Origin: Clostridiales bacterium
GTDB lineage: Bacteria; Bacillota; Clostridia; UBA1381
DNA length: 59,417 nt
Assembly (NCBI GenBank): GCA_029226975.1
Contig: JAQXZB010000067.1
Coordinates: forward strand, 1 to 59,417
Direction of reading: 5' to 3'
Part shown: positions 1 to 59,417 of the stretch, in pieces
Layout: every line of letters begins with the position of its first letter
Numbering within the stretch: the stretch's first letter is position 1
Notes under the pieces: generated by a model
Seen by the model: the letters and a program-made list of their open reading frames with translations, nothing else
What the model was told of the DNA's origin: nothing
Databases searched by the model: none
Program-made: the position numbers and the translations under genes

Positions 1-1884
1 GGCAGCGGCGGCTCTCAAGGTCATGAGGTTAGTATAGATAACAGCCTTGTCACCTATATAACCGATGGTCAGGATCTTAAAATTCAGGCGATTATAAAAG
101 CACAAGATGCGGCGGACGGCTGTCAATTTGTGGGTACTTACTACACAAGGCTGGATGAGGACGGCAACCCTGTTTCCGATTTTATTCAAGTGGTAGGAAA
201 TGAAATTGAAGATACGGGCTCTTTAACCGATGAGGAAAAAAAGGGAAAATGGGTAAGGTCTGTACAAGATAACGGCGACATAGTTTATACCTATTATCTT
301 GAAAATATTACCACAGCCACGGATTTGCACTTCGTATTTATTAAAAACCCAACCGTTACCTACGACTCTAATGGCGGATACCCCTATGTTATATCGGACA
401 GACCCCATCCTGAGGAGGAAGATGAAAATGTTTACAGCTTTAAACCCGAAAAAGGCGATATAAACGAAGAATCGTTTCAAAAGCCTTATGTTTCGCAAGC
501 AGCGACAGGCTATGAAGGCTGGAAATTTATGGGTTGGAAGATGCTTGGGGATATTGTGGACAATATTCCTTCGGATATAGAACTGGTAAATGCGGAGCAA
601 GGGGAAGGTATGCTTCTTCCCGCCGTACACTCCATAGCATGTGATTTTAAAATAAACGGTATTACCGAAGCTGATACTACGGCACAGCTTTTTAAAATTT
701 ACGATGGAAATATCTCTTTTAACAAAACAGTCAACACAGGAGAGCTCGGATATATTTTTGGCGTAACATGGAATGACGGCGGTGCGACAAAACTTTACGC
801 AAATGTTCACCGAGGAATTACAATGGTGGCGCAATGGCGCTGGATACAAGCATTTATTCCGCAGCTTGTGCGGGATGGTGTAAGTATAAATTCGACTGAG
901 GGCGGAACAGTCGAAATTACAAGCGTAACAGACCCAACGGATGAGAATTATAACGACGCATATACAGAAGCGGGAGGCAAGGCGTACTATGCCGCAATGG
1001 ATGAAACGGTACTGGTTAAGGCGGTTGCAAATCCGGGCTGTACATTCTTAGGCTGGTATGACAAGGACGGCAACTTAATCAGCACGAATACCGAATACGG
1101 TTATGTCGAAACCAAGGAAAGCGTAAAAACATATTACGCAAGGTTCTCCAACACTGTCACTCAGACTTATATCCGCCAGATAAAGAACGGCGACAGTTGG
1201 GAAAACACCACCGATGACAAAATCGGAACGCTCGGACGTTACAGTTATGTGGACGCGGTAGGCTCACCTATAAGTTCCACTGCCAATGTAGGAGCGGGTT
1301 ATAAATTTATGGGTTGGTATGATTCCGAGGGTAATAAAGTACCAAGTGAAATGCTTACAAACAATGGAAAAACAATAGAATACATCACTACGGGTGATGC
1401 GACCTATTATGCGCGTTATGAGAGAGCATATACGCTGTATATTAGCAAGGTTGACGAAGATGACGGTGATCCGCTTGTCGGCGCAGAGTTCACTCTGTAC
1501 CAAATGGATGAGAATGGCGATCAGACAATTACTTATGATGGCACAAGTATAAAGTGTATTAAAATCGGCTCCGATACTACGGAATTAACTAAGGATGGCG
1601 CAAAGGCGCTTGCAATCTTCACCGATACGCTCTTAACGGGAAGGGACTACTATGTTGTAGAAACAAAGCCGCCCTTTGGCTATAATATTATAAATGGTGT
1701 CACAAAGATCAGTTTTGTCGATACTAATGCAGATGAAAACGGCATTTTGACGATTGAAATTGCAAATCAAATCGGTATCCAACTTCCGACTGCAGGCGGC
1801 ATCGGTACGGTTATGTTCAATGTAATCGGTGTATTGATGATTTGCGTGGCTATTTTCTTGCTTGTTTTAAAAAAAGAAATTTGA
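1..1884 (+). CDS. Sortase-anchored surface protein with InlB-type repeats and a SpaA/Cna-B domain (5' truncated)
   Basis: The frame is open from base 1, so the N-terminus and any signal peptide lie outside the window; the GTG at 130 is only an internal candidate. The visible 627 residues hold several repeats ending in motifs such as TYYARF and TYYARYERAY, preceded by GWYD/GWKM segments, as in Listeria-Bacteroides (InlB B-type) repeats. Near the C-terminus a segment opening YISKVDEDDGDPLVGAEFTL and carrying YYVVETKPPFGY is a SpaA/Cna-B prealbumin-like domain. The last 35 residues form a cell-wall sorting signal: LPTAGG, a hydrophobic helix and a basic tail (KKEI). LPTAG departs from canonical LPXTG. 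The protein is probably linked to peptidoglycan by a sortase and acts as an adhesin or pilin-like protein; the ligand is unknown. It is followed 30 bp later by another exported protein. Confidence 0.85.
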   Translation, partial: GSGGSQGHEVSIDNSLVTYITDGQDLKIQAIIKAQDAADGCQFVGTYYTRLDEDGNPVSDFIQVVGNEIEDTGSLTDEEKKGKWVRSVQDNGDIVYTYYLENITTATDLHFVFIKNPTVTYDSNGGYPYVISDRPHPEEEDENVYSFKPEKGDINEESFQKPYVSQAATGYEGWKFMGWKMLGDIVDNIPSDIELVNAEQGEGMLLPAVHSIACDFKINGITEADTTAQLFKIYDGNISFNKTVNTGELGYIFGVTWNDGGATKLYANVHRGITMVAQWRWIQAFIPQLVRDGVSINSTEGGTVEITSVTDPTDENYNDAYTEAGGKAYYAAMDETVLVKAVANPGCTFLGWYDKDGNLISTNTEYGYVETKESVKTYYARFSNTVTQTYIRQIKNGDSWENTTDDKIGTLGRYSYVDAVGSPISSTANVGAGYKFMGWYDSEGNKVPSEMLTNNGKTIEYITTGDATYYARYERAYTLYISKVDEDDGDPLVGAEFTLYQMDENGDQTITYDGTSIKCIKIGSDTTELTKDGAKALAIFTDTLLTGRDYYVVETKPPFGYNIINGVTKISFVDTNADENGILTIEIANQIGIQLPTAGGIGTVMFNVIGVLMICVAIFLLVLKKEI

Positions 1885-1914
1885 AACAAAAGTTACGTTA
1901 GAGGGGGATTACTT

Positions 1915-4500
1915 ATGCAGAAGCTTAAGAAGGGTTTAATATTTTTGATTGCGGCAATATTTATGATTTCAACATTTGTTCCCGTATATGCCGAGGATAC
2001 CGCATCATCGAGCGGCGGCGGTGCTTCAAGCGGCGGTGTTGATGGTGGTGTGGGCGGTGGCGTTGCAAGCGGCGGTGGAGGGATAATAGGCGTACCGTCC
2101 TTTCCTGCATATGTTGAAATGAGCAAAATTAAAGCCAAAGGCACAATTTGTTTGCCCGATGGGTTTGCAGCTCCCGACGGAGGTTTGCAAATTTACGGCG
2201 GATTTGGCAGTGTGGAGCTTAACAGCATATCCGCTGCAAGTGTTTTTAGTGCAGACAGTACGGAGGATACAACAGAATACGAAAAAATAGATGTGATTGC
2301 AACCATACCCGCCGGGGAAAACAGTGTCGAGTTTGAAAAAACATTTGAAATATCCTCATCTGCCGATGGGTTTTACGGCCGGTTTTGGATATACGATACA
2401 AATGTAATATCACAGGATGGGGAACGGTACATATCAAATAAAATGTCCGTTTCCAATATTATCAAGCTTAAAGCAAACAAAAATGAATATTCCGATATAA
2501 ATGTTACATTGAGTGAAGCTGAAAATAAAATTGATTACAGCATAACCTTTGATGAAGCCTTAAAAGACGAAGCTCCGCAGCAGTCCGTTTTTGTTATTGC
2601 TGATGACGGATATGATAAATATATTACAAGACAGGATTTTAACAGATGTGATGCGGAAATTTGCGGCAGTTTTAGAACAGAAAACGAGATATATGAATTG
2701 AAATACTATATTCCCAAGTCGGATTTGCTTAACAATCAAAGGGTTGAAACGGGAACATTCAGTAACGGTGAAGCCGCTTTTGATGTGATGAACAATATTG
2801 TTATAAATCCGCAGGTATGCATATCGGGAGAAATATCAAGACCGGATACCACAGATCCTCTTGAAGAATTAAAAATCGGCATATCTACATCCGAAGCTAC
2901 CGTCAACATAACGATTGAGGAAGGAAAAACCGCTGCCCGGTATATTGTTGCGGCAGGTAAAGATACATGGGAATATGTAAAAGTCGACATATTAAATTCT
3001 GATTTTTACAAAAGCGGATACTTTGACGGAACGGAAATATGCGATTATTATCGAACTTATACATACATAACCGAATCTTTGACGAATGTGGATTTGCCAC
3101 TGCAAAGGCAATGCGTTATTTCGGGAAAAATAGAACTCCCGTCGGACATAGTAATGTCGGAGCAGACGTACTTTTATATAAACATGGAAATTGAAAGCAC
3201 ATCGGGCAGCTATTGTGATTATAAAAGCTTTAACAAATATTCGGACAAAGACGCATACTATAAATTTTATGTGCCATATGAATATAAAGACGAAAGCTTC
3301 ATTATCAGCTATGATTACGGAACCTATGAATCCGTATTATTTCCGACATCGGCAAAAAATCCGCTGCCGTATTATTATAGAGGAGCAAGCAGCGGCGGCG
3401 GAGGCGGAGGCACGGGACCTGTTTATGTACAGGAAAATCCGGAAGGATTACAGTACGGAAGAAGAATATATTGTAATTCCCAAACGGGTACGTTCTATGA
3501 AGAACAAGCGGCGGCATATGTATTTGATAATTGTTTGATAAGCACTGATATTACTCTTGCAAAGGACGGCGAGATTTTTCTTGCAAATTCCATAGGGGGA
3601 TATTTTGTCGATGTGCTGTCCCAAAACGGCGGTGATGCGGATATAATTCTTTTGGATGCCGATACAAAGAATGAACGATACAAAAAGACGCTTTCCGGCG
3701 GTGATAACACATACATATTTGACGGTCTTGAGGACGGAGCATATATTATCAGTGCCCAATATAATCAAAAAACATACTACTATACCGGCTCAAGGCTTAG
3801 CACCAATGTTAATAATGCCAAAATAATAGATACCGAATACAATCCCGTAAACTATGGGAATGATATGTATTATGACAATATTTTCCCGACCAATATAGAT
3901 TGTCTTATAGATTATTGTATTATAAACGGAGAGGAAACGGAGGCTAAAATCGAAATATTTGATATATACGGAAATCGTCGGTATGTATATAATTCATACG
4001 ACACTATTCATATCCCTTTTTCACAATTTGTTATGAGTATTAACGGGAAGTTTGTGTCCAAATACGGAATATACGGACGAATGTATATTTACGGACTTAC
4101 CGACAAATTTGATGAGGCAAGTGTGGTTACCGCTCGATATGTAAACACTTTGGAGTCGTCGCTTGCAATATCATACAACCAAAATTATATAAACATTGAC
4201 GTGGTGATTGAAGATGATAATTATGATTATTCCATAAACAATGCTTCGCTTGAGGGTAATTATATTGTATCAAGCATAAACAAGAGGGAAGATAATCAAA
4301 ATGTTGATACGATATATTATGCTGCATATAATGACGGGATATTAACTCATTTAATCAGCGACAAGCTTAGTTTAACGAAAGGTACAACAGAAGTTAAAGT
4401 ACCGCTGCCGTGGGAGCTTGGTGAAAATACTGATGTTAAAATCTTTATTTGGAACGATTTGCTTATGCCGGCGGCGCAATCGGCGTTTATTGAGTATTGA
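1915..4500 (+). CDS. Large secreted protein of unknown function with Gly/Ser-rich linker
   Basis: 861 residues. Start ATG 1915 has a good ribosome site (GAGGGGG at about 1901-1907). Residues 1-27 form a signal peptide (MQKLKKG, hydrophobic core, cut near VYA-ED). A Ser/Gly-rich linker follows (about residues 28-60), and a second GGGGGG stretch lies near residue 495. The rest is beta-rich and acidic with no catalytic motif I recognise; segments such as FDGLEDGAYIISAQ look like Cna-B-like or carboxypeptidase-regulatory-like beta-sandwiches. There is no LPXTG motif, SLH domain or membrane anchor at the C-terminus, so it is either released or held non-covalently. It sits 30 bp behind the sortase-anchored protein and is probably co-transcribed, which suggests a shared surface role. 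Function is not identified. Confidence 0.8.
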   Translation: MQKLKKGLIFLIAAIFMISTFVPVYAEDTASSSGGGASSGGVDGGVGGGVASGGGGIIGVPSFPAYVEMSKIKAKGTICLPDGFAAPDGGLQIYGGFGSVELNSISAASVFSADSTEDTTEYEKIDVIATIPAGENSVEFEKTFEISSSADGFYGRFWIYDTNVISQDGERYISNKMSVSNIIKLKANKNEYSDINVTLSEAENKIDYSITFDEALKDEAPQQSVFVIADDGYDKYITRQDFNRCDAEICGSFRTENEIYELKYYIPKSDLLNNQRVETGTFSNGEAAFDVMNNIVINPQVCISGEISRPDTTDPLEELKIGISTSEATVNITIEEGKTAARYIVAAGKDTWEYVKVDILNSDFYKSGYFDGTEICDYYRTYTYITESLTNVDLPLQRQCVISGKIELPSDIVMSEQTYFYINMEIESTSGSYCDYKSFNKYSDKDAYYKFYVPYEYKDESFIISYDYGTYESVLFPTSAKNPLPYYYRGASSGGGGGGTGPVYVQENPEGLQYGRRIYCNSQTGTFYEEQAAAYVFDNCLISTDITLAKDGEIFLANSIGGYFVDVLSQNGGDADIILLDADTKNERYKKTLSGGDNTYIFDGLEDGAYIISAQYNQKTYYYTGSRLSTNVNNAKIIDTEYNPVNYGNDMYYDNIFPTNIDCLIDYCIINGEETEAKIEIFDIYGNRRYVYNSYDTIHIPFSQFVMSINGKFVSKYGIYGRMYIYGLTDKFDEASVVTARYVNTLESSLAISYNQNYINIDVVIEDDNYDYSINNASLEGNYIVSSINKREDNQNVDTIYYAAYNDGILTHLISDKLSLTKGTTEVKVPLPWELGENTDVKIFIWNDLLMPAAQSAFIEY

Positions 4501-4527
4501 AAATAAATATGTTTGGCTGAAATCGGC

Positions 4528-4556
4528 TTGCAAATTTAAGAAAAATATGGTATAAT
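4528..4556 (+). promoter_or_regulatory. Sigma-A-type promoter for the alcohol dehydrogenase
   Basis: TTGCAA (4528-4533), 17-bp spacer, TATAAT (4551-4556) with TGG just upstream (extended -10). It lies 33 bp before the dehydrogenase start; ribosome site AGGAGG at about 4575-4580. Confidence 0.75.
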
Positions 4557-4588
4557 ATCGGCATAACAAACCACAGGAGGCGAAGAAT

Positions 4589-5749
4589 ATGCAAAACTTT
4601 CATTACAACATACCGACGCAAATATATTTCGGCAAAGGTCAGATTGAAAATCTCGGTAAAAAGCTGAAGGAAATTTCGGATAAGGTGCTTTTGGTTTACG
4701 GCGGAGGAAGTATTAAGAAAAACGGTTTATATGATAAGGTTTTAAATCAGTTGGAGCAGGCGGGAATTTCGTGGCAGGAGTTGTCCGGAGTTGAGCCCAA
4801 TCCTCGAATTGAATCGGTCAGAAAGGGTGTTGCCCTTTGTAAAGAGCATGGCTTGGGTGCGGTGCTGGCAGTGGGCGGCGGCAGTACAATTGACTGTGCA
4901 AAGGTTATTGCAAGCGGCAGTTGTTATGAGGGCGATCCCTGGGAACAGGTGCTTGACAGTGATAAAATCACAAAGGCATTGCCGGTGGTTTCGGTGCTAA
5001 CGCTTTCCGCCACAGGCTCCGAAATGGACGGCTTTGCGGTTATTTCAGATTTGGAGAAAAATGAGAAATGGGGTACCGGAAACGATATTACAAAACCGGC
5101 ATTTTCTATTCTTGACCCGGAATACACCTTTACGGTTTCTCCGCGCCAGACAGCAGCCGGAACGGCGGATATAATGAGCCATACCTTCGAAAATTATTTC
5201 ACAAGAGAAAAGGGTGCATATTTGCAGGCGCGTTTTTGCGAGGGGATATTAAAAACCTGTATCCACTATGCTCCGATTGCAATTGAAAAGCCGAATGATT
5301 ACGAGGCGCGCGCAAATCTGATGTGGGCTTCAAGCATGGCAATTAACGGAGTTTGCTCATACGGAGAAAACACCGCATGGGCAGTGCACCCTATGGAGCA
5401 TGAGTTGAGTGCGTTCTATGATATTACTCACGGAGTGGGGCTGGCAATACTAACGCCCTATTGGATGGAGTATGTATTAAATGATGATACCGTATGGCGT
5501 TTTGCGGAATACGGAAAAAATGTATGGGGCATTTTTGATGGTGATAACATGGCGATTGCCAAAAAGTCGATTGAAAAAACGCGTGAATTTTTCGCCGCTG
5601 TCGGATTGCCCGCGTCGCTGCATGAAATAGGAATAGATGACACTCATTTTGATGTGATGGCTAAAAAGGCGGCAGACTGCGGACTTCAATACGGATTTAT
5701 ACCTCTTGACAAGGAGGACGTAAAGAAAATTTTTTGCATGGCACTGTGA
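4589..5749 (+). CDS. Iron-containing alcohol dehydrogenase, butanol dehydrogenase type
   Basis: 386 residues, the usual length for the BdhA/YqhD branch of group III iron-dependent alcohol dehydrogenases. It reduces aldehydes to alcohols with NAD(P)H in the cytoplasm. Visible signatures are GGGS(T)ID nucleotide-binding loops (GGGSIKKNG near residue 50, GGGSTIDCAK near 95) and the metal ligands: Asp and His in AAGTADIMSHTFENYF (near 195) and two His in HPMEHELSAFYDITHGVGLA (near 265). It has its own promoter and an AT-rich hairpin at its stop codon, so it appears monocistronic. A role in fermentative redox balance is inferred. Substrate specificity cannot be read from sequence. Confidence 0.92.
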   Translation: MQNFHYNIPTQIYFGKGQIENLGKKLKEISDKVLLVYGGGSIKKNGLYDKVLNQLEQAGISWQELSGVEPNPRIESVRKGVALCKEHGLGAVLAVGGGSTIDCAKVIASGSCYEGDPWEQVLDSDKITKALPVVSVLTLSATGSEMDGFAVISDLEKNEKWGTGNDITKPAFSILDPEYTFTVSPRQTAAGTADIMSHTFENYFTREKGAYLQARFCEGILKTCIHYAPIAIEKPNDYEARANLMWASSMAINGVCSYGENTAWAVHPMEHELSAFYDITHGVGLAILTPYWMEYVLNDDTVWRFAEYGKNVWGIFDGDNMAIAKKSIEKTREFFAAVGLPASLHEIGIDDTHFDVMAKKAADCGLQYGFIPLDKEDVKKIFCMAL

Positions 5750-5773
5750 AAAATTCAAATGAGCTGAATTTTT
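5749..5773 (+). terminator. AT-rich hairpin at the dehydrogenase stop codon
   Basis: AAAAATTCA (5749-5757), 7-nt loop, TGAATTTTT (5765-5773): a perfect 9-bp stem ending in a T run. It overlaps the stop codon. The stem is weak (A/T), so termination may be partial. Confidence 0.5.
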
Positions 5774-5807
5774 AGGATAAAGCGAAAGAAAATCGTAATA
5801 TTTACTA

Positions 5808-5837
5808 TTTACAAATCAAACCAATATGTGTTATAAT
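5808..5837 (+). promoter_or_regulatory. Promoter upstream of polC
   Basis: TTTACA (5808-5813), 18-bp spacer, TATAAT (5832-5837) with a TGT extended -10. The predicted start near 5844 gives a leader of about 80 nt that contains a strong hairpin. Confidence 0.7.
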
Positions 5838-5849
5838 ATAAGTAAACGC

Positions 5850-5886
5850 AGCCCGCCGCTGTCGGCGGGCTTCGCTTGCTTTTTTT
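5850..5886 (+). terminator. GC-rich hairpin plus T run in the polC leader
   Basis: GCCCGCCG (5851-5858), loop CTGT, CGGCGGGC (5863-5870), with an A-T pair at 5850/5871. A run of seven T follows at 5880-5886, about 9 nt after the stem. The hairpin lies between the predicted transcription start and the polC start codon, so it could attenuate polC or end a very short RNA. The gap between stem and T run makes it an imperfect intrinsic terminator. Confidence 0.5.
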
Positions 5887-5922
5887 CTTGTGATTATTGA
5901 ATATTATATAAACGGAGGCAAT

Positions 5923-8900
5923 ATGAATCCAAAGCTTAGCACAGTATTTCCATATATTGCAGGTAATGCGGTTGGGGATCTGGTGGTTGAAAAAATAAAT
6001 CTGTCAAAACAGAGCAGAAGAATGAGACTTGTGCTTGAGGGCGATATTTCCGATGAGCTGGCAGATAAGGCGGGACAGGCGGTAAGGGCGGCCTGCCATT
6101 TGCGTGAGGTTATTGTAGATGTACATAAGCGTGAAAGCTTTATTGACAACAATATAATGGTGTATACCGAGCCTGACGAAGAAGTAAATCAGGACACCAA
6201 TGTGGCTCAAGTCCCGGCGGGACCGAGAATAATCGGCAAGGCGAATGTTACGGAAATGCTTTACGGCAAGCCTATACACGAGGATATTTTGTCCATTTCA
6301 TCTGTGGATGAAAATTCCGGCAAGGTTACCATTTCCGGCAGGGTTTTTGCCTGTGACGAGAGGGAAATAACCTCAAAGAAAACAGGAAAGCAGTTTCATC
6401 TCCTTACAATGGATATAACCGATAACACAAACTCCATATCCATGAAGATGTTTATTACCAAAACCGACGATGACGAGCCCTTTAACAGAGTATACGGAAA
6501 AATTAAAAAGGGGTTAAAGAGCGGAGGTATACACCTGGTATGCCGCGGCAAGGCACAGTATGATGATTATGCGCATGAATGTATAATTATGGTAAACGAT
6601 ATGGCGGAGGTTGCGGCACCGCCGGTGAGAGTTGACGATGCGCCGGTCAAGCGTGTTGAACTTCATCTGCATACGCAGATGTCTGCAATGGACGCCGTTT
6701 CATCGGCTGCCGATTTGATAAACCGCGCGGTTTACTGGGGACACAAGGCAATTGCCATTACGGATCACGGCGTTGTACAGGCCTATCCGGACGCTATGCA
6801 CGCTTCAAACAATAACGAAAAAATAAAAATACTCTATGGGGTTGAGGGCTATCTGGTTGACGACAGTAAAAAGATTACCTACGGAGTCGGCGATGAAACC
6901 ATAGATTCGCCCTTTGTCGTATTCGATATAGAGACTACGGGTATTGACAATACAAAGAACAATATTACCGAAATAGGTGCGGTAAAGGTGGAGAGGGGAG
7001 AAATAGTTGATAAATGGTCAACCTTTGTAAGCCCCCAAATGCCCATTCCCCAAAATATACAGGACCTTACGGGTATTTCCGATGAAATGGTCAAAGACGC
7101 AGAAACCATAGATGAGATACTGCCTCGGTTTAAGGAGTTTTGCAAGGGCTGTGTGCTTGTGGCGCATAATGCCGAATTTGATGTGGGCTTTATGAAGAAG
7201 AAGGCGGAGCTTATGGGTGAAAGCTTTGATTTTCCGTATTTGGATACGCTTATGCTTGCAAGATGTATGTATCCGTTTTTGCATAATTTTAAGCTTGACA
7301 CCATAACAAAGCATTTAAACGTAATTCTTGAAAATCACCACAGAGCCGTAGACGATGCAAAGGCTACTGCGGATATGTTCGTAAAAATGGTAAGCCAGCT
7401 AAGAAACGAGGGAAAAATCAAGCTTTCGGTCTTAAACAGCTCATATGATATGCGCGCCGCGTCAAAGAAAAACCGCGCAAATCACATTATCCTGCTTGCA
7501 AAAAACAAACAGGGTATACGCAATATATACGAGATGATTTCCCAGTCGCAGCTTCGTTACTTTGTAAGAACGCCCAGACTCCCAAGAAGCCTGATTGCAC
7601 AAAAGCGCGAGGGAATTATAATAGGCTCGGCCTGTGAGGCGGGAGAACTGTTTCGGGCGGTTGTTGCGGGCGAGAGCGAGGAAAAAATAAAGGAAATTGT
7701 CGACTTTTACGATTATCTGGAAATACAGCCCATAGGCAATAACGCATACATGAAGTCAAGCGAGGAGTTTCCTCATGTTAATACGGACGACGATTTAAGG
7801 GAGCTTAATAAAAAAATCGTTGCCTTGGGCGAAAAATACAACAAGCCGGTGTGCGCTACCTGTGATGTGCATTTTATGGACAAGGAGGGCGCCGATTACA
7901 GAAAGATACTTATGTATTACAAGGGCTTTAAGGACGCGGACGATCAGGCACCGCTGTATTTTAGGACAACAAATGAAATGCTTGAGGAGTTTTCCTATTT
8001 AGGCAAAGAAAAGGCCTATGAAGTGGTTGTTACAAATACAAACCTGATTGCGGATATGATAGAGGATGTGCGTCCCATTCCCAAGGAAAAATGCCCGCCG
8101 GTGGTAGAGGGGGCAAAGGACGCAATTGTAAACGACTCCTTGAAAAAAGCAAAGGAGATATACGGTGACCCGCTTCCCGATATAGTGCAGAAGCGGCTTG
8201 ACAAAGAATTGCACTCGATTACCACATACGGCTTCTCGGTAATGTATCGAATAGCCCAGGAATTGGTCAGAAAATCCCTTTCAGACGGCTATCTGGTAGG
8301 CTCAAGAGGTTCGGTCGGCTCGTCCTTTGTGGCGTTTTTGTCAGATATAACCGAGGTTAATTCCCTGCCGGCGCATTATATATGCCCCAACTGCAAAAAT
8401 TCCGAGTTTATCGGCTCTGAAATCGGTTTATCGGGCTGCGACCTGCCCGATAAGGTGTGTCCCAAATGCGGAACGGAATATAAAAAGGACGGACACGATA
8501 TTCCCTTTGAAACCTTTTTGGGCTTTGCCGGGGATAAGGAGCCGGATATTGACTTGAATTTCAGCGGCGAGTATCAGCCCACAATTCATAAATATACGGA
8601 AACCTTTTTCGGAGAGGGATTTGTGTTTAGGGCAGGAACTATAGGCACTGTTGCCGAAAAAACCGCTTTCGGATATGTAAAAAAATACTGTGAGGAAAAG
8701 GGCATAGCCATGAGAGGGGCGGAAATGAAACGGCTTGCCAAGGGCTGTGAGGGTGTAAAGCGTACCTCGGGACAGCATCCGGGTGGAATTATAGTTGTTC
8801 CGTATACCAATAATATACACGAGTTTTGTCCGGTTCAGCACCCGGCTGATGACCCCAACTCGACCATTGTAACCACGCATTTCGATTACCATTCCATTGA

Positions 8901-9969
8901 CGCCAACCTTTTAAAGCTTGACGAGCTGGGACATGATGACCCGACGGTTATAAGAATGCTTCAGGATATTACGGGCATTGACCCCATGACAATACCTCTT
9001 GACGATGAGGAAACCTTAAGCCTGTTTACCTCAAATAAGGCGCTTAAATTAAAAGACGATATAGGAACGCCGTTGGGAAGCTACGGAGTGCCGGAGTTCG
9101 GAACAAAGTTTGTTCGGCAGATGCTTATGGATACCAAGCCAAAGACTTTTTCGGAGCTTGTAAGAATTTCGGGACTTTCCCATGGTACGGACGTTTGGCT
9201 AAACAACGCCCAGGATTTGATTTTGGAGGGAAAGACGGATTTGTCACATTCGGTCTGCGCCCGTGACGATATTATGATTTTTCTGATAGCCAAGGGTGTG
9301 GAAGCCAGTCATTCCTTCAAAATAATGGAAAGCGTAAGAAAGGGTAAGGGCTTAAAGCCGGAGGATGAGGAGGCTATGCGTGCCGCCGGGATTCCCGAAT
9401 GGTATCTTGATTCGTGCAAAAAGATAAAGTATATGTTCCCCAAGGCTCACGCGGTGGCATATGTAATGTCCGCAATAAGAATTGCCTACTGCAAGGTGCA
9501 TTATCCGGTTGCCTTTTATATAGCCTATTTCTCGGTAAGAGCCGACGATTTTGACGCTTCCATAATGGCAAAGGGAATAAACAAGGCGCGGGAGGCAATG
9601 GCAGAGATAAAGCAAAGGCAAAAGGACGGGACTGCCGCGCCCAAGGACGAAAACCTTATTCCGATTTTGGAAATATGCATAGAGATGTATGCAAGGGGCT
9701 TGTCTTTTGACAAGATTGACTTGTATAAATCCCATGCGGTGAACTTTTTGCAGACTAAAAACGGTATAAGGCCTCCCTTAAACGCCCTGCCGGGCATGGG
9801 CGAAAACGCCGCCAAGGCGATAACCGCCGAGAGAGAAAAGGGTCCGTTTAAAACCGTTGAGGATCTAAGGATAAGGACGGGCATTTCAAAAACATCAATA
9901 GATCTGCTTGAAGAAAACGGCTGCTTTGACGAGCTGCCGGACGCAGATCAGGTAAGCTTATGGGATTAA
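5923..9969 (+). CDS. polC: DNA polymerase III alpha subunit, PolC type
   Basis: 1348 residues. I chose ATG 5923 over the upstream GTG at 5890 because GGAGG (5914-5918) precedes it. This is the main replicase of low-GC Gram-positives, combining polymerase and 3'-5' proofreading. Domains in order: N-terminal region and OB fold (KVTISGRVFA, near 135); PHP domain beginning VELHLHTQMSAMD (near 240), split by a DEDDh exonuclease (FVVFDIETTGID near 325, HNAEFDVGF, HHRAVDDAKAT); a Cys4 zinc motif (CPNC...CPKC, near 820-860); palm acidic residues in EPDIDLNFSGEYQ; then HhH and tail. Length is close to B. subtilis PolC (1437 aa). The next gene starts 15 bp later, so polC appears to head a run with nucleotide-sugar genes, an unusual partnership. 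Confidence 0.96.
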   Translation: MNPKLSTVFPYIAGNAVGDLVVEKINLSKQSRRMRLVLEGDISDELADKAGQAVRAACHLREVIVDVHKRESFIDNNIMVYTEPDEEVNQDTNVAQVPAGPRIIGKANVTEMLYGKPIHEDILSISSVDENSGKVTISGRVFACDEREITSKKTGKQFHLLTMDITDNTNSISMKMFITKTDDDEPFNRVYGKIKKGLKSGGIHLVCRGKAQYDDYAHECIIMVNDMAEVAAPPVRVDDAPVKRVELHLHTQMSAMDAVSSAADLINRAVYWGHKAIAITDHGVVQAYPDAMHASNNNEKIKILYGVEGYLVDDSKKITYGVGDETIDSPFVVFDIETTGIDNTKNNITEIGAVKVERGEIVDKWSTFVSPQMPIPQNIQDLTGISDEMVKDAETIDEILPRFKEFCKGCVLVAHNAEFDVGFMKKKAELMGESFDFPYLDTLMLARCMYPFLHNFKLDTITKHLNVILENHHRAVDDAKATADMFVKMVSQLRNEGKIKLSVLNSSYDMRAASKKNRANHIILLAKNKQGIRNIYEMISQSQLRYFVRTPRLPRSLIAQKREGIIIGSACEAGELFRAVVAGESEEKIKEIVDFYDYLEIQPIGNNAYMKSSEEFPHVNTDDDLRELNKKIVALGEKYNKPVCATCDVHFMDKEGADYRKILMYYKGFKDADDQAPLYFRTTNEMLEEFSYLGKEKAYEVVVTNTNLIADMIEDVRPIPKEKCPPVVEGAKDAIVNDSLKKAKEIYGDPLPDIVQKRLDKELHSITTYGFSVMYRIAQELVRKSLSDGYLVGSRGSVGSSFVAFLSDITEVNSLPAHYICPNCKNSEFIGSEIGLSGCDLPDKVCPKCGTEYKKDGHDIPFETFLGFAGDKEPDIDLNFSGEYQPTIHKYTETFFGEGFVFRAGTIGTVAEKTAFGYVKKYCEEKGIAMRGAEMKRLAKGCEGVKRTSGQHPGGIIVVPYTNNIHEFCPVQHPADDPNSTIVTTHFDYHSIDANLLKLDELGHDDPTVIRMLQDITGIDPMTIPLDDEETLSLFTSNKALKLKDDIGTPLGSYGVPEFGTKFVRQMLMDTKPKTFSELVRISGLSHGTDVWLNNAQDLILEGKTDLSHSVCARDDIMIFLIAKGVEASHSFKIMESVRKGKGLKPEDEEAMRAAGIPEWYLDSCKKIKYMFPKAHAVAYVMSAIRIAYCKVHYPVAFYIAYFSVRADDFDASIMAKGINKAREAMAEIKQRQKDGTAAPKDENLIPILEICIEMYARGLSFDKIDLYKSHAVNFLQTKNGIRPPLNALPGMGENAAKAITAEREKGPFKTVEDLRIRTGISKTSIDLLEENGCFDELPDADQVSLWD

Positions 9970-9984
9970 GAATGGAGGATTACT

Positions 9985-11025
9985 ATGTTTAAAGACAAAA
10001 CACTGTTGATAACCGGAGGAACAGGCTCTTTCGGGAACGCCGTTTTAAATCGGTTTCTCGATACGGATATAGGTCAGATACGCATATTTTCCCGGGACGA
10101 AAAAAAGCAGGACGATATGCGCCATGAATACCAGGCGAAATATCCGAAGCTGAGCGAAAAAATCAAGTTTTATATAGGCGATGTAAGGGATTTGGGGAGC
10201 GTTAAAAACGCGATGCACGACGTGGATTATATTTTCCACGCGGCAGCCTTAAAGCAGGTGCCCTCATGTGAGTTTTTTCCGATTGAAGCGGTAAAGACTA
10301 ATGTTTTGGGTACGGAAAACGTACTCACCGCCGCCATTGACGAGGGCGTAAAAAGCGTAATATGCCTTTCAACCGACAAGGCGGCGTATCCGGTAAATGC
10401 AATGGGTACGTCAAAGGCGATGATGGAAAAGGTTATCGTTGCAAAATCCCGTACCGTATCCCCGGATAAAACTAAAATCTGCTGTACACGCTACGGAAAT
10501 GTTATGTGTTCCCGCGGCTCTGTAATTCCGCTGTGGATTGAGCAGATAAAGATGGGCAAGCCCATAACCATAACCGAGCCGTCAATGACAAGATTTATCA
10601 TGTCCCTTGAGGAGGCCGTGGAGCTTGTGCTGTTCGCCTTTAAAAACGCAGACAGCGGTGATATAATGGTTCAAAAAGCGCCGGCGTGCACCATTGAGGT
10701 GCTTGCAAAGGCGGTAAAGAGCCTGTTTGATAAGGAGAACAAAAGTGAAATAAAGGTAATCGGCATCCGTCACGGTGAGAAAATGTATGAAACGCTGCTG
10801 ACAAATGAGGAATGTGCCAATGCCATTGATTTAGGCGACTTTTACCGAGTTCCGGCGGACAAGCGTGATTTGAATTATGATAAATATTTTAAGGTGGGCG
10901 ACGAAAACCGAAACCCATTAACAGAGTTTAATTCAAATAATACCGAGCTTTTGGACGTTAATCAGGTTAAGGAAAAGCTACTGTCGCTTGAATATATAAA
11001 AAAGGAACTGGAGATGATAAACTGA
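9985..11025 (+). CDS. capE: UDP-GlcNAc 4,6-dehydratase/5-epimerase, CapE/WbjB type
   Basis: 346 residues, start ATG 9985 with GGAGG upstream. It is an extended short-chain dehydrogenase: nucleotide-binding GGTGSFG near residue 11, AAALKQVP near 84, STDKA near 127, and MGTSK where most relatives have YxxxK; the Met-xxx-Lys form is typical of CapE. The C-terminal GDFYRVPADKRDLNYDKYF is also diagnostic. CapE dehydrates and epimerises UDP-GlcNAc as the first step towards UDP-L-FucNAc for capsule or cell-wall polysaccharide. The gene lies 15 bp after polC and overlaps capG by one base. The CapF reductase that normally acts between CapE and CapG is not in this window. Confidence 0.9.
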   Translation: MFKDKTLLITGGTGSFGNAVLNRFLDTDIGQIRIFSRDEKKQDDMRHEYQAKYPKLSEKIKFYIGDVRDLGSVKNAMHDVDYIFHAAALKQVPSCEFFPIEAVKTNVLGTENVLTAAIDEGVKSVICLSTDKAAYPVNAMGTSKAMMEKVIVAKSRTVSPDKTKICCTRYGNVMCSRGSVIPLWIEQIKMGKPITITEPSMTRFIMSLEEAVELVLFAFKNADSGDIMVQKAPACTIEVLAKAVKSLFDKENKSEIKVIGIRHGEKMYETLLTNEECANAIDLGDFYRVPADKRDLNYDKYFKVGDENRNPLTEFNSNNTELLDVNQVKEKLLSLEYIKKELEMIN

Positions 11026-12182
11026 TGGCAAAGCTCAAGCTTATGACGATAATCGGAACCCGACCGGAGATAATACGATTAAGTGCCTGCATAAAGGCGT
11101 GTGATAAGTATTTTGACCAGATACTTGTTCATACCGGGCAGAATTATGATTATACTTTAAATCAGGTATTTTTTGACGATTTGGGACTGCGCGCGCCGGA
11201 CTATTATTTAGACGCGGTGGGCGCGGATTTGGGAGAAACCATGGGGAATATAATATCCTCCTCCTACAAGCTTATGGTAAAGGAAAAGCCGGACGCGGTT
11301 TTTGTTTTGGGAGATACCAATTCCTGTTTGTCGGTAATCGGAGCAAAACGTCTGCATATACCCATATTCCATATGGAGGCGGGAAACCGCTGCTTTGACG
11401 AGTGTCTGCCGGAGGAAACAAACCGCCGTATAGTGGATATTATCTCCGATGTGAATATGTGCTACAGTGAACACGCGCGCCGTTATCTTAACGCGTCGGG
11501 CGTGGCAAAGGAGCGTACATATGTGGTAGGCTCACCGATGGCGGAGGTGCTTCATTCAAACCTTGACAAAATCAAAGCAAGCGATGTTTTAAACAGACTG
11601 GGGCTTGAGAAAAACAAGTACATTCTGCTTTCGGCTCACAGAGAAGAAAATATAGATACCGAAAAGAACTTCTTTTCGCTTATGAATGCGGTAAACGCCA
11701 TGGCAAAAAAGTATGATATGCCCATACTCTATTCCTGTCACCCGAGAAGCAAAAAATTTATCGAGCAGCGGGGCTTTGAATTTGATAATCGGGTAATCAG
11801 GCATGAGCCATTGGGCTTCCATGATTACAATAATCTTCAGATGAACGCCTTTGCGGTGGTTTCGGACAGCGGAACACTGCCGGAGGAAAGCAGCTTCTTT
11901 TTATCGGTGGGAAATCCCATTCCCGCGGTGTGCATAAGAACAAGCACCGAGCGTCCCGAAGCCCTTGACAAAGGCAATTTCATCCTTGCCGGAATAAGCA
12001 CCGAGCAGGTTTTGCAGGCGGTGGATGTGGCTGTTGAAATGAATAAAAACGGAGATTTGGGCATACCCGTACCCAATTATACCGATGAAAATGTTTCGGT
12101 TAAGGTGGTTAAGCTTATTCAAAGCTATACGGGAGTTGTGAATAAAATGGTGTGGAGAAAAGTAGAAAATGATAACTGCTGA
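11025..12182 (+). CDS. capG: UDP-N-acetyl sugar 2-epimerase (non-hydrolysing), CapG/WbjD type
   Basis: 385 residues; ATG 11025 overlaps the capE stop by one base (TGATG), implying translational coupling. GT-B fold epimerase of the WecB/CapG group: GTRPEIIRL near residue 11, HTGQNYD near 38, FHMEAGNRCFDECLPEETNRRIVD near 115, SAHREENID near 205, and SDSGTLPEES near 290. The NRCFDECLPEE variant resembles CapG/WbjD, which epimerise C2 in the UDP-L-FucNAc route, rather than plain WecB (UDP-GlcNAc to UDP-ManNAc); this call is by motif only. The stop overlaps the next gene by 14 bp. Confidence 0.88.
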   Translation: MAKLKLMTIIGTRPEIIRLSACIKACDKYFDQILVHTGQNYDYTLNQVFFDDLGLRAPDYYLDAVGADLGETMGNIISSSYKLMVKEKPDAVFVLGDTNSCLSVIGAKRLHIPIFHMEAGNRCFDECLPEETNRRIVDIISDVNMCYSEHARRYLNASGVAKERTYVVGSPMAEVLHSNLDKIKASDVLNRLGLEKNKYILLSAHREENIDTEKNFFSLMNAVNAMAKKYDMPILYSCHPRSKKFIEQRGFEFDNRVIRHEPLGFHDYNNLQMNAFAVVSDSGTLPEESSFFLSVGNPIPAVCIRTSTERPEALDKGNFILAGISTEQVLQAVDVAVEMNKNGDLGIPVPNYTDENVSVKVVKLIQSYTGVVNKMVWRKVENDNC

Positions 12183-12954
12183 TATTATAAAAGGGATATT
12201 GATACCCTTTGCGGGTACTGCTCTGGGAGCGTCATGTGTTCTGTTTATGAAAAAATCCATGAACGGATTGCTTCAGCGTGCGCTTACCGGCTTTGCGGCG
12301 GGAGTTATGACGGCGGCTGCCGTATGGAGTCTGCTTATTCCGGCAATGGAGCAGAGCGAGGGCATGGGAAGCTTAGCGTTTATACCGGCGGTTGCGGGCT
12401 TTTGGGTAGGAATTTTGTTTTTGCTTTTGCTTGACCATATAATTCCCCATCTGCATATGAACAGCAAGCAGTCGGAAGGACCAAAAAGCAGTTTGGGAAA
12501 AACAACCATGCTTGTACTGGCAGTAGCGCTTCATAATCTTCCCGAGGGACTGGCTGTAGGTGTTGTCTGGGCGGGCTGTATATCGGGAAAATCCGCTATT
12601 TCCGTAATGGGCGCGATTGCCCTTTCGGTGGGAATTGCAATTCAGAATTTTCCCGAGGGTGCGATTATATCCATGCCGCTTCGTGCGGAGGGTATGAAAA
12701 AGCCAAAAGCGTTTTTATACGGAGTTTTATCGGGAATAGTAGAGCCGATAGGTGCCATGATTACCATTCTTGCCGCTGATTTTGTTGTTCCGGCGCTGCC
12801 GTATTTTCTGAGCTTTGCCGCCGGTGCCATGATATATGTGGTTGTGGAGGAGCTTATACCCGAAATGTCCTGGGGCGAACATTCAAATATAGGAACGCTG
12901 ATATTTGCGGCGGGCTTTTCGGTCATGATGATTCTTGACGTTGCTTTGGGATAA
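12169..12954 (+). CDS. ZIP-family divalent metal transporter
   Basis: 261 residues with about eight membrane helices. ZIP signatures are HNLPEGLAVGV (near residue 124) and QNFPEGAIISMPLR (near 158), the paired metal-binding helices TM4 and TM5, and a His-containing loop (DHIIPHLHMNSK) between TM3 and TM4. It resembles ZupT/GufA proteins, which import Zn, Fe or Mn across the cytoplasmic membrane; here the second motif has Gln-Asn-Phe-Pro-Glu. It starts 14 bp inside the end of capG, so it is co-transcribed. No metal-responsive regulator is adjacent. Confidence 0.9.
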   Translation: MITADIIKGILIPFAGTALGASCVLFMKKSMNGLLQRALTGFAAGVMTAAAVWSLLIPAMEQSEGMGSLAFIPAVAGFWVGILFLLLLDHIIPHLHMNSKQSEGPKSSLGKTTMLVLAVALHNLPEGLAVGVVWAGCISGKSAISVMGAIALSVGIAIQNFPEGAIISMPLRAEGMKKPKAFLYGVLSGIVEPIGAMITILAADFVVPALPYFLSFAAGAMIYVVVEELIPEMSWGEHSNIGTLIFAAGFSVMMILDVALG

Positions 12955-13012
12955 ATGCTTGAATAATGTAAATATTTTTTGCATAAGCTAAAGAACGGGA
13001 GGTGAGCGGCAT

Positions 13013-13489
13013 ATGTGGATAAAACTGAAGCCGTATATAATTTCCGTTCTTATTGCTTTGGGAGTGGGCGCGCTTTCTGCGTGGTTTACAAAGGGGAATA
13101 TGGATATATACCCATATGTAGCAAAGCCGCGTTTTGCTCCGCCCATGGCGGTATTTCCCATTGTATGGACAATTTTGTTTATTCTTATGGGAATAGGAAG
13201 CGCAATGATTTATAAGGCGGGAATAAATGACGGAAAGGACGTGTCCGGCGCGCTTAGGCTTTACGGACTGCAGCTGATAATAAATTTCTTCTGGAGCATA
13301 ATATTTTTTAATATGCGGGCATATTTGTTTGCATTTATATGGCTTTTGCTGCTGTGGGCGGCGGTTATAGCCATGACCTTTAAATTTCATAAGATAAACA
13401 AAAAGGCGGCATATTTGCAGTTTCCGTATCTTTTGTGGATAAAATTTGCGGGTTATCTTAATTTAATGATTTATATTTTAAACAGATAA
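13013..13489 (+). CDS. tspO: TspO/MBR family membrane protein
   Basis: 158 residues with five predicted membrane helices. Start ATG 13013; GGGAGGTGA lies about 10 nt upstream. TspO signatures: KPRFAPPMAVFPIVWTILF (near residue 37), a Trp/Asn-rich helix QLIINFFWSIIFF (near 92), and YLLWIKFAGYLN near the end. The family binds porphyrins and related ligands and is tied to tetrapyrrole or stress responses; the substrate is not settled here. It follows the ZIP gene after 58 bp and is closed by a hairpin at 13506-13540. Confidence 0.92.
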   Translation: MWIKLKPYIISVLIALGVGALSAWFTKGNMDIYPYVAKPRFAPPMAVFPIVWTILFILMGIGSAMIYKAGINDGKDVSGALRLYGLQLIINFFWSIIFFNMRAYLFAFIWLLLLWAAVIAMTFKFHKINKKAAYLQFPYLLWIKFAGYLNLMIYILNR

Positions 13490-13505
13490 AAAGCTTTTTT
13501 CAATG

Positions 13506-13540
13506 TAACAAAGGCATTCCATCGAGGAACGCCTTTGTTA
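13506..13540. terminator. Bidirectional terminator between tspO and spoIVB
   Basis: TAACAAAGGC-A-TTCC, loop ATCGA, GGAA-C-GCCTTTGTTA: a 14-bp stem with one A/C mismatch. A T run lies at about 13495-13500 and another (CTTTTT) at 13545-13550. It separates two convergent genes. Confidence 0.6.
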
Positions 13541-13564
13541 TGCGCTTTTTGAAAAATTGCTCTG

Positions 13565-14518
13565 TCAATTTAGCGAAGCTGAAAATTCGAGCATTTTTCC
13601 CGCTTTAATACCGTAGCCCTTTTTGGGGTCGTTTACGAACACATGAGTTAAAGCTCCGACAAAGTTGCCATCCTGCATTATCGGTGCGCCGCTCATGCCC
13701 TGAACAATACCGCCGGTTTTTGAGATTAACTTATCGTCCGTAACCTCCAAAACAATGCTTTTGGAAGCCTGGCGGTCGTCATATACCTTGAGTACCTTTG
13801 CAGAATACGGCTTTGCGCCGTTTCCGTCAATATCGGTAAGTATATACGCATCTCCCGGCTCAGGGCCCTGCAGTGCCTGCGCTTTTTCAAAAAAGCGAAT
13901 GTCGCCCGAGAGCTTTCCGTAAATGCCGCAGCTTGTGTTCATCAGCAGACTGCCGTATTCGCCACTGCCGAAACTGCATTTTATCTCACCTATGGAGCCT
14001 GCGGAGCTTTTTATTATTGAGGAAACGCTGCACTCTCCGATAACGCCGCTTTTAGGACGCATAAGCTGACCGGTGTCAATATCGGTTATACCATGCCCCA
14101 GTGCGCCGAAGCTGCTGTTTTCGGGGTCATAATAGGTAAGAGTGCCTATTCCGGCTGTGCTGTCCCGAAGCCAAAGTCCGAGCCGCGGACCGTATTCGGT
14201 GTTTGTCGGCTCAAGAGTGAGCGAAAGCTTCTCATCGCCGCGCTTAATACTAAGCATTACACTGCCGCCCTTGCCGGCAATTTCCGAAAGCTCACTGCTG
14301 CTTTTTAGCAGCTTACCGTTTGCCGACTCAATAATATCCCCTTTTTTTACACCGTTTGCCGCGTCCGAAACCCCGACAACCAGCAGTCCGTCGGTGTAGA
14401 GCTTAACGCCTATTGTTTCGCCGCTGGGATATACATATTTTGCATAGGCAAAACAGGTATTAAACAATAAAAAATTAAAAATAATACTGAATGAAATGAA
14501 TTTTATGCCATGCTTCAT
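13565..14518 (-). CDS. spoIVB: SpoIVB-type serine peptidase (S55) with PDZ domain
   Basis: 317 residues from ATG 14518, chosen because GGGAGGCGG lies just upstream (about 14523-14531); longer frames lack this. A hydrophobic N-terminal segment (residues 5-22) is a signal or membrane anchor. A PDZ domain follows (GVSDAANGVKKGDIIESANG, near 45). The peptidase part shows the catalytic His in GALGHGITD (near 135) and the Ser in GGIVQGMSGAPIMQDGNFVG (near 278), then THVFVNDPKKGYGI. In B. subtilis SpoIVB is made in the forespore, crosses into the intermembrane space and triggers sigma-K activation, so the host is probably an endospore former. In many genomes the gene sits by recN and spo0A; here it is divergent from pcrA. 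No clear sigma-G promoter was found. Confidence 0.88.
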   Translation of the reverse strand: MKHGIKFISFSIIFNFLLFNTCFAYAKYVYPSGETIGVKLYTDGLLVVGVSDAANGVKKGDIIESANGKLLKSSSELSEIAGKGGSVMLSIKRGDEKLSLTLEPTNTEYGPRLGLWLRDSTAGIGTLTYYDPENSSFGALGHGITDIDTGQLMRPKSGVIGECSVSSIIKSSAGSIGEIKCSFGSGEYGSLLMNTSCGIYGKLSGDIRFFEKAQALQGPEPGDAYILTDIDGNGAKPYSAKVLKVYDDRQASKSIVLEVTDDKLISKTGGIVQGMSGAPIMQDGNFVGALTHVFVNDPKKGYGIKAGKMLEFSASLN

Positions 14519-14594
14519 TATACCGCCTCCCGTCATATGCTTAATTTTGACGTAATCCGACAATGTTATACTGAAAAACATATTGCAAAAATGG

Positions 14595-14624
14595 TTGAAA
14601 AAGCATAGGGAGTTGTGGTATAAT
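14595..14624 (+). promoter_or_regulatory. Promoter for the pcrA run
   Basis: TTGAAA (14595-14600), 18-bp spacer, TATAAT (14619-14624) with TGG extended -10, about 55 bp before the pcrA start codon. Confidence 0.75.
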
Positions 14625-14678
14625 AGTAAGCGGCGGCAATTTGCGGCCGTATGAATAAACAGAAACGGATGTATAAAT

Positions 14679-16865
14679 ATGGATTCTATACTGGAAAAAT
14701 TAAACGAAAAGCAGCGCGAAGCGGTTACTACTACCGAGGGACCCGTTTTGATTGTTGCCGGCGCGGGCAGCGGCAAGACCACAGTGCTTGTAAACAGAAT
14801 TGCCTATATTTTGCAAAAGCGTCTTGCCACACCCCATAATATTCTTGCCATAACCTTTACAAACAAGGCGGCAAATGAAATGAAGGAAAGAATTTCCGAT
14901 ATTGTCGGGGAAAAGGAAATAAGAAAAATGTGGGTGGGGACCTTCCACAGCATATGCGTGAGGATATTAAGGGGAACCATTGATTTTTTGGGCTATGACT
15001 CTGATTTTGTCATATATGACACCGCAGATGTTAAGACACTCATGAAAGAGATTTACCGCGAGGAGGATATTGACGATAAAAACTATCCCATAAAATATGT
15101 AACCTCCACAATAAGTAATGCAAAAAACGAGCTTATGGACGCGGCAACCTTTGAGGAGGTCAACAGAAACGATTACCGTATGTCCACAATCGCGCGGATT
15201 TATAAAAAGTATCAGCAAAAGCTTTTAAAAAACAACGCACTGGATTTTGACGATATTATTTTAAATACCGTAAAGATACTTAGCTTAAACGAGGACGTGC
15301 TGATAAAATATCAGGCAAGGTTTTCCTATATATTTGTGGACGAGTACCAGGATACTAATATTGCCCAGTACACATTGGTAAACCTTATAGCAAGCGCGTA
15401 CAAAAACATATGCGTTGTCGGTGATGACGACCAGAGCATATATAAATTCCGCGGTGCAAATGTCGGGAATATTCTGAGCTTTGAGGAGGATTATCCCGAT
15501 GCCGCAAGAATTACGCTTGACCAAAATTACCGTTCCACACAGACTATTCTTGACGCGGCAAACGCCGTTATCGGCAACAACGGCAAGCGAATGGGCAAAA
15601 ACCTGTGGACTGCAAACGGCGAGGGAAATAAAATAAAGGCATGTACTGCGCAAAACGAGTATGACGAAGCGCGCTTTGTTGCAAAGGAAATAAGTAAGCA
15701 CTGCAAAAACGGCGGAAGCTTTTCGGACTGTGCTGTGCTTTACAGAACAAACGCACAGTCCCGTGTTATAGAAGAAGCCTTTATGAGGGAAGCAATACCC
15801 TATAGGGTTTTGGCGGGACTTAGATTCTATGACCGCAAGGAAATAAAGGATATTATAGCATATTTAAGGATTATACATAACCCCAACGACGATATAAGCC
15901 TTAAAAGAATTATAAACGAGCCGAAACGAAAAATCGGGGCGGCGACCATGGAAAAGGCTCAAAACCTTGCAAACGAGGCACAGTGCAGCGTTTATGATAT
16001 AATAAAAAATGCCGGCGACTATCCGGCACTTAAATCGGCTGCTCAAAGGCTTTTGGATTTTTGCTGTTTTATTGAAAATATGTCAAAGCTTGCGGGAACG
16101 TTAAGCCTTGTGGAGCTTATTAAGCGGGTTTTAAATGACAGCGGATACATCGCGATGCTGACATTGGAGCCGACTATAGAAAATCAAACCAGGGTAGAAA
16201 ACCTCAACGAATTTTTAAATGTGGCGGCAGAGTTTGAAAACAGCGAGGAGGAGGATAAGAACCTTGCCCTGTTTTTGGAAAACATATCGCTCATTTCCGA
16301 TATTGACGCCTATGACGAGGACGAGGATACAACGGTGATGATGACCATTCACAGCGCAAAGGGTCTGGAATTCCCCATAGTGTTTATGGTGGGTCTTGAA
16401 GAGGGACTGTTCCCGGGAACGCGCTCTATAGGTGATGCCGAGGAAATAGAGGAGGAAAGGCGGCTTTGCTATGTGGCAATAACCCGCGCCAAGGAACAGC
16501 TCTATATTACAAAAGCCCGCTCAAGGACTATTTACGGCAAGACTGCTCCGGCACTGCCCTCAAGATTTTACGGAGAAATACCCCGGGAGTATATAGAGGA
16601 CGTGTCCGGCTTTGGGACGAAAGTGTCAATGAGCCTGGAGCAATTCGGAGTGCGCATAGAACCGGGAAAACCGCATCCGAAAGGGAAGCAGACATATTGT
16701 ATTGACTTTAAGCCCGGCGATAAGGTCGAGCATGAAAAATTCGGCAGGGGCGTTGTGGTAAGCTCAAAGCGGTTTGGAAATGACGCAATAGTAAACATTG
16801 CCTTTGACTCCATAGGACCAAAGCAGCTTATGGCAGTTTTTGCCAAGCTTAAAAAGATAGACTGA
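14679..16865 (+). CDS. pcrA: ATP-dependent DNA helicase PcrA (UvrD/Rep family)
   Basis: 728 residues. Start ATG 14679 (MDSILEKLNEKQREAV) matches the family N-terminus, although the ribosome site is weak. Superfamily 1A motifs in order: Q motif LNEKQREAV, Walker A GAGSGKTTVL (near 28), TFTNKAANEMK, GTFHSICVRILR, Walker B FVDEYQDTN (near 222), VVGDDDQSIYKFRGA, LDQNYRST, MTIHSAKGLEFPIVF (near 550) and YVAITRAKEQLYI. The C-terminal 50 residues (GDKVEHEKFGRGVV...) form the Tudor-like domain by which PcrA contacts RNA polymerase. It is a 3'-5' helicase in repair and in clearing replication-transcription conflicts. It heads pcrA-ftsK-ygiQ-folD with gaps of 17 bp or overlaps. Confidence 0.95.
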   Translation: MDSILEKLNEKQREAVTTTEGPVLIVAGAGSGKTTVLVNRIAYILQKRLATPHNILAITFTNKAANEMKERISDIVGEKEIRKMWVGTFHSICVRILRGTIDFLGYDSDFVIYDTADVKTLMKEIYREEDIDDKNYPIKYVTSTISNAKNELMDAATFEEVNRNDYRMSTIARIYKKYQQKLLKNNALDFDDIILNTVKILSLNEDVLIKYQARFSYIFVDEYQDTNIAQYTLVNLIASAYKNICVVGDDDQSIYKFRGANVGNILSFEEDYPDAARITLDQNYRSTQTILDAANAVIGNNGKRMGKNLWTANGEGNKIKACTAQNEYDEARFVAKEISKHCKNGGSFSDCAVLYRTNAQSRVIEEAFMREAIPYRVLAGLRFYDRKEIKDIIAYLRIIHNPNDDISLKRIINEPKRKIGAATMEKAQNLANEAQCSVYDIIKNAGDYPALKSAAQRLLDFCCFIENMSKLAGTLSLVELIKRVLNDSGYIAMLTLEPTIENQTRVENLNEFLNVAAEFENSEEEDKNLALFLENISLISDIDAYDEDEDTTVMMTIHSAKGLEFPIVFMVGLEEGLFPGTRSIGDAEEIEEERRLCYVAITRAKEQLYITKARSRTIYGKTAPALPSRFYGEIPREYIEDVSGFGTKVSMSLEQFGVRIEPGKPHPKGKQTYCIDFKPGDKVEHEKFGRGVVVSSKRFGNDAIVNIAFDSIGPKQLMAVFAKLKKID

Positions 16866-16882
16866 CGGGAGGGATTGTTTAA

Positions 16883-19270
16883 ATGGCTAATAAAAAAACG
16901 GCTTCAAAAAAGAAGCCTGCCGCGGCAAAAAAGAAAAAACAGGAAAAAAAGGATTATCTTAAAATCCATATTATAGTTTTTTCGATAATAACTGTGGTAC
17001 TGGCGCTGTTTATGTACATAGACACCGACGGAAACGGCATTATAAATATCGGGATTACGAGATTTGTATGCGGACTGTTCGGAAAAACGGGCTACTTTTT
17101 GCCGGTGGCTTTGGGCGGATGTACGATATATCTGATAAAGACAAAGGATATAAAAAAATTCTGGTTAAAATTTACCCTGACTATGTTGCTTATGATAAAT
17201 GTGAGCGCGATTGTGGCTTTGGGAACAAATGGAGATATACAGACCGCCTTTTGGCTGGGCGCAGACGATAATGTGGGCGGCGGTGTTTTGGGAAGCTGTA
17301 TATCTGTGTTTTTGACGGGCATGGTACATATAGTTATATCATATATAATACTGATTTTTACATTTTTGCTTCTGGCAAGCCTGGTTACGGGGGTATCGTT
17401 TTTTAAGATACTCGGTATCGGCACGAAGAAGGCTGTAGTGGGTGCAAAAACCAAGTACGATGAGCTAAAAGAAAACTACGAGGAGAGAAAAGCGCAGGAG
17501 GAAGAAGCGGAGCAGTATATCAGGGAGTTTGAGGAGCCAATGGCGCAAGAGCCATCCGACGCCCTTGATGTGGCAAAATCCTTTTCAAAGGACGAGCTTA
17601 AGACGAAAAACAATGCAAAGCCCGAAAAGGAAGAAGCCCCGGAGCCTTTCTCCGACGGCATAGACGAGGTGTTTGCGGAATTTAAAAGTACTCCGGGCGA
17701 GCAGGAAACCTTTGATGAGGTAAAGGAAAAGCCCAAAAAGAAAAAGAGCATAACCGAGGCGGAAAAGACATCATATAACGAAGAGCTTGACCGGGCAATA
17801 GAACAGCCCAGCGTACAGTATGTATATCCGCCCATAAAGCTTTTAAATCAGCCCAAAAGAGCCTCGGGGGATTTAAGAGAGGAGCTTCGCTCAACCGCAC
17901 AGAAGCTTATATCGATACTTGATGATTTCGGAGTAAAGGCAAAGCTTTTGCAGGTTACCCAGGGACCGACGGTAACAAGATTTGAAATACAGCCCGAAAC
18001 CGGTGTAAAGCTGTCGAAAATCGTGGGACTGGCAGATGATGTTGCACTTAATTTGGCAGTGTCAACGGTGCTTGTGGCGCCGGTGCCGGGCAAGGCGGCG
18101 GTGGGTATTGAAATACCCAATAATAAGGTAAGCTCCGTTTCAATCCGCGAAATGCTTGATTCCGACGTCTTTAAGGATGCAAAGTCAAAGCTGACCTTTG
18201 CACTGGGAAAGGACATAGGCGGAAACGTGGTAGTGGGGGATATTGCCAAAATGCCCCATCTGCTTATTGCGGGCGCAACCGGAGCCGGAAAAAGCGTGTG
18301 CATAAACACGATGATTATGAGTATTCTCTACAAGGCAAAGCCGGAGGATGTAAAGCTCATCATGGTTGACCCGAAAAGAGTAGAGCTTGGCGTATATAAC
18401 GGTATACCCCATCTGCTGATACCTGTGGTAACCGACCCGAAAAAAGCGGCGGGTGCGCTTAACTGGGCTGTAACGGAAATGATGCACAGATATGATTTGT
18501 TCACCGAAACCGGGGTAAGACAGCTTGATTCATACAATAAGCTTATGGAAAAGCAGGGCGGTGAAAAGATACCGAAGCTTGTAATTATAATAGACGAGCT
18601 TGCCGACCTTATGATGGTTGCGGCAAAGGAGGTTGAGGATTACATAGTAAGACTTACGCAGCTTGCCAGAGCCGCGGGAATACATCTTGTAATCGCAACC
18701 CAAAGACCGTCGGTAGACGTCATTACCGGACTTATAAAGGCAAACGTCCCTTCAAGAATTGCGCTTGCGGTATCCTCGCAGGTGGACAGCCGTACAATAC
18801 TTGACAAGGGCGGCGCGGAAAAGCTTCTCGGAAAGGGCGATATGCTCTATCACCCGGCGGGAGCAAGATCCGCCATGAGAGTTCAGGGTGCATTTGTGAC
18901 TGACGGGGAAATTGAAACGGTTGTAAATTATATAAAGGAGAATGTGGGCGTTACCCATTACAGCGAGGATTTGGAGGAGGAGATAGAACGCTGCTCCACC
19001 GGCGAAAACGGAGTAACTCCCGATACCGAGGAGGAGGGCGACGCACTTTTGCCCGATGCGATTTCACTGGCGGTGGAGCTGGGGAAAATATCCACCTCCA
19101 TGGTACAAAGGCGGCTCGGCGTTGGATATTCCAGAGCCGGAAGAATAATAGATCAAATGGAGGCGCGGGGAATAATCTCCGGGGCAAACGGCTCAAAGCC
19201 CAGAGATGTGCTTGTAAGCCATGCTGATATGCCTCGTGCGGGAAACAGCTATGAATATGATGAAGAATGA
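16883..19270 (+). CDS. ftsK: DNA translocase FtsK/SpoIIIE
   Basis: 795 residues. Start ATG 16883 with GGGAGGG about 10 nt upstream. A Lys/Ala-rich N-terminus (residues 1-25) is followed by four membrane helices (about 28-180), an acidic and coiled linker (190-300), the alpha and beta RecA-like motor domains (Walker [13 protein letters not shown] near 464; Walker [14 protein letters not shown] near 570; [13 protein letters not shown]), and a C-terminal winged-helix gamma domain ([32 protein letters not shown]) that reads KOPS/SRS polarity sequences. It pumps chromosomal DNA through the septum at division and, as SpoIIIE, into the forespore. The ygiQ start lies about 20 bp inside its 3' end. 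Confidence 0.96.
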
Positions 19271-21215
19271 TTTTTTGCCGGTATGCCGTGAGGATATGGA
19301 AAAGCGCGGCTGGGATCAGCTTGACTTTTTGTATATAGTCGGCGATGCATATGTAGACCACCCAAGCTTCGGTCATGCCATAATTTCAAGAGTGCTTGAA
19401 TCGGCAGGCTACAAAGTGGGAATAGTCGCCCTGCCGGATTGGAACAAGATTGATGATTTTGTAAAGATGGGGAAGCCCCGTCTTGCGGTTTTGGTAAGCG
19501 CCGGAAATATAGACAGCATGGTAAATCACTATACCGCCCATAAAAAGAAAAGGCATGACGATGCATACGCTCCCTCAAACAAGGCGGGACAGCGCCCCGA
19601 TAGGGCGACCATTGTTTACTGCAACCGCGTAAGGCATGCGTTTAAGGATGTGCCGGTGCTTATAGGCGGCGTGGAGGCAAGTCTCAGACGTTTTGCCCAT
19701 TATGATTACTGGGATGATAAAATACGCCGCTCGATACTTTTTGACTCAAAGGCGGATATGCTTATGTTTGGTATGGGCGAAAAGCAGATTGTTCGGATTG
19801 CGGACAGATTAAACAATGGTGAGAAAATCAGTGAAATAACGGATATAAAGGGCACTTGCTATATAGCAAAGGACTATGACGAAAAAAATGCACAGGAAAT
19901 TCCCTCCTATGAGGAATGTGTAAACAGTAAGGAAAAATATGCCATATCCTGCCGTATTCAGTATTATGAGCAAAATCCCTATACGGGAAAAACCCTTGTG
20001 CAAAAGCACGGTGACAGGTATCTTGTGCAAAACCCGCCCATGGAACCGCTTGTAACCGAGGAGCTTGACCGGGTTTATGACCTGCCGTACATGAAAAATT
20101 ATCACCCCATGTACGAGGCTTTGGGCGGCATTGAAGCGATAAAGGAGGTCAAGTTTTCGCTTGCGGCAAACAGAGGCTGCTTTGGGAGCTGCAACTTCTG
20201 CGCACTGGCGTTTCACCAGGGCAGAATAGTAACCTCCCGAAGCGATGAGTCGCTTATAAGGGAAGCAAAGGAAATGACCAAGGACAAGGACTTTAAAGGA
20301 TATATCCATGACGTGGGCGGACCTACTGCCAATTTCAGAGGTCCGGCGTGTAAAAAACAGCTTGTTTCGGGAGCCTGTAAGGACAGGCAATGCCTGTTCC
20401 CAAAGCCCTGCAAAAACATGAAGATAGACCATAAAAGCTATCTTGAGCTTTTAAGAAAGCTAAGAAGCATTGACGGCGTTAAAAAGGTTTTTATACGTTC
20501 GGGTATACGCTTTGATTACCTGATAAACGATACCGATGATACATTTTTTTATGAGCTGTGCAAATACCATGTAAGCGGACAGCTCAAGGTTGCGCCGGAG
20601 CATATAAGCGACAATGTTTTAAAATATATGGGCAAGCCGGAAAATTCGGTATTTAATCGTTTTTGCGATAAGTTTTATAAAATAAACGAAAAAATAGGAA
20701 AAAAGCAGTATCTTGTGCCATATCTGATGTCAAGCCACCCCGGCTCGACACTGCACGATGCGATACGTCTTGCCCAATACCTTAAGGAACACAATATAAA
20801 TCCACAGCAGGTGCAGGATTTTTATCCCACACCGGGAACAATCTCGACCTGTATGTTCTATACCGGGCTTGACCCTTTTACCATGAAAAAGGTGTATGTA
20901 CCCAAAACACCCAAGGAAAAGGCAATGCAGCGGGCACTGCTGCAGTTTAGAAACCCGGAAAATTACCGCCTTGTGTATGAGGCGTTAAAAACTGCCGGAC
21001 GGGAGGATTTGATAGGCTATACAAGCCACTGTCTTATACGTCCGCCGCAGGGAAATATATTAAACGAAAATAATTTAAGGAGGAATAAAAATGGCAAAGC
21101 TGTTAATGGGAAAGGAAGTTTCGGCAAGAATAAAGGCCGAATTGTCAAAGGAGGCGCAGAAGCTAAAGGAGGAAGGAATAAATCCCGGTTTAGCGGTAAT
21201 CATCGTGGGCGATGA
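19251..21215 (+). CDS. ygiQ: YgiQ family radical SAM protein
   Basis: 654 residues from ATG 19251; ATGs at 19257 and 19260 are equally possible, and the ribosome site is weak. The family N-terminus ([30 protein letters not shown], given in outline) is present. The radical SAM cluster motif is GCFGSCNFC (near residue 308). A second Cys-rich patch ([15 protein letters not shown], near 370) is typical of this UPF0313 group. The reaction is unknown. The last 40 residues are a Gly/Lys/Arg/Asn-rich tail, also common in relatives, but here they are encoded across the start of folD: the stop lies 125 bp inside that gene in a different frame. Confidence 0.9.
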
Positions 21216-21936
21216 CCCCGCAAGCCGCGTGTATGTAAACAACAAGAAAAAGGCGTGTGCCGAATGTGGAATTTATTCGGAGGAATACGCATTGCCCGGA
21301 GAAACATCACAGGAGGAGCTTTTAAGGCTTATAGACACTCTCAACAAAAAGCCGGAGATTTCGGGAATACTCGTGCAGCTTCCGGTTCCCAAGCACATTG
21401 ATGAAAAGACAATCATAAACGCCATAGATCCTAAAAAGGACGTGGATGCGTTCCACCCGGTAAATGTGGGTAAAATCATGGTCGGAGACTATGATTTTGT
21501 GCCCTGCACTCCCGCGGGTGTTATGGAGCTTATAAAGGAATCGGGCATTGACGTTGCGGGAAAGGAATGTGTTATTGTCGGAAGAAGCAATATAGTAGGC
21601 AAGCCCCAGGCAATGCTTTTACTGCATCAAAACGGCACTGTTACCGTATGCCATTCAAAAACACAAAATCTTAAGGAGCATACAAGGCGCGCGGATATAC
21701 TTGTAGCAGCAGTGGGCATACCCAATTTTATTACCGGGGACATGATAAAGCCCGGTGCGGTTGTAATTGACGTGGGCATTAACCGTTTGGAAAACAAAAA
21801 GCTTTGCGGTGATGTGGAGTTTGAAAGCGCAAAGGAGGTTGCCTCGGCAATAACGCCTGTTCCCGGCGGCGTGGGACCCATGACAATCGCCATGCTTATG
21901 AAAAATACATTAAAGGCAGCAGTAATTAACGGCTGA
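21091..21936 (+). CDS. folD: Bifunctional methylenetetrahydrofolate dehydrogenase/cyclohydrolase
   Basis: 281 residues, standard length. ATG 21091 is fixed by AAGGAGGA at about 21078-21085, although the start is inside the ygiQ frame. FolD interconverts methylene-, methenyl- and formyl-THF in one-carbon metabolism. Motifs: [20 protein letters not shown] with catalytic Lys of YxxxK (near residue 55), [13 protein letters not shown] (near 95), the Rossmann GRSNIVGKP (near 170), and [12 protein letters not shown] at the C-terminus. It ends the pcrA-ftsK-ygiQ-folD run at a GC-rich hairpin. Confidence 0.96.
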
Positions 21937-21948
21937 TTAAATCGGTTT

Positions 21949-21972
21949 GGGGGCGGAGCGCGCTCCGTCCCC
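21949..21972. terminator. GC-rich hairpin between folD and the phosphoesterase gene
   Basis: GGGGGCGGAGCG joined to CGCTCCGTCCCC, a 24-nt near-perfect palindrome with one G-T pair, followed by TTTATATATTT on the + strand. It separates two convergent genes. The T tract is weak for the minus direction. Confidence 0.6.
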
Positions 21973-21981
21973 TTTATATAT

Positions 21982-22860
21982 TTAAAAATCATCTATATTT
22001 TCGGGACCTTCAAGGATTTGGCGGTTTGCGTAAAGTCCGGCGTCCTCTCTTACGGAAACAAACCATTTCACAAGGGCTATTTTGCCGTTTTCTATCTCAA
22101 TTCCGGTTATTCCGCCGGGATGAACACAGCATCCGTCGTTAAAATAAAGCCCATGTCCCGGCTTGGGATAAGCGGGTCTGTGGGTGTGACCGGCTATGAG
22201 CATTATCTGCCGGGATTTTGCATAGGCAGACAGCTTTTTTTCTATTATCTCTTTTTTTCTGTGAGTGCGTGCCGCACCTGTTGGCGCACAAAAGCCGATA
22301 AGCTCCAAAGGGCGCCAGAAATACCGTACCAAAAACCGCGCAAGCGGCCAAAACGTATCGTTTAAAAGGCTTGCCTGATGCCCGTGAACAAGCAAAAGCC
22401 TTTTTTTGCTGTCAGCATCCTCTAAAATAAGTCCCTCCGGGATTTCTATGCTGGGAAACAGACTGCATTCCTCGCCATCGCAGTAAAGACTGCAAAGCTC
22501 TTTGTCAGCAAGCCGTCTGCGACGTTTTACAATATCATGATTTCCGTAGAGCATATACAGACGGTTATCATTATAAAATTTCGACATAATGCGAAAAATA
22601 TCGCTGTGAGCCGTGATAATGGGCTGAATTTGGCGGTTTTCCCACAGCTCATCACCGTCGCCTATCTCAATATAGCTAAAGCCGTTTTTGTAATAGTATT
22701 CAAGGGCGGCATAATGCAAAATCCTGTTGGGAAGAAAGTTATCGCCGGTATTGCCCTGACCCCGGTGGCAGTCGCTCATGATTATAAATTTTGCACTTTT
22801 GTCAAAGGACAGCACCGGCGCCTCCTTATAAACACAGCAAAGCCTTTTCGATGCGGACAT
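21982..22860 (-). CDS. Calcineurin-like metallophosphoesterase
   Basis: 292 residues. Start ATG 22860 (MSASKRLCCV) is preferred over an upstream in-frame ATG because AAGGAGGG (about 22868-22875) lies upstream. Dimetal phosphoesterase motifs: IIMSDCHRGQG (near residue 27), GDGDELWENRQ (near 70), GNHDIVKRR (near 105), LLVHGHQ (near 160) and GHTHRP (near 220). The layout resembles UDP-2,3-diacylglucosamine hydrolase-like and related cytoplasmic phosphoesterases, but no lipid A genes are present, so the substrate is unknown. It is convergent with folD and divergent from comEC. Confidence 0.88.
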   Translation of the reverse strand: MSASKRLCCVYKEAPVLSFDKSAKFIIMSDCHRGQGNTGDNFLPNRILHYAALEYYYKNGFSYIEIGDGDELWENRQIQPIITAHSDIFRIMSKFYNDNRLYMLYGNHDIVKRRRRLADKELCSLYCDGEECSLFPSIEIPEGLILEDADSKKRLLLVHGHQASLLNDTFWPLARFLVRYFWRPLELIGFCAPTGAARTHRKKEIIEKKLSAYAKSRQIMLIAGHTHRPAYPKPGHGLYFNDGCCVHPGGITGIEIENGKIALVKWFVSVREDAGLYANRQILEGPENIDDF

Positions 22861-22900
22861 TTCTTTCCCTCCTTTTAATGCTGTAACCAAAGCCTGCTTT

Positions 22901-22930
22901 ATAATATTCACAGACCGCCCGTTATGTGAA
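22901..22930 (-). promoter_or_regulatory. Probable promoter of the phosphoesterase
   Basis: On the minus strand: TTCACA (22930-22925), 18-bp spacer, TATTAT (22906-22901), 41 bp before the start codon. Confidence 0.45.
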
Positions 22931-22938
22931 AAAATGTG

Positions 22939-22967
22939 TTGACGTTTAAAGAAAAAAGTGATAAAAT
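22939..22967 (+). promoter_or_regulatory. Promoter for comEC
   Basis: TTGACG (22939-22944), 17-bp spacer, TAAAAT (22962-22967) with TGA extended -10. The leader to the start codon is about 85 nt. Confidence 0.7.
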
Positions 22968-23058
22968 ATAGATAAAATGACGGTTTTTGTTCGCTGCTGT
23001 TGTATTTTGCAAAACCGAATATTATTTTTGATTTTACATAAAAAAGGAGAGTTGCAAT

Positions 23059-25353
23059 ATGCTTGTCTTTGCCGCATCGGGGCTGGCACTTGGAATTTTA
23101 ACATATGAATGTATAAGCCTTGTTACGGCACTGGCAGCGGCGGCTTTGGGCTTGACAGCGGGAGTTTTGTTGCTCATTATAAAGCGTGAAGCGGCCGGTA
23201 TGTGGCTTATGATTGCGGCAGCGGTATTTTTGTTTGGTAGGGGCTATGCAAAATACAGCGCCGATCCCGCAAACCGAGGGCTTTATGATTTTACTGACTC
23301 CCATTGTGTTATTACCGCAAGAGTGTGTGAGCTTCCGGAAAAATATGAGGATATGTACAGGTATGTCGTCCAAGCCAAGGAAATTCGTTATGACAATAAG
23401 ATACATAATGTAAACGAACGAGTGATTATAACAAGTCCCAACCGCTACGAATTTAACGATACCGCAGAGTTTACGGCAAGACTTAAAGAAATTGCCGGGA
23501 GCATGAATGAATACGGCTTTGACGCGGCGCGGTATTACAAGTCCAAGGGCATTTATTTCCGCGCTTATTCCGTAAGCGACACCCTCTCGGACAAGCGTTT
23601 AAAAAGCTATTCGATTTTTACTGCGGCAAATAAGCTAAGATATGCCGTATCGGGACTTATCGACCGGTATTTTTCGGGAGATAAAAACGCTGTTTTAAAG
23701 GCTGTGTTAATAGGTGATCTGAGTGGATTTTCCGAGGAATATGAAGACGTGCTTTTAAAAACGGGGCTTAGGAGATATTTTTATCAGGCGTATATCCATG
23801 TGATGCTGATAATGCTCTTTATAGGCGCGCTCTCGGCGGTCGTTCCCAAAAAGATCAGGGTATATCTGCTGTGCGCCCTGCTCTTGATATACTGCTGCAG
23901 CTCCTGCGGCAGTCCTGTTGCGGTTAAAGCTGTGCTGATTGCGGGAGGAGTGGTTTTATCAAAACGATTTTTGGGATATGTGCATAAGCCCTCTGTCATT
24001 GCGCTTACAGTAATTATTATGCTTGCTATGCGTCCGATGCTTGCCTTTAACGGCGGCTTTGTCATGGGTGTGGGCGGAACAATTTTGGTGTTTATGTTCG
24101 GGAATTGGATGAACGATAAGCTTTATTTTATAGAAAGCCGAATTGTAAGACGTTATACCGCAGTCAGTCTTATATGCACCGTAGGTATGCTTGGAATAGG
24201 CGCATGCTTTTGGGGCGGTATCGGGATTTACAGTATTGCTTTGGGTCTTTGGTGCATGGGGCTTACGGTTTTAATAATTATTCTTGCTATACCCATGCTT
24301 TTAATGCTTGCCGTTTTCGGGTCGGCTCCGATTTTTTCGTATGCTGCCGCCTGTCCGGTATATATTTATCTTAAGCTTCCCTATATTGCGCAGAACATGA
24401 AATTGGCACATATAAATCTACCCTCGCCCTCATACGGAGTTATAGCAATAAACATACTGCTCATAGCCGCATTTTACCGTCATATTCGTAAAAAAACTGC
24501 AAAGATATTTCTTGCGGCCGCAGTGGTTGTCGTAATCCTTATGCTGCCGGGGCAGATAATGCGTACACACAGGGCGGAGCTTACGTTTGTAAATGTCGGA
24601 CAGGGTGACGGAGCACTAATAAGCATACCCTACAGAACAAATATCATTATCGACGGCGGAGGCGGAGGGGAGTATTCGGATTATGACCCCGGAGAAAAGG
24701 TGTTTGTGCCTTATCTTACCTCTCACGGCAAAACCAAAATAGAAGCGGCGTTTATAAGCCATTTCCACCGCGACCATGTACAGGGTGTGATTAGGGCCGT
24801 TGAAAACCTTAAGGTACTTAGGGTATTTGCACCGGTATGCAGTGACGATAATGAGCTTAAGCGGGAGCTTGAAGATGCGGCTCAAAAGAGCGGAACTCAG
24901 ATTTACTATATAGACAGCGATACGCGCATAAGCTTTAAAAGCGGCTTGGAGTTGGAGGTATTTGTACCTGATGAACGAACGCGTCTTAGTGAGGATGAAA
25001 ACGATACAAGCCTTATGATAAATGTAAAATACGGCAAATTTAACACTCTCTTTACCGGTGATATGACAAAATTTTCACAGCAGAGCATGGTTTTGGGCGG
25101 CAGAGTGGAAGAATGTGAGGTTTTAAAGGTACCGCATCATGGCTCCGGCGGCTCGGCATACGCAAAATTTTTTGAAGCGGCATCTCCCGAAGCCGCGGTT
25201 ATAAGCTTAGGCGAAAACAATATGTACGGCTTTCCCCATGAAAAAATGCTCGATATTCTGGCGGGAACACAGATATTCAGGACGGATGAGAACGGGGATA
25301 TAAAGGTAATTGCCGAAAAAAGCGGAGAATATGAGATAAAGACCTATAAATAG
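23059..25353 (+). CDS. comEC: ComEC/Rec2 family DNA uptake channel
   Basis: 764 residues, the usual length. Start ATG 23059 with AAGGAG about 10 nt upstream. Order: N-terminal membrane helices (1-60), an OB-like DUF4131 region (about 80-160), the polytopic competence domain (about 195-490), and a C-terminal metallo-beta-lactamase-like domain (VNVGQGDGALI near 515; metal motif SHFHRDHVQG near 570; LFTGD near 665; VPHHGSGGS near 690). In competent bacteria it passes single-stranded DNA across the cytoplasmic membrane, the C-terminal domain being a likely nuclease. No other com gene is adjacent, so active competence is not shown. Confidence 0.92.
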   Translation: MLVFAASGLALGILTYECISLVTALAAAALGLTAGVLLLIIKREAAGMWLMIAAAVFLFGRGYAKYSADPANRGLYDFTDSHCVITARVCELPEKYEDMYRYVVQAKEIRYDNKIHNVNERVIITSPNRYEFNDTAEFTARLKEIAGSMNEYGFDAARYYKSKGIYFRAYSVSDTLSDKRLKSYSIFTAANKLRYAVSGLIDRYFSGDKNAVLKAVLIGDLSGFSEEYEDVLLKTGLRRYFYQAYIHVMLIMLFIGALSAVVPKKIRVYLLCALLLIYCCSSCGSPVAVKAVLIAGGVVLSKRFLGYVHKPSVIALTVIIMLAMRPMLAFNGGFVMGVGGTILVFMFGNWMNDKLYFIESRIVRRYTAVSLICTVGMLGIGACFWGGIGIYSIALGLWCMGLTVLIIILAIPMLLMLAVFGSAPIFSYAAACPVYIYLKLPYIAQNMKLAHINLPSPSYGVIAINILLIAAFYRHIRKKTAKIFLAAAVVVVILMLPGQIMRTHRAELTFVNVGQGDGALISIPYRTNIIIDGGGGGEYSDYDPGEKVFVPYLTSHGKTKIEAAFISHFHRDHVQGVIRAVENLKVLRVFAPVCSDDNELKRELEDAAQKSGTQIYYIDSDTRISFKSGLELEVFVPDERTRLSEDENDTSLMINVKYGKFNTLFTGDMTKFSQQSMVLGGRVEECEVLKVPHHGSGGSAYAKFFEAASPEAAVISLGENNMYGFPHEKMLDILAGTQIFRTDENGDIKVIAEKSGEYEIKTYK

Positions 25354-25368
25354 CCCATAAAAAGGGAA

Positions 25369-25393
25369 GGCATAGCGCACAAGGCGCTATGCC
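25369..25393. terminator. Perfect 10-bp hairpin after comEC
   Basis: GGCATAGCGC, loop ACAAG, GCGCTATGCC. No T run follows in either direction, so it may be a transcript-end structure rather than a canonical terminator. Confidence 0.4.
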
Positions 25394-25495
25394 GGGATGA
25401 TTGATTATGGAATATAAGTCACATTCCATTTCTATTATAATACATTTTTTTGAAAAAAGCAAGCCCTTTTGAAGAAAAATTAGCAAAAGGTAACA

Positions 25496-25948
25496 TTATT
25501 CGGCATATTTTTTTCTGTTGTGAAGCTTTGAGAGGATTATTTTTGTTACAGCCGCCACCGAAATGACGCCTACGGCAACGCCGAAGCCGACAACAGCAGT
25601 ATAAACGGCGTTTTGGGCAAAGGCGGGAAAATCCTTTCTGAATACGGAATACATCGTATAATACAGATAGCTTCCGGGCATAAGTGGGATAAGCGACGGG
25701 GTAAGAAATACCGTTACCGGCGCGCGCAATATCCTGGCGCAGATTTCGGAGTACAAAGAAACCGCCGCCGCACCGGCAAGACTTGACGTAAACAGACCGG
25801 TACCCATTGCCATAAATATCAGATAAACTCCGCAGGAAATCAGTCCGCCCAAAGCCGCTGTGGGAATACGTCTTAAATCCAGTCTAAACATTATGGAAAG
25901 TCCCACTGTTCCGGAAACCGAGGTTATAAGCATTATTGCATTGCTCAT
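25496..25948 (-). CDS. Threonine/serine exporter small subunit (ThrE_2, DUF3815)
   Basis: 150 residues with about four to five membrane helices. Features such as FRLDLRRIPTAALGGLISCGVYL, SEICARILRAPVTVFLTPSLIPLMPGSYLYY match the YjjB-like half of split ThrE exporters. Its start ATG overlaps the stop of the upstream gene by 4 bp (ATGA, 25945-25948), so both halves are translated together. Together they probably export threonine and serine or related small molecules, using the proton gradient. Confidence 0.85.
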   Translation of the reverse strand: MSNAIMLITSVSGTVGLSIMFRLDLRRIPTAALGGLISCGVYLIFMAMGTGLFTSSLAGAAAVSLYSEICARILRAPVTVFLTPSLIPLMPGSYLYYTMYSVFRKDFPAFAQNAVYTAVVGFGVAVGVISVAAVTKIILSKLHNRKKYAE

Positions 25949-26721
25949 ACGGCAACACCTCCCGTAAGAGCAAGACCCAGAGCAAAGCCTAAAGCAATGG
26001 CAACCGCAAGCAGCAGGGCTTGTATAAGTCTTGACGAGCCGGCTATAATATCATCGCATATCATGTCACGCAGAGCATTGCCTATAGCCATACCCGGAAT
26101 TAAAAGCATTATTGTGCCTATCATTATGCTGTCGAGGCTTTTTCCCAACCCGAGCATTACCAGTATATGCGACAGGGCTCCGGCAATGGCACAGACAAGC
26201 AGTGTATAAATAATTCGGTTTATGACCTTGCTGTGGTTTAAATCTATAAAGGTTATTATAAGCGCTATTATACAAGCGCATACGGCGTCCGAAATACTTC
26301 CGCCGAAATACAAAGTCCATGACAAAACCGCACACACCGCTCCGGGGTAGGCAAGAGCGCGGCTGTAGGGTACGCTTCGCTCAACGTGCGCCAAAAGCCC
26401 GGCAAACACATGGGGCGGCGGAGGCTCCTTGCATATGCGCCGGGAAAGGGAATTTAAGCGTTCAAGACGGTGGAGATTAGTTCCCGTTTGTCCTATACGC
26501 CGCGTTTGGGTGTACTGTGTGCCGTCGGGCATAATAATTGTGCCGGTTATAAGAGAAAGTATGGAAAATATCTCTATGCGCTTTGCGCCGTAAGCGCGGC
26601 ATATGCGCTTTGCACTGTCCTCGCTGCGGCTGACCTCGCCGCCGCATTCAAGCATACATCTGCCCATATCAAGGGCAAGTCCCAGTATATCGTTGAAATT
26701 ATATTCATTGTTTTGTTCCAT
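25945..26721 (-). CDS. Threonine/serine exporter large subunit (ThrE, DUF1212)
   Basis: 258 residues. The cytoplasmic N-terminal part has the DUF1212 signature ALDMGRCMLECGGEVSRSEDSAKRI (in outline, near residue 15) and RIGQTGTNLHRLERLNSLSRRI (near 80). Five membrane helices follow, including LIPGMAIGNALRDMICDDIIAG (near 205). This is the YjjP-like half of a split ThrE exporter. GGAGTG precedes the ATG at 26721. Expressed from the promoter at 26742-26770 and coupled to the DUF3815 gene. Confidence 0.87.
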   Translation of the reverse strand: MEQNNEYNFNDILGLALDMGRCMLECGGEVSRSEDSAKRICRAYGAKRIEIFSILSLITGTIIMPDGTQYTQTRRIGQTGTNLHRLERLNSLSRRICKEPPPPHVFAGLLAHVERSVPYSRALAYPGAVCAVLSWTLYFGGSISDAVCACIIALIITFIDLNHSKVINRIIYTLLVCAIAGALSHILVMLGLGKSLDSIMIGTIMLLIPGMAIGNALRDMICDDIIAGSSRLIQALLLAVAIALGFALGLALTGGVAV

Positions 26722-26741
26722 AAAGCATCACTCCGGATATA

Positions 26742-26770
26742 AGTATAACATTATTATTGCACATTTTCAA
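26742..26770 (-). promoter_or_regulatory. Promoter for the ThrE gene pair
   Basis: Minus strand: TTGAAA (26770-26765), 17-bp spacer, TATACT (26747-26742), 20 bp before the start codon. Confidence 0.7.
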
Positions 26771-26864
26771 TAAAAAATATATTTTTAAATTTATTTGTAT
26801 GGAGTTGACAAAAAAGCGGTTGATGCAATGAAAAGAGAATACGGTGATGGGGCTGAGAAATAAG

Positions 26865-27545
26865 CTATAGCTTTACATCAATGTAACGGTTTATTTTAAG
26901 CTCATCAGCCCTAACAAAACAATCCAGGGCGTTTATGCTCACACCTGCGCGTCTTGCTTCGAGCAAAGCGTCGGCAAATTCCGGGTGCGTTTTGCGGTTG
27001 GGAGTAAAATATCGGCACATTTCCATTTGAATAATAAAAAATATATATGCTTCATATCCCTCCTTTACACATTCGCACAGCTCCCTTATATGCTTCACGC
27101 CCCGATCTGTGGGAGCGTCCGGGAACAGCGCAATGCCGTTTTCCTCAAGGGTAACACCCTTTATTTCGGCAAAAATTTTGCGGCTGCCCGCTTCCATATA
27201 AAAGTCAAAACGGGAATTTTTGTATTTGCACTCGGGCTTTATCAAGGACAGATTTTCTAAAAAACCGCCGCTTTTTGCCCATTCTCCGAAAACGGCGTTG
27301 GGAGCCTGACTGTCTATATTTACGGGGCTGCCGTTTTTTAGGACTGTTATTAAATCATACTTGGTTTTTCTCGCGGGATTGCTTGATTTTTGAACATACA
27401 CCTTTGCACCCTCAAATAAAAGCTCTTTGCATCTTCCTGTGTTTTTTACATGGCAGATTTCAAGACTGCCGTTTATCTCGATTTGGGCAATAAAACGATT
27501 GGGTCTTGAAATAAATATTCCCGGTAATATATTATCGTATTTCAT
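26865..27545 (-). CDS. sfsA: SfsA family protein (sugar fermentation stimulation protein A)
   Basis: 226 residues, standard length. OB-like N-terminal part with RFIAQIEINGSLEICHVKNTGRCKELL (residues 18-44, outline) and a nuclease-like C-terminal part with SRFDFYMEAGSRKIFAEIKGVTL (near 115) and FPDAPTDRGVKHI (near 145). Acidic and Lys residues in the FDFY and AEIKG strands match PD-(D/E)xK-type nuclease cores. The family binds DNA; its physiological role is unsettled. Transcribed from a perfect consensus promoter, divergent from the zinc-ribbon operon. Confidence 0.93.
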   Translation of the reverse strand: MKYDNILPGIFISRPNRFIAQIEINGSLEICHVKNTGRCKELLFEGAKVYVQKSSNPARKTKYDLITVLKNGSPVNIDSQAPNAVFGEWAKSGGFLENLSLIKPECKYKNSRFDFYMEAGSRKIFAEIKGVTLEENGIALFPDAPTDRGVKHIRELCECVKEGYEAYIFFIIQMEMCRYFTPNRKTHPEFADALLEARRAGVSINALDCFVRADELKINRYIDVKL

Positions 27546-27575
27546 GGCATATCCTCCTCGTTTTGTTACACTATT

Positions 27576-27604
27576 ATTATATGTGCTGTCGGATAGGTTG
27601 TCAA
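27576..27604 (-). promoter_or_regulatory. Consensus promoter for sfsA
   Basis: Minus strand: TTGACA (27604-27599), 17-bp spacer, TATAAT (27581-27576). Both hexamers match the consensus exactly. Confidence 0.85.
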
Positions 27605-27640
27605 TATCTTAAATGAAAGAAATTATTTTTCTTAAATAAA

Positions 27641-27669
27641 TTGACAAATCTTACTTCATACTATATAAT
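27641..27669 (+). promoter_or_regulatory. Consensus promoter for the YdjGHI-like operon
   Basis: TTGACA (27641-27646), 17-bp spacer, TATAAT (27664-27669), both exact. This suggests strong housekeeping expression rather than the ECF sigma-W control known for the B. subtilis operon. Confidence 0.85.
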
Positions 27670-27732
27670 AAAAATAAGAAATTACACCAAATTACAGACG
27701 CTGTGAATTTATATGTAAAAGGAGGTACAGTA

Positions 27733-28818
27733 ATGGACACAATCCAAAATTACAAATGTCCCTGCTGCGGCGCTCCGCTTGTATTTGACGGAAAAAGTCA
27801 AGAACTTAAGTGCCAATCCTGCCGGAATACTTTTTCTATGGAAACCATGGAGCAGATGACGGGTGCTGAGCAGGCTGCGAAGGGCGAATCCAAGTTTGAT
27901 TGGGAGCATTACGAGCCGAGAAGCTTTGAGGATAACGGCGGTGTTGAGCTTTCAGACTACTCCTGTCCGTCATGCGGTGCGCAAATCACCGGTGATGATA
28001 CAATGGGTGCAACTGTATGCCCCTATTGCGGAAACTCAACCATTGTAAAGGGACAGTTTGAGGGAACACTCAGACCGGATTACATAATTCCTTTTAAGGT
28101 GGACAAAAAAACTGCAATGACGGCGTTTGAGGAGGATTTTAAGAAGGCGCCTTTTTTGCCGGACGAATTTAAAAGTAAGAAAAAGATCGAGGAAATGGCG
28201 GGGGTTTATGTCCCGTTTTGGATGTTTGACTGCGACTGCAATGCAGCAATTTCATACCGCGCACAGCTGGTAACTCACTGGAGCGATTCCGATTACAATT
28301 ATATAAAAACAGATTATTTCAAGCTTTTCAGAAGCGGAAGCGTGGGCTTTGCCAATATCCCCGTTGACGGCTCAAAAAAAGCCGATGATGCTTATATGGA
28401 GGCGGTTGAGCCTTTTGATTACAGCGCGGCGGTGGAATTTAACAGCGCATATTTATCCGGATACCTCGCGGATAAATATGATGTTACGGCACAGGAAAGC
28501 GTGGTGCGGGCAAATGAGCGCGTTAAAAATTCTACGGTATCGGTCTTTGAATCCACAACCGGGGGCTACGTTTCGGTTACTCCGGAAAATTCGAGCATAA
28601 GCTTCTCAAACGGAAAAATCAGGTATTCTCTGCTGCCGGTATGGATGCTTAATATAAAATATAACAATACCATGTATAAATTTGCGATAAACGGTCAGAC
28701 GGGCAAGGTCGTGGGGGAATATCCGGTTGACAAGAGCAAGAAACGGCGCTTTTTTGCAAAGGTGTTGGGTATATCCTATGTAGCTGCTGCAATTTTAGCG
28801 TATCTGCTGCTGCGCTGA
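27733..28818 (+). CDS. Zinc-ribbon membrane protein, YdjG-like
   Basis: 361 residues from ATG 27733, with GGAGGT at 27721-27726. Two N-terminal Cys4 ribbons (YKCPCCGAPLVF...CQSC near residues 8-30; YSCPSCGAQI...CPYCGN near 78-98) precede a long soluble domain (YIIPFKVDKKTAMTAFEEDF; GVYVPFWMFDCD; RYSLLPVWMLNIKYN). One membrane helix closes the protein (AKVLGISYVAAAILAYLLLR). This matches YdjG of the B. subtilis ydjFGHI locus, sometimes annotated as TFIIB-type zinc ribbon protein. Its partners YdjH (TPM) and YdjI (SPFH) follow, so it probably belongs to an envelope-stress assembly at the membrane; the pspA homologue that leads the B. subtilis operon is absent. Confidence 0.82.
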   Translation: MDTIQNYKCPCCGAPLVFDGKSQELKCQSCRNTFSMETMEQMTGAEQAAKGESKFDWEHYEPRSFEDNGGVELSDYSCPSCGAQITGDDTMGATVCPYCGNSTIVKGQFEGTLRPDYIIPFKVDKKTAMTAFEEDFKKAPFLPDEFKSKKKIEEMAGVYVPFWMFDCDCNAAISYRAQLVTHWSDSDYNYIKTDYFKLFRSGSVGFANIPVDGSKKADDAYMEAVEPFDYSAAVEFNSAYLSGYLADKYDVTAQESVVRANERVKNSTVSVFESTTGGYVSVTPENSSISFSNGKIRYSLLPVWMLNIKYNNTMYKFAINGQTGKVVGEYPVDKSKKRRFFAKVLGISYVAAAILAYLLLR

Positions 28819-28832
28819 GGGGGGGTGTAACT

Positions 28833-29594
28833 GTGAAAAAAATTATTTTGGCAATTACGATTATAATGATGAGTGCGGTAACTGTGGTATCTGCAAAGTT
28901 TGAAAATCCGCCCGTTTCGGATAACGGCGGACTGCTAAGTCAACAACAGCTTGCGGAAATTTCACAAAGCCTTGAACAGCTTCGAGAGGAATACGGCTTC
29001 GATACGGCAATATATACGGAGGAAACCCTCGCAGGTGATGACGCCCAAAGCCGCGCCGATGATATTTTTGATTACGGCGGTTACGGCAGGGACGGAATAT
29101 TGCTCTATATTTCCGTAAATCCGAGAAAATATCATATAACAACCCATGGCAGGGGCGAAGCTGTTTTTAATGAAAACGGTCTTGCATATATCGAGAAAAT
29201 GATACTGCCGTCACTTAGGGAGAATGACAGCTATACGGCAATGAAGCTGTATGCTGCGCATTGCGGCGAGCTTTTGGAGATGGCAAGGCAGGGAAATCCT
29301 TTTAACAAAAGTCAGCACAGTATGCAGTATATTATAGCAGTTCTTGCGGCTGCACTGCTTTTGCCTGTCCTTGCGGCATATCTGATTACGGCGGCAAGAC
29401 TGGCAAAAATGAAAACGGCAAACAAGCAGGATTATGCGGCAAATTATATGAAGCCGGGCAGTCTGAAGCTTGAAAATTCACAGGATTTGTTTTTATACAG
29501 TACAGTAACCAAAACGCCGAAGCCAAAGTCCGATTCCGGCTCTCATGTATCGTCCTCGGGCGAGAGCCACGGAGGGCGCGGCGGAAGCTATTGA
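28833..29594 (+). CDS. TPM-domain membrane protein, YdjH/YgcG-like
   Basis: 253 residues. GTG start at 28833 with a G-rich ribosome site (GAGGGGGGG, about 28817-28825). Signal peptide about residues 1-21, then an extracytoplasmic TPM domain: PPVSDNGGLLSQQQLAEISQ (outline) and GRDGILLYISVNPRKYHITTHGRG (near 88). A single membrane helix (about 163-188) follows, then a cytoplasmic tail ending HGGRGGSY, the Gly-rich ending common in this family. It corresponds to YdjH between YdjG and YdjI. TPM domains are proposed to act in membrane-protein quality control; enzymatic activity is unproven. Confidence 0.82.
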   Translation: MKKIILAITIIMMSAVTVVSAKFENPPVSDNGGLLSQQQLAEISQSLEQLREEYGFDTAIYTEETLAGDDAQSRADDIFDYGGYGRDGILLYISVNPRKYHITTHGRGEAVFNENGLAYIEKMILPSLRENDSYTAMKLYAAHCGELLEMARQGNPFNKSQHSMQYIIAVLAAALLLPVLAAYLITAARLAKMKTANKQDYAANYMKPGSLKLENSQDLFLYSTVTKTPKPKSDSGSHVSSSGESHGGRGGSY

Positions 29595-29624
29595 TTTATA
29601 TAATAAAGGAAAGGAGTAATACAT

Positions 29625-30923
29625 ATGGGATTATTAAAAGCAGCCATAGGCGCGGCGGGAGGAGTTCTTGCCGACCAGTGGCGTGATTATTTTTACTGTG
29701 ACAGCCTTGATTCTGACGTTCTTGCGGCAAAGGGCGAAAAGAGAGCGGGAAAAAGAAGCTCTAACAAAAAAGGAGAGGATAATATTATTTCAAACGGCTC
29801 GGTTATAAACGTAAACGAGGGACAGTGCATGATTATTGTTGAAAGCGGTAAGATTGTAGAAGTCTGCGCAGAGCCGGGCGAGTTCGTTTATGATTCGGGA
29901 ACGGAACCGAGCATTTTCTATGGAAATTTAGGCGAAAATATTAAAAAGAGCTTCGCTCAAATCGGTAAGCGTTTTACCTTTGGCGGCGATGCGGGCAAGG
30001 ATCAGCGAGTGTACTTCTTTAACACAAAGGAAATTATAGGCAATAAATACGGAACTCCCTCACCGGTGCCCTTCAGAGTTGTGGATAACAATATCGGTCT
30101 TGACATGGATATTGCAATCCGATGTCATGGGGAATATTCGTATAAAATAACAAATCCGTTGCTGTTTTATGCCAATGTATGCGGAAATGTGGAGGGGCTG
30201 TATCTTAGGGATACCATTGAAAGCCAGCTTAAAACCGAGCTTTTGACAGCGCTTCAGCCCGCCTTTGCAAGAATTTCCGAAATGGGCATTCGTTATAGCG
30301 CTCTGCCGGCGCATACAAAGGAAATAGGGGATGCATTAAACGAGGAGCTTTCCTCAAGATGGAGAGATTTAAGAGGTATTGAAATAGTAGTGTTCGGCGT
30401 ATCATCGGTAAATGCATCCGAAGAGGATGAAAAGATGATAAAGGAAATACAAAGGAACGCGGCGTTCAGAAATCCCACCATGGCGGCGGCGCACATGGTC
30501 GGCGCACAGGCACAGGCTATGCAGAGTGCAGCCGAAAATCAAGGCGGCATGGGCGCAATGGGCGGTTTCTTCGGCATGAATATGGCACAGAATGCAGGAG
30601 GAGTGAATGCCTCAAATCTGTATGCAATGGGGCAGCAACAGCCACAACCTCGGTCGGACACATGGAGATGTAAATGCGGAGCGGAATCGTCGGGTAAGTT
30701 CTGCCCCGAATGCGGAGCGCCAAAACCGGCACAGGACGGCTGGAAATGCTCCTGCGGTACTGTGAACAAGGGAAAGTTCTGTCAAAACTGCGGCTCACCC
30801 AAGCCATCGGCTGCACCGATTTATAAATGCGACAAATGCGGCTGGGAGCCGGAGGATCCCTCAAACCCGCCGAAATTCTGCCCCGAATGCGGTGATGTAT
30901 TCGATGACAGTGACAGAGGATAA
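29625..30923 (+). CDS. SPFH-domain protein with three C-terminal zinc ribbons, YdjI-like
   Basis: 432 residues; ATG 29625 preceded by AAAGGAG. Residues about 20-270 are a virion-core/SPFH (stomatin-prohibitin-flotillin) region: INVNEGQCMIIVESGKIVEV, DQRVYFFNTKEIIGNKYGTP, and GIEIVVFGVSSVNASEEDEKMI. A Gly/Met/Gln-rich linker follows, then three zinc ribbons: CKCGAESSGKFCPECG (near 345), CSCGTVNKGKFCQNCG (near 372) and CDKCGWEP...FCPECG (near 402). In B. subtilis YdjI tethers PspA to the membrane. Here it is last in a three-gene run closed by a terminator, and no PspA lies nearby, so its partner must be elsewhere or different. Confidence 0.85.
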   Translation: MGLLKAAIGAAGGVLADQWRDYFYCDSLDSDVLAAKGEKRAGKRSSNKKGEDNIISNGSVINVNEGQCMIIVESGKIVEVCAEPGEFVYDSGTEPSIFYGNLGENIKKSFAQIGKRFTFGGDAGKDQRVYFFNTKEIIGNKYGTPSPVPFRVVDNNIGLDMDIAIRCHGEYSYKITNPLLFYANVCGNVEGLYLRDTIESQLKTELLTALQPAFARISEMGIRYSALPAHTKEIGDALNEELSSRWRDLRGIEIVVFGVSSVNASEEDEKMIKEIQRNAAFRNPTMAAAHMVGAQAQAMQSAAENQGGMGAMGGFFGMNMAQNAGGVNASNLYAMGQQQPQPRSDTWRCKCGAESSGKFCPECGAPKPAQDGWKCSCGTVNKGKFCQNCGSPKPSAAPIYKCDKCGWEPEDPSNPPKFCPECGDVFDDSDRG

Positions 30924-30933
30924 AGACATGAAC

Positions 30934-30977
30934 GCGGTTCAAATCCGATTATGGGGGATTTGGACCGCTGTTTTTTA
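30934..30977 (+). terminator. Intrinsic terminator of the YdjGHI-like operon
   Basis: GCGGTTCAAATCC (30934-30946), 9-nt loop, GGATTTGGACCGC (30956-30968), 13-bp stem with one T-G pair, then TGTTTTTT. Confidence 0.85.
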
Positions 30978-30982
30978 CGAGA

Positions 30983-31642
30983 CTATGTCAGATGAAAATG
31001 ATTTTTCTTAAAGCTCAGCAGTCCTTCGTCCCGCATTTTGCACAGTTCCTTTGACATGGCACTGCGGTCTACGGCCAGGAAATCCGCAAGCTGCTGACGG
31101 TTAAAGGGAATATCAAAGGAGGGACTGCTGTGCTTTATGGACTGCTCCGATAAATAGGACAGCAGCTTTTGGCGGGTGGTGCGCTGCGACATATGGGCTG
31201 ATTTTTGGGCAAGAAATCTGTTTTTTCGGGCAAGCAGAGAAAACAGATTTTCAATCAGCCTTGGGTAAAATTTCTGCTCAAAGGCATCAGCGGCAAAAAT
31301 ACGGTTAAGGTTTATAAAAAGCACTGTGCTGTCTTTTGCGGCAACAGCGTTATTCAAAAGGGCACAGTCCCCCGATACGGCGTATGATTCGCCGAAAATA
31401 TCACCCTTTGAAATCTTACTTAAAATGCTTAAATTTCCCCAGTAATCCTCGCTTTGAATATGCACGCTTCCCTCCAAAAGCAGTGCTGCCGAGGATATGC
31501 GCTGTGAGGTATGAAAAATGTATTCGCCCTTTGAATAATTTTTTTTAACCGCAGACAAGTAAAGAAGAATGTTCTCAATTTCATTTTCGTCTATTCCGAC
31601 AAATAATGTTGTTTGCTTTAATTGTTTTAAATATTTTTGCAT
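30983..31642 (-). CDS. Crp/Fnr family transcription regulator
   Basis: 219 residues from ATG 31642, chosen for the AAAGGAGC site just upstream. Cyclic-nucleotide-binding-like domain, residues about 15-120 (YSKGEYIFHTSQRISSAALLLEGSVHI; KGDIFGESYAVSG), then a winged helix-turn-helix at about 150-215 (RQKLLSYLSEQ, FNRQQLADFLAVDRSAMSKELCKM). There is no N-terminal Cys cluster as in FNR, so the ligand is unknown. It is divergent from a ferredoxin gene with 97 bp between; a 14-bp palindrome lies downstream of its own promoter and at an activating position for the ferredoxin. In other Clostridia such pairs occur with hydroxylamine reductase; no hcp gene is present here. Confidence 0.88.
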   Translation of the reverse strand: MQKYLKQLKQTTLFVGIDENEIENILLYLSAVKKNYSKGEYIFHTSQRISSAALLLEGSVHIQSEDYWGNLSILSKISKGDIFGESYAVSGDCALLNNAVAAKDSTVLFINLNRIFAADAFEQKFYPRLIENLFSLLARKNRFLAQKSAHMSQRTTRQKLLSYLSEQSIKHSSPSFDIPFNRQQLADFLAVDRSAMSKELCKMRDEGLLSFKKNHFHLT

Positions 31643-31656
31643 TAAAAGCTCCTTTC

Positions 31657-31698
31657 GTTGTAAATACAACAGACTTAATAGTTTTATTATATTATAAT
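31657..31698 (+). promoter_or_regulatory. Ferredoxin promoter with Crp/Fnr-type operator at about -41.5
   Basis: GTTGTAAATACAAC (31657-31670) is an inverted repeat with 6-bp arms. TATAAT lies at 31693-31698 but no -35 hexamer is recognisable (CAGACT at the right spacing). With transcription starting near 31705, the palindrome is centred at about -41.5, the classic class II activator position of Crp/Fnr proteins. Confidence 0.6.
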
Positions 31699-31714
31699 TA
31701 TGGAGTAAAATCAA
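31686..31714 (-). promoter_or_regulatory. Promoter of the Crp/Fnr regulator
   Basis: Minus strand: TTGATT (31714-31709), 17-bp spacer, TATAAT (31691-31686). Predicted start near 31679, so the palindrome at 31657-31670 would sit at about +10 to +23, a position fit for autorepression. It overlaps the opposing ferredoxin -10. Confidence 0.6.
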
Positions 31715-31739
31715 GCATAAAAAACAGGAGGTAAATATA

Positions 31740-32426
31740 ATGCTTAGAAGAATTATTCAAATAGATGAAGAAAAGTGCAACGGTTGCGGAGCTTGTGCCG
31801 CGGCATGTCATGAGGGAGCAATCGGAATGGTTGACGGCAAAGCAAAGCTGCTGCGCGATGATTACTGCGACGGATTGGGCGACTGCCTGCCAACCTGCCC
31901 CACAGGTGCCATAACCTTTGTGGAGCGTGAAGCTGCCGCATATGATGAAGCGGCGGTAATGGCAAATAAGCAAAAAAAGTCGGCAATGCCCTACGGCTGT
32001 CCCGGTACAAATGTTAAGGAAATAAAAAGAAGCGCCGAAGAAAGAACTGTGGCAAAGCCAATCAGCAGATTAGGGCAGTGGCCGGTACAAATCAAGCTTG
32101 CGCCGATAAATGCGCCGTATTTTGACGGTGCAAATCTGCTCATAGCTGCCGACTGCACAGCATACGCCTACGGGAATTTCCACGAAGAGTTTATAAAAAA
32201 TCACATTACGCTCATCGGCTGTCCGAAGCTTGACGATACGGATTATTCCCAAAAGCTCGAAGAAATCATACGCCTAAACGATATTAAAAGCGTAACGATA
32301 GTGCGAATGGAGGTTCCATGCTGCGGCGGTATTGAGCAGGCTGTAAAAACAGCACTGCAAAGCAGTGGCAAATTCATACCGTGGCAGGTAAAGATAATCT
32401 CAACCGACGGAAATATAAAAATGTAA
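31740..32426 (+). CDS. Ferredoxin-type 4Fe-4S protein with Cys-containing C-terminal domain
   Basis: 228 residues; ATG 31740 with AGGAGG at about 31726-31731. The N-terminal 65 residues carry two cluster motifs: CNGCGACAAACHEGAI (residues 13-28) and CDGLGDCLPTCPTGAI (about 43-58), the second with a longer first spacing. A linker includes the motif PYGCPG. The C-terminal domain (about 120-215) has Cys residues in IAADCTAYAYGNF, IGCPKLDD and VPCCGGI, which suggests a further metal or cluster site. This family is usually annotated only as 4Fe-4S binding protein and often sits by a Crp/Fnr regulator. An electron-transfer or redox-sensing role in the nitrosative or oxidative response is inferred from that context only. 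Confidence 0.8.
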   Translation: MLRRIIQIDEEKCNGCGACAAACHEGAIGMVDGKAKLLRDDYCDGLGDCLPTCPTGAITFVEREAAAYDEAAVMANKQKKSAMPYGCPGTNVKEIKRSAEERTVAKPISRLGQWPVQIKLAPINAPYFDGANLLIAADCTAYAYGNFHEEFIKNHITLIGCPKLDDTDYSQKLEEIIRLNDIKSVTIVRMEVPCCGGIEQAVKTALQSSGKFIPWQVKIISTDGNIKM

Positions 32427-32557
32427 ATTCAAGTAATGCCGGATATGCACGCATATATGGACATACCCTGCCGACCGACACTTTATGGATCGTAGTTGGA
32501 GATATGGGTGCTTGTATAAAGCGCAAAATTTTATCGCGGAAAAAAAAGAATACCGTA

Positions 32558-32586
32558 TTGACATAATATGGAGTTTATGCTACACT
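32558..32586 (+). promoter_or_regulatory. Promoter for the GH38 gene
   Basis: TTGACA (32558-32563), 17-bp spacer, TACACT (32581-32586) with TGC extended -10, 33 bp before the start codon. Confidence 0.65.
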
Positions 32587-32618
32587 GTCACTGACAACAG
32601 CATTTGGAGGATAAGAAA

Positions 32619-35600
32619 ATGAATAATTTTATTCCCGATAAAATAAGGGTAATATGCGAAAAGCTAAAGAGTATTTCACACAGCAGAGTATGCGGACTTG
32701 ATGATTTTGTATGCGCCGAAACGGATTATAAAAAATCAAACGAGCTTCCCGATACGAAAAATTTCAGACCTGTAAGCGAGTTTAAGCTTGCCGGTGCGGA
32801 CAGGCATTTTTGGATGTATTCCAAAATCCCGCCCACAAAAGCCTGTGAGGGAAAAAGATTGTATTTTAGCTTAAGCGGCGGAGATAATCATAAATGGAAC
32901 GTAGCCAATCCACAGTGCCTTGTATATTTAAACGGAGAAATGATTCAGGGCTTGGATATAAATCATACAGAGCTGCCGCTGAATTTTGATACCGAATATG
33001 AAATGTATATATATTATTATACGGGCATGGAGGATGCGCCGGCGGAGTTTAAGGCAGAGCTTGTAATGATAGATACAAGAATAGAAAAGCTGTTTTACGA
33101 TGTCCATGTTCCCTATGAGGCGGCAATGTGCCTTGACGAGAATGACGATAACAGGATTTTGATATTAAAAACCCTTGAAAGGGCACTGTCATATTTGGAT
33201 ATGCGTGTTCCTTTAAGCGATATGTTTTATAAAAGCTTAGAGGAAACGGAGGATTTTTTAAAAAAAGAGTTTTACGGCAGTATATGCCGAGAAAACGGCA
33301 AGGAAATAAGCTGCATCGGGCATACACATATAGATGTGGCATGGCTGTGGCGGCTTCGGCAGACGGCAGAAAAGGCACAGCGCAGTTTTTCTACGGTAAT
33401 TAAGCTTATGGAGGATTATCCCGAATATAAATTCATGTCATCACAGCCGCAGCTTTATGAATTTGTAAAGGACAATGCTCCCGAGCTTTACGAAAAGATA
33501 AAAGAAAAGGTCAGGGAGGGACGCTGGGAGCCGGAGGGCGCAATGTGGCTTGAAGCGGACTGCAATCTCACCTCGGGAGAGAGCCTTATAAGACAGATAA
33601 TGTTCGGAAAGCGGTTTATAAAGGAGGAATTCGGAGTTGAAAGCCGGATTTTATGGCTTCCCGATGTTTTCGGCTACAGTGCGGCTTTGCCGCAGATTTT
33701 AAAGAAATGCGGTGTTGACAAATTTGTAACCTCAAAGATAAGCTGGAATGAAAGCAATCAAATGCCTTATGACAGCTTTGAATGGGAGGGAATAGACGGA
33801 ACGGAAATATTTACATATTTCATCACGGCACAGGATTTGCCAAAAAGCAAAAAGCCCGAGAATTTTACCACCTATAACGGATATATCAGACCGAAACAAG
33901 TGCTTGGAACATGGAAGCGCTATCAGCAAAAGGAATATACCGACTGTGCGATGATACCCTTCGGCTTCGGTGACGGAGGCGGTGGACCCACAAAGGATAT
34001 GCTTGAACAACAAAGGCGGCTGGCTTTTGGTATTCCGGGAATTCCAAAAACAAAAATAGAGCCGCTGTCGGTTTTTCTTGACAGAGCGTATGAAAGCTTT
34101 AAGGAAAATTCAAGACTGCTTAAAAGAACTCCCCGATGGGTGGGAGAGCTGTATCTTGAATTTCACCGAGGAACATACACTTCAATGGCAAGAAACAAAA
34201 AGAATAACCGCAAAAGTGAGCTTTTATATCAAAAAGCAGAACAGCTGTCGGTTTTCGATATGCTTATGCTCGGCGGCAGCTATGACCAAAGCACAATAAA
34301 TGCAGGCTGGAAAAAGATACTCCTAAATCAGTTCCATGATATAATACCCGGCTCGTCAATAGGTGGAGTTTATGAGGACAGCGACATATCCTACAGTGAA
34401 ATATTCGATGCCGGAAATAATATTGTCAAGGAAAAAATAACCGAAATAGCCGGAAATGTTGATTCTGAGGGCGGGCTGCTTGTATACAATCCCAACTCCT
34501 TTGAATGCAGCGATACGGTGATATATAACGGAGAAAGTATATATGCCGATAATATACCGCCCATGGGCTATAAAGTTATAAAACCCAAAAGAGGAAGCGG
34601 AAATGTTTCGGTTTCAGGCAGACGGATTGAGAATAAATACTATGTAATAGAGCTTGACGAAAACGGAGCGATAATATCCCTTTACGATAAGGAAAACGAG
34701 CGCGAGGTGGTAAAACAAGGCGAGAGGTTAAACGAGCTTCAGCTGTTTGAGGATTTCCCCAAGGAATACGATGCCTGGGAAATATCCGTTTATTACAAAC
34801 AGAAAATGTGGATAATCGACGATGTAACCTCAATGGAAGCCGTATATGACGGAGTACGCGCAGGAGTGAGAATAACGAGGGATTATTTGAACTCCCGAAT
34901 AGTACAGACGATATATTTATATGAAAATTCAAGGCGCATTGATTTTGAAAATAATATTGACTGGCATGAGGAGCATGTTTTGTTAAAGGCGGCGTTCCCC
35001 GTTGATATACACGCAAACGAAGCAGTTTATGACATTCAGTTCGGCAATATAAAAAGACCGACACATTCCAACACCTCATGGGATGCGGCAAAATTTGAGG
35101 TATGCGCGCATAAATGGGCGGATATATCGGAAAACGGATATGGCGTAAGTCTGATAAACGATTGTAAATACGGCCACAGCGCAGAGGGCAGTACACTGAA
35201 ATTAACGCTTTTAAAATGCGCTCTCTATCCCAATCCCGATGCGGATAAGGAAGTGCATGAGTTTAAGTATTCACTGATACCTCATAGGGGAGATTTTAGG
35301 GAAGCGGATATTGTGCGCGAAGCACAGCTGTTTAATCAGCCGCTTACGGCACTGGAAATCCCGGCGCAAAACGGTACTCTTCCGGCTGAATTTTCGCTGA
35401 TAGGCTGCGACAGTCCGAATATTATTATAGAAACCGTAAAAAAAGCAGAGAATAGCAATGACATTATAATAAGGCTGTATGATGCCTTCGACCGGAGATG
35501 TACGGCAAGACTTTTTACGGGCTTTGATGTAAAAAAAGCGTATGTATGCGATATGTTGGAAAACAACGAAAGAGAAATAGCAGCAAAAGGACGTGAGCTT

Positions 35601-35651
35601 GAGGTTCCGGTAGGTAATTTCGAGGTGGTAACCCTGAAGCTGTGTATATGA
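32619..35651 (+). CDS. Alpha-mannosidase, glycoside hydrolase family 38
   Basis: 1010 residues from ATG 32619, set by GGAGG at 32606-32610. No signal peptide, so cytoplasmic. An N-terminal beta domain (1-225) precedes the GH38 catalytic domain: Zn ligands in GHTHIDVAWLWRLRQT (near 233), EPEGAMWLEADCNL (near 305), and catalytic Asp in WLPDVFGYSAALPQ (near 350). A helical middle domain follows, with HDIIPGSSIGGVYEDS supplying the last Zn-binding His (near 572), then C-terminal beta-sandwiches. The order matches Ams1-like or bacterial GH38 enzymes, which remove alpha-mannose from oligosaccharides. It is monocistronic; no transporter or regulator is beside it. Confidence 0.93.
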   Translation: MNNFIPDKIRVICEKLKSISHSRVCGLDDFVCAETDYKKSNELPDTKNFRPVSEFKLAGADRHFWMYSKIPPTKACEGKRLYFSLSGGDNHKWNVANPQCLVYLNGEMIQGLDINHTELPLNFDTEYEMYIYYYTGMEDAPAEFKAELVMIDTRIEKLFYDVHVPYEAAMCLDENDDNRILILKTLERALSYLDMRVPLSDMFYKSLEETEDFLKKEFYGSICRENGKEISCIGHTHIDVAWLWRLRQTAEKAQRSFSTVIKLMEDYPEYKFMSSQPQLYEFVKDNAPELYEKIKEKVREGRWEPEGAMWLEADCNLTSGESLIRQIMFGKRFIKEEFGVESRILWLPDVFGYSAALPQILKKCGVDKFVTSKISWNESNQMPYDSFEWEGIDGTEIFTYFITAQDLPKSKKPENFTTYNGYIRPKQVLGTWKRYQQKEYTDCAMIPFGFGDGGGGPTKDMLEQQRRLAFGIPGIPKTKIEPLSVFLDRAYESFKENSRLLKRTPRWVGELYLEFHRGTYTSMARNKKNNRKSELLYQKAEQLSVFDMLMLGGSYDQSTINAGWKKILLNQFHDIIPGSSIGGVYEDSDISYSEIFDAGNNIVKEKITEIAGNVDSEGGLLVYNPNSFECSDTVIYNGESIYADNIPPMGYKVIKPKRGSGNVSVSGRRIENKYYVIELDENGAIISLYDKENEREVVKQGERLNELQLFEDFPKEYDAWEISVYYKQKMWIIDDVTSMEAVYDGVRAGVRITRDYLNSRIVQTIYLYENSRRIDFENNIDWHEEHVLLKAAFPVDIHANEAVYDIQFGNIKRPTHSNTSWDAAKFEVCAHKWADISENGYGVSLINDCKYGHSAEGSTLKLTLLKCALYPNPDADKEVHEFKYSLIPHRGDFREADIVREAQLFNQPLTALEIPAQNGTLPAEFSLIGCDSPNIIIETVKKAENSNDIIIRLYDAFDRRCTARLFTGFDVKKAYVCDMLENNEREIAAKGRELEVPVGNFEVVTLKLCI

Positions 35652-35773
35652 AAACTTATAAAAATACGGCAATCCCAAGACCCAAAGACCCGCAAATAGT
35701 GACGATAGATAACGTTTATGTAATGATTTATTTCGTCTACACCGGAAGCACCACATGTATTTTTAGAGGTACG

Positions 35774-35807
35774 GCAGCGTGCAGATAACCCTGTCTGCAC
35801 GCTGTCA
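35774..35807. terminator. 13-bp hairpin between the convergent GH38 and membrane-protein genes
   Basis: GGCAGCGTGCAGA, loop TAACCCTG, TCTGCACGCTGTC, with one G-T pair. No T run follows directly. It is the only notable structure in the 180-bp gap 35652-35831. Confidence 0.5.
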
Positions 35808-35831
35808 AACGCATTATGCACTACTAAACCA

Positions 35832-36185
35832 TTATAAGCCTTTTTTCTTCTGCACGATTGCGGTTATGAGAAATACCGCACCGAAAACAGCCGATAAAAC
35901 GCCCCAGATTTTTAAATCCGCAAAGGATCCGGACATGGGAATTGCAATTACTGCGCCGAATATGTAGAACACCGCCGCTGTAATCGCGCCGCCGAAGGAC
36001 TTGCGCGCCGCTATGCCCACGATGCCGGCAACAAGCATAAATACAGCCAGTATCATTCCGGCAGAGCCGCTTGATTCGCCGTTTTCCGCCATGGCGTTTC
36101 CAAGCCCCGCCGCGCAGGACTGAAATATAATAAGTCCGAATAAAACAATTGATATAATTCCCAATACTAATCTTGCAGTTTTCAT
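35832..36185 (-). CDS. Small integral membrane protein of unknown function
   Basis: 117 residues with four predicted membrane helices (about 5-28, 42-60, 63-82, 91-110) and a basic C-terminus (QKKKGL). ATG 36185 is preceded by GGAGAA. It resembles small DUF4064-like membrane proteins, but I cannot assign a family. It is the last gene after the kinase and the lipoprotein on the same strand (20 bp after the lipoprotein stop), so it may belong to the same signalling locus. Confidence 0.7.
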   Translation of the reverse strand: MKTARLVLGIISIVLFGLIIFQSCAAGLGNAMAENGESSGSAGMILAVFMLVAGIVGIAARKSFGGAITAAVFYIFGAVIAIPMSGSFADLKIWGVLSAVFGAVFLITAIVQKKKGL

Positions 36186-36204
36186 AATTTAATTCTCCGT
36201 TCTT

Positions 36205-36750
36205 TTACATTGTAAAGGTTTTTGTAAGTTTGTCATCGCCGAAGCTGATTAGAGGCTTTACCTCAACGGTTACGGGAGCGTCGGCACTTGTCAGAGTATA
36301 AGCCTTTTGAACTCTTAGCTTTGCGCCGGGCTGAAGCGTTTTTAAGGAAGCCTCGCCGTCATAGACATCATTATTGATTATTATGGCTGAGCTTAAGGAT
36401 ACTCCGTCTTGGTACGCTTGGCAAAGCACAGCGGTGCTGAACATGGCGTTATTACTGCTGTTGTTTTGAAAATCAAAGTTAATGACTATTGCGGGATTGC
36501 CCTCAAAATCCGTAGTCTTTACCGCGTCTAAGATGCTTATTTCATAATCGCCCAGAGCACCGCTTTCACCGGCGGCTTCCGTATCCTCTTTGGCTGCCGG
36601 CTCGGGCGATGCGCTTTGCTGAGATGATTGCTGCGGCGAGGTTTGCACTGAACTGCTGCAGCCTGCCACAGCAGTCAAAATAAGCAGGGTGCTTATGACG
36701 CCAAGCAAAAGCTTTTTATGGGATTGATTTAAAATATTATGGTGTTTCAT
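36205..36750 (-). CDS. Lipoprotein with DUF5067-like domain
   Basis: 181 residues from ATG 36750, preceded by AAAAGGAGG (about 36756-36764); longer upstream frames overlap the kinase. Lipoprotein signal: MKHHNILNQSHKKLL, hydrophobic core, lipobox VAGC near residue 30. A Ser/Gln/Glu-rich spacer leads to a beta-sandwich (YEISILDAVKTTDFEGNPAIVINFDFQNNS...; AYQDGVSLSSAI) typical of DUF5067/DUF4352 immunoglobulin-like domains. It is anchored on the outer face of the membrane. Its position behind a membrane-anchored kinase suggests it may sense or deliver an extracellular cue; this is inference. Confidence 0.8.
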   Translation of the reverse strand: MKHHNILNQSHKKLLLGVISTLLILTAVAGCSSSVQTSPQQSSQQSASPEPAAKEDTEAAGESGALGDYEISILDAVKTTDFEGNPAIVINFDFQNNSSNNAMFSTAVLCQAYQDGVSLSSAIIINNDVYDGEASLKTLQPGAKLRVQKAYTLTSADAPVTVEVKPLISFGDDKLTKTFTM

Positions 36751-36812
36751 AAAATCCTCCTTTTGGTATTTAAAACTTCGGATATATGATACCATAAAAT
36801 AAAGTTCATCTG

Positions 36813-37808
36813 TTATACAGGATGTATAAATTCGGCAATAATTGCGAAAAAAATCATGCTGATAATGATTATAACGCAGCGTATGAATATGCGTTCTCCC
36901 ATACGCCATGAAAACCTGTCCGCTATTTTGCGAAGCAAACCGTATATGTCCGCAGCGACAGCAATGGGAATAATCAAGCAGAATATACAGCCTAAGGCAA
37001 GATAGATATGATATGACAAGGTGCCTTCACCAAAGAACATTATCGCAATAAGGGCAAGTGAAAGCCCCAAAAAGCCGTACATAATGCTTCTGCGTGTTCT
37101 TGCAGGCTTTTCAATAGCGTTTTTTAACTCCGACGCTGAAGTGTAGCGATTATCCGGCTCCATTGCCATGCACTTTGCCGCAACCGCATTTACGCTCTCG
37201 GATACTTGTGAGCCCGAGGGCATTTTGCCGCTTATCATATAGCTCATTAAAACACCTACCGAATAAATATCCGAGCGTGCATCGGTTTGTCTGAAGCCGA
37301 ACTGCTCCGGTGCGGCAAAGCCGGCAGTACCCAGAATTTCGGTGTCGGAACTTTGACCTGGCTTAACGGTACGCGATATTCCGAAATCTATAAGATAGCA
37401 ATGCCCGTCCGCACCGATTATCACGTTGGACGCGGTTATATCGCGGTGGATTATGCCCATGCGGTGCAGTGCGCAAAGGGAGGTGCAAATCTCACATATA
37501 AGCCTGTCTGCTTCGGGTTTGCCGAACACGCCGTTGTTTTCTATATATTCCTTGACTGTCATGCCCTCTATATATTTATAAAGAACGTCATATCCTCTCT
37601 TGCCGGGAGTAACGGAAAAAATGTGTGCAATTCCGGGCAGCTGCAAACCTGCAAGAGTTTTGTAAACCCCGCTGTTTTCGGCGGGAACTGTTTTTCTTAT
37701 CATAAGAACGCCGTTATGTCTGCCGCGCACAAGGGATATATTATCCGAAAGCTGCGCAAGCTCGTCATATTCCGCATGTATATATTTTTCGGTAAAGCTG
37801 CTGTTCAT
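36813..37808 (-). CDS. Membrane-anchored Hanks-type Ser/Thr protein kinase
   Basis: 331 residues; ATG 37808 has AAGGAG upstream. The kinase domain spans about 15-240: beta-3 Lys in LMIRKTVP (near 38), catalytic loop HRDITASN (near 122; Thr where HRDxK has Lys), YLIDFGISR (near 139), GTAGFAAPEQF (near 162) and DIYSVGVLM (near 183). The usual Gly-rich loop is replaced by SLVRGRHNG. Three to four C-terminal membrane helices (about 240-330) anchor it, with no PASTA repeats or sizeable extracellular sensor, so input probably comes from a partner. Divergent from an HTH protein through overlapping promoters; the DUF5067-like lipoprotein and a membrane protein follow. Confidence 0.88.
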   Translation of the reverse strand: MNSSFTEKYIHAEYDELAQLSDNISLVRGRHNGVLMIRKTVPAENSGVYKTLAGLQLPGIAHIFSVTPGKRGYDVLYKYIEGMTVKEYIENNGVFGKPEADRLICEICTSLCALHRMGIIHRDITASNVIIGADGHCYLIDFGISRTVKPGQSSDTEILGTAGFAAPEQFGFRQTDARSDIYSVGVLMSYMISGKMPSGSQVSESVNAVAAKCMAMEPDNRYTSASELKNAIEKPARTRRSIMYGFLGLSLALIAIMFFGEGTLSYHIYLALGCIFCLIIPIAVAADIYGLLRKIADRFSWRMGERIFIRCVIIIISMIFFAIIAEFIHPV

Positions 37809-37836
37809 TGTATTCTCCTTGACGGTAATTTATGTA

Positions 37837-37865
37837 TTGACAATATTATACCACAGGTATATAAT
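37837..37865 (+). promoter_or_regulatory. Consensus promoter for the HTH gene
   Basis: TTGACA (37837-37842), 17-bp spacer, TATAAT (37860-37865), both exact. It overlaps the kinase promoter on the other strand. Confidence 0.8.
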
Positions 37866-37873
37866 ATAATCAA
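37845..37873 (-). promoter_or_regulatory. Promoter for the kinase gene
   Basis: Minus strand: TTGATT (37873-37868), 17-bp spacer, TATAAT (37850-37845). The two polymerases would compete for the same 37 bp. Confidence 0.7.
37847..37861. promoter_or_regulatory. 15-bp inverted repeat between the two overlapping promoters
   Basis: TATACC-ACA-GGTATA, arms of 6 bp, lying between the two opposed -10 boxes. A bound regulator would block both promoters. The adjacent HTH protein is the obvious candidate. Confidence 0.6.
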
Positions 37874-37893
37874 ATACTTTTTGGGGTGAGCCT

Positions 37894-38313
37894 ATGAAAA
37901 CAACTGATGAACTGCTTAAAATTTTAAATAAAACGAAAAATCTTGACGATTATATTGATGAAAATTTGCAAAGCTTTATTGATACGGATTTAAAAGCCTA
38001 TCTTGAAAAGCTGCTTGAGGAAAAGGACTTAAAAAAATCCGAGGTTATACAAAAAGCCAATTTATCACAAATTCACGCATATAAAATCTTTTCCGGAGAA
38101 CGGCGTCCGGGTCGGGATAAGCTGTTGTGTCTGTGCTTCGGTATGGGGCTTGGGCTAAAAGAAACCCAGCTTGCCCTAAGACTTGCGGATCATAATCCCC
38201 TTTATCCCAGACTTCGCCGGGACAGTGTGATTATTTTTGCCATAAATGAGGGTGCAAGCCTTATGGAATGTAATGAGGCTCTTTTTGATATGGGCGAAGA
38301 TATTCTTGAATAG
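37894..38313 (+). CDS. Helix-turn-helix (XRE-like) regulator paired with the kinase
   Basis: 139 residues; ATG 37894 with GGGGTGAG upstream. The central part (residues about 35-85: LEKLLEEKDLKKSEVIQKANLSQIHAYKIFSGERRPGRDKLL in outline) is a lambda-repressor-like HTH with a Gln/His/Tyr recognition helix. The flanks are an acidic N-terminus (LDDYIDENLQSF) and a conserved C-terminal segment (RLRRDSVIIFAINEGASLMECNEALFDMGEDIL in outline). I have the impression of similar proteins beside Ser/Thr kinases in other Clostridia. It probably regulates the locus through the 15-bp repeat and may be a kinase substrate; both points are inference. Confidence 0.82.
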   Translation: MKTTDELLKILNKTKNLDDYIDENLQSFIDTDLKAYLEKLLEEKDLKKSEVIQKANLSQIHAYKIFSGERRPGRDKLLCLCFGMGLGLKETQLALRLADHNPLYPRLRRDSVIIFAINEGASLMECNEALFDMGEDILE

Positions 38314-38341
38314 AAAATATATACAAAATTCAAAAAAACTC

Positions 38342-38370
38342 TTTAAAAATAACGGGAAATGGTGTATAAT
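38342..38370 (+). promoter_or_regulatory. Promoter for the PL11 lyase
   Basis: TTTAAA (38342-38347), 17-bp spacer, TATAAT (38365-38370). The weak -35 suggests regulated expression. Confidence 0.6.
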
Positions 38371-38382
38371 ACAAATATATGA

Positions 38383-38398
38383 ATATGTAAATACATAT
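38383..38398. promoter_or_regulatory. 16-bp palindrome just after the PL11 promoter
   Basis: ATATGTA-AA-TACATAT, 7-bp arms, at about +7 to +22 of the predicted transcript, a position typical of a repressor operator. The regulator is unknown. Confidence 0.5.
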
Positions 38399-38423
38399 CA
38401 TCAGGCATGGAGGAGTTGATTTT

Positions 38424-41246
38424 ATGAAAAATGTAAGCTTTGATTTCGGCAAGAAACCGGTAATGGACGGCTGCATAAAAATCGGTGAGAATACCTTGTA
38501 TTGCGAGGAGAGCGGGTATGGTCTTGCCGTTGCTGCTCAGGGAATTGAGCGCAGCTTGGGCGAAAAGGAAATATACCGGGATTTCCTGCTTATGCAGGAT
38601 AACAGCTTTAAGGTAAAGCTTGAAAACGGTAGCTATAAGGTAAGAGTTGCTACCGGTGACTATGATGATGAGGGAGATGTTACAACCTCATACACCGTAA
38701 ACGGACAAAGAGGCGGCGCGTGGGTGAATGACGGCTCGGTTATCGAAAAGGTGTATTACGTTGAGGTGACGGACGGAGCGCTGACGGTTGATTTTAGCTG
38801 CGGACGCTTGCAGAAGCACCCGGCATTAAACGGTATAGATATTGCTAAAAAGCGTGATATAAAAATGCCGGAGATAGCCGTAAAGGTTGTTGCAAAACGA
38901 GATACGCAAAATGTTAAGCTGACTTGGGAGAGGGTAGACGGCGTATGCGGCTACCATGTGGAAAGACTGAATAAAAAGAACGGAGAAACGGATTTAATTA
39001 CCGATGTGGTTTGGGAGGAATTTGAGGATAATGAGGTTGAGCTTTGCCGCAGCTATGAATATACGGTATGCGCAATTTATGCACAGCATTTCTTTTCGGA
39101 TGACAAAAAGACGGTAAGCGTACAAATCGTTGACGGAAAGAAGCTTGAGGGCGAGATAAATAACCTTGATGCAAAGGAAACCCCGAAATCGGTTACTCTG
39201 GTATGGGACGGTATCGACAAGGCTGTGTGGTACAATATATACCAAAAGTCTCCCTACGGAATATATAAATATATAGGAAAAACAGATGAGTGCTATTATA
39301 TAGACGATAAGGTTGTAACGAATGTGCCCTTTGTATACGCGGTAGAGGCGGTTACAACAAGCGGAATAACGAAACGCGCCGAGGTCACAGCAGACCTTGA
39401 AGCAAAGCCCAAAAAGCGCAGAATGGAAACTCTTTCCCGCGCTCCCGTAGCGATGCTGACGGAAAACGGAGTTTTTCTGTCATGGCGTATAAACGCGTAT
39501 GAGTATGCGAAAAATATTGATTTTATAATATACAGAAACGGTGAGCTTATAACCGAAGTACCCATAACCGATTCGACAAATTATCTTGATCCCGACGGCG
39601 GCGCGGAGGATGAGTATACAATAAAGGCGGTTATGAACGGAAAGGCGGAAAAGAAAGGGCATAAGGTAAGAGTTGTTACAACTCCGTATATACCCATTCC
39701 CCTGGATAAGCCGGCGGATATAACTCTTCCGGATGGAAAAACCTATTCATATACCGCAAACGATGCGGCTGTGGGGGATTTGGACGGTGACGGCGAATAT
39801 GAAATAGTTTTGCGCTGGGACGCCAACGGAAAGGATAATTCCCATAAGGGCTATACAGGTAACTGTATTCTTGACGCATATAAGCTTGACGGTACAAAGC
39901 TGTGGAGAATAGATTTGGGCGTAAATATACGCTCAGGCTCGCATTATACGCAGTTTATGGTATATGACTTCAACAATGACGGCAAAGCCGAAATGATATG
40001 CAAGACCGCCGACGGAACGGTTGACGGAGTGGGCAAGGTTATAGGCGATAAGGACGCGGATTACAGAAACAAGGACGGATTTATCCTTGAAGGCCCCGAA
40101 TATCTTACTGTATTTGCCGGTGATACGGGAGCGGCAATAGATACGGTGGAATATGACCCTCCGCGAGGAAACGTCAGAGAATGGGGCGATAGCTGGGGCA
40201 ACCGCGTAGACAGATTTTTGGCGTGTGTGGCGTACCTTGACGGAGAAAATCCGAGCGTGGTAATGTGCAGAGGCTATTATGACCACGGCTGTCCGACGGT
40301 TTTGGTGGCGTATGATTTGATAGACAATCACTTGATAAAACGCTGGAAATTCCTTGCAAACAGCCGTCAGAATATAGAATATACAAATCAAGGCAACCAT
40401 AACCTGGGTGTGGGCGATATAGACGGTGACGGACTGGACGAAATTGTGTACGGCGCAATGGCGGTTGACCATGACGGAAAGGGTATCTACTCCACAGGAC
40501 TGGGACACGGCGATTGCATGAACTTAGGAAATTTCACACCCAAGACACCTAATCTGGATTTCTTCCAGATACATGAGCATGAGGGCGCGGAATACGGCTT
40601 TGAGGTAAGAGACCCTGCAACGGGCGAGATAAAATGGGGAAAATATACCGGCAGAGATACAACAAGAGGCCTTTGCGCCAAGATCGACCCCCGATATGAG
40701 GGAAATCAATGCTGGGTAATGGATGACGGCATATACACAATGGAGGGCAAGCTTATACATGAAAGGGGTCCCGAATCGATAGATTTTGCAATCTGGTGGG
40801 ACGGAGACCTTATAAGGGAGCTTCTCGACCATGAGTTTAACGAAGAAACACAGACCGGTGCGCCGAAAATATACAAGTGGGATTATGAAAACAATAAGCT
40901 TGTGACAATATTAAACCCGTCGGGAGTTCTGTCCAATAACTGGAAGAAGGGGACTCCTTGTATTCAGGCAGATATTTTGGGCGACTGGAGAGAGGAAGCA
41001 ATCTGGCGTAATGAGGACGATACGGAGCTTCGTATATATACAACAACGGATGTTACCAAGCATAAGATTTATACCCTTATGCACGATCCCGTATATAGGC
41101 TGAGCGTTGCGTTTCAGAATACTGCGTATAATCAGTGCCCTCAGACCGGCTTTTACATCGGTCCGGATATGAAGGAAATACCCATACCGGATAATGATTA
41201 TGTAAACGGCGAGCCGCTGCCGGACTTTACCGAAAAAATAGAATAA
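38424..41246 (+). CDS. Rhamnogalacturonan lyase, polysaccharide lyase family 11, with N-terminal accessory domains
   Basis: 940 residues. ATG 38424 with GGAGG upstream. Order: an N-terminal beta domain (1-140; FDFGKKPVMDGCIKIG...SGYGLA) like those in rhamnogalacturonan acetylesterases, two to three fibronectin-III-like modules (about 150-410), then the PL11 eight-bladed propeller with calcium-loop repeats GDLDGDGEYEIV, DFNNDGKAEMIC, GDIDGDGLDEIV and ILGDWREEAIWR. The motif YDPPRGNVREWGDSWGNRVDRFLACVAYLD (in outline) matches YesW/YesX. The family cleaves rhamnogalacturonan I backbones by beta-elimination. No signal peptide is seen, so it appears cytoplasmic and would act on imported oligosaccharides. 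It stands alone, without transporters. Confidence 0.93.
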   Translation: MKNVSFDFGKKPVMDGCIKIGENTLYCEESGYGLAVAAQGIERSLGEKEIYRDFLLMQDNSFKVKLENGSYKVRVATGDYDDEGDVTTSYTVNGQRGGAWVNDGSVIEKVYYVEVTDGALTVDFSCGRLQKHPALNGIDIAKKRDIKMPEIAVKVVAKRDTQNVKLTWERVDGVCGYHVERLNKKNGETDLITDVVWEEFEDNEVELCRSYEYTVCAIYAQHFFSDDKKTVSVQIVDGKKLEGEINNLDAKETPKSVTLVWDGIDKAVWYNIYQKSPYGIYKYIGKTDECYYIDDKVVTNVPFVYAVEAVTTSGITKRAEVTADLEAKPKKRRMETLSRAPVAMLTENGVFLSWRINAYEYAKNIDFIIYRNGELITEVPITDSTNYLDPDGGAEDEYTIKAVMNGKAEKKGHKVRVVTTPYIPIPLDKPADITLPDGKTYSYTANDAAVGDLDGDGEYEIVLRWDANGKDNSHKGYTGNCILDAYKLDGTKLWRIDLGVNIRSGSHYTQFMVYDFNNDGKAEMICKTADGTVDGVGKVIGDKDADYRNKDGFILEGPEYLTVFAGDTGAAIDTVEYDPPRGNVREWGDSWGNRVDRFLACVAYLDGENPSVVMCRGYYDHGCPTVLVAYDLIDNHLIKRWKFLANSRQNIEYTNQGNHNLGVGDIDGDGLDEIVYGAMAVDHDGKGIYSTGLGHGDCMNLGNFTPKTPNLDFFQIHEHEGAEYGFEVRDPATGEIKWGKYTGRDTTRGLCAKIDPRYEGNQCWVMDDGIYTMEGKLIHERGPESIDFAIWWDGDLIRELLDHEFNEETQTGAPKIYKWDYENNKLVTILNPSGVLSNNWKKGTPCIQADILGDWREEAIWRNEDDTELRIYTTTDVTKHKIYTLMHDPVYRLSVAFQNTAYNQCPQTGFYIGPDMKEIPIPDNDYVNGEPLPDFTEKIE

Positions 41247-41254
41247 AAAGTGAC

Positions 41255-41303
41255 AAAAAAACTCTTGAATCAATCCAAAAAGGCTTGATTTCAAGAGTTT
41301 TTT
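41255..41303. terminator. Bidirectional terminator between PL11 and kdpE
   Basis: A7 then CTCTTGAATCAA (41255-41273), a loop, TTGATTTCAAGAG then T6 (41285-41303); stem of about 12 bp with one bulge. A and T runs at both ends serve both strands. Confidence 0.9.
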
Positions 41304-41305
41304 AG

Positions 41306-42004
41306 TTACTCTACGCGAACCATTCTGTAGCCGACACCTATGTGAGTTTGGATATACTGGGGTGAGTTGGGCTTTGTCTCAAGCTTTTTTCTCAGCGTTG
41401 CCATAAATACGCGCAGGGAAGCTACATTGTTATCCCAATTGCTGCCCCAGATTTTTTGAGTTATATATGTGTGGGTAAGCACCTTTCCAACATTTTTTGA
41501 CAGCAGACACAGCAGCTTGTATTCTATGGGTGTCAGGTGCAGTTCCGTATCTCCTAAGTATGCGCGTCCGGCAGCATAATCAATACGCAGACTGCCGTTT
41601 GTAAATACTGAATTGGACATGACGTTATTTTGCATAAAGGCAATACGCCTTTGAGTAACCCTAAGCCTCGCCAAAAGCTCCTCTACCGAGAAAGGCTTTG
41701 TCAGATAATCATCCGCGCCCGCGTCAAGTGCTTCTATTTTGTCGCTGTCCTCGCTTCTGGCGCTTATTACAATAATCGGGGTGTTAGACCATGTACGGAT
41801 TTTTTGTATAACCTCCACGCCGTCCAAGTCCGGAAGCCCCAAATCCAGAAGAATAATATCGGGATTGTATGAGGACGCTTCCATAATAGCCTCCTGTCCG
41901 TTTGCGGCGGTCAGGTAATTATAGTTATGCGTTCTTAATGTTGTTGTAATCAGGTTTCGGACCGGTGTATCATCCTCAACTACCAAAATCAATATTTTAT
42001 TCAT
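41306..42004 (-). CDS. kdpE: KdpE-like response regulator (OmpR family)
   Basis: 232 residues from ATG 42004, set by GAGGAGG (about 42011-42017); the start overlaps the kdpD stop by 8 bp. Receiver domain: VVEDD (acidic pocket), phospho-acceptor Asp in IILLDLGLPDLDG (near 53), ARSEDSDKI and the Lys of LTKPFS (near 104). The winged-helix domain (about 130-230) ends LETKPNSPQYIQTHIGVGYRMVRVE (outline), as in KdpE. It is the output partner of the KdpD kinase. The neighbouring transport genes are KtrAB/Trk-like rather than KdpFABC. Tandem repeats upstream of ktrB are plausible binding sites. Confidence 0.92.
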   Translation of the reverse strand: MNKILILVVEDDTPVRNLITTTLRTHNYNYLTAANGQEAIMEASSYNPDIILLDLGLPDLDGVEVIQKIRTWSNTPIIVISARSEDSDKIEALDAGADDYLTKPFSVEELLARLRVTQRRIAFMQNNVMSNSVFTNGSLRIDYAAGRAYLGDTELHLTPIEYKLLCLLSKNVGKVLTHTYITQKIWGSNWDNNVASLRVFMATLRKKLETKPNSPQYIQTHIGVGYRMVRVE

Positions 42005-44636
42005 ATAAGGTAACCTCCTCTGCCGGCAGTGTAAACGTAAATACGGCTCCATGGGGCATATTGTCCGAAATACAAAGCTTTCCGCCATGGGCTTCTATAA
42101 TAGATTTGCAAAGATACAAGCCCAAGCCTAAGCTTCTGTGGCTGTCGGCTATTTTATTTTCGCCGCAAAAAAACATATCAAATATGTACGGCTTTATGTT
42201 ATCATTAATTCCTAAGCCGTTATCAGAAACGGAAACAATAATTTCATCGTTCTTCTTTTTTGCTGATATTTCTATAGCGGAATTTTTCGGTGTGTATTTT
42301 ATAGCATTATCTACAAGATTGATAATAACCTGAACAATCAGCTTTGAATCCATTTTGGCAAGCAGAAGCTCATTTTCGCTTTTGACGGTTATGTTATGCT
42401 CGTTGCTTTTTCGGTTAATATGCTTTAGAGCTTCGGCAATAACCTCATCCATAAGCTCCGCCGACATATGGATATTCATTTTTCCCTCCTCAAGCTTTGT
42501 TACGGCAAGCAGATTTTCCACAAGGTTGATAAGCCACATGGAATCATCGTAAATATCCGTATACAGCATATGCCGCGTTTTCTCGTCAAAGCTGTCGGCG
42601 TTTGCCGTAAGATTTGAGGCATTTCCCAAAATAGAGGTAAGCGGTGTGCGCAGGTCATGGGAAATGGCTCTTAGCAAATTTGCCCGAAGCTGCTCGTTTT
42701 TTGCCAAAATTTCAACGTTTTTCTTTTCGGTTATATTATGCTCGTTTTCCAAAGCAAGCGCACATTCTCCTAAAATGGAAAGAACAATGCCGTTTTCAAA
42801 GTTGTCAAGGGGCGAATTATTTATCTCTATGCCTATTACTCCGTAAATGCGGTTATTTATCCGTATTGCAAGATACAGACACTGTGCACTGCCCAATGTA
42901 TCGGTCGTGGCTCCGGCGTGTTTGTTGTTTTTTAATACCCAGTCTGCAACCGCCGCTTCATGCTCACAGATAAGATACGAAAGGTCGCCCTGTTCCGGTG
43001 ATGCCGGATAAATATGCGGCTCTGATAAAGCGCCGTTTTGGGCTGGGTATATTACAATGTTCTTTTCCAAAAGCTTTATAAGCTGTTCGGCGGTTATGTC
43101 CAAAGCCTCCTGCTTTTCCGAAGCTTGGCTTAAAAGCTGGTTTGTGTCAAGAAGGACGCGAGTTCTGTATGCTGCCCGCACCGATTGCTTGGCGTTGTTT
43201 TTAAGCCTTGCGGCAAGCGTTCCGGTAATCAAGGCCGCTATAAACATAACCGGAAAGGTTACAATATAGTCCTTGTCATAAGCAAGGAGTGTAAGCCTTG
43301 GCTCGGTAAACAAAAAGTTAAAAATTATGACGCTTGCGATTGACGATACCAAGCTGTATACTTTGTGCCGCGTTATGGTTGAAATAATCAGTACGCTCAG
43401 AATATATACCATTATTATGTTTGATTCGCTAAATCCAAGCCACTGAAAAAGCATTCCTAAGCATGTTGCGGTAATAAGAAGAGCTATGCTCTTTAATATA
43501 TCGCGGGCAGAAAATATAACGCTGCTTTTTCTTGCCTTTTTTATCCGCGACAGCGGTGCGGCAGTATCGGGGATTATATGGATATCGACATTGGGCGCGT
43601 ATTCGATAAGCTGCTCCGTAAGCGGGGGCTTTACCCTGAATTTTCTGCCGGGTATTTCGCTTCTGCCCATAACGATTTTGGAAACTCCCGAAAGTCTGGC
43701 AAATTCGGAAATCTGATAGGCTATATCCTCGCCGTATACCGTTTCGATTTTTGCGCCCAGCTGCTGTGCAAGACGAATATTTGAACGCAGTCTGTTTTTG
43801 TTTTCACTGTCCATGGACTGGAAATCCGGCGTTTCAACAAAAAGTGCCGTAAACATCCCCCTAAAAGCGGAAGCCATTCTTGCCGCTGTTCGTATAATCT
43901 TGGCGTTGGAGGGTGAGGGGGACAGGCATACGAGAATATGCTCATCGGTGTGATAGCTGCTGTTGTTTTTAAGCCTTGCGTCATCTAAGCGCAAATTCAT
44001 TCTGTCCGCACAGCGGCGCAGCGCAATTTCTCTTAGGGCGGTCAGATTATCTACTGCCTGCTCCTTTTTGTAAATATCCCCGTCTTTTAGCCTTTCAATT
44101 AAGTCCTGAGGCTCAATATCCACAAGCTCAACCTGATCTGCACCGTCAAAAACCGAATCGGGTATTCTCTCGCGCACCATTATTCCGGTAATGGCACAGA
44201 CATCATCGTTAAGGCTCTCGATATGCTGCACATTTACCGTAGTATAAACGTCAATGCCGCTTTTTAAAAGTTCCTCAACGTCCTGATACCTTTTTGCGTG
44301 TCTGCATCCGGGAGCATTTGTATGAGCAAGCTCATCAACAATGACAAGCTGCGGTTTTCTCGCAATTGCCGCGTTTAAGTCAAATTCCTCAAGCGTAATT
44401 CCGTTATAATCTATATTAAGTCTTTGAAGCTGTTCAAGCCCATCGGCAAGAGCTTTTGTCTGCGCTCTGTCATGGGTATCAACATATCCGAGAACAACGT
44501 CAATTCCCTGTTCCTTTGCCCTAAGTGCAGCTTTTAGCATGGCATAGGTCTTTCCTACGCCTGCGGCATAGCCAAAGAAAATCTTAAGTCGTCCTCTGTT
44601 CTCGGCCTCATGGGGATTTTGACGTGACATATCCAT
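41997..44636 (-). CDS. kdpD: KdpD-like potassium/turgor sensor histidine kinase
   Basis: 879 residues from ATG 44636 (GGAG upstream). Order: KdpD N-terminal domain with Walker A GYAAGVGKTYAML (near residue 22) and DELAHTNAPG (near 108); a universal-stress-protein-like domain (HILVCLSPSPSNAKII, near 235); four membrane helices (DUF4118, about 375-475); a GAF-like region (about 500-620); HisKA with the phosphorylated His in AISHDLRTPLTSILGN (near 655); and HATPase motifs NLVDNAIKYTPK and SDNGLGI. This is the full KdpD plan, which senses K+ limitation and, through the N-terminal domain, possibly c-di-AMP. It lies downstream of ktrB, ktrA and a small anchored protein on the same strand. Confidence 0.94.
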   Translation of the reverse strand: MDMSRQNPHEAENRGRLKIFFGYAAGVGKTYAMLKAALRAKEQGIDVVLGYVDTHDRAQTKALADGLEQLQRLNIDYNGITLEEFDLNAAIARKPQLVIVDELAHTNAPGCRHAKRYQDVEELLKSGIDVYTTVNVQHIESLNDDVCAITGIMVRERIPDSVFDGADQVELVDIEPQDLIERLKDGDIYKKEQAVDNLTALREIALRRCADRMNLRLDDARLKNNSSYHTDEHILVCLSPSPSNAKIIRTAARMASAFRGMFTALFVETPDFQSMDSENKNRLRSNIRLAQQLGAKIETVYGEDIAYQISEFARLSGVSKIVMGRSEIPGRKFRVKPPLTEQLIEYAPNVDIHIIPDTAAPLSRIKKARKSSVIFSARDILKSIALLITATCLGMLFQWLGFSESNIIMVYILSVLIISTITRHKVYSLVSSIASVIIFNFLFTEPRLTLLAYDKDYIVTFPVMFIAALITGTLAARLKNNAKQSVRAAYRTRVLLDTNQLLSQASEKQEALDITAEQLIKLLEKNIVIYPAQNGALSEPHIYPASPEQGDLSYLICEHEAAVADWVLKNNKHAGATTDTLGSAQCLYLAIRINNRIYGVIGIEINNSPLDNFENGIVLSILGECALALENEHNITEKKNVEILAKNEQLRANLLRAISHDLRTPLTSILGNASNLTANADSFDEKTRHMLYTDIYDDSMWLINLVENLLAVTKLEEGKMNIHMSAELMDEVIAEALKHINRKSNEHNITVKSENELLLAKMDSKLIVQVIINLVDNAIKYTPKNSAIEISAKKKNDEIIVSVSDNGLGINDNIKPYIFDMFFCGENKIADSHRSLGLGLYLCKSIIEAHGGKLCISDNMPHGAVFTFTLPAEEVTLYE

Positions 44637-44686
44637 TTTATCATCTCCGTTTTGTCTTATGATAATATTGTAACACAAACAGGCAC

Positions 44687-45169
44687 TTAAATCAAACTGT
44701 TTTGAAGATATTCTATTACCATGCCGCAATTTTTTGATATATGATTTTTATCCCATATTATTATCAGACTGCCGCTGTCTTTAATAAGACTTACCGGCAG
44801 ACTGTCATACATAATAGGGGACAGCTTGTATTTGGCGTGTATGCTTCCATATTTAGGCTCAATGCCGCCCGCGGAAAATACCAAAGCCATGTCTATATCA
44901 TGTCTGTCAAGCGCGTTGATTATATTTTCATGGCAATCGGTCTTTAAATAAAACTCAGCATCCTTGCTGTTTTTTGAAAGCTTTTCCAAGGCGGGGGCGA
45001 GTACGGCGAGCATAATCGGGTTTTCCGCCGCTATTGTGACGGAATTTGCCGGAGTTTTTTCGCTTATAAGTCTTTTGTTTCTTGTAAGAAAACCGTCAAG
45101 ACGACCGACTGCAAAAAACATAACAGCCGCCGCAGTGACAGTAGCTATAATTAAAAGTAAATCTTTCAT
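44687..45169 (-). CDS. Small membrane-anchored protein with substrate-binding-like domain
   Basis: 160 residues. One N-terminal membrane helix (residues 3-24) is followed by a soluble domain that begins VTIAAENPIMLAVLAPALEKL and continues EFYLKTDCHENIINALDRHDIDMALVF (outline). This pattern (helix entry, polar strand, then DIDMALVF) resembles the LysR or type 2 periplasmic-binding fold, but the domain is much shorter than a full two-lobe protein. It sits between ktrA (15 bp) and kdpD (50 bp), so it may sense or modulate K+ signalling. I know no named family for it. It occupies the place where Kdp loci often carry kdpC, but it does not look like KdpC. Confidence 0.7.
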   Translation of the reverse strand: MKDLLLIIATVTAAAVMFFAVGRLDGFLTRNKRLISEKTPANSVTIAAENPIMLAVLAPALEKLSKNSKDAEFYLKTDCHENIINALDRHDIDMALVFSAGGIEPKYGSIHAKYKLSPIMYDSLPVSLIKDSGSLIIIWDKNHISKNCGMVIEYLQNSLI

Positions 45170-45184
45170 TTCATACAGCTCCTG

Positions 45185-45832
45185 TTAAATATGAAAACAC
45201 TTATGAATTTCCTTTTCGTTGCCCAACACAAGCATTGTGTCGGGAGCGGTCAAAACGGTATCAGGTGTAATATTCATATCAAGTCTGCCGTTTCGTTTAA
45301 CTGCCATTATATTGATATTATACTTGCGCCGTATGTCCAGTGCGCCGATTGTTTTACCTGTCCATGGCTTTGGCACTTCAATTTCAAAAATCGCATACTC
45401 ATCATCAAGCTCTATGTAATCGAATATATGCTCCGAGCTGTACCTTATGGCGGTCCATGTGGCAAGCTGCTTTTCGGGATACACAATTTCGTCAGCGCCG
45501 TTTCTTAGCAGAAACTTTGCGTGAACATCTCTTGCCGCTCTTGAAACCACAAGCTGTGCACCCAGCTCCTTTAAAAGAGAGGTTGTTTCAAGAGAACTCT
45601 GAAAATCATCTCCGATAGCAACAATACACACATCATAATTTCTCACACCTAAAGAGGACATAAAATCCTCGTTTGTGCTGTCGCCTATCTGTGCGTTTGT
45701 TACAAGGTGAAGCACAGCATCAACTCTGTCCTCGCATTTGTCGATTGCCATTACCTGATGATTAAGCTCGCTGAGCTTTTTGGCAACGTGACGCCCAAAG
45801 CGTCCCAACCCGATCAATAATATTGATTTCAT
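45185..45832 (-). CDS. ktrA: Potassium uptake regulatory subunit KtrA/TrkA (RCK)
   Basis: 215 residues. N-terminal Rossmann RCK-N domain (ILLIGLGRFGRHVAKKLSEL near residue 4, acidic AIDK at the end of beta 2, VAIGDDFQSSLETTSLLKELG near 75) and a C-terminal RCK-C lobe (DEYAIFEIEVPKPWTGKTIGALDIRRKYNINIMAVKR in outline). One RCK unit, as in KtrA/KtrC, rather than the two of E. coli TrkA. It gates the membrane subunit KtrB in response to nucleotides and c-di-AMP in relatives. It follows ktrB by 11 bp. Confidence 0.92.
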   Translation of the reverse strand: MKSILLIGLGRFGRHVAKKLSELNHQVMAIDKCEDRVDAVLHLVTNAQIGDSTNEDFMSSLGVRNYDVCIVAIGDDFQSSLETTSLLKELGAQLVVSRAARDVHAKFLLRNGADEIVYPEKQLATWTAIRYSSEHIFDYIELDDEYAIFEIEVPKPWTGKTIGALDIRRKYNINIMAVKRNGRLDMNITPDTVLTAPDTMLVLGNEKEIHKCFHI

Positions 45833-45843
45833 AATATTTTCTC

Positions 45844-47184
45844 CTATCCTACAGTGATTTTTTCTTGAGGAAGCTGTGAATTTATTCTGCCTTTATTTGA
45901 CATTGCCGCAAATATAAGCGTCAAGCCGCCCACACGTCCAAAGAACATAAGCATAATAAGAATTGCCCTCGATACTGCTCCCAAAGCCGGTGTAATACCC
46001 AAAGACAATCCCACCGTACCTATGGCCGATGCCGTTTCAAACAGACATATGCCAAGGGGAATTGCTTCTATTCGGCTTATGATAATACCGCCCGCAAAGA
46101 ACAGCGTTATATACATTACAGCTATGGTGGTTGCGCGGGTTACGGCTTCGGCGGCTATTCGTCTGCCGAAGCAGACGGTGCTTTCTTTGTGCCTGAACAC
46201 TGCGGCGGCGGAGCATATCAGCACAGCGGCAGTGGTGGTTTTCATACCTCCGGCGGTTGAGCCGGGAGAGCCGCCGATTAGCATGAGCAGAATAATAATT
46301 GCTTGTCCCGCCTCACTCATAGCAGATAAATCAACCGTATTAAAGCCCGCGGTACGCGGCGTTACCGACTGAAACAGCGCACCAAGTATTCGCTCACCAA
46401 AAGGCATATCACCATTGCCAAACTCGCCGAAGTAAAAATATATCGCCGGCAATAAAATGAGCACTGCCGTAACAGTCAAAATAAGCTTGCTTTGCAAACG
46501 GTATTTTTTTATATGAAGCTTGTTGGTTTTTATATCCTCCCAGGTTAAAAAGCCTATTCCGCCGATAATAATAAGCAGCATAACCGTAATATTTATAACC
46601 GGATTTGAGGAAAGTGAGGTGAGGGAGGAGCAGGGCTCCTTTACTCCCATAAGGTCAAAGCCGGCGTTGCAGAATGCCGAAACCGAATGGAACAGCGAAT
46701 ACCATACTCCCTTGATTACTCCAAATTCCTTTATAAACACCACAGACAAAACCGCCGCACCGATAAGCTCTATCATTATTGAGGTCTTTATGATAAATCC
46801 GGTAAGACGCACAACTCCGCCTACCTGGGGCGCGGAAAGGGCTTCTTGGAGGGTGCTTCTTTGCATAAGACCTATTTTCTTTCCCGATATTATCGTAACC
46901 GCTACGGCACTTGTTACCACGCCCATACCGCCAACCTGTATAAGAAGCATAATGACAAACTGCCCGAACTCCGACCAATATACGGCGGTATCATGCACAA
47001 CCAGTCCCGTTACGCATACCGCGGAGGTTGCGGTAAATACCGCGTCCGCAAAGGGCGCACCTCCCGGCATGCGGGAGGATACGGGCAGCATAAGAAGAAT
47101 ACTGCCGGTTAAAATCATCAGTGCAAATCCGAATATTATAATCCGAAATGGCGAAAAATACGTTTTTTTATGTATCATTTTCAT
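45844..47184 (-). CDS. ktrB: Potassium uptake membrane subunit KtrB/TrkH
   Basis: 446 residues with four pore repeats of the M1-P-M2 type: ADAVFTATSAVCVTGL (near residue 45), FHSVSAFCNAGFDLMG (near 165), FQSVTPRTAGFNTVD (near 290) and FETASAIGTVGLSLGI (near 400); each has the filter Gly. Length and repeats fit KtrB. It is the first gene of ktrB-ktrA-(small protein)-kdpD-kdpE. The start at 47184 has only a weak ribosome site (AAGGAA); an ATG at 47178 is an alternative. Two direct repeats lie upstream. Confidence 0.93.
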   Translation of the reverse strand: MKMIHKKTYFSPFRIIIFGFALMILTGSILLMLPVSSRMPGGAPFADAVFTATSAVCVTGLVVHDTAVYWSEFGQFVIMLLIQVGGMGVVTSAVAVTIISGKKIGLMQRSTLQEALSAPQVGGVVRLTGFIIKTSIMIELIGAAVLSVVFIKEFGVIKGVWYSLFHSVSAFCNAGFDLMGVKEPCSSLTSLSSNPVINITVMLLIIIGGIGFLTWEDIKTNKLHIKKYRLQSKLILTVTAVLILLPAIYFYFGEFGNGDMPFGERILGALFQSVTPRTAGFNTVDLSAMSEAGQAIIILLMLIGGSPGSTAGGMKTTTAAVLICSAAAVFRHKESTVCFGRRIAAEAVTRATTIAVMYITLFFAGGIIISRIEAIPLGICLFETASAIGTVGLSLGITPALGAVSRAILIMLMFFGRVGGLTLIFAAMSNKGRINSQLPQEKITVG

Positions 47185-47222
47185 TTTTGCTCATTCCTTA
47201 ATGCAATCTGTGTGTTATCTTA

Positions 47223-47287
47223 ATTTTATCATAATGCATATTAAGGGTGTATAAGGAGGATTTATTTCGTATTAAGATTGTATAAAG
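47223..47287 (-). promoter_or_regulatory. ktrB promoter region with tandem 18-bp direct repeats
   Basis: Repeat copies TATTAAGGGTGTATAAGG (47239-47256) and TATTAAGATTGTATAAAG (47270-47287) match at 14 of 18 positions and are offset by 31 bp, about three helical turns. A -10 box TAAAAT with TGA extension lies on the minus strand at 47228-47223. The proximal repeat covers the poor -35 position (TACACC). This is the layout of an OmpR-family activator site, so KdpE is the likely binder. Confidence 0.6.
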
Positions 47288-47299
47288 ATACGGTATAGG

Positions 47300-47341
47300 A
47301 AAAAAACTCCTGCCGATACAACTGCAAAATATCGACAGGAG
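47300..47341 (-). terminator. Ferritin terminator
   Basis: Stem CTCCTGCCGATA (47307-47318) and TATCGACAGGAG (47330-47341), one mismatch. The A run at 47300-47306 gives a T run on the minus strand, after the ferritin stop. Confidence 0.85.
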
Positions 47342-47381
47342 ACATTCAAAATGAATGATACATAGTTTCAATATTTAAAGC

Positions 47382-47894
47382 TTACAGTACAAGCGAAGGT
47401 GCGCTGTAAACACGGCCTGCAAGCTCGCTGTTGAGCATATATAAGCCCTTTGGGTCTGAGCCGAACAACTCCATTTTTGAAATCATATCGTTGGCGTTCG
47501 TTTCCTCCTCACCCTGTTCCTTTACAAACCAATCCAAAAACTGCATTGTTCTAAAATCCTTTACATCATATGCAGCCGCGTAAATATCATTTATAAGCGA
47601 GGTTACATACTGCTCATGCTCAAGACCTGCTTTAAGTACGCCCATATCGCTTTCAAGCACCTTATCGGGCTTTGCAATGGCTTCTAAGGTTACCGTTTCG
47701 TTATTGTTTTGCAGATAACGGTAAATAAGCATTGCGTGATCTCTTTCCTCCTGAGCCTGTATATAGTACCAGTTGGCAAATCCGTTTAATCCTCTGCCCT
47801 CAAAGTAATTTGAGAAATCAAGGTACAGATATGCCGAATACAGCTCTTTGTTGATTTGCTGATTAAGCAGCTCGCTTACTTTTTTATCTAACAT
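47382..47894 (-). CDS. ftnA: Non-heme ferritin
   Basis: 170 residues, typical of bacterial FtnA. ATG 47894 has GGAGGG upstream. Four-helix bundle with ferroxidase ligands: Glu in NKELYSAYLYLDFSNYF (near residue 17), EERDHAMLIYRYL (Glu and His near 50) and the late EQGEEETNANDMISKM (near 127). It stores iron as ferric oxide and limits Fenton chemistry in the cytoplasm. It is monocistronic with a strong promoter and its own terminator. Confidence 0.95.
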   Translation of the reverse strand: MLDKKVSELLNQQINKELYSAYLYLDFSNYFEGRGLNGFANWYYIQAQEERDHAMLIYRYLQNNNETVTLEAIAKPDKVLESDMGVLKAGLEHEQYVTSLINDIYAAAYDVKDFRTMQFLDWFVKEQGEEETNANDMISKMELFGSDPKGLYMLNSELAGRVYSAPSLVL

Positions 47895-47919
47895 TGTACA
47901 TCCCTCCGAAATTTATTTT

Positions 47920-47967
47920 ATGGCAATGCCATATGCTGATTATATCACATTTATTTTGCCATGTAAA
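47920..47967 (-). promoter_or_regulatory. Ferritin promoter and 13-bp palindrome at the transcript start
   Basis: Minus strand: TTTACA (47967-47962), 17-bp spacer, TATAAT (47944-47939) with TGA extension. ATGGCAATGCCAT (47920-47932) is a palindrome with 6-bp arms at about +1 to +13, a possible operator or mRNA hairpin. Confidence 0.7.
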
Positions 47968-48245
47968 GCGGCTTAAATGAAAAAAAAGAAAATTTGTGCA
48001 ATTTTTCGACATATCGGGTAATTTGAGTTATTCGGTTTTTTAATGATGCCTTGATTTTTCTAGTGGCCCTAACATTTATATGCCGCAAGGGGCAGCAGTA
48101 TATGTCCGGCAAGTACGGTAATTGCGATGGTGTAGAATATCACTTTGCCTAACAGCCGCACAAAGTCCTCGTCATTATGATTTTTATCTCCGGGTTGAAG
48201 TCGTGAACGTCGCGGGCGCACGCCGTTTAATGCAACATCCGCATA

Positions 48246-48274
48246 TTGACATTTATGTACATAAATGATATAAT
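48246..48274 (+). promoter_or_regulatory. Orphan consensus promoter with 18-bp perfect palindrome in its spacer
   Basis: TTGACA (48246-48251), 17-bp spacer, TATAAT (48269-48274), TGA extended -10. CATTTATGTACATAAATG (48250-48267) is a perfect palindrome filling the spacer, as expected of a tight repressor operator. Only gene remnants follow. Confidence 0.75.
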
Positions 48275-48283
48275 ATGAATTAA

Positions 48284-48424
48284 GCACAGATTTCGGTAGA
48301 ATATGTTTATACATCGGGCTTAATAAACGGTGTCAGCGATACAGAGTTTAATCCCGATGTAAACGTTTCACGCGCCGAGCTTGCATCAATACTTTACAGA
48401 ATAGATGCAAAGGAAGATGATTGA
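48284..48424 (+). pseudogene. Remnant of an S-layer homology (SLH) domain
   Basis: The frame reads YTSGLINGVSDTEFNPDVNV then SRAELASILYRI before a TGA at 48422; this is the second half of a SLH module, which anchors proteins to pyruvylated cell-wall polymers. An in-frame TAA at 48281 precedes it and there is no start codon, so it is a 46-codon fragment of a lost surface protein. Confidence 0.75.
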
Positions 48425-48519
48425 TTTACTGCTACAGCATTACAATTGAAAACGGTACTGTTGATGAGCTTAACGCGCTTGTAAATGAAATCGGCGCCAA
48501 AATGGTTATTGAAGAATGA
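48421..48519 (+). pseudogene. Short C-terminal gene fragment
   Basis: A frame overlapping the SLH stop reads LIYCYSITIENGTVDELNAL then VNEIGAKMVIEE and a stop at 48517-48519. It is protein-like in composition but too short to be a gene on its own. A TTG at 48421 could start it, but no ribosome site is visible. Family unknown. Confidence 0.4.
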
Positions 48520-48553
48520 TACGTCATTCCCGATGCTGCTTAGGAAATAAGCT

Positions 48554-48581
48554 TTGATTGGGATAAATAAAAGGGTATAAT
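48554..48581 (+). promoter_or_regulatory. Promoter for the DUF975 gene
   Basis: TTGATT (48554-48559), 16-bp spacer, TATAAT (48576-48581), 34 bp before the start codon. Confidence 0.65.
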
Positions 48582-48615
48582 TCACAGGGAAAACAAAAAC
48601 CGAAAGGAAAACAAT

Positions 48616-50193
48616 ATGTGGAGGATAGGAAAATTAAAAAAGAATGCCCGCCGGGTACTTAAAGGGCATTACTTTGGTATAATTGTAACCTGCATTATTA
48701 TGATGGCGGTTATGGGTACCCTTGATACTTTCGAAAAAAGTACAATAAAGAATATAGGCCATTATATGAATCAGATGGGGGACGGCTTTTTCTTTGATGA
48801 TGAAACTCCTTTGAATGATGTACAATCTGCCGTTGATACGGATATTAAAGATAAGGGCAGCTCCGAAATCGTAGAGGATTTTATGGAAGAAGCCGGTGTG
48901 GAGGAAGTTTCCACCCAGAAATGGACAAAAGGCGTGCTTGCGGTATTTGCCAATAATGCCGAGGGTGCCGGAAATATGGTTTACGGAATACTGAACGCTC
49001 TTAATCAGCTGATATTTAAGGATAAAATAGGTGCGGGTATAATTATACTTGTAGGTGTTATTGTCTATGCCGCTGTATGGATTTTATTTATAAATACGTT
49101 GCTTGTGGGCTTTTACAGATACCTGTTGGAATGTCGGGTTTATAAAAATACCCGTATGAACCGCATACTGTTTCCCTGGTCTGTAAAGCACGGGGGAAAT
49201 GTCGTTAGAATTATGCTTTTAAGGAGCGTATACACGTTTTTGTGGAGCCTGACAATTGTCGGGGGTATTATAAAAAGTTATTCCTACCGGCTTGTGCCCA
49301 TAATAGTTGCGGAAAATCCCCAAATAAGCGCAAAAGAAGCAATCCTTCTTTCCAGAAAGATGATGGACGGAAACAAGTTTAAAGCATTTTTACTGGATAT
49401 TTCCTTTATCGGATGGGCAATTCTGGACGCGTGCACCCTTGGTCTTTTGGGCAAGCTGTTCATTGACCCGTATAAATATCTTACCAATATGGAGCTTTAT
49501 ATGGAGCTGCGCAAAAAAGCTAAAGCCGAGGGAATGGCAGGAGCCGATAAGCTGTGCGATACGCTGTTGGAGGGTGAGCCTTGTGAGGGACAGTATCCCA
49601 TAAACGAATACTTTATACCCACGCCGGATGCAAAAAGATGGATTCAGACGGATTATAATTGCAGCTACAGCATAACTACGCTTATACTTATTTTCTTTAC
49701 GTTCTCCTGTGTAGGCTGGCTATGGGAGGTTAGTCTGCATCTGTTCAAGGACGGAGCGTTTGTAAACAGGGGAGTTTCCTACGGTCCATGGCTTCCGATA
49801 TACGGCGCGGGCGGAGTGCTTGTTCTGGTTGTGTTAAAAAAGCTTCGCGACAAACCGGTGCTGACGTTTTTGGCAACAATGGTATTGTGCGGATTTGTCG
49901 AATATTTCACATCGTTATTCCTTGAGATGACAAAGGGAATGAAATGGTGGGATTACAGCGGCTATTTTATGAACCTTAACGGCAGAATCTGCCTGGAGGG
50001 ACTGCTTGTATTCGCAATAGGCGGCTGTGCGGCAATATACATGATAGGTCCTGCCTTAAACGGATTATTTGAAAAGATACCGAAAAAGTATAAGATTATC
50101 ATATGCACTGTTTTAATAACAGTATTTGTTGCGGATCAGACCTATTCGCACTTTGTTCCCAATTCAGGAAAGGGGATAACGGATTATAATTAA
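48616..50193 (+). CDS. DUF975 membrane protein fused to a putative ABC-transporter permease (CmpB-like) domain
   Basis: 525 residues; ATG 48616 with GAAAGGAAAA upstream. Residues 1-300 are DUF975-like: ARRVLKGHYFGIIVTCIIMM at the start, a long acidic extracytoplasmic loop (about 45-110), then helices and LVPIIVAENPQISAKEAILLSRKMMDGNKFKAF (outline). From about 355 the protein has five helices with FFTFSCVGWLWEVSLHLF, GPWLPIYGAGG and CGFVEYFTSLFLE, matching the putative ABC-transporter type IV (CmpB/DUF1113) family. About ten helices in total. Function is unknown; both families are common in Clostridia, and I present the fusion as what the sequence shows. Confidence 0.8.
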   Translation: MWRIGKLKKNARRVLKGHYFGIIVTCIIMMAVMGTLDTFEKSTIKNIGHYMNQMGDGFFFDDETPLNDVQSAVDTDIKDKGSSEIVEDFMEEAGVEEVSTQKWTKGVLAVFANNAEGAGNMVYGILNALNQLIFKDKIGAGIIILVGVIVYAAVWILFINTLLVGFYRYLLECRVYKNTRMNRILFPWSVKHGGNVVRIMLLRSVYTFLWSLTIVGGIIKSYSYRLVPIIVAENPQISAKEAILLSRKMMDGNKFKAFLLDISFIGWAILDACTLGLLGKLFIDPYKYLTNMELYMELRKKAKAEGMAGADKLCDTLLEGEPCEGQYPINEYFIPTPDAKRWIQTDYNCSYSITTLILIFFTFSCVGWLWEVSLHLFKDGAFVNRGVSYGPWLPIYGAGGVLVLVVLKKLRDKPVLTFLATMVLCGFVEYFTSLFLEMTKGMKWWDYSGYFMNLNGRICLEGLLVFAIGGCAAIYMIGPALNGLFEKIPKKYKIIICTVLITVFVADQTYSHFVPNSGKGITDYN

Positions 50194-50195
50194 AC

Positions 50196-50226
50196 AAAAA
50201 GCCCTCGGTGTTTTGCCGGGGGCTTT
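50196..50226. terminator. Bidirectional terminator
   Basis: AAAGCCCTCGG, loop TGTTTTG, CCGGGGGCTTT, 11-bp stem with one T-G pair; A run before, T run within the arm. It separates the convergent DUF975 and deacetylase genes. Confidence 0.8.
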
Positions 50227-50238
50227 AAATTTCTCTTA

Positions 50239-51174
50239 TTACTGTACCTGAACAGGCTGAGCATTATAGTCTATATCATCAAGCGTTTTAAATGTATAAC
50301 CTTCATTTAAAAGATACTCAATTATTGAGGGAAGTGCGTCCACCGTAGCTTGCTTTGTTGCGGCGTCATGCATTAGGATTACAAGATTGTTGTAGCCCTG
50401 TGCCGAATTTTTAAAGTATTCAAGCAGCTCTTGAGCGTTCTTCGTTTTACCTTCCGCATCGCCGTTTAAGGAGTTCCAGTCGCAGTAATAGTACCCCTCC
50501 TGTGCAAGCGCCGTTTTACAGTCCTGCTTAACGGGGGCATAGCTGTCCGCACTGGAATTGAAGCTTCCGCCGGGGAAGCGTATCAGTCTGAACAAATCAT
50601 CATCCGAATCTATTACCGTTTGCAGCGTGTCATAGCACTTGTTTATCTCCTCTAAAAATGACTCTGTATTTTCATACAGCTTGGCATAATTATGTGCATA
50701 TGAATGGTCGGCTATCAGGTTTCCGTCTTCGTAAACGCGCCTTGCCATATCGGGATTGGCATCAATCAGTGAGCCTACCATAAAGAAGGTTGCATTAACG
50801 TTGTATCTGCGCAGAACATCGAGCACCTGAGGTGTGATATTCGTCGTAGGACCGTCGTCAAAGGTGAGGTATGCGGTTTTTTGCTGCCCGGAATTTTGAA
50901 GGATTTCCATGATATTGTTTTCCTCCAAAGTGTCGGGAATACCGTAATCAACCGCAGCCGGCTCATCGTAAACCACCGGCTCCTGCGTTACCGAAATCTG
51001 TGCGGTTTGGTTATCGGCGTTTTGCGTATTATTTTTTCGAATTGCAGATACTGCAAGACATATTAAAACAATCACAGCTACCAGGATTATAAACGCAAGC
51101 GTAAGACGTATTCTGCGTTTTCTTCTGCGTTCGCGCATTATTCTTGTGCGTCTTTTTTCTTCAAAATTATTCAT
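50239..51174 (-). CDS. Membrane-anchored polysaccharide deacetylase (CE4)
   Basis: 311 residues from ATG 51174. The best Shine-Dalgarno (GAGGGGG, about 51197-51203) is better spaced for an in-frame TTG at 51186, so the start may be four codons earlier. A very basic N-terminus (RRTRIMRERRRKRRIR) and one membrane helix (about 25-45) place the enzyme outside the cell. NodB domain (about 95-300): TAYLTFDDGPTT with catalytic Asp-Asp, metal motif ADHSYAHNYAKL, RFPGGSFN, and a late His in VILMHDAAT. It likely removes acetyl groups from peptidoglycan GlcNAc or MurNAc. Divergent from the PdaA gene. Confidence 0.88.
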   Translation of the reverse strand: MNNFEEKRRTRIMRERRRKRRIRLTLAFIILVAVIVLICLAVSAIRKNNTQNADNQTAQISVTQEPVVYDEPAAVDYGIPDTLEENNIMEILQNSGQQKTAYLTFDDGPTTNITPQVLDVLRRYNVNATFFMVGSLIDANPDMARRVYEDGNLIADHSYAHNYAKLYENTESFLEEINKCYDTLQTVIDSDDDLFRLIRFPGGSFNSSADSYAPVKQDCKTALAQEGYYYCDWNSLNGDAEGKTKNAQELLEYFKNSAQGYNNLVILMHDAATKQATVDALPSIIEYLLNEGYTFKTLDDIDYNAQPVQVQ

Positions 51175-51254
51175 GTCATTAGCCAAATAAATCACGCCCC
51201 CTCAAAAGTTTATTACAAGAATATAATCAATCCGTTAAAAATATAATTATATAA

Positions 51255-51271
51255 AGAGTATGGAGTACTCT
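51255..51271. promoter_or_regulatory. 17-bp inverted repeat between the two deacetylase genes
   Basis: AGAGTA-TGGAG-TACTCT. It lies midway in the divergent region; an operator role is possible but no clear promoter pair was placed around it. Confidence 0.35.
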
Positions 51272-51365
51272 AACTTATATTATATACTATAATTAAATAA
51301 ATTTCAACACTTTTTTATATTTTTCGCCAAAAAAATTAAACAAATTTTAGAAAAGAGGTAGTAAT

Positions 51366-52196
51366 ATGAAAAAAACACTTATATTGCTTATTTCGGCAAT
51401 GCTGCTTGCCGGATGTGTGCCGACAGAACCCCAAATACCGGAAAATACAGCCGAGCCGGTAAGCAGCGAAGCTCCGTGTATAACCGAGAAGCCGACTGTG
51501 GATAGGTCGTCGCTTTCTACGGAAACGATTGCCTGGGGATTTGTCAGAAATAAAAATGCCGCTCCCGATATTCCAAAGGAGTGGGCAGAGCTTTTGGAAC
51601 GTTATGACGGCAGGTATTTAGGCAGCAGTGAGAAAAAGAAGATATATCTTACCTTTGACGAGGGCTATGAAAACGGCTATACCTCCAAAATCCTTGACGT
51701 TTTGGAGAGCTGCGGCATAAAGGCAATATTTTTTGTGACTGCACCGTATCTTGAGGGACAGCCGGAGCTTATTGAACGAATGATAAAGGACGGACATTAC
51801 ATAGGAAATCATACCGTGCATCATCCCAATCTGAGCAAATGCTCCGAGCAGGAAATACGGGATGAATTGGGAGCGTTAAATGCAAAATGTGAGGAAAAAT
51901 ACGGAGTTTCAATGCAGTTTATGCGTCCGCCCGAAGGGTCGTTTAATGAGCTTACGCTGGCGGTTGCACAGGATATGGGCTATAAAACTGTTTTGTGGAG
52001 TCATGCTTATAAAGACTGGGATGTGGATTTACAGCGCGGCAGCGAATATGCGGTTGAACAGGTGGTGCCGTATACCCATAACGGGGAGGTGCTTTTGCTG
52101 CACGCGGTGTCCAAGGACAATGCCGCTGCTTTGGAGGAGATGATAAATAAAATAAGAGAAATGGGATTTGAATTCGGCGATCCCTGTGAGCTTTAA
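51366..52196 (+). CDS. pdaA: PdaA-like delta-lactam-biosynthetic de-N-acetylase, lipoprotein form
   Basis: 276 residues; ATG 51366 with AAGAGGT upstream. Lipoprotein signal ends at LLAGC (Cys near residue 17), then a Pro/Glu/Thr spacer. The mature domain opens AWGFVRNKNAAPDIPKEWAE (near 57) and YLTFDEGYENGYTSKILDVL (near 94), the hallmark of PdaA; metal-binding GNHTVHHPNL and RPPEGSFNE follow, with HSHAYK-like WSHAYKDWDV and a late LLLHAVSKDNA. PdaA deacetylates muramic acid so that muramic delta-lactam forms in spore cortex, needed for germination. Together with SpoIVB this supports a spore former. Confidence 0.9.
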   Translation: MKKTLILLISAMLLAGCVPTEPQIPENTAEPVSSEAPCITEKPTVDRSSLSTETIAWGFVRNKNAAPDIPKEWAELLERYDGRYLGSSEKKKIYLTFDEGYENGYTSKILDVLESCGIKAIFFVTAPYLEGQPELIERMIKDGHYIGNHTVHHPNLSKCSEQEIRDELGALNAKCEEKYGVSMQFMRPPEGSFNELTLAVAQDMGYKTVLWSHAYKDWDVDLQRGSEYAVEQVVPYTHNGEVLLLHAVSKDNAAALEEMINKIREMGFEFGDPCEL

Positions 52197-52228
52197 AAAA
52201 TCGGGCGGGGCTTTTTAGTCCTGCCCGA
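52195..52228. terminator. Hairpin after pdaA
   Basis: TCGGGCGGG (52201-52209) and CCTGCCCGA (52220-52228), preceded by A6. The T run would be on the minus strand, so + strand termination is uncertain. Confidence 0.5.
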
Positions 52229-52268
52229 AATGGGCTGATAAAAAATATTTTATTTGTCAAAAAAAGTA

Positions 52269-52297
52269 TTGAAAAACAATTTAAACTATGCTATAAT
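52269..52297 (+). promoter_or_regulatory. Promoter for the predicted alpha/alpha-barrel enzyme
   Basis: TTGAAA (52269-52274), 17-bp spacer, TATAAT (52292-52297), TGC extended -10. Confidence 0.75.
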
Positions 52298-52367
52298 GGC
52301 AACAGTTGGCATTATCAGGAAAAAGAACAATGTATTACGATAGAAATTGCAAAAGGAGAAATTTATA

Positions 52368-54371
52368 ATGAAAAACGATGTATTTAGCATAACACTTGAC
52401 CCATTCTCGGGAGCAGTTAATTCAATTGTGCTTAATGCCGATAAGGACGGTATGAACTGGGTTGACAGGGAGAATGGCGGTAAGCTTTGGGGCTTGGTTA
52501 AAAATCTGCATTTAGACAATATTTGGGGCGATTACAAAAGCCGCGCAAGAGAGATGTCGCTTGTATCCTTTGAGGAAAAGGATAACCACGCCGTTAGCTG
52601 TTATTCAAACGGTAGAATTTCGGCGTATGTGGAAAGGTTTTTTAAGGAAGACGGAAACTTCTGTGAAAGATATACGCTTAAAAATATAAGTGATTCCGAT
52701 GTGTTTTTGGAGCAGGCAGACTGTGGCATAACAGTTCCGTTTACAGACAGATATACGGATGCACAGGACTGCATGACAAACCGATGCAATACTCATATTT
52801 GGTGTGGGCATAACACCGCTTACATAAATGCGCTTAAAATGGGAATTTCAGATCATAATATCGGCCTTGTTCTCACACGCGGAGCGATAGACAGCTACAG
52901 CATATTAAACATTGGGGAAAATCTTGGAAGCAGTTACCGCGGCGAATTTATTATGAATACCGCCCATACAGAGCTTTTGCCGGGTGAGGAATGTGTAATT
53001 GAATGGGAACTTTTTCCTTGCCGCGGCGTTGAGGACTTCTATGAAAAAATAAGCCGATATCCATCATATATAGGAATAACCGCAAAGCATTTTACGGTAT
53101 TTAAGGGCGAGAAAATAGAGCTTGAGGCTTCATCCGAGAGCGCTAAGGCTTATCTTGACGGTGAGGAATTGCCGGTTTCTGTGTCGAACGGAAAAACGAG
53201 AGTTGAATATGAGCCTAAGCGTACAGGAGCGCATAGAATTTGGGTAGAATCGGGCGGAGCAAAAACCTTTGCTGACTTCCATGTGTCGTTACCAATGGAG
53301 GAACTTGTTAAAAACAGACTTGACTTCATTGTAAAAAAGCAGCAGTATAAACGTGAGGGCAGTCATCTTGACGGAGCATTTCTTATCTATGACAATGCCG
53401 AGGAGCATTTTGTGTTTGACGATACAATAGGCGACCACAACGCCTGCCGCGAGAGGATAGGCATGGCGCTGCTGCTTATTAAATATCTGCAGACCCATGA
53501 AAATGAGGAATACCGAGAAGCTCTTGACAGATACATTACATTTCTTTACCGTGAATTTTTTGATGCATCAAGAGGTCAGGTGTATGATACTGTCGGTAAA
53601 AATGAAGCGCATATGCGTCTTTATAATGCGCCGTGGGTATCCATGCTGCTTACGGAAATGTACAGGCTCACAGACGATACCAAGTATCTCTATGAAATTT
53701 TAAAGCTTCTGGAGTTCTATTATTCAAACGGAGGAACAAAGTTCTATCCTAACGGATTTTCTGTTTTTGAAACATATTCGGCGTTTGAGAGTGCCGGTCT
53801 TAAAAAAGAAGCGGAGAGGGTTAAGAAGCTTTTCACAGCTCATGCGGATAATATGGTTTCAAACGGAACAGCATACCCGAAGCATGAGGTAAACTATGAG
53901 CAGACGATTGTAAGTCCTGCCGCAACCATTACTGCCGAGTGGGCAAGAGTAACCGAAGAGGAGAAATACAGAAAGGACGCAAAGCTTCATATAGAAATAC
54001 TCGAACGCTTTAACGGACATCAGCCCAGCTTCCACTTAAATGAAATTCCGATACGCTACTGGGATGATTACTGGTTCGGTAAGAGTATGCTTACGGGGGA
54101 CACGTTCCCGCATTATTGGAGCTGTCTGACTGCAAGGTCATATAAGGATTATTATAACATTTCCGGCGATGAGAAATATCTTAACGCTGCCGAGGAATGT
54201 ATGCGTAATTGTCTTTGTCTTTTTGATGATGAGGGCAAAGGCTCCTGCGCGTATGTATACCCATACCGCATAAACGGCGAAAAAGGCGAATTTTATGACG
54301 AATGGGCAAATGACCAGGATTTTGCGCTGTATTTTGCGCTTGAAACGGGACTGTGTAATATAGGAAAATAA
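52368..54371 (+). CDS. Predicted carbohydrate-active enzyme with six-hairpin (alpha/alpha) barrel, unassigned family
   Basis: 667 residues from ATG 52368 (AAAGGAG at about 52353-52358). No signal peptide. N-terminal 240 residues form a beta-rich, supersandwich-like domain (DVFSITLDPFSGAVNSIVLN; FEEKDNHAVSCYSNGRISAYVERFF). A small Ig-like domain follows (about 245-320; FTVFKGEKIELEASSESAKA), then a helical domain with aromatic and acidic residues: DDTIGDHNACRERIGMALLL (near 345), RLYNAPWVSMLLTEMYRLT, SPAATITAEWARVTEEE, RYWDDYWFGKSML and DEWANDQDFALYFALETG. This architecture is seen in several glycoside hydrolases and polysaccharide lyases, but I cannot name the family. It is convergent with an AraC regulator and near a GH109-like oxidoreductase. 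Confidence 0.75.
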   Translation: MKNDVFSITLDPFSGAVNSIVLNADKDGMNWVDRENGGKLWGLVKNLHLDNIWGDYKSRAREMSLVSFEEKDNHAVSCYSNGRISAYVERFFKEDGNFCERYTLKNISDSDVFLEQADCGITVPFTDRYTDAQDCMTNRCNTHIWCGHNTAYINALKMGISDHNIGLVLTRGAIDSYSILNIGENLGSSYRGEFIMNTAHTELLPGEECVIEWELFPCRGVEDFYEKISRYPSYIGITAKHFTVFKGEKIELEASSESAKAYLDGEELPVSVSNGKTRVEYEPKRTGAHRIWVESGGAKTFADFHVSLPMEELVKNRLDFIVKKQQYKREGSHLDGAFLIYDNAEEHFVFDDTIGDHNACRERIGMALLLIKYLQTHENEEYREALDRYITFLYREFFDASRGQVYDTVGKNEAHMRLYNAPWVSMLLTEMYRLTDDTKYLYEILKLLEFYYSNGGTKFYPNGFSVFETYSAFESAGLKKEAERVKKLFTAHADNMVSNGTAYPKHEVNYEQTIVSPAATITAEWARVTEEEKYRKDAKLHIEILERFNGHQPSFHLNEIPIRYWDDYWFGKSMLTGDTFPHYWSCLTARSYKDYYNISGDEKYLNAAEECMRNCLCLFDDEGKGSCAYVYPYRINGEKGEFYDEWANDQDFALYFALETGLCNIGK

Positions 54372-54377
54372 AGAGTT

Positions 54378-54422
54378 AATCCCCTTAGAGCAGATATTCA
54401 TACCTGCTCTAAGGGGATTTTT
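54378..54422. terminator. Strong bidirectional terminator
   Basis: AATCCCCTTAGAGCAG (54378-54393), 10-nt loop, CTGCTCTAAGGGGATT (54404-54419) then T run; a perfect 16-bp stem between convergent genes. Confidence 0.9.
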
Positions 54423-54434
54423 ATGTTCAAAACG

Positions 54435-55307
54435 TCAGTCAAGTTGGGAATGATGATTTTTCTCAAGAAGCTTTCTGTAAGCCGTCGGAGAAAGTCCCGT
54501 TTCCTTTTTAAAGGTGTTTGTAAAGTGAGCCTGGCTGCTGAAGCCGAGCAGCTCTGCAAGAGTGGTAACGTCCATACCTTTGCTCAAATAGCTAATCGCA
54601 GTATTGATTTTCAGTTTTACAAAATATTTGTGTACACTCAGTCCGGAATGTTTTATGAAAGCATTCTGAATATTTGTGGGGCTGGCGCCTAATATGCGTG
54701 AGAGCCGGGGAATGGTGAGGTTTGTATGAATATTGTTTTCCATACATCTTACAGCCTCCCCGAAAATCACAGCGGATGAGGATTTGGAAGATGGAAGAAT
54801 GATTTGATCTTCTTTTACAAACGCCAATAATAAATATATATAACTCAATATCGTCTGAGAATATATATTGTCTCTTGTCATATATTCGGCGGCGCGAAGG
54901 CTGATATGCAGCTTATTCGTAAACATATTTTTATAAGCATTTATGCAATCAATAATTTTTGCGGCATTACAGGCTGCCGCAGCATTAAGATGAAACGCAT
55001 TTTTCATAAGTTTATTTAAAATAATTCCGCTTGCGTCAAAAGAGAAAACAAGAATATCAACTCCCTCGGAGCTTGTTACAACAAATTTATGCAGTTCAAG
55101 AGGACTGTGCACAATAAAATCATTTTCCGCAAGGTCATATACTCTGTCATCTCCCACTACATGAAGCGAGCCTGTGCGAATAAAAAGACATTCCCAGAAA
55201 TCATGAACTTCACCGTCAAACGTATAACCGTTTGGGTAATGTATCGTAAAAAGAGAATACATATTTGATATATGAATTGCATTGGTTACGCGAAAAGGTG
55301 TATACAT
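54435..55307 (-). CDS. AraC-family transcription regulator
   Basis: 290 residues from ATG 55307, with AGGAGGAAC upstream (about 55313-55319). N-terminal cupin-like sensing domain (about 20-110; FDGEVHDFWECLFIRTGSLHVVGDDRVYDLAENDFIVHSPLELHKF in outline). C-terminal double HTH (about 190-285; LTIPRLSRILGASPTNIQNAFIKHSGLSV; TTLAELLGFSSQAHFTNTFKKETGLSPTAYRK in outline). It is typical of regulators of sugar catabolism. It is divergent from the Gfo/Idh/MocA gene and convergent with the predicted glycan enzyme, so both are candidate targets. Confidence 0.92.
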   Translation of the reverse strand: MYTPFRVTNAIHISNMYSLFTIHYPNGYTFDGEVHDFWECLFIRTGSLHVVGDDRVYDLAENDFIVHSPLELHKFVVTSSEGVDILVFSFDASGIILNKLMKNAFHLNAAAACNAAKIIDCINAYKNMFTNKLHISLRAAEYMTRDNIYSQTILSYIYLLLAFVKEDQIILPSSKSSSAVIFGEAVRCMENNIHTNLTIPRLSRILGASPTNIQNAFIKHSGLSVHKYFVKLKINTAISYLSKGMDVTTLAELLGFSSQAHFTNTFKKETGLSPTAYRKLLEKNHHSQLD

Positions 55308-55373
55308 TTTGTTCCTCCTAATAAAAATGTTTATTTTTATATATAAACCAAAAATACATAAATATCTTTTATA

Positions 55374-55402
55374 ATTATAACACAGAACGATATAATTGTA
55401 AA
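55374..55402 (-). promoter_or_regulatory. Promoter for the AraC gene
   Basis: Minus strand: TTTACA (55402-55397), 17-bp spacer, TATAAT (55379-55374). Confidence 0.75.
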
Positions 55403-55482
55403 CAGCGCGGGAACAATAAAATGTTCGATTTTGCATAAAATCAAGGCTTTATACACGAAAAATGCTTGAATATACATTTACT

Positions 55483-55511
55483 TTGCGGTGAATTTTATAT
55501 ATAATTATAAT
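55483..55511 (+). promoter_or_regulatory. Promoter for the oxidoreductase gene
   Basis: TTGCGG (55483-55488), 17-bp spacer, TATAAT (55506-55511). The weak -35 is consistent with activation by the divergent AraC protein. Confidence 0.6.
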
Positions 55512-55558
55512 AAAAGCCGCGACGGTTTATGAACGCGGGGAAAGGGTTGATAACAGAT

Positions 55559-56758
55559 ATGAAAGATATTAAAATCGGTGTAATCGGATTGGGAGCAAGA
55601 GGAACAATGCTGCTGCGTGATGTTATACTTCCGTTAAAGGCAGGAGAAGTAACCGCAGTATGCGATGTATATTCCGATCGCGCAGAACAGGGGAAGGATG
55701 AGGTGATAAAGCAGCAGGGAACAGAGCCGGTACTATATACGGATTATCATGATGTGATTGCCGATGAAAATGTTAATACGGTTATAATTATGACATCATG
55801 GGATGCCCACATAAATATTGCCATAGATGCAATGAATGCGGGTAAGGCAGTAGGCATGGAGGTAGGCGGTACATATTCTATAAATGAATGTTGGCAGCTT
55901 GTGGAAACCTATGAAAGAACAAAAACTCCGTTTATGCTTTTGGAAAATTGTGTATTCGGGAGACGTGAGCTTTTGATACTCAATATGTCACAACAGGGAG
56001 TGCTCGGAAAGATAGTGCATTGTGCAGGAGGCTATCAGCATGATTTGAGAGAGGAAATTGCATTCGGAAAGGAAAAACGTCATTATCGATTAAGGAATTA
56101 CCTTAAGAGGAACTGTGAAAACTATCCGACTCACGAACTTGGTCCTATTGCAAGAATTTTAAATATTAACCATGGAAACAGAATGCTTACCATAAGCTCA
56201 ACAGCTTCAAAGTCAGAAGGTCTGCATGATTATATTGTTGCAAATAAGCCGGAGGATAAAGAGCTGATAAATGCTGAATTTATGCAGGGCGATATAGTAA
56301 CCTCGGTAATAAAATGCGCCAACGGCGAGACTATCACACTGACTCTTGACACAACACTGCCGCGCTATTACAGCAGAAATTTTACGGTAAGAGGAACAAA
56401 GGGAATGTATGAAGAAGCTACCGATTCAATATTTATGGACAGGGCCGAGGATATAGAAAAGGATTTTAAATGGCGTGAAACCGAAGTCGGAAATGTCGAA
56501 CGGTATTTTGAAAAATATGAGCATCCCGTCTGGAAAAAGTATATTGAGGACGGTGTAAAGGGTTCCCATGACGGCATGGATTGGCTTGAATTTCAGATAT
56601 TCTTTGACAGTATAAAGAATGATAAGCCCATGCCTGTTGATGTATATGATGCGGCAAGCTGGATGGCTATTTCCGCTTTATCGGAGCATTCTGTGGCATG
56701 CGGAGGAATTCCTGTTAACATACCGGATTTTACAAAAGGCGCATGGCTTAAAGGCTGA
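55559..56758 (+). CDS. Gfo/Idh/MocA family NAD-dependent oxidoreductase, GH109-like
   Basis: 399 residues from ATG 55559 (MKDIKIGVIGLGARG); an in-frame ATG at 55529 is the alternative. Rossmann motif IGVIGLGARGTML (residues 5-17); dinucleotide-site MTSWDAHINIAIDAMNAGKAVGMEV (near 73). The segment CAGGYQHDLREEI (near 155) and RNCENYPTHELGPIARILNI (near 185) closely resemble the Tyr/His active-site region of GH109 alpha-N-acetylgalactosaminidases, which use bound NAD in a redox-assisted glycoside cleavage. Either a glycosidase of that kind or a sugar dehydrogenase. No signal peptide, so it acts in the cytoplasm. Divergent from the AraC regulator. Confidence 0.85.
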   Translation: MKDIKIGVIGLGARGTMLLRDVILPLKAGEVTAVCDVYSDRAEQGKDEVIKQQGTEPVLYTDYHDVIADENVNTVIIMTSWDAHINIAIDAMNAGKAVGMEVGGTYSINECWQLVETYERTKTPFMLLENCVFGRRELLILNMSQQGVLGKIVHCAGGYQHDLREEIAFGKEKRHYRLRNYLKRNCENYPTHELGPIARILNINHGNRMLTISSTASKSEGLHDYIVANKPEDKELINAEFMQGDIVTSVIKCANGETITLTLDTTLPRYYSRNFTVRGTKGMYEEATDSIFMDRAEDIEKDFKWRETEVGNVERYFEKYEHPVWKKYIEDGVKGSHDGMDWLEFQIFFDSIKNDKPMPVDVYDAASWMAISALSEHSVACGGIPVNIPDFTKGAWLKG

Positions 56759-56785
56759 TACAATAAAAAAATAATGGAACTTATA

Positions 56786-56816
56786 AATACCGCGCCCGAT
56801 TTTCGGGCGCGGTATT
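56786..56816 (+). terminator. Strong hairpin after the oxidoreductase gene
   Basis: AATACCGCGCCCGA, loop TTT, TCGGGCGCGGTATT: perfect 14-bp stem, followed by AAAATTATTTA. Confidence 0.8.
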
Positions 56817-56874
56817 AAAATTATTTATCGTTCAATCCGGCTATGTGATTTTTTTTAAATTTATAGAATATGTA

Positions 56875-56903
56875 TTGACTTAAAAGTCCAAAAGTGGTAT
56901 AAT
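56875..56903 (+). promoter_or_regulatory. Promoter for the secreted protein gene
   Basis: TTGACT (56875-56880), 17-bp spacer, TATAAT (56898-56903), TGG extended -10. Confidence 0.8.
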
Positions 56904-56950
56904 ATAGTCGATTGGATTATCTAAAAAAACAGACTGAAAGGAACATTAAA

Positions 56951-57877
56951 ATGAAAAGAATCTTATGCTTAATATTATCTGTCGGCGCTATTTTTGGAAT
57001 GTTTAAAACCTCATATGCGAAAACAGGAGATATACTTGGGTATGCAAAATACACTGACATTTCGGCATATATAAATCATTATCCCATAAAGTCTTATAAT
57101 ATCAACGATTATACTGCCATAGTGGCGGAAGATTTGAATAATTATGGTTTTGATGTTGTTTGGGATGAAACAAACAGAACGCTTTCTGTTACAAGAGGCA
57201 GTACGAATACTATCGAGGGAACTTCAAATGTATATAAATACAGTTACAAAGCCGGTCAAAATTCTATTGCCTATGTTGAAACGGACGTAGTTACATATTT
57301 GAATGGTCAAAAAGTAGAAAGTTTCAACATAGGAGGACAAACTTGCATTTATATTGATGCGCTAAGCGTTTGCGGAGAAGTATCTTGGGTTCCCGAAGCA
57401 CGTGCAATAAAACTTTGGATTTCGGATTTGCCGGTAAAAGATTACGCTGCCGTTGAGGAAGTTCCTACCATAGTAATGTATTCATCTGATGGAAGGACAA
57501 TAATTGTAGAAAAATCGGAAGTTGAAGCCTACAAGGCTGTCGGATGGTATACTGAGCCGGTTTATACTATGTGTAACGGCAGTTATTCAGGAGGAGGTAC
57601 ACAGATTCCGGGAAGTATATACTTCATTGGACAATGGCATGCAATAATAACAAATGCTACGGCAAATTCTATGAATTTAGCCTTTGGCCAAAGCGAATCG
57701 GATTATCATATTGACAATATGATTCTTTATAGACAGGAAAACGGCAGTTATTATGGCATTGGATATTCAACATGGGGAACATCTTATATAACAATTTACT
57801 TAGAAACACCGCAGTGCATATCCTTAACTGTGTCGGGAGACGCTGACCAAATCGGCACTAAATACCTTTACAAATAA
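56951..57877 (+). CDS. Secreted protein with copper-amine-oxidase-N-like domain
   Basis: 308 residues from ATG 56951 (GAAAGG upstream). Signal peptide about residues 1-24 (MKRILCLILSVGAIFGMF..., cut near SYA-K). Residues about 30-80 (AYINHYPIKSYNINDYTAIVAEDLNNYGFDVVWDETNRTLSVTR in outline) and again about 105-155 are the paired Cu_amine_oxidN-type module, a small beta-alpha unit common in surface proteins of Clostridia and without copper chemistry. The segment EKSEVEAYKAVGWYTEPVYTM (near 196) is a short linker motif I have the impression of seeing in such proteins. The beta-rich C-terminal 100 residues are unassigned. Exported; role unknown. Confidence 0.8.
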   Translation: MKRILCLILSVGAIFGMFKTSYAKTGDILGYAKYTDISAYINHYPIKSYNINDYTAIVAEDLNNYGFDVVWDETNRTLSVTRGSTNTIEGTSNVYKYSYKAGQNSIAYVETDVVTYLNGQKVESFNIGGQTCIYIDALSVCGEVSWVPEARAIKLWISDLPVKDYAAVEEVPTIVMYSSDGRTIIVEKSEVEAYKAVGWYTEPVYTMCNGSYSGGGTQIPGSIYFIGQWHAIITNATANSMNLAFGQSESDYHIDNMILYRQENGSYYGIGYSTWGTSYITIYLETPQCISLTVSGDADQIGTKYLYK

Positions 57878-57898
57878 TCGTATAATTAGTAACATACC

Positions 57899-57945
57899 AA
57901 AAAACTCAGACCCATTTTAACGAAAATGACGGGTCTGAGTTTTTT
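57899..57945. terminator. Bidirectional terminator
   Basis: AAAAAACTCAGACCC, 17-nt loop, GGGTCTGAGTTTTTT; perfect 15-bp stem with A and T runs serving both strands. Confidence 0.92.
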
Positions 57946-58002
57946 AGTATTATCGGAACGTCAAATAGGTTGTTCCTTACAAGAAATGCAGCTTACCTCA
58001 CA

Positions 58003-58186
58003 TTACTTCTTCAGTGCTTCCTCAACAGCAACTGCAACGGCAACTGTAGCGCCAACCATCGGGTTGTTGCCCATTCCGATTAAGCCCATCATTTCAACGT
58101 GAGCCGGAACTGAGGACGAACCTGCGAACTGTGCGTCTGAGTGCATACGTCCTAGTGTATCTGTCATACCGTATGAAGCTGGACCA
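58003..58186 (-). pseudogene. Displaced 3' end of an unidentified highly conserved gene (copy 1)
   Basis: Minus-strand frame with the C-terminal 60 residues of the same protein family as the gene at the right edge: PASYGMTDTLGRMHSDAQFA, then GSSSVPAHVEMMGLIGMGNN and a helical end. Upstream of the Gly-Pro codons the sequence runs into the stop codon of the third DUF3990-module gene, so there is no start or 5' part. Bases 58118-58186 are identical to 59340-59408; the last 38 codons then diverge from the other copy. The family is not recognised. Preferred codons (GGT, GCT, CGT, ACA) look like those of a highly expressed gene. Confidence 0.75.
58118..58186. repeat. 69-bp direct repeat, copy 1
   Basis: Identical base for base to 59340-59408, within the coding 3' ends of two related gene copies on the minus strand. 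The pair brackets the DUF3791/DUF3990 module. Confidence 0.9.
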
Positions 58187-58192
58187 TCAGCG

Positions 58193-58423
58193 TTAGGCAA
58201 CCTTACCTTTTTTTAGTTCTTCTTCAAGAAAGGTGTATACATAACCTGCACTTTGGTAATAAAGTCCAGTTCCTATATCTTGTATCAGAGTGAAAGTGTC
58301 CGAATTATATAGAATTGAAAGAGACTCTTGCATTGAATAATGCCACTCATTCATAAGAATTTCTACAAGCTCTGCACAAAGATCTTCTTGCAAAATTGTT
58401 ATTTGTTCTGGTTTAAGTCTCAT
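58193..58423 (-). CDS. Third gene of the DUF3990 module, unknown function
   Basis: 76 residues; ATG 58423 overlaps the DUF3990 stop by 4 bp (ATGA). Mostly helical: LQEDLCAELVEILMNEWHYS, SMQESLSILYNSDTFTLIQD, then TGLYYQSAGYVYTFLEEELK. I have the impression that similar small proteins accompany DUF3990 genes in other gut Clostridia. By position it is a candidate antitoxin or accessory protein. No DNA-binding motif is seen. Confidence 0.7.
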   Translation of the reverse strand: MRLKPEQITILQEDLCAELVEILMNEWHYSMQESLSILYNSDTFTLIQDIGTGLYYQSAGYVYTFLEEELKKGKVA

Positions 58424-58902
58424 AATTTTTTCAGTTTTGAAATTGCTTTTTCATTTGCGAAATAATATTGAAAAGTGATGCCTTCATCATATTTCAATTC
58501 TTCAACCAATTGTTCGATAGTGAGATATCCGGCTTCAAATCGTCTTAATTGCATCGTTACACCATCGTCAGCAATTGGACCATACACAATATCATAATCA
58601 TGCCATGGGTAGGGCAAATTTCTATTTCTATTGCGAATCACAAACTCTGCCCACTCAACGCAATAGTCATTCCAAATTTTGACATTCAAATCTCCTTTGG
58701 ATATTTCGTGTTCATCAAATTCAAATGTCGTAACGATTGGAGTCCCGATACCCATTTTTTGTCTTACTCGTTGTTTGGCCATATCAAATGCCTGATTATA
58801 GTCGTCTGATAAATAGAAGCCTTTGCCAAAATCCTTGAATGGTTTGGATTTATCTAGGATAATCACATCGATTAGCACGTCAGAACCATGATACAATTTC
58901 AT
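58420..58902 (-). CDS. DUF3990 protein, probable ADP-ribosyltransferase-fold toxin
   Basis: 160 residues; ATG 58902 overlaps the DUF3791 stop by 4 bp. It opens MKLYHGSDVLIDVIILDKSK and continues DFGKGFYLSDDYNQAFDMAK, the DUF3990 signature. The N-terminal YHGS strand followed by GKGFYLS and a helix is the pattern of ADP-ribosyltransferase-fold proteins; to my knowledge DUF3990 is placed in that superfamily, but I could not check it. A candidate catalytic acidic residue lies in the QLRRFEAGYLTIEQLVEEL region. No signal peptide, so it would act inside the cell on an unknown target. Middle gene of a tightly coupled three-gene unit. Confidence 0.8.
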   Translation of the reverse strand: MKLYHGSDVLIDVIILDKSKPFKDFGKGFYLSDDYNQAFDMAKQRVRQKMGIGTPIVTTFEFDEHEISKGDLNVKIWNDYCVEWAEFVIRNRNRNLPYPWHDYDIVYGPIADDGVTMQLRRFEAGYLTIEQLVEELKYDEGITFQYYFANEKAISKLKKL

Positions 58903-59123
58903 TTCAATTGCCCTCCATTATGCGAACATACTTCTGCCAACACTTCAATGTTGTCTTCGAATGATTGTGTGTGTAAAACGTTATAGAATTCTGTCAAATG
59001 CGACATGCCCTTAAAACGGACAAGATAATTGTATGCCTGTTTTTGGGTGATGCCAAACGTTTTCGAAAACTCAGTCACAATGGCAATAGTAAATCTCAAT
59101 ATGTTATAATCATGTTTTGACAT
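58899..59123 (-). CDS. DUF3791 protein, first gene of the DUF3990 module
   Basis: 74 residues from ATG 59123 (MSKHDYNILRF), preferred because the family begins there; upstream codons look non-coding and the ribosome site is weak. All-helical: FTIAIVTEFSKTFGITQKQA, YNYLVRFKGMSHLTEFYNVL, then HTQSFEDNIEVLAEVC. This is the DUF3791 pattern (ending LHTQ...), usually found next to DUF3990. A toxin-neutralising role is likely by analogy to two-gene systems but not shown. It lies just after the terminator of the gene at the window edge. Confidence 0.78.
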   Translation of the reverse strand: MSKHDYNILRFTIAIVTEFSKTFGITQKQAYNYLVRFKGMSHLTEFYNVLHTQSFEDNIEVLAEVCSHNGGQLK

Positions 59124-59172
59124 AGACTTTTGAAATTGACAATTACAAAGATATACTTTTTTTAATAGAAAC

Positions 59173-59202
59173 AAAAAAGGCGTGCCGTAAGACACGCCTT
59201 TT
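59173..59202 (-). terminator. Terminator of the right-edge gene
   Basis: AAAAGGCGTG (59175-59184), 8-nt loop, CACGCCTTTT (59193-59202); a T6 run follows on the minus strand. It lies between the edge gene and the DUF3791 gene, so the module needs its own promoter or read-through. Confidence 0.85.
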
Positions 59203-59221
59203 GTTTTATAATCAGAACTGA

Positions 59222-59417
59222 TTATTTCTTGTTCAATACAAGGTCAACCTCTACTGCGCAAGCTACCGAGCAACCAACCATTGGGTTGTTACCGATACCA
59301 AGGAATCCCATCATCTCAACGTGAGCTGGAACTGATGAAGAACCTGCGAACTGTGCGTCTGAGTGCATACGTCCTAGTGTATCTGTCATACCGTATGAAG
59401 CTGGACCAGCAGCCATG
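59222..59417 (-). CDS. 3' end of an unidentified conserved gene (copy 2, truncated by the window edge)
   Basis: The minus-strand frame is open to the edge; the ATG at 59416 is probably internal. Residues visible: AAGPASYGMTDTLGRMHSDA, then QFAGSSSVPAHVEMMGFLGI and an ending CAVEVDLVLNKK. The protein family is not recognised. Its C-terminal tail differs from copy 1 in about half of the last 30 residues, although the preceding 69 bp are identical. Strong codon bias (GGT, GCT, CGT) suggests high expression. It is followed by its own terminator. Confidence 0.7.
   Translation of the reverse strand, partial: MAAGPASYGMTDTLGRMHSDAQFAGSSSVPAHVEMMGFLGIGNNPMVGCSVACAVEVDLVLNKK
59340..59408. repeat. 69-bp direct repeat, copy 2
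   Basis: Same sequence and orientation as 58118-58186, 1222 bp apart. Confidence 0.9.

Follow-up and report, generated by a model that had tools for sequence, protein, structure and literature searches.

The divergent arrangement of a gene for a Ser/Thr kinase and a gene for a small HTH protein, found in a window of 59,417 nucleotides of clostridial DNA (the whole stretch that was analysed), raises the question of which genes such a regulator controls and what part the kinase plays in that control. A preliminary description of this locus had sought the answer in the intergenic region, in a palindrome through which the HTH protein would repress both genes. Comparison with related loci instead points to a second copy of the operator, beyond the kinase gene, and to a third component encoded next to it.

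The kinase, the HTH regulator and their exported partner

The kinase (331 aa; 36813..37808, minus strand) is a Hanks-type enzyme (PF00069, E = 1.4e-27) with intact HRD and DFG motifs and three hydrophobic, transmembrane helices at its C-terminus. The D and N of the catalytic loop and the metal-binding D (the HRD...N and DF[GD] signatures) are present in all 79 aligned kinases. It scores 128.9 bits against the model of the PASTA kinases (PknB/PrkC; NCBIfam NF033483), far below the cut-off of 450, and falls outside the HipA family, Pfam yielding only PF00069 and related kinase families. CD2148 of C. difficile, examined as a possible relative, was excluded for lack of the GT motif that every aligned member retains (PMC9674922). 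The HTH protein (139 aa; 37894..38313, plus strand) stays below the cut-off in a Pfam search; its AlphaFold2 model (pLDDT 94) is an XRE-type HTH with additional helices on both sides, and a fold search returned P22 c2, 434 Cro, SinR and C.AhdI at Z-scores of about 7, placing it in the Cro/cI (lambda-repressor) fold. Its recognition helix reads SQIHAYKIF and carries Lys64. The identification of the two products as a membrane-anchored Ser/Thr kinase and a small HTH protein was thus borne out. In several relatives (L033, L035, L036, L037 and L040-L042; ORFs of 340-390 aa) the HTH with a C-terminal tail is fused to a macrodomain, a fusion that also occurs in the genome of the window, split across two reading frames (L135:188-897 in G000 C41).

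A scan of GTDB genomes, with retrieval based on a closer alignment set, gave 307 relatives of the HTH protein, of which 80 were fetched for comparison of their loci. The pair recurs in hundreds of bacteria from the gut and the rumen. In 72 of the 80 loci a kinase gene of this type is found no more than 213 bp from the HTH gene, and in 77 no more than 1.5 kb away; the comparison thereby establishes the conserved pairing that the preliminary description had proposed to look for. The two genes are divergent in 56 of the 80 loci, on the same strand with the HTH gene first in 17 (in some of these the HTH gene is followed by the kinase gene with a 4-bp overlap) and convergent in 4, and 2 have no reachable kinase. 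Interlocked divergent promoters, though common, are therefore not the core of the module, given that 17 of the 80 relatives carry both genes on one strand. The genome of the window holds a second set of HTH, kinase and lipoprotein genes (L050:2614-4345 in G000 C41), whose regulator is of the Q64 type and which has a CGTGC-N5-GCACA dyad, with one mismatch, 22 bp ahead of a TATAAT. Since there is this second pair, and since no module was found in two other genomes of the genus, we regard the module as accessory and patchily distributed.

The preliminary description had missed what comparison indicates to be a third part, an exported or membrane-anchored protein. The pair adjoins a gene for such a protein across the relatives, yet its family varies: zinc ribbon with a transmembrane segment, DUF4352, DUF5067, LRR or copper-amine-oxidase-like. 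In the window it is a DUF5067 lipoprotein with a lipobox (181 aa; 36205..36750, minus strand), the partner of the pair and its predicted main target gene. It is followed on its 3' side, on the same strand, by a gene for a small membrane protein (117 aa; 35832..36185, minus strand) that is possibly co-transcribed and whose membership in the module is uncertain. Of 30 genes 3' of the conserved operator discussed below, 25 have products that carry a signal peptide, a lipobox or a transmembrane segment. The zinc-ribbon transmembrane protein is the neighbor in 21 of the 27 loci whose kinase lacks transmembrane segments vs 6 of the 51 whose kinase has them (p = 8e-9), which suggests that the membrane part of the module is either fused to the kinase or separately encoded. 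Glycan genes occur on both flanks of the module in the window, namely one for a rhamnogalacturonan lyase (PF21348; 38424-41246) immediately past the HTH gene and one for a GH38 alpha-mannosidase upstream (32604-35651).

The conserved operator and the specificity of the HTH protein

The operator conserved across the relatives is a 15-bp dyad of the form NNNNC-N5-GNNNN, situated just past the kinase gene and exactly 22 bp ahead of a TAnnnT -10 box that has no recognizable -35. When motifs were first scanned by spacer length, the peaks were mixed. Past the kinase gene, 32 of 74 loci have the dyad with a TAnnnT at exactly 22 bp, where chance would give 0.28, and other offsets give 0-8. A perfect dyad with this spacing is missing past the kinase in the other 42 of the 74 loci, some of which have a dyad ahead of the HTH gene instead and others none. 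Correctly spaced sites number 53 near the module vs 5 far off in the same loci; genome-wide, the element has 20 matches in 25 genomes, mostly one per genome (control 1), and it is also carried by two loci beyond the main set (L244 and L245).

In the window, this conserved copy is operator B (TATACATCCTGTATA read on the minus strand; 36814..36828), which lies ahead of the DUF5067 gene, overlaps the stop codon of the kinase gene and had no place in the preliminary description. The -10 box of the DUF5067 promoter (TATCAT; 36786..36791, minus strand) stands 22 bp past it, and no -35 box is recognizable. With transcription assumed to start 7 bp past the -10, operator B is centered at about -42. Together with the correctly spaced -10, in the strict pattern of the window, it is the sole exact match in its own genome, and its equivalents in near relatives are TATACTGACAGTATA (L053), TATACTGCGGGTATA (L059) and TGTACTGTCAGTACA (L054).

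In a sister clade, whose HTH proteins have an SEVY recognition helix, TATGC-N5-GCATA stands upstream of 7 of 8 HTH genes vs 1 of 71 among the others (p = 2e-8). The extended form TATGCN5GCATATTG occurs 17 times in 11 genomes with this helix (reversed control 0), preceding the HTH gene, a second, zinc-ribbon kinase, lipoproteins and a cpsB-wzz operon; here the dyad abuts the -35, which begins with its TTG, and a TAnnnT follows exactly 17 bp on in 13 of the 17 sites. An operator fixed next to or over a weak -35, whether by the 22-bp lock to the -10 or by the sister-clade spacing in 13 of 17 sites, is the arrangement expected of a class-II activator. The site ahead of the cpsB-wzz capsule operon (L177:1501) is without a -10 at the usual distance. 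In L181 and L182 the operator precedes a gene for a 470-aa kinase with an N-terminal zinc ribbon (with LRR in L182), suggestive of a kinase cascade.

The strongest evidence, from the alignments, that the HTH protein itself binds this dyad is a covariation between protein and DNA: residue 64 agrees with base 4 of the half-site in all 35 helix/half-site combinations, K64 going with A (4/4, all four K64 proteins belonging to one clade) and Q, E, H or D64 with G (31/31). Column 64 ranks first of 119 alignment columns for base 4, as residue 60 does for base 2. Outside that K64 clade, further K64 clades, whose dyads are ATCAC/GTCAC, and L237, whose half-site is TATAC, are consistent with the rule. 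The HTH protein very probably recognizes the dyad, because a residue of its recognition helix predicts a base of the half-site; the claim that it binds a repeat of this kind is accordingly strengthened by the covariation and by the fixed place of the operator.

The divergent promoters and operator A

The 85-bp intergenic region contains two interlocked near-consensus promoters on opposite strands, as the preliminary description had it: that of the HTH gene (37837..37865, plus strand) is TTGACA-17-TATAAT, matching at 12 of 12 positions, and that of the kinase gene (37845..37873, minus strand) is TTGATT-17-TATAAT, matching at 10 of 12, with a TG ahead of the -10. Both rank among the best of the region, which has 15 promoter-like sites vs 5.9 expected from shuffles. 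The palindrome that had been noticed there, TATACC-ACA-GGTATA or operator A (TATACCACAGGTATA; 37847..37861, no strand), is present, but rather than lying strictly between the -10 boxes it covers parts of both, overlapping the inner ends of the hexamers at 37845-37850 and 37860-37865. By itself this palindrome is unremarkable, since shuffled versions of the region contain one with 6-bp arms and a 3-bp spacer in 4.5% of cases and one with any spacer of 0-10 in 32%. A match to TATAC-N5-GTATA in the region, with the operator type fixed beforehand from operator B and the relatives, has a chance of 0.2%. The half-sites TATAC/GTATA are common to operators A and B, and TATACN5GTATA has only ten sites in the genome of the window, two of which belong to this module.

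The preliminary description had let its model stand or fall with conservation of the repeat between the kinase and HTH genes, and the nearest relatives (L053, L054 and L059) do not preserve the palindrome at that place; L237 has TATACTTACAGTATA between its own divergent kinase and HTH genes. The position of operator A would fit repression of both genes by the HTH protein; the lack of conservation in the nearest relatives counts against it. Nor did a regulon emerge. TATACCNNNGGTATA occurs exactly twice in the 2.8-Mb genome, both times in promoter regions (reversed control 0), and the other perfect copy (L135:14509-14523 in G000 C41) lies between the promoter and the start of pta (pta-ackA) but is missing from the pta promoters of relatives. 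The one-mismatch sites examined in the same genome all fall within reading frames, as do, bar one unrelated case, the sites of TATACCNNNGGTATA in 60 relatives whose surroundings were checked.

Proposed mechanism, alternatives and related systems

We propose, with a probability of roughly 0.7, that the locus encodes a signaling module of three parts (a regulator of the XRE type, a Hanks kinase anchored in the membrane, and an exported protein, in this case the DUF5067 lipoprotein) in which the regulator, under control of the kinase, activates the DUF5067 gene and represses the HTH and kinase genes. The regulator would bind the 15-bp TATAC/GTATA dyads, presumably as a dimer. At operator B it would act as a class-II activator of the DUF5067 gene, as lambda cI does at PRM, where the activator site is likewise centered near -42; activation is the natural reading of a site with its center near -42, 22 bp from the -10, at a promoter lacking a -35. 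At operator A it would probably repress both divergent genes, the natural reading of a dyad that covers both -10 boxes. We infer the direction of regulation, the dual role and the feedback, while the gene pairing, the position of the operator and the specificity of the HTH protein for it come from the comparison of loci. How active the regulator is would most likely be decided by the kinase, through phosphorylation or direct contact, and the exported protein is presumably either sensor input or output. On the whole, the HTH protein appears to activate a single adjacent surface-protein gene.

The model in which the HTH protein is purely a repressor of its own and the kinase gene through the shared palindrome, with phosphorylation by the kinase freeing it in a bistable switch, is unlikely, though it is the least improbable of the alternatives. 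It would account for a palindrome over both -10 boxes and for near-consensus promoters, which are expected if they are to be repressible, and the identity of the half-sites with those of operator B as well as the site between the divergent genes of L237 agree with it; however, the copy at the divergent promoters is not conserved, and the conserved operator precedes the exported-protein gene, or the -35 of the HTH gene in other clades, at fixed, activator-like distances. The dyads might also be RNA hairpins (terminators or attenuators) past the kinase gene rather than protein-binding sites, as their location just past the kinase stop codon allows; in Listeria the dyad between the kinase and DUF5067 genes (L175:3715-3745) also forms a long hairpin, of 10 bp, followed by T residues on the minus strand, and may be operator, terminator or both. 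Yet the stems are mostly short and without a T tract, the distance to a promoter -10 is exactly 22 bp, half-site and recognition helix covary and the same dyad lies upstream of promoters in other clades, which makes this very improbable.

Two further readings take the kinase as a toxin or as a defense effector. A HipBA-like toxin-antitoxin system, in which the kinase would be a toxin that inhibits growth and the HTH protein its antitoxin and autorepressor, would explain why a small XRE protein adjoins a Ser/Thr kinase, the patchy distribution with absence from two other genomes of the genus, and the 4-bp overlap of the genes in some loci; we consider it improbable, however, as the kinase is of the Hanks type and not HipA, the two genes mostly diverge, many of the kinases are anchored in the membrane and the operator is tied to a third, exported gene. 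An anti-phage defense module with a PD-T4-6-like kinase as effector has a slightly smaller chance still: the PADLOC models of PD-T4-6 score best (E = 8e-40) and the distribution is patchy, but the match spans only the common kinase domain, and exported partners along with single-copy, activator-like sites favor surface signaling. The three-part signaling module is retained as the preferred reading.

Among known systems, lambda cI shares with the HTH protein of the window the XRE fold and a site near -42, and also illustrates how a single regulator can, when bound elsewhere, shut off divergent promoters; it has no known kinase partner, unlike the window module, whose two copies of the site are 1 kb apart. 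In the PknH-EmbR system of Mycobacterium the gene of an STPK adjoins that of a transcription factor under its control, but EmbR binds DNA through another type of domain and also contains an FHA domain, and we know of no exported third gene bearing a conserved operator there. HipBA combines a small XRE protein and a Ser/Thr kinase, usually in one operon, with autoregulation via a dyad; it differs in the family of its kinase and in having no known exported partner. HipA has been described as a kinase (PMC7029023). In the open-access literature we found no description of such a kinase-HTH module, which would be an undescribed version of a known type, the kinase-linked activator with one target.

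To our knowledge, a dedicated transcription factor has been identified for few bacterial Hanks kinases. For many of the present loci, comparison alone predicts the regulator, its binding site, the probable mode of action (activation) and a single main target; therefore, what such kinases regulate becomes directly testable, including in a Listeria homolog with a reported kinase-deletion phenotype. The relation between residue 64 and the half-site further suggests how sister systems in the same cell could escape cross-talk. More broadly, we would give about even odds to a widespread class of surface-signaling modules in Clostridia, Coriobacteriia and Listeria, in which a Hanks kinase controls a cI-like activator with essentially one target in the genome, a neighboring exported protein whose family can be exchanged; the sensor would be either part of the kinase or the product of an adjoining gene, and a one-residue/one-base code would keep paralogs in one genome apart.

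The Listeria locus has the HTH, STPK and DUF5067 genes in the order and orientation of the window, with identities of 41%, 36% and 35%, respectively. Judging from the kinase length and the annotation, it would correspond to the lmo0618 region: the length given for Lmo0618 (PMC4379056) fits the 380-aa kinase of this locus. The lmo0618 deletion is among the mutants that replicate less intracellularly in Caco-2 cells (PMC3091722), and the papers found contain no description of the function of the accompanying HTH and DUF5067 genes. Four records titled as Listeria phage (OR848106, OR846718, OR848110 and OR846727) hold an HTH protein with 41% identity to that of the window, equal to that of Listeria, and could represent pieces of chromosome deposited under a phage title.
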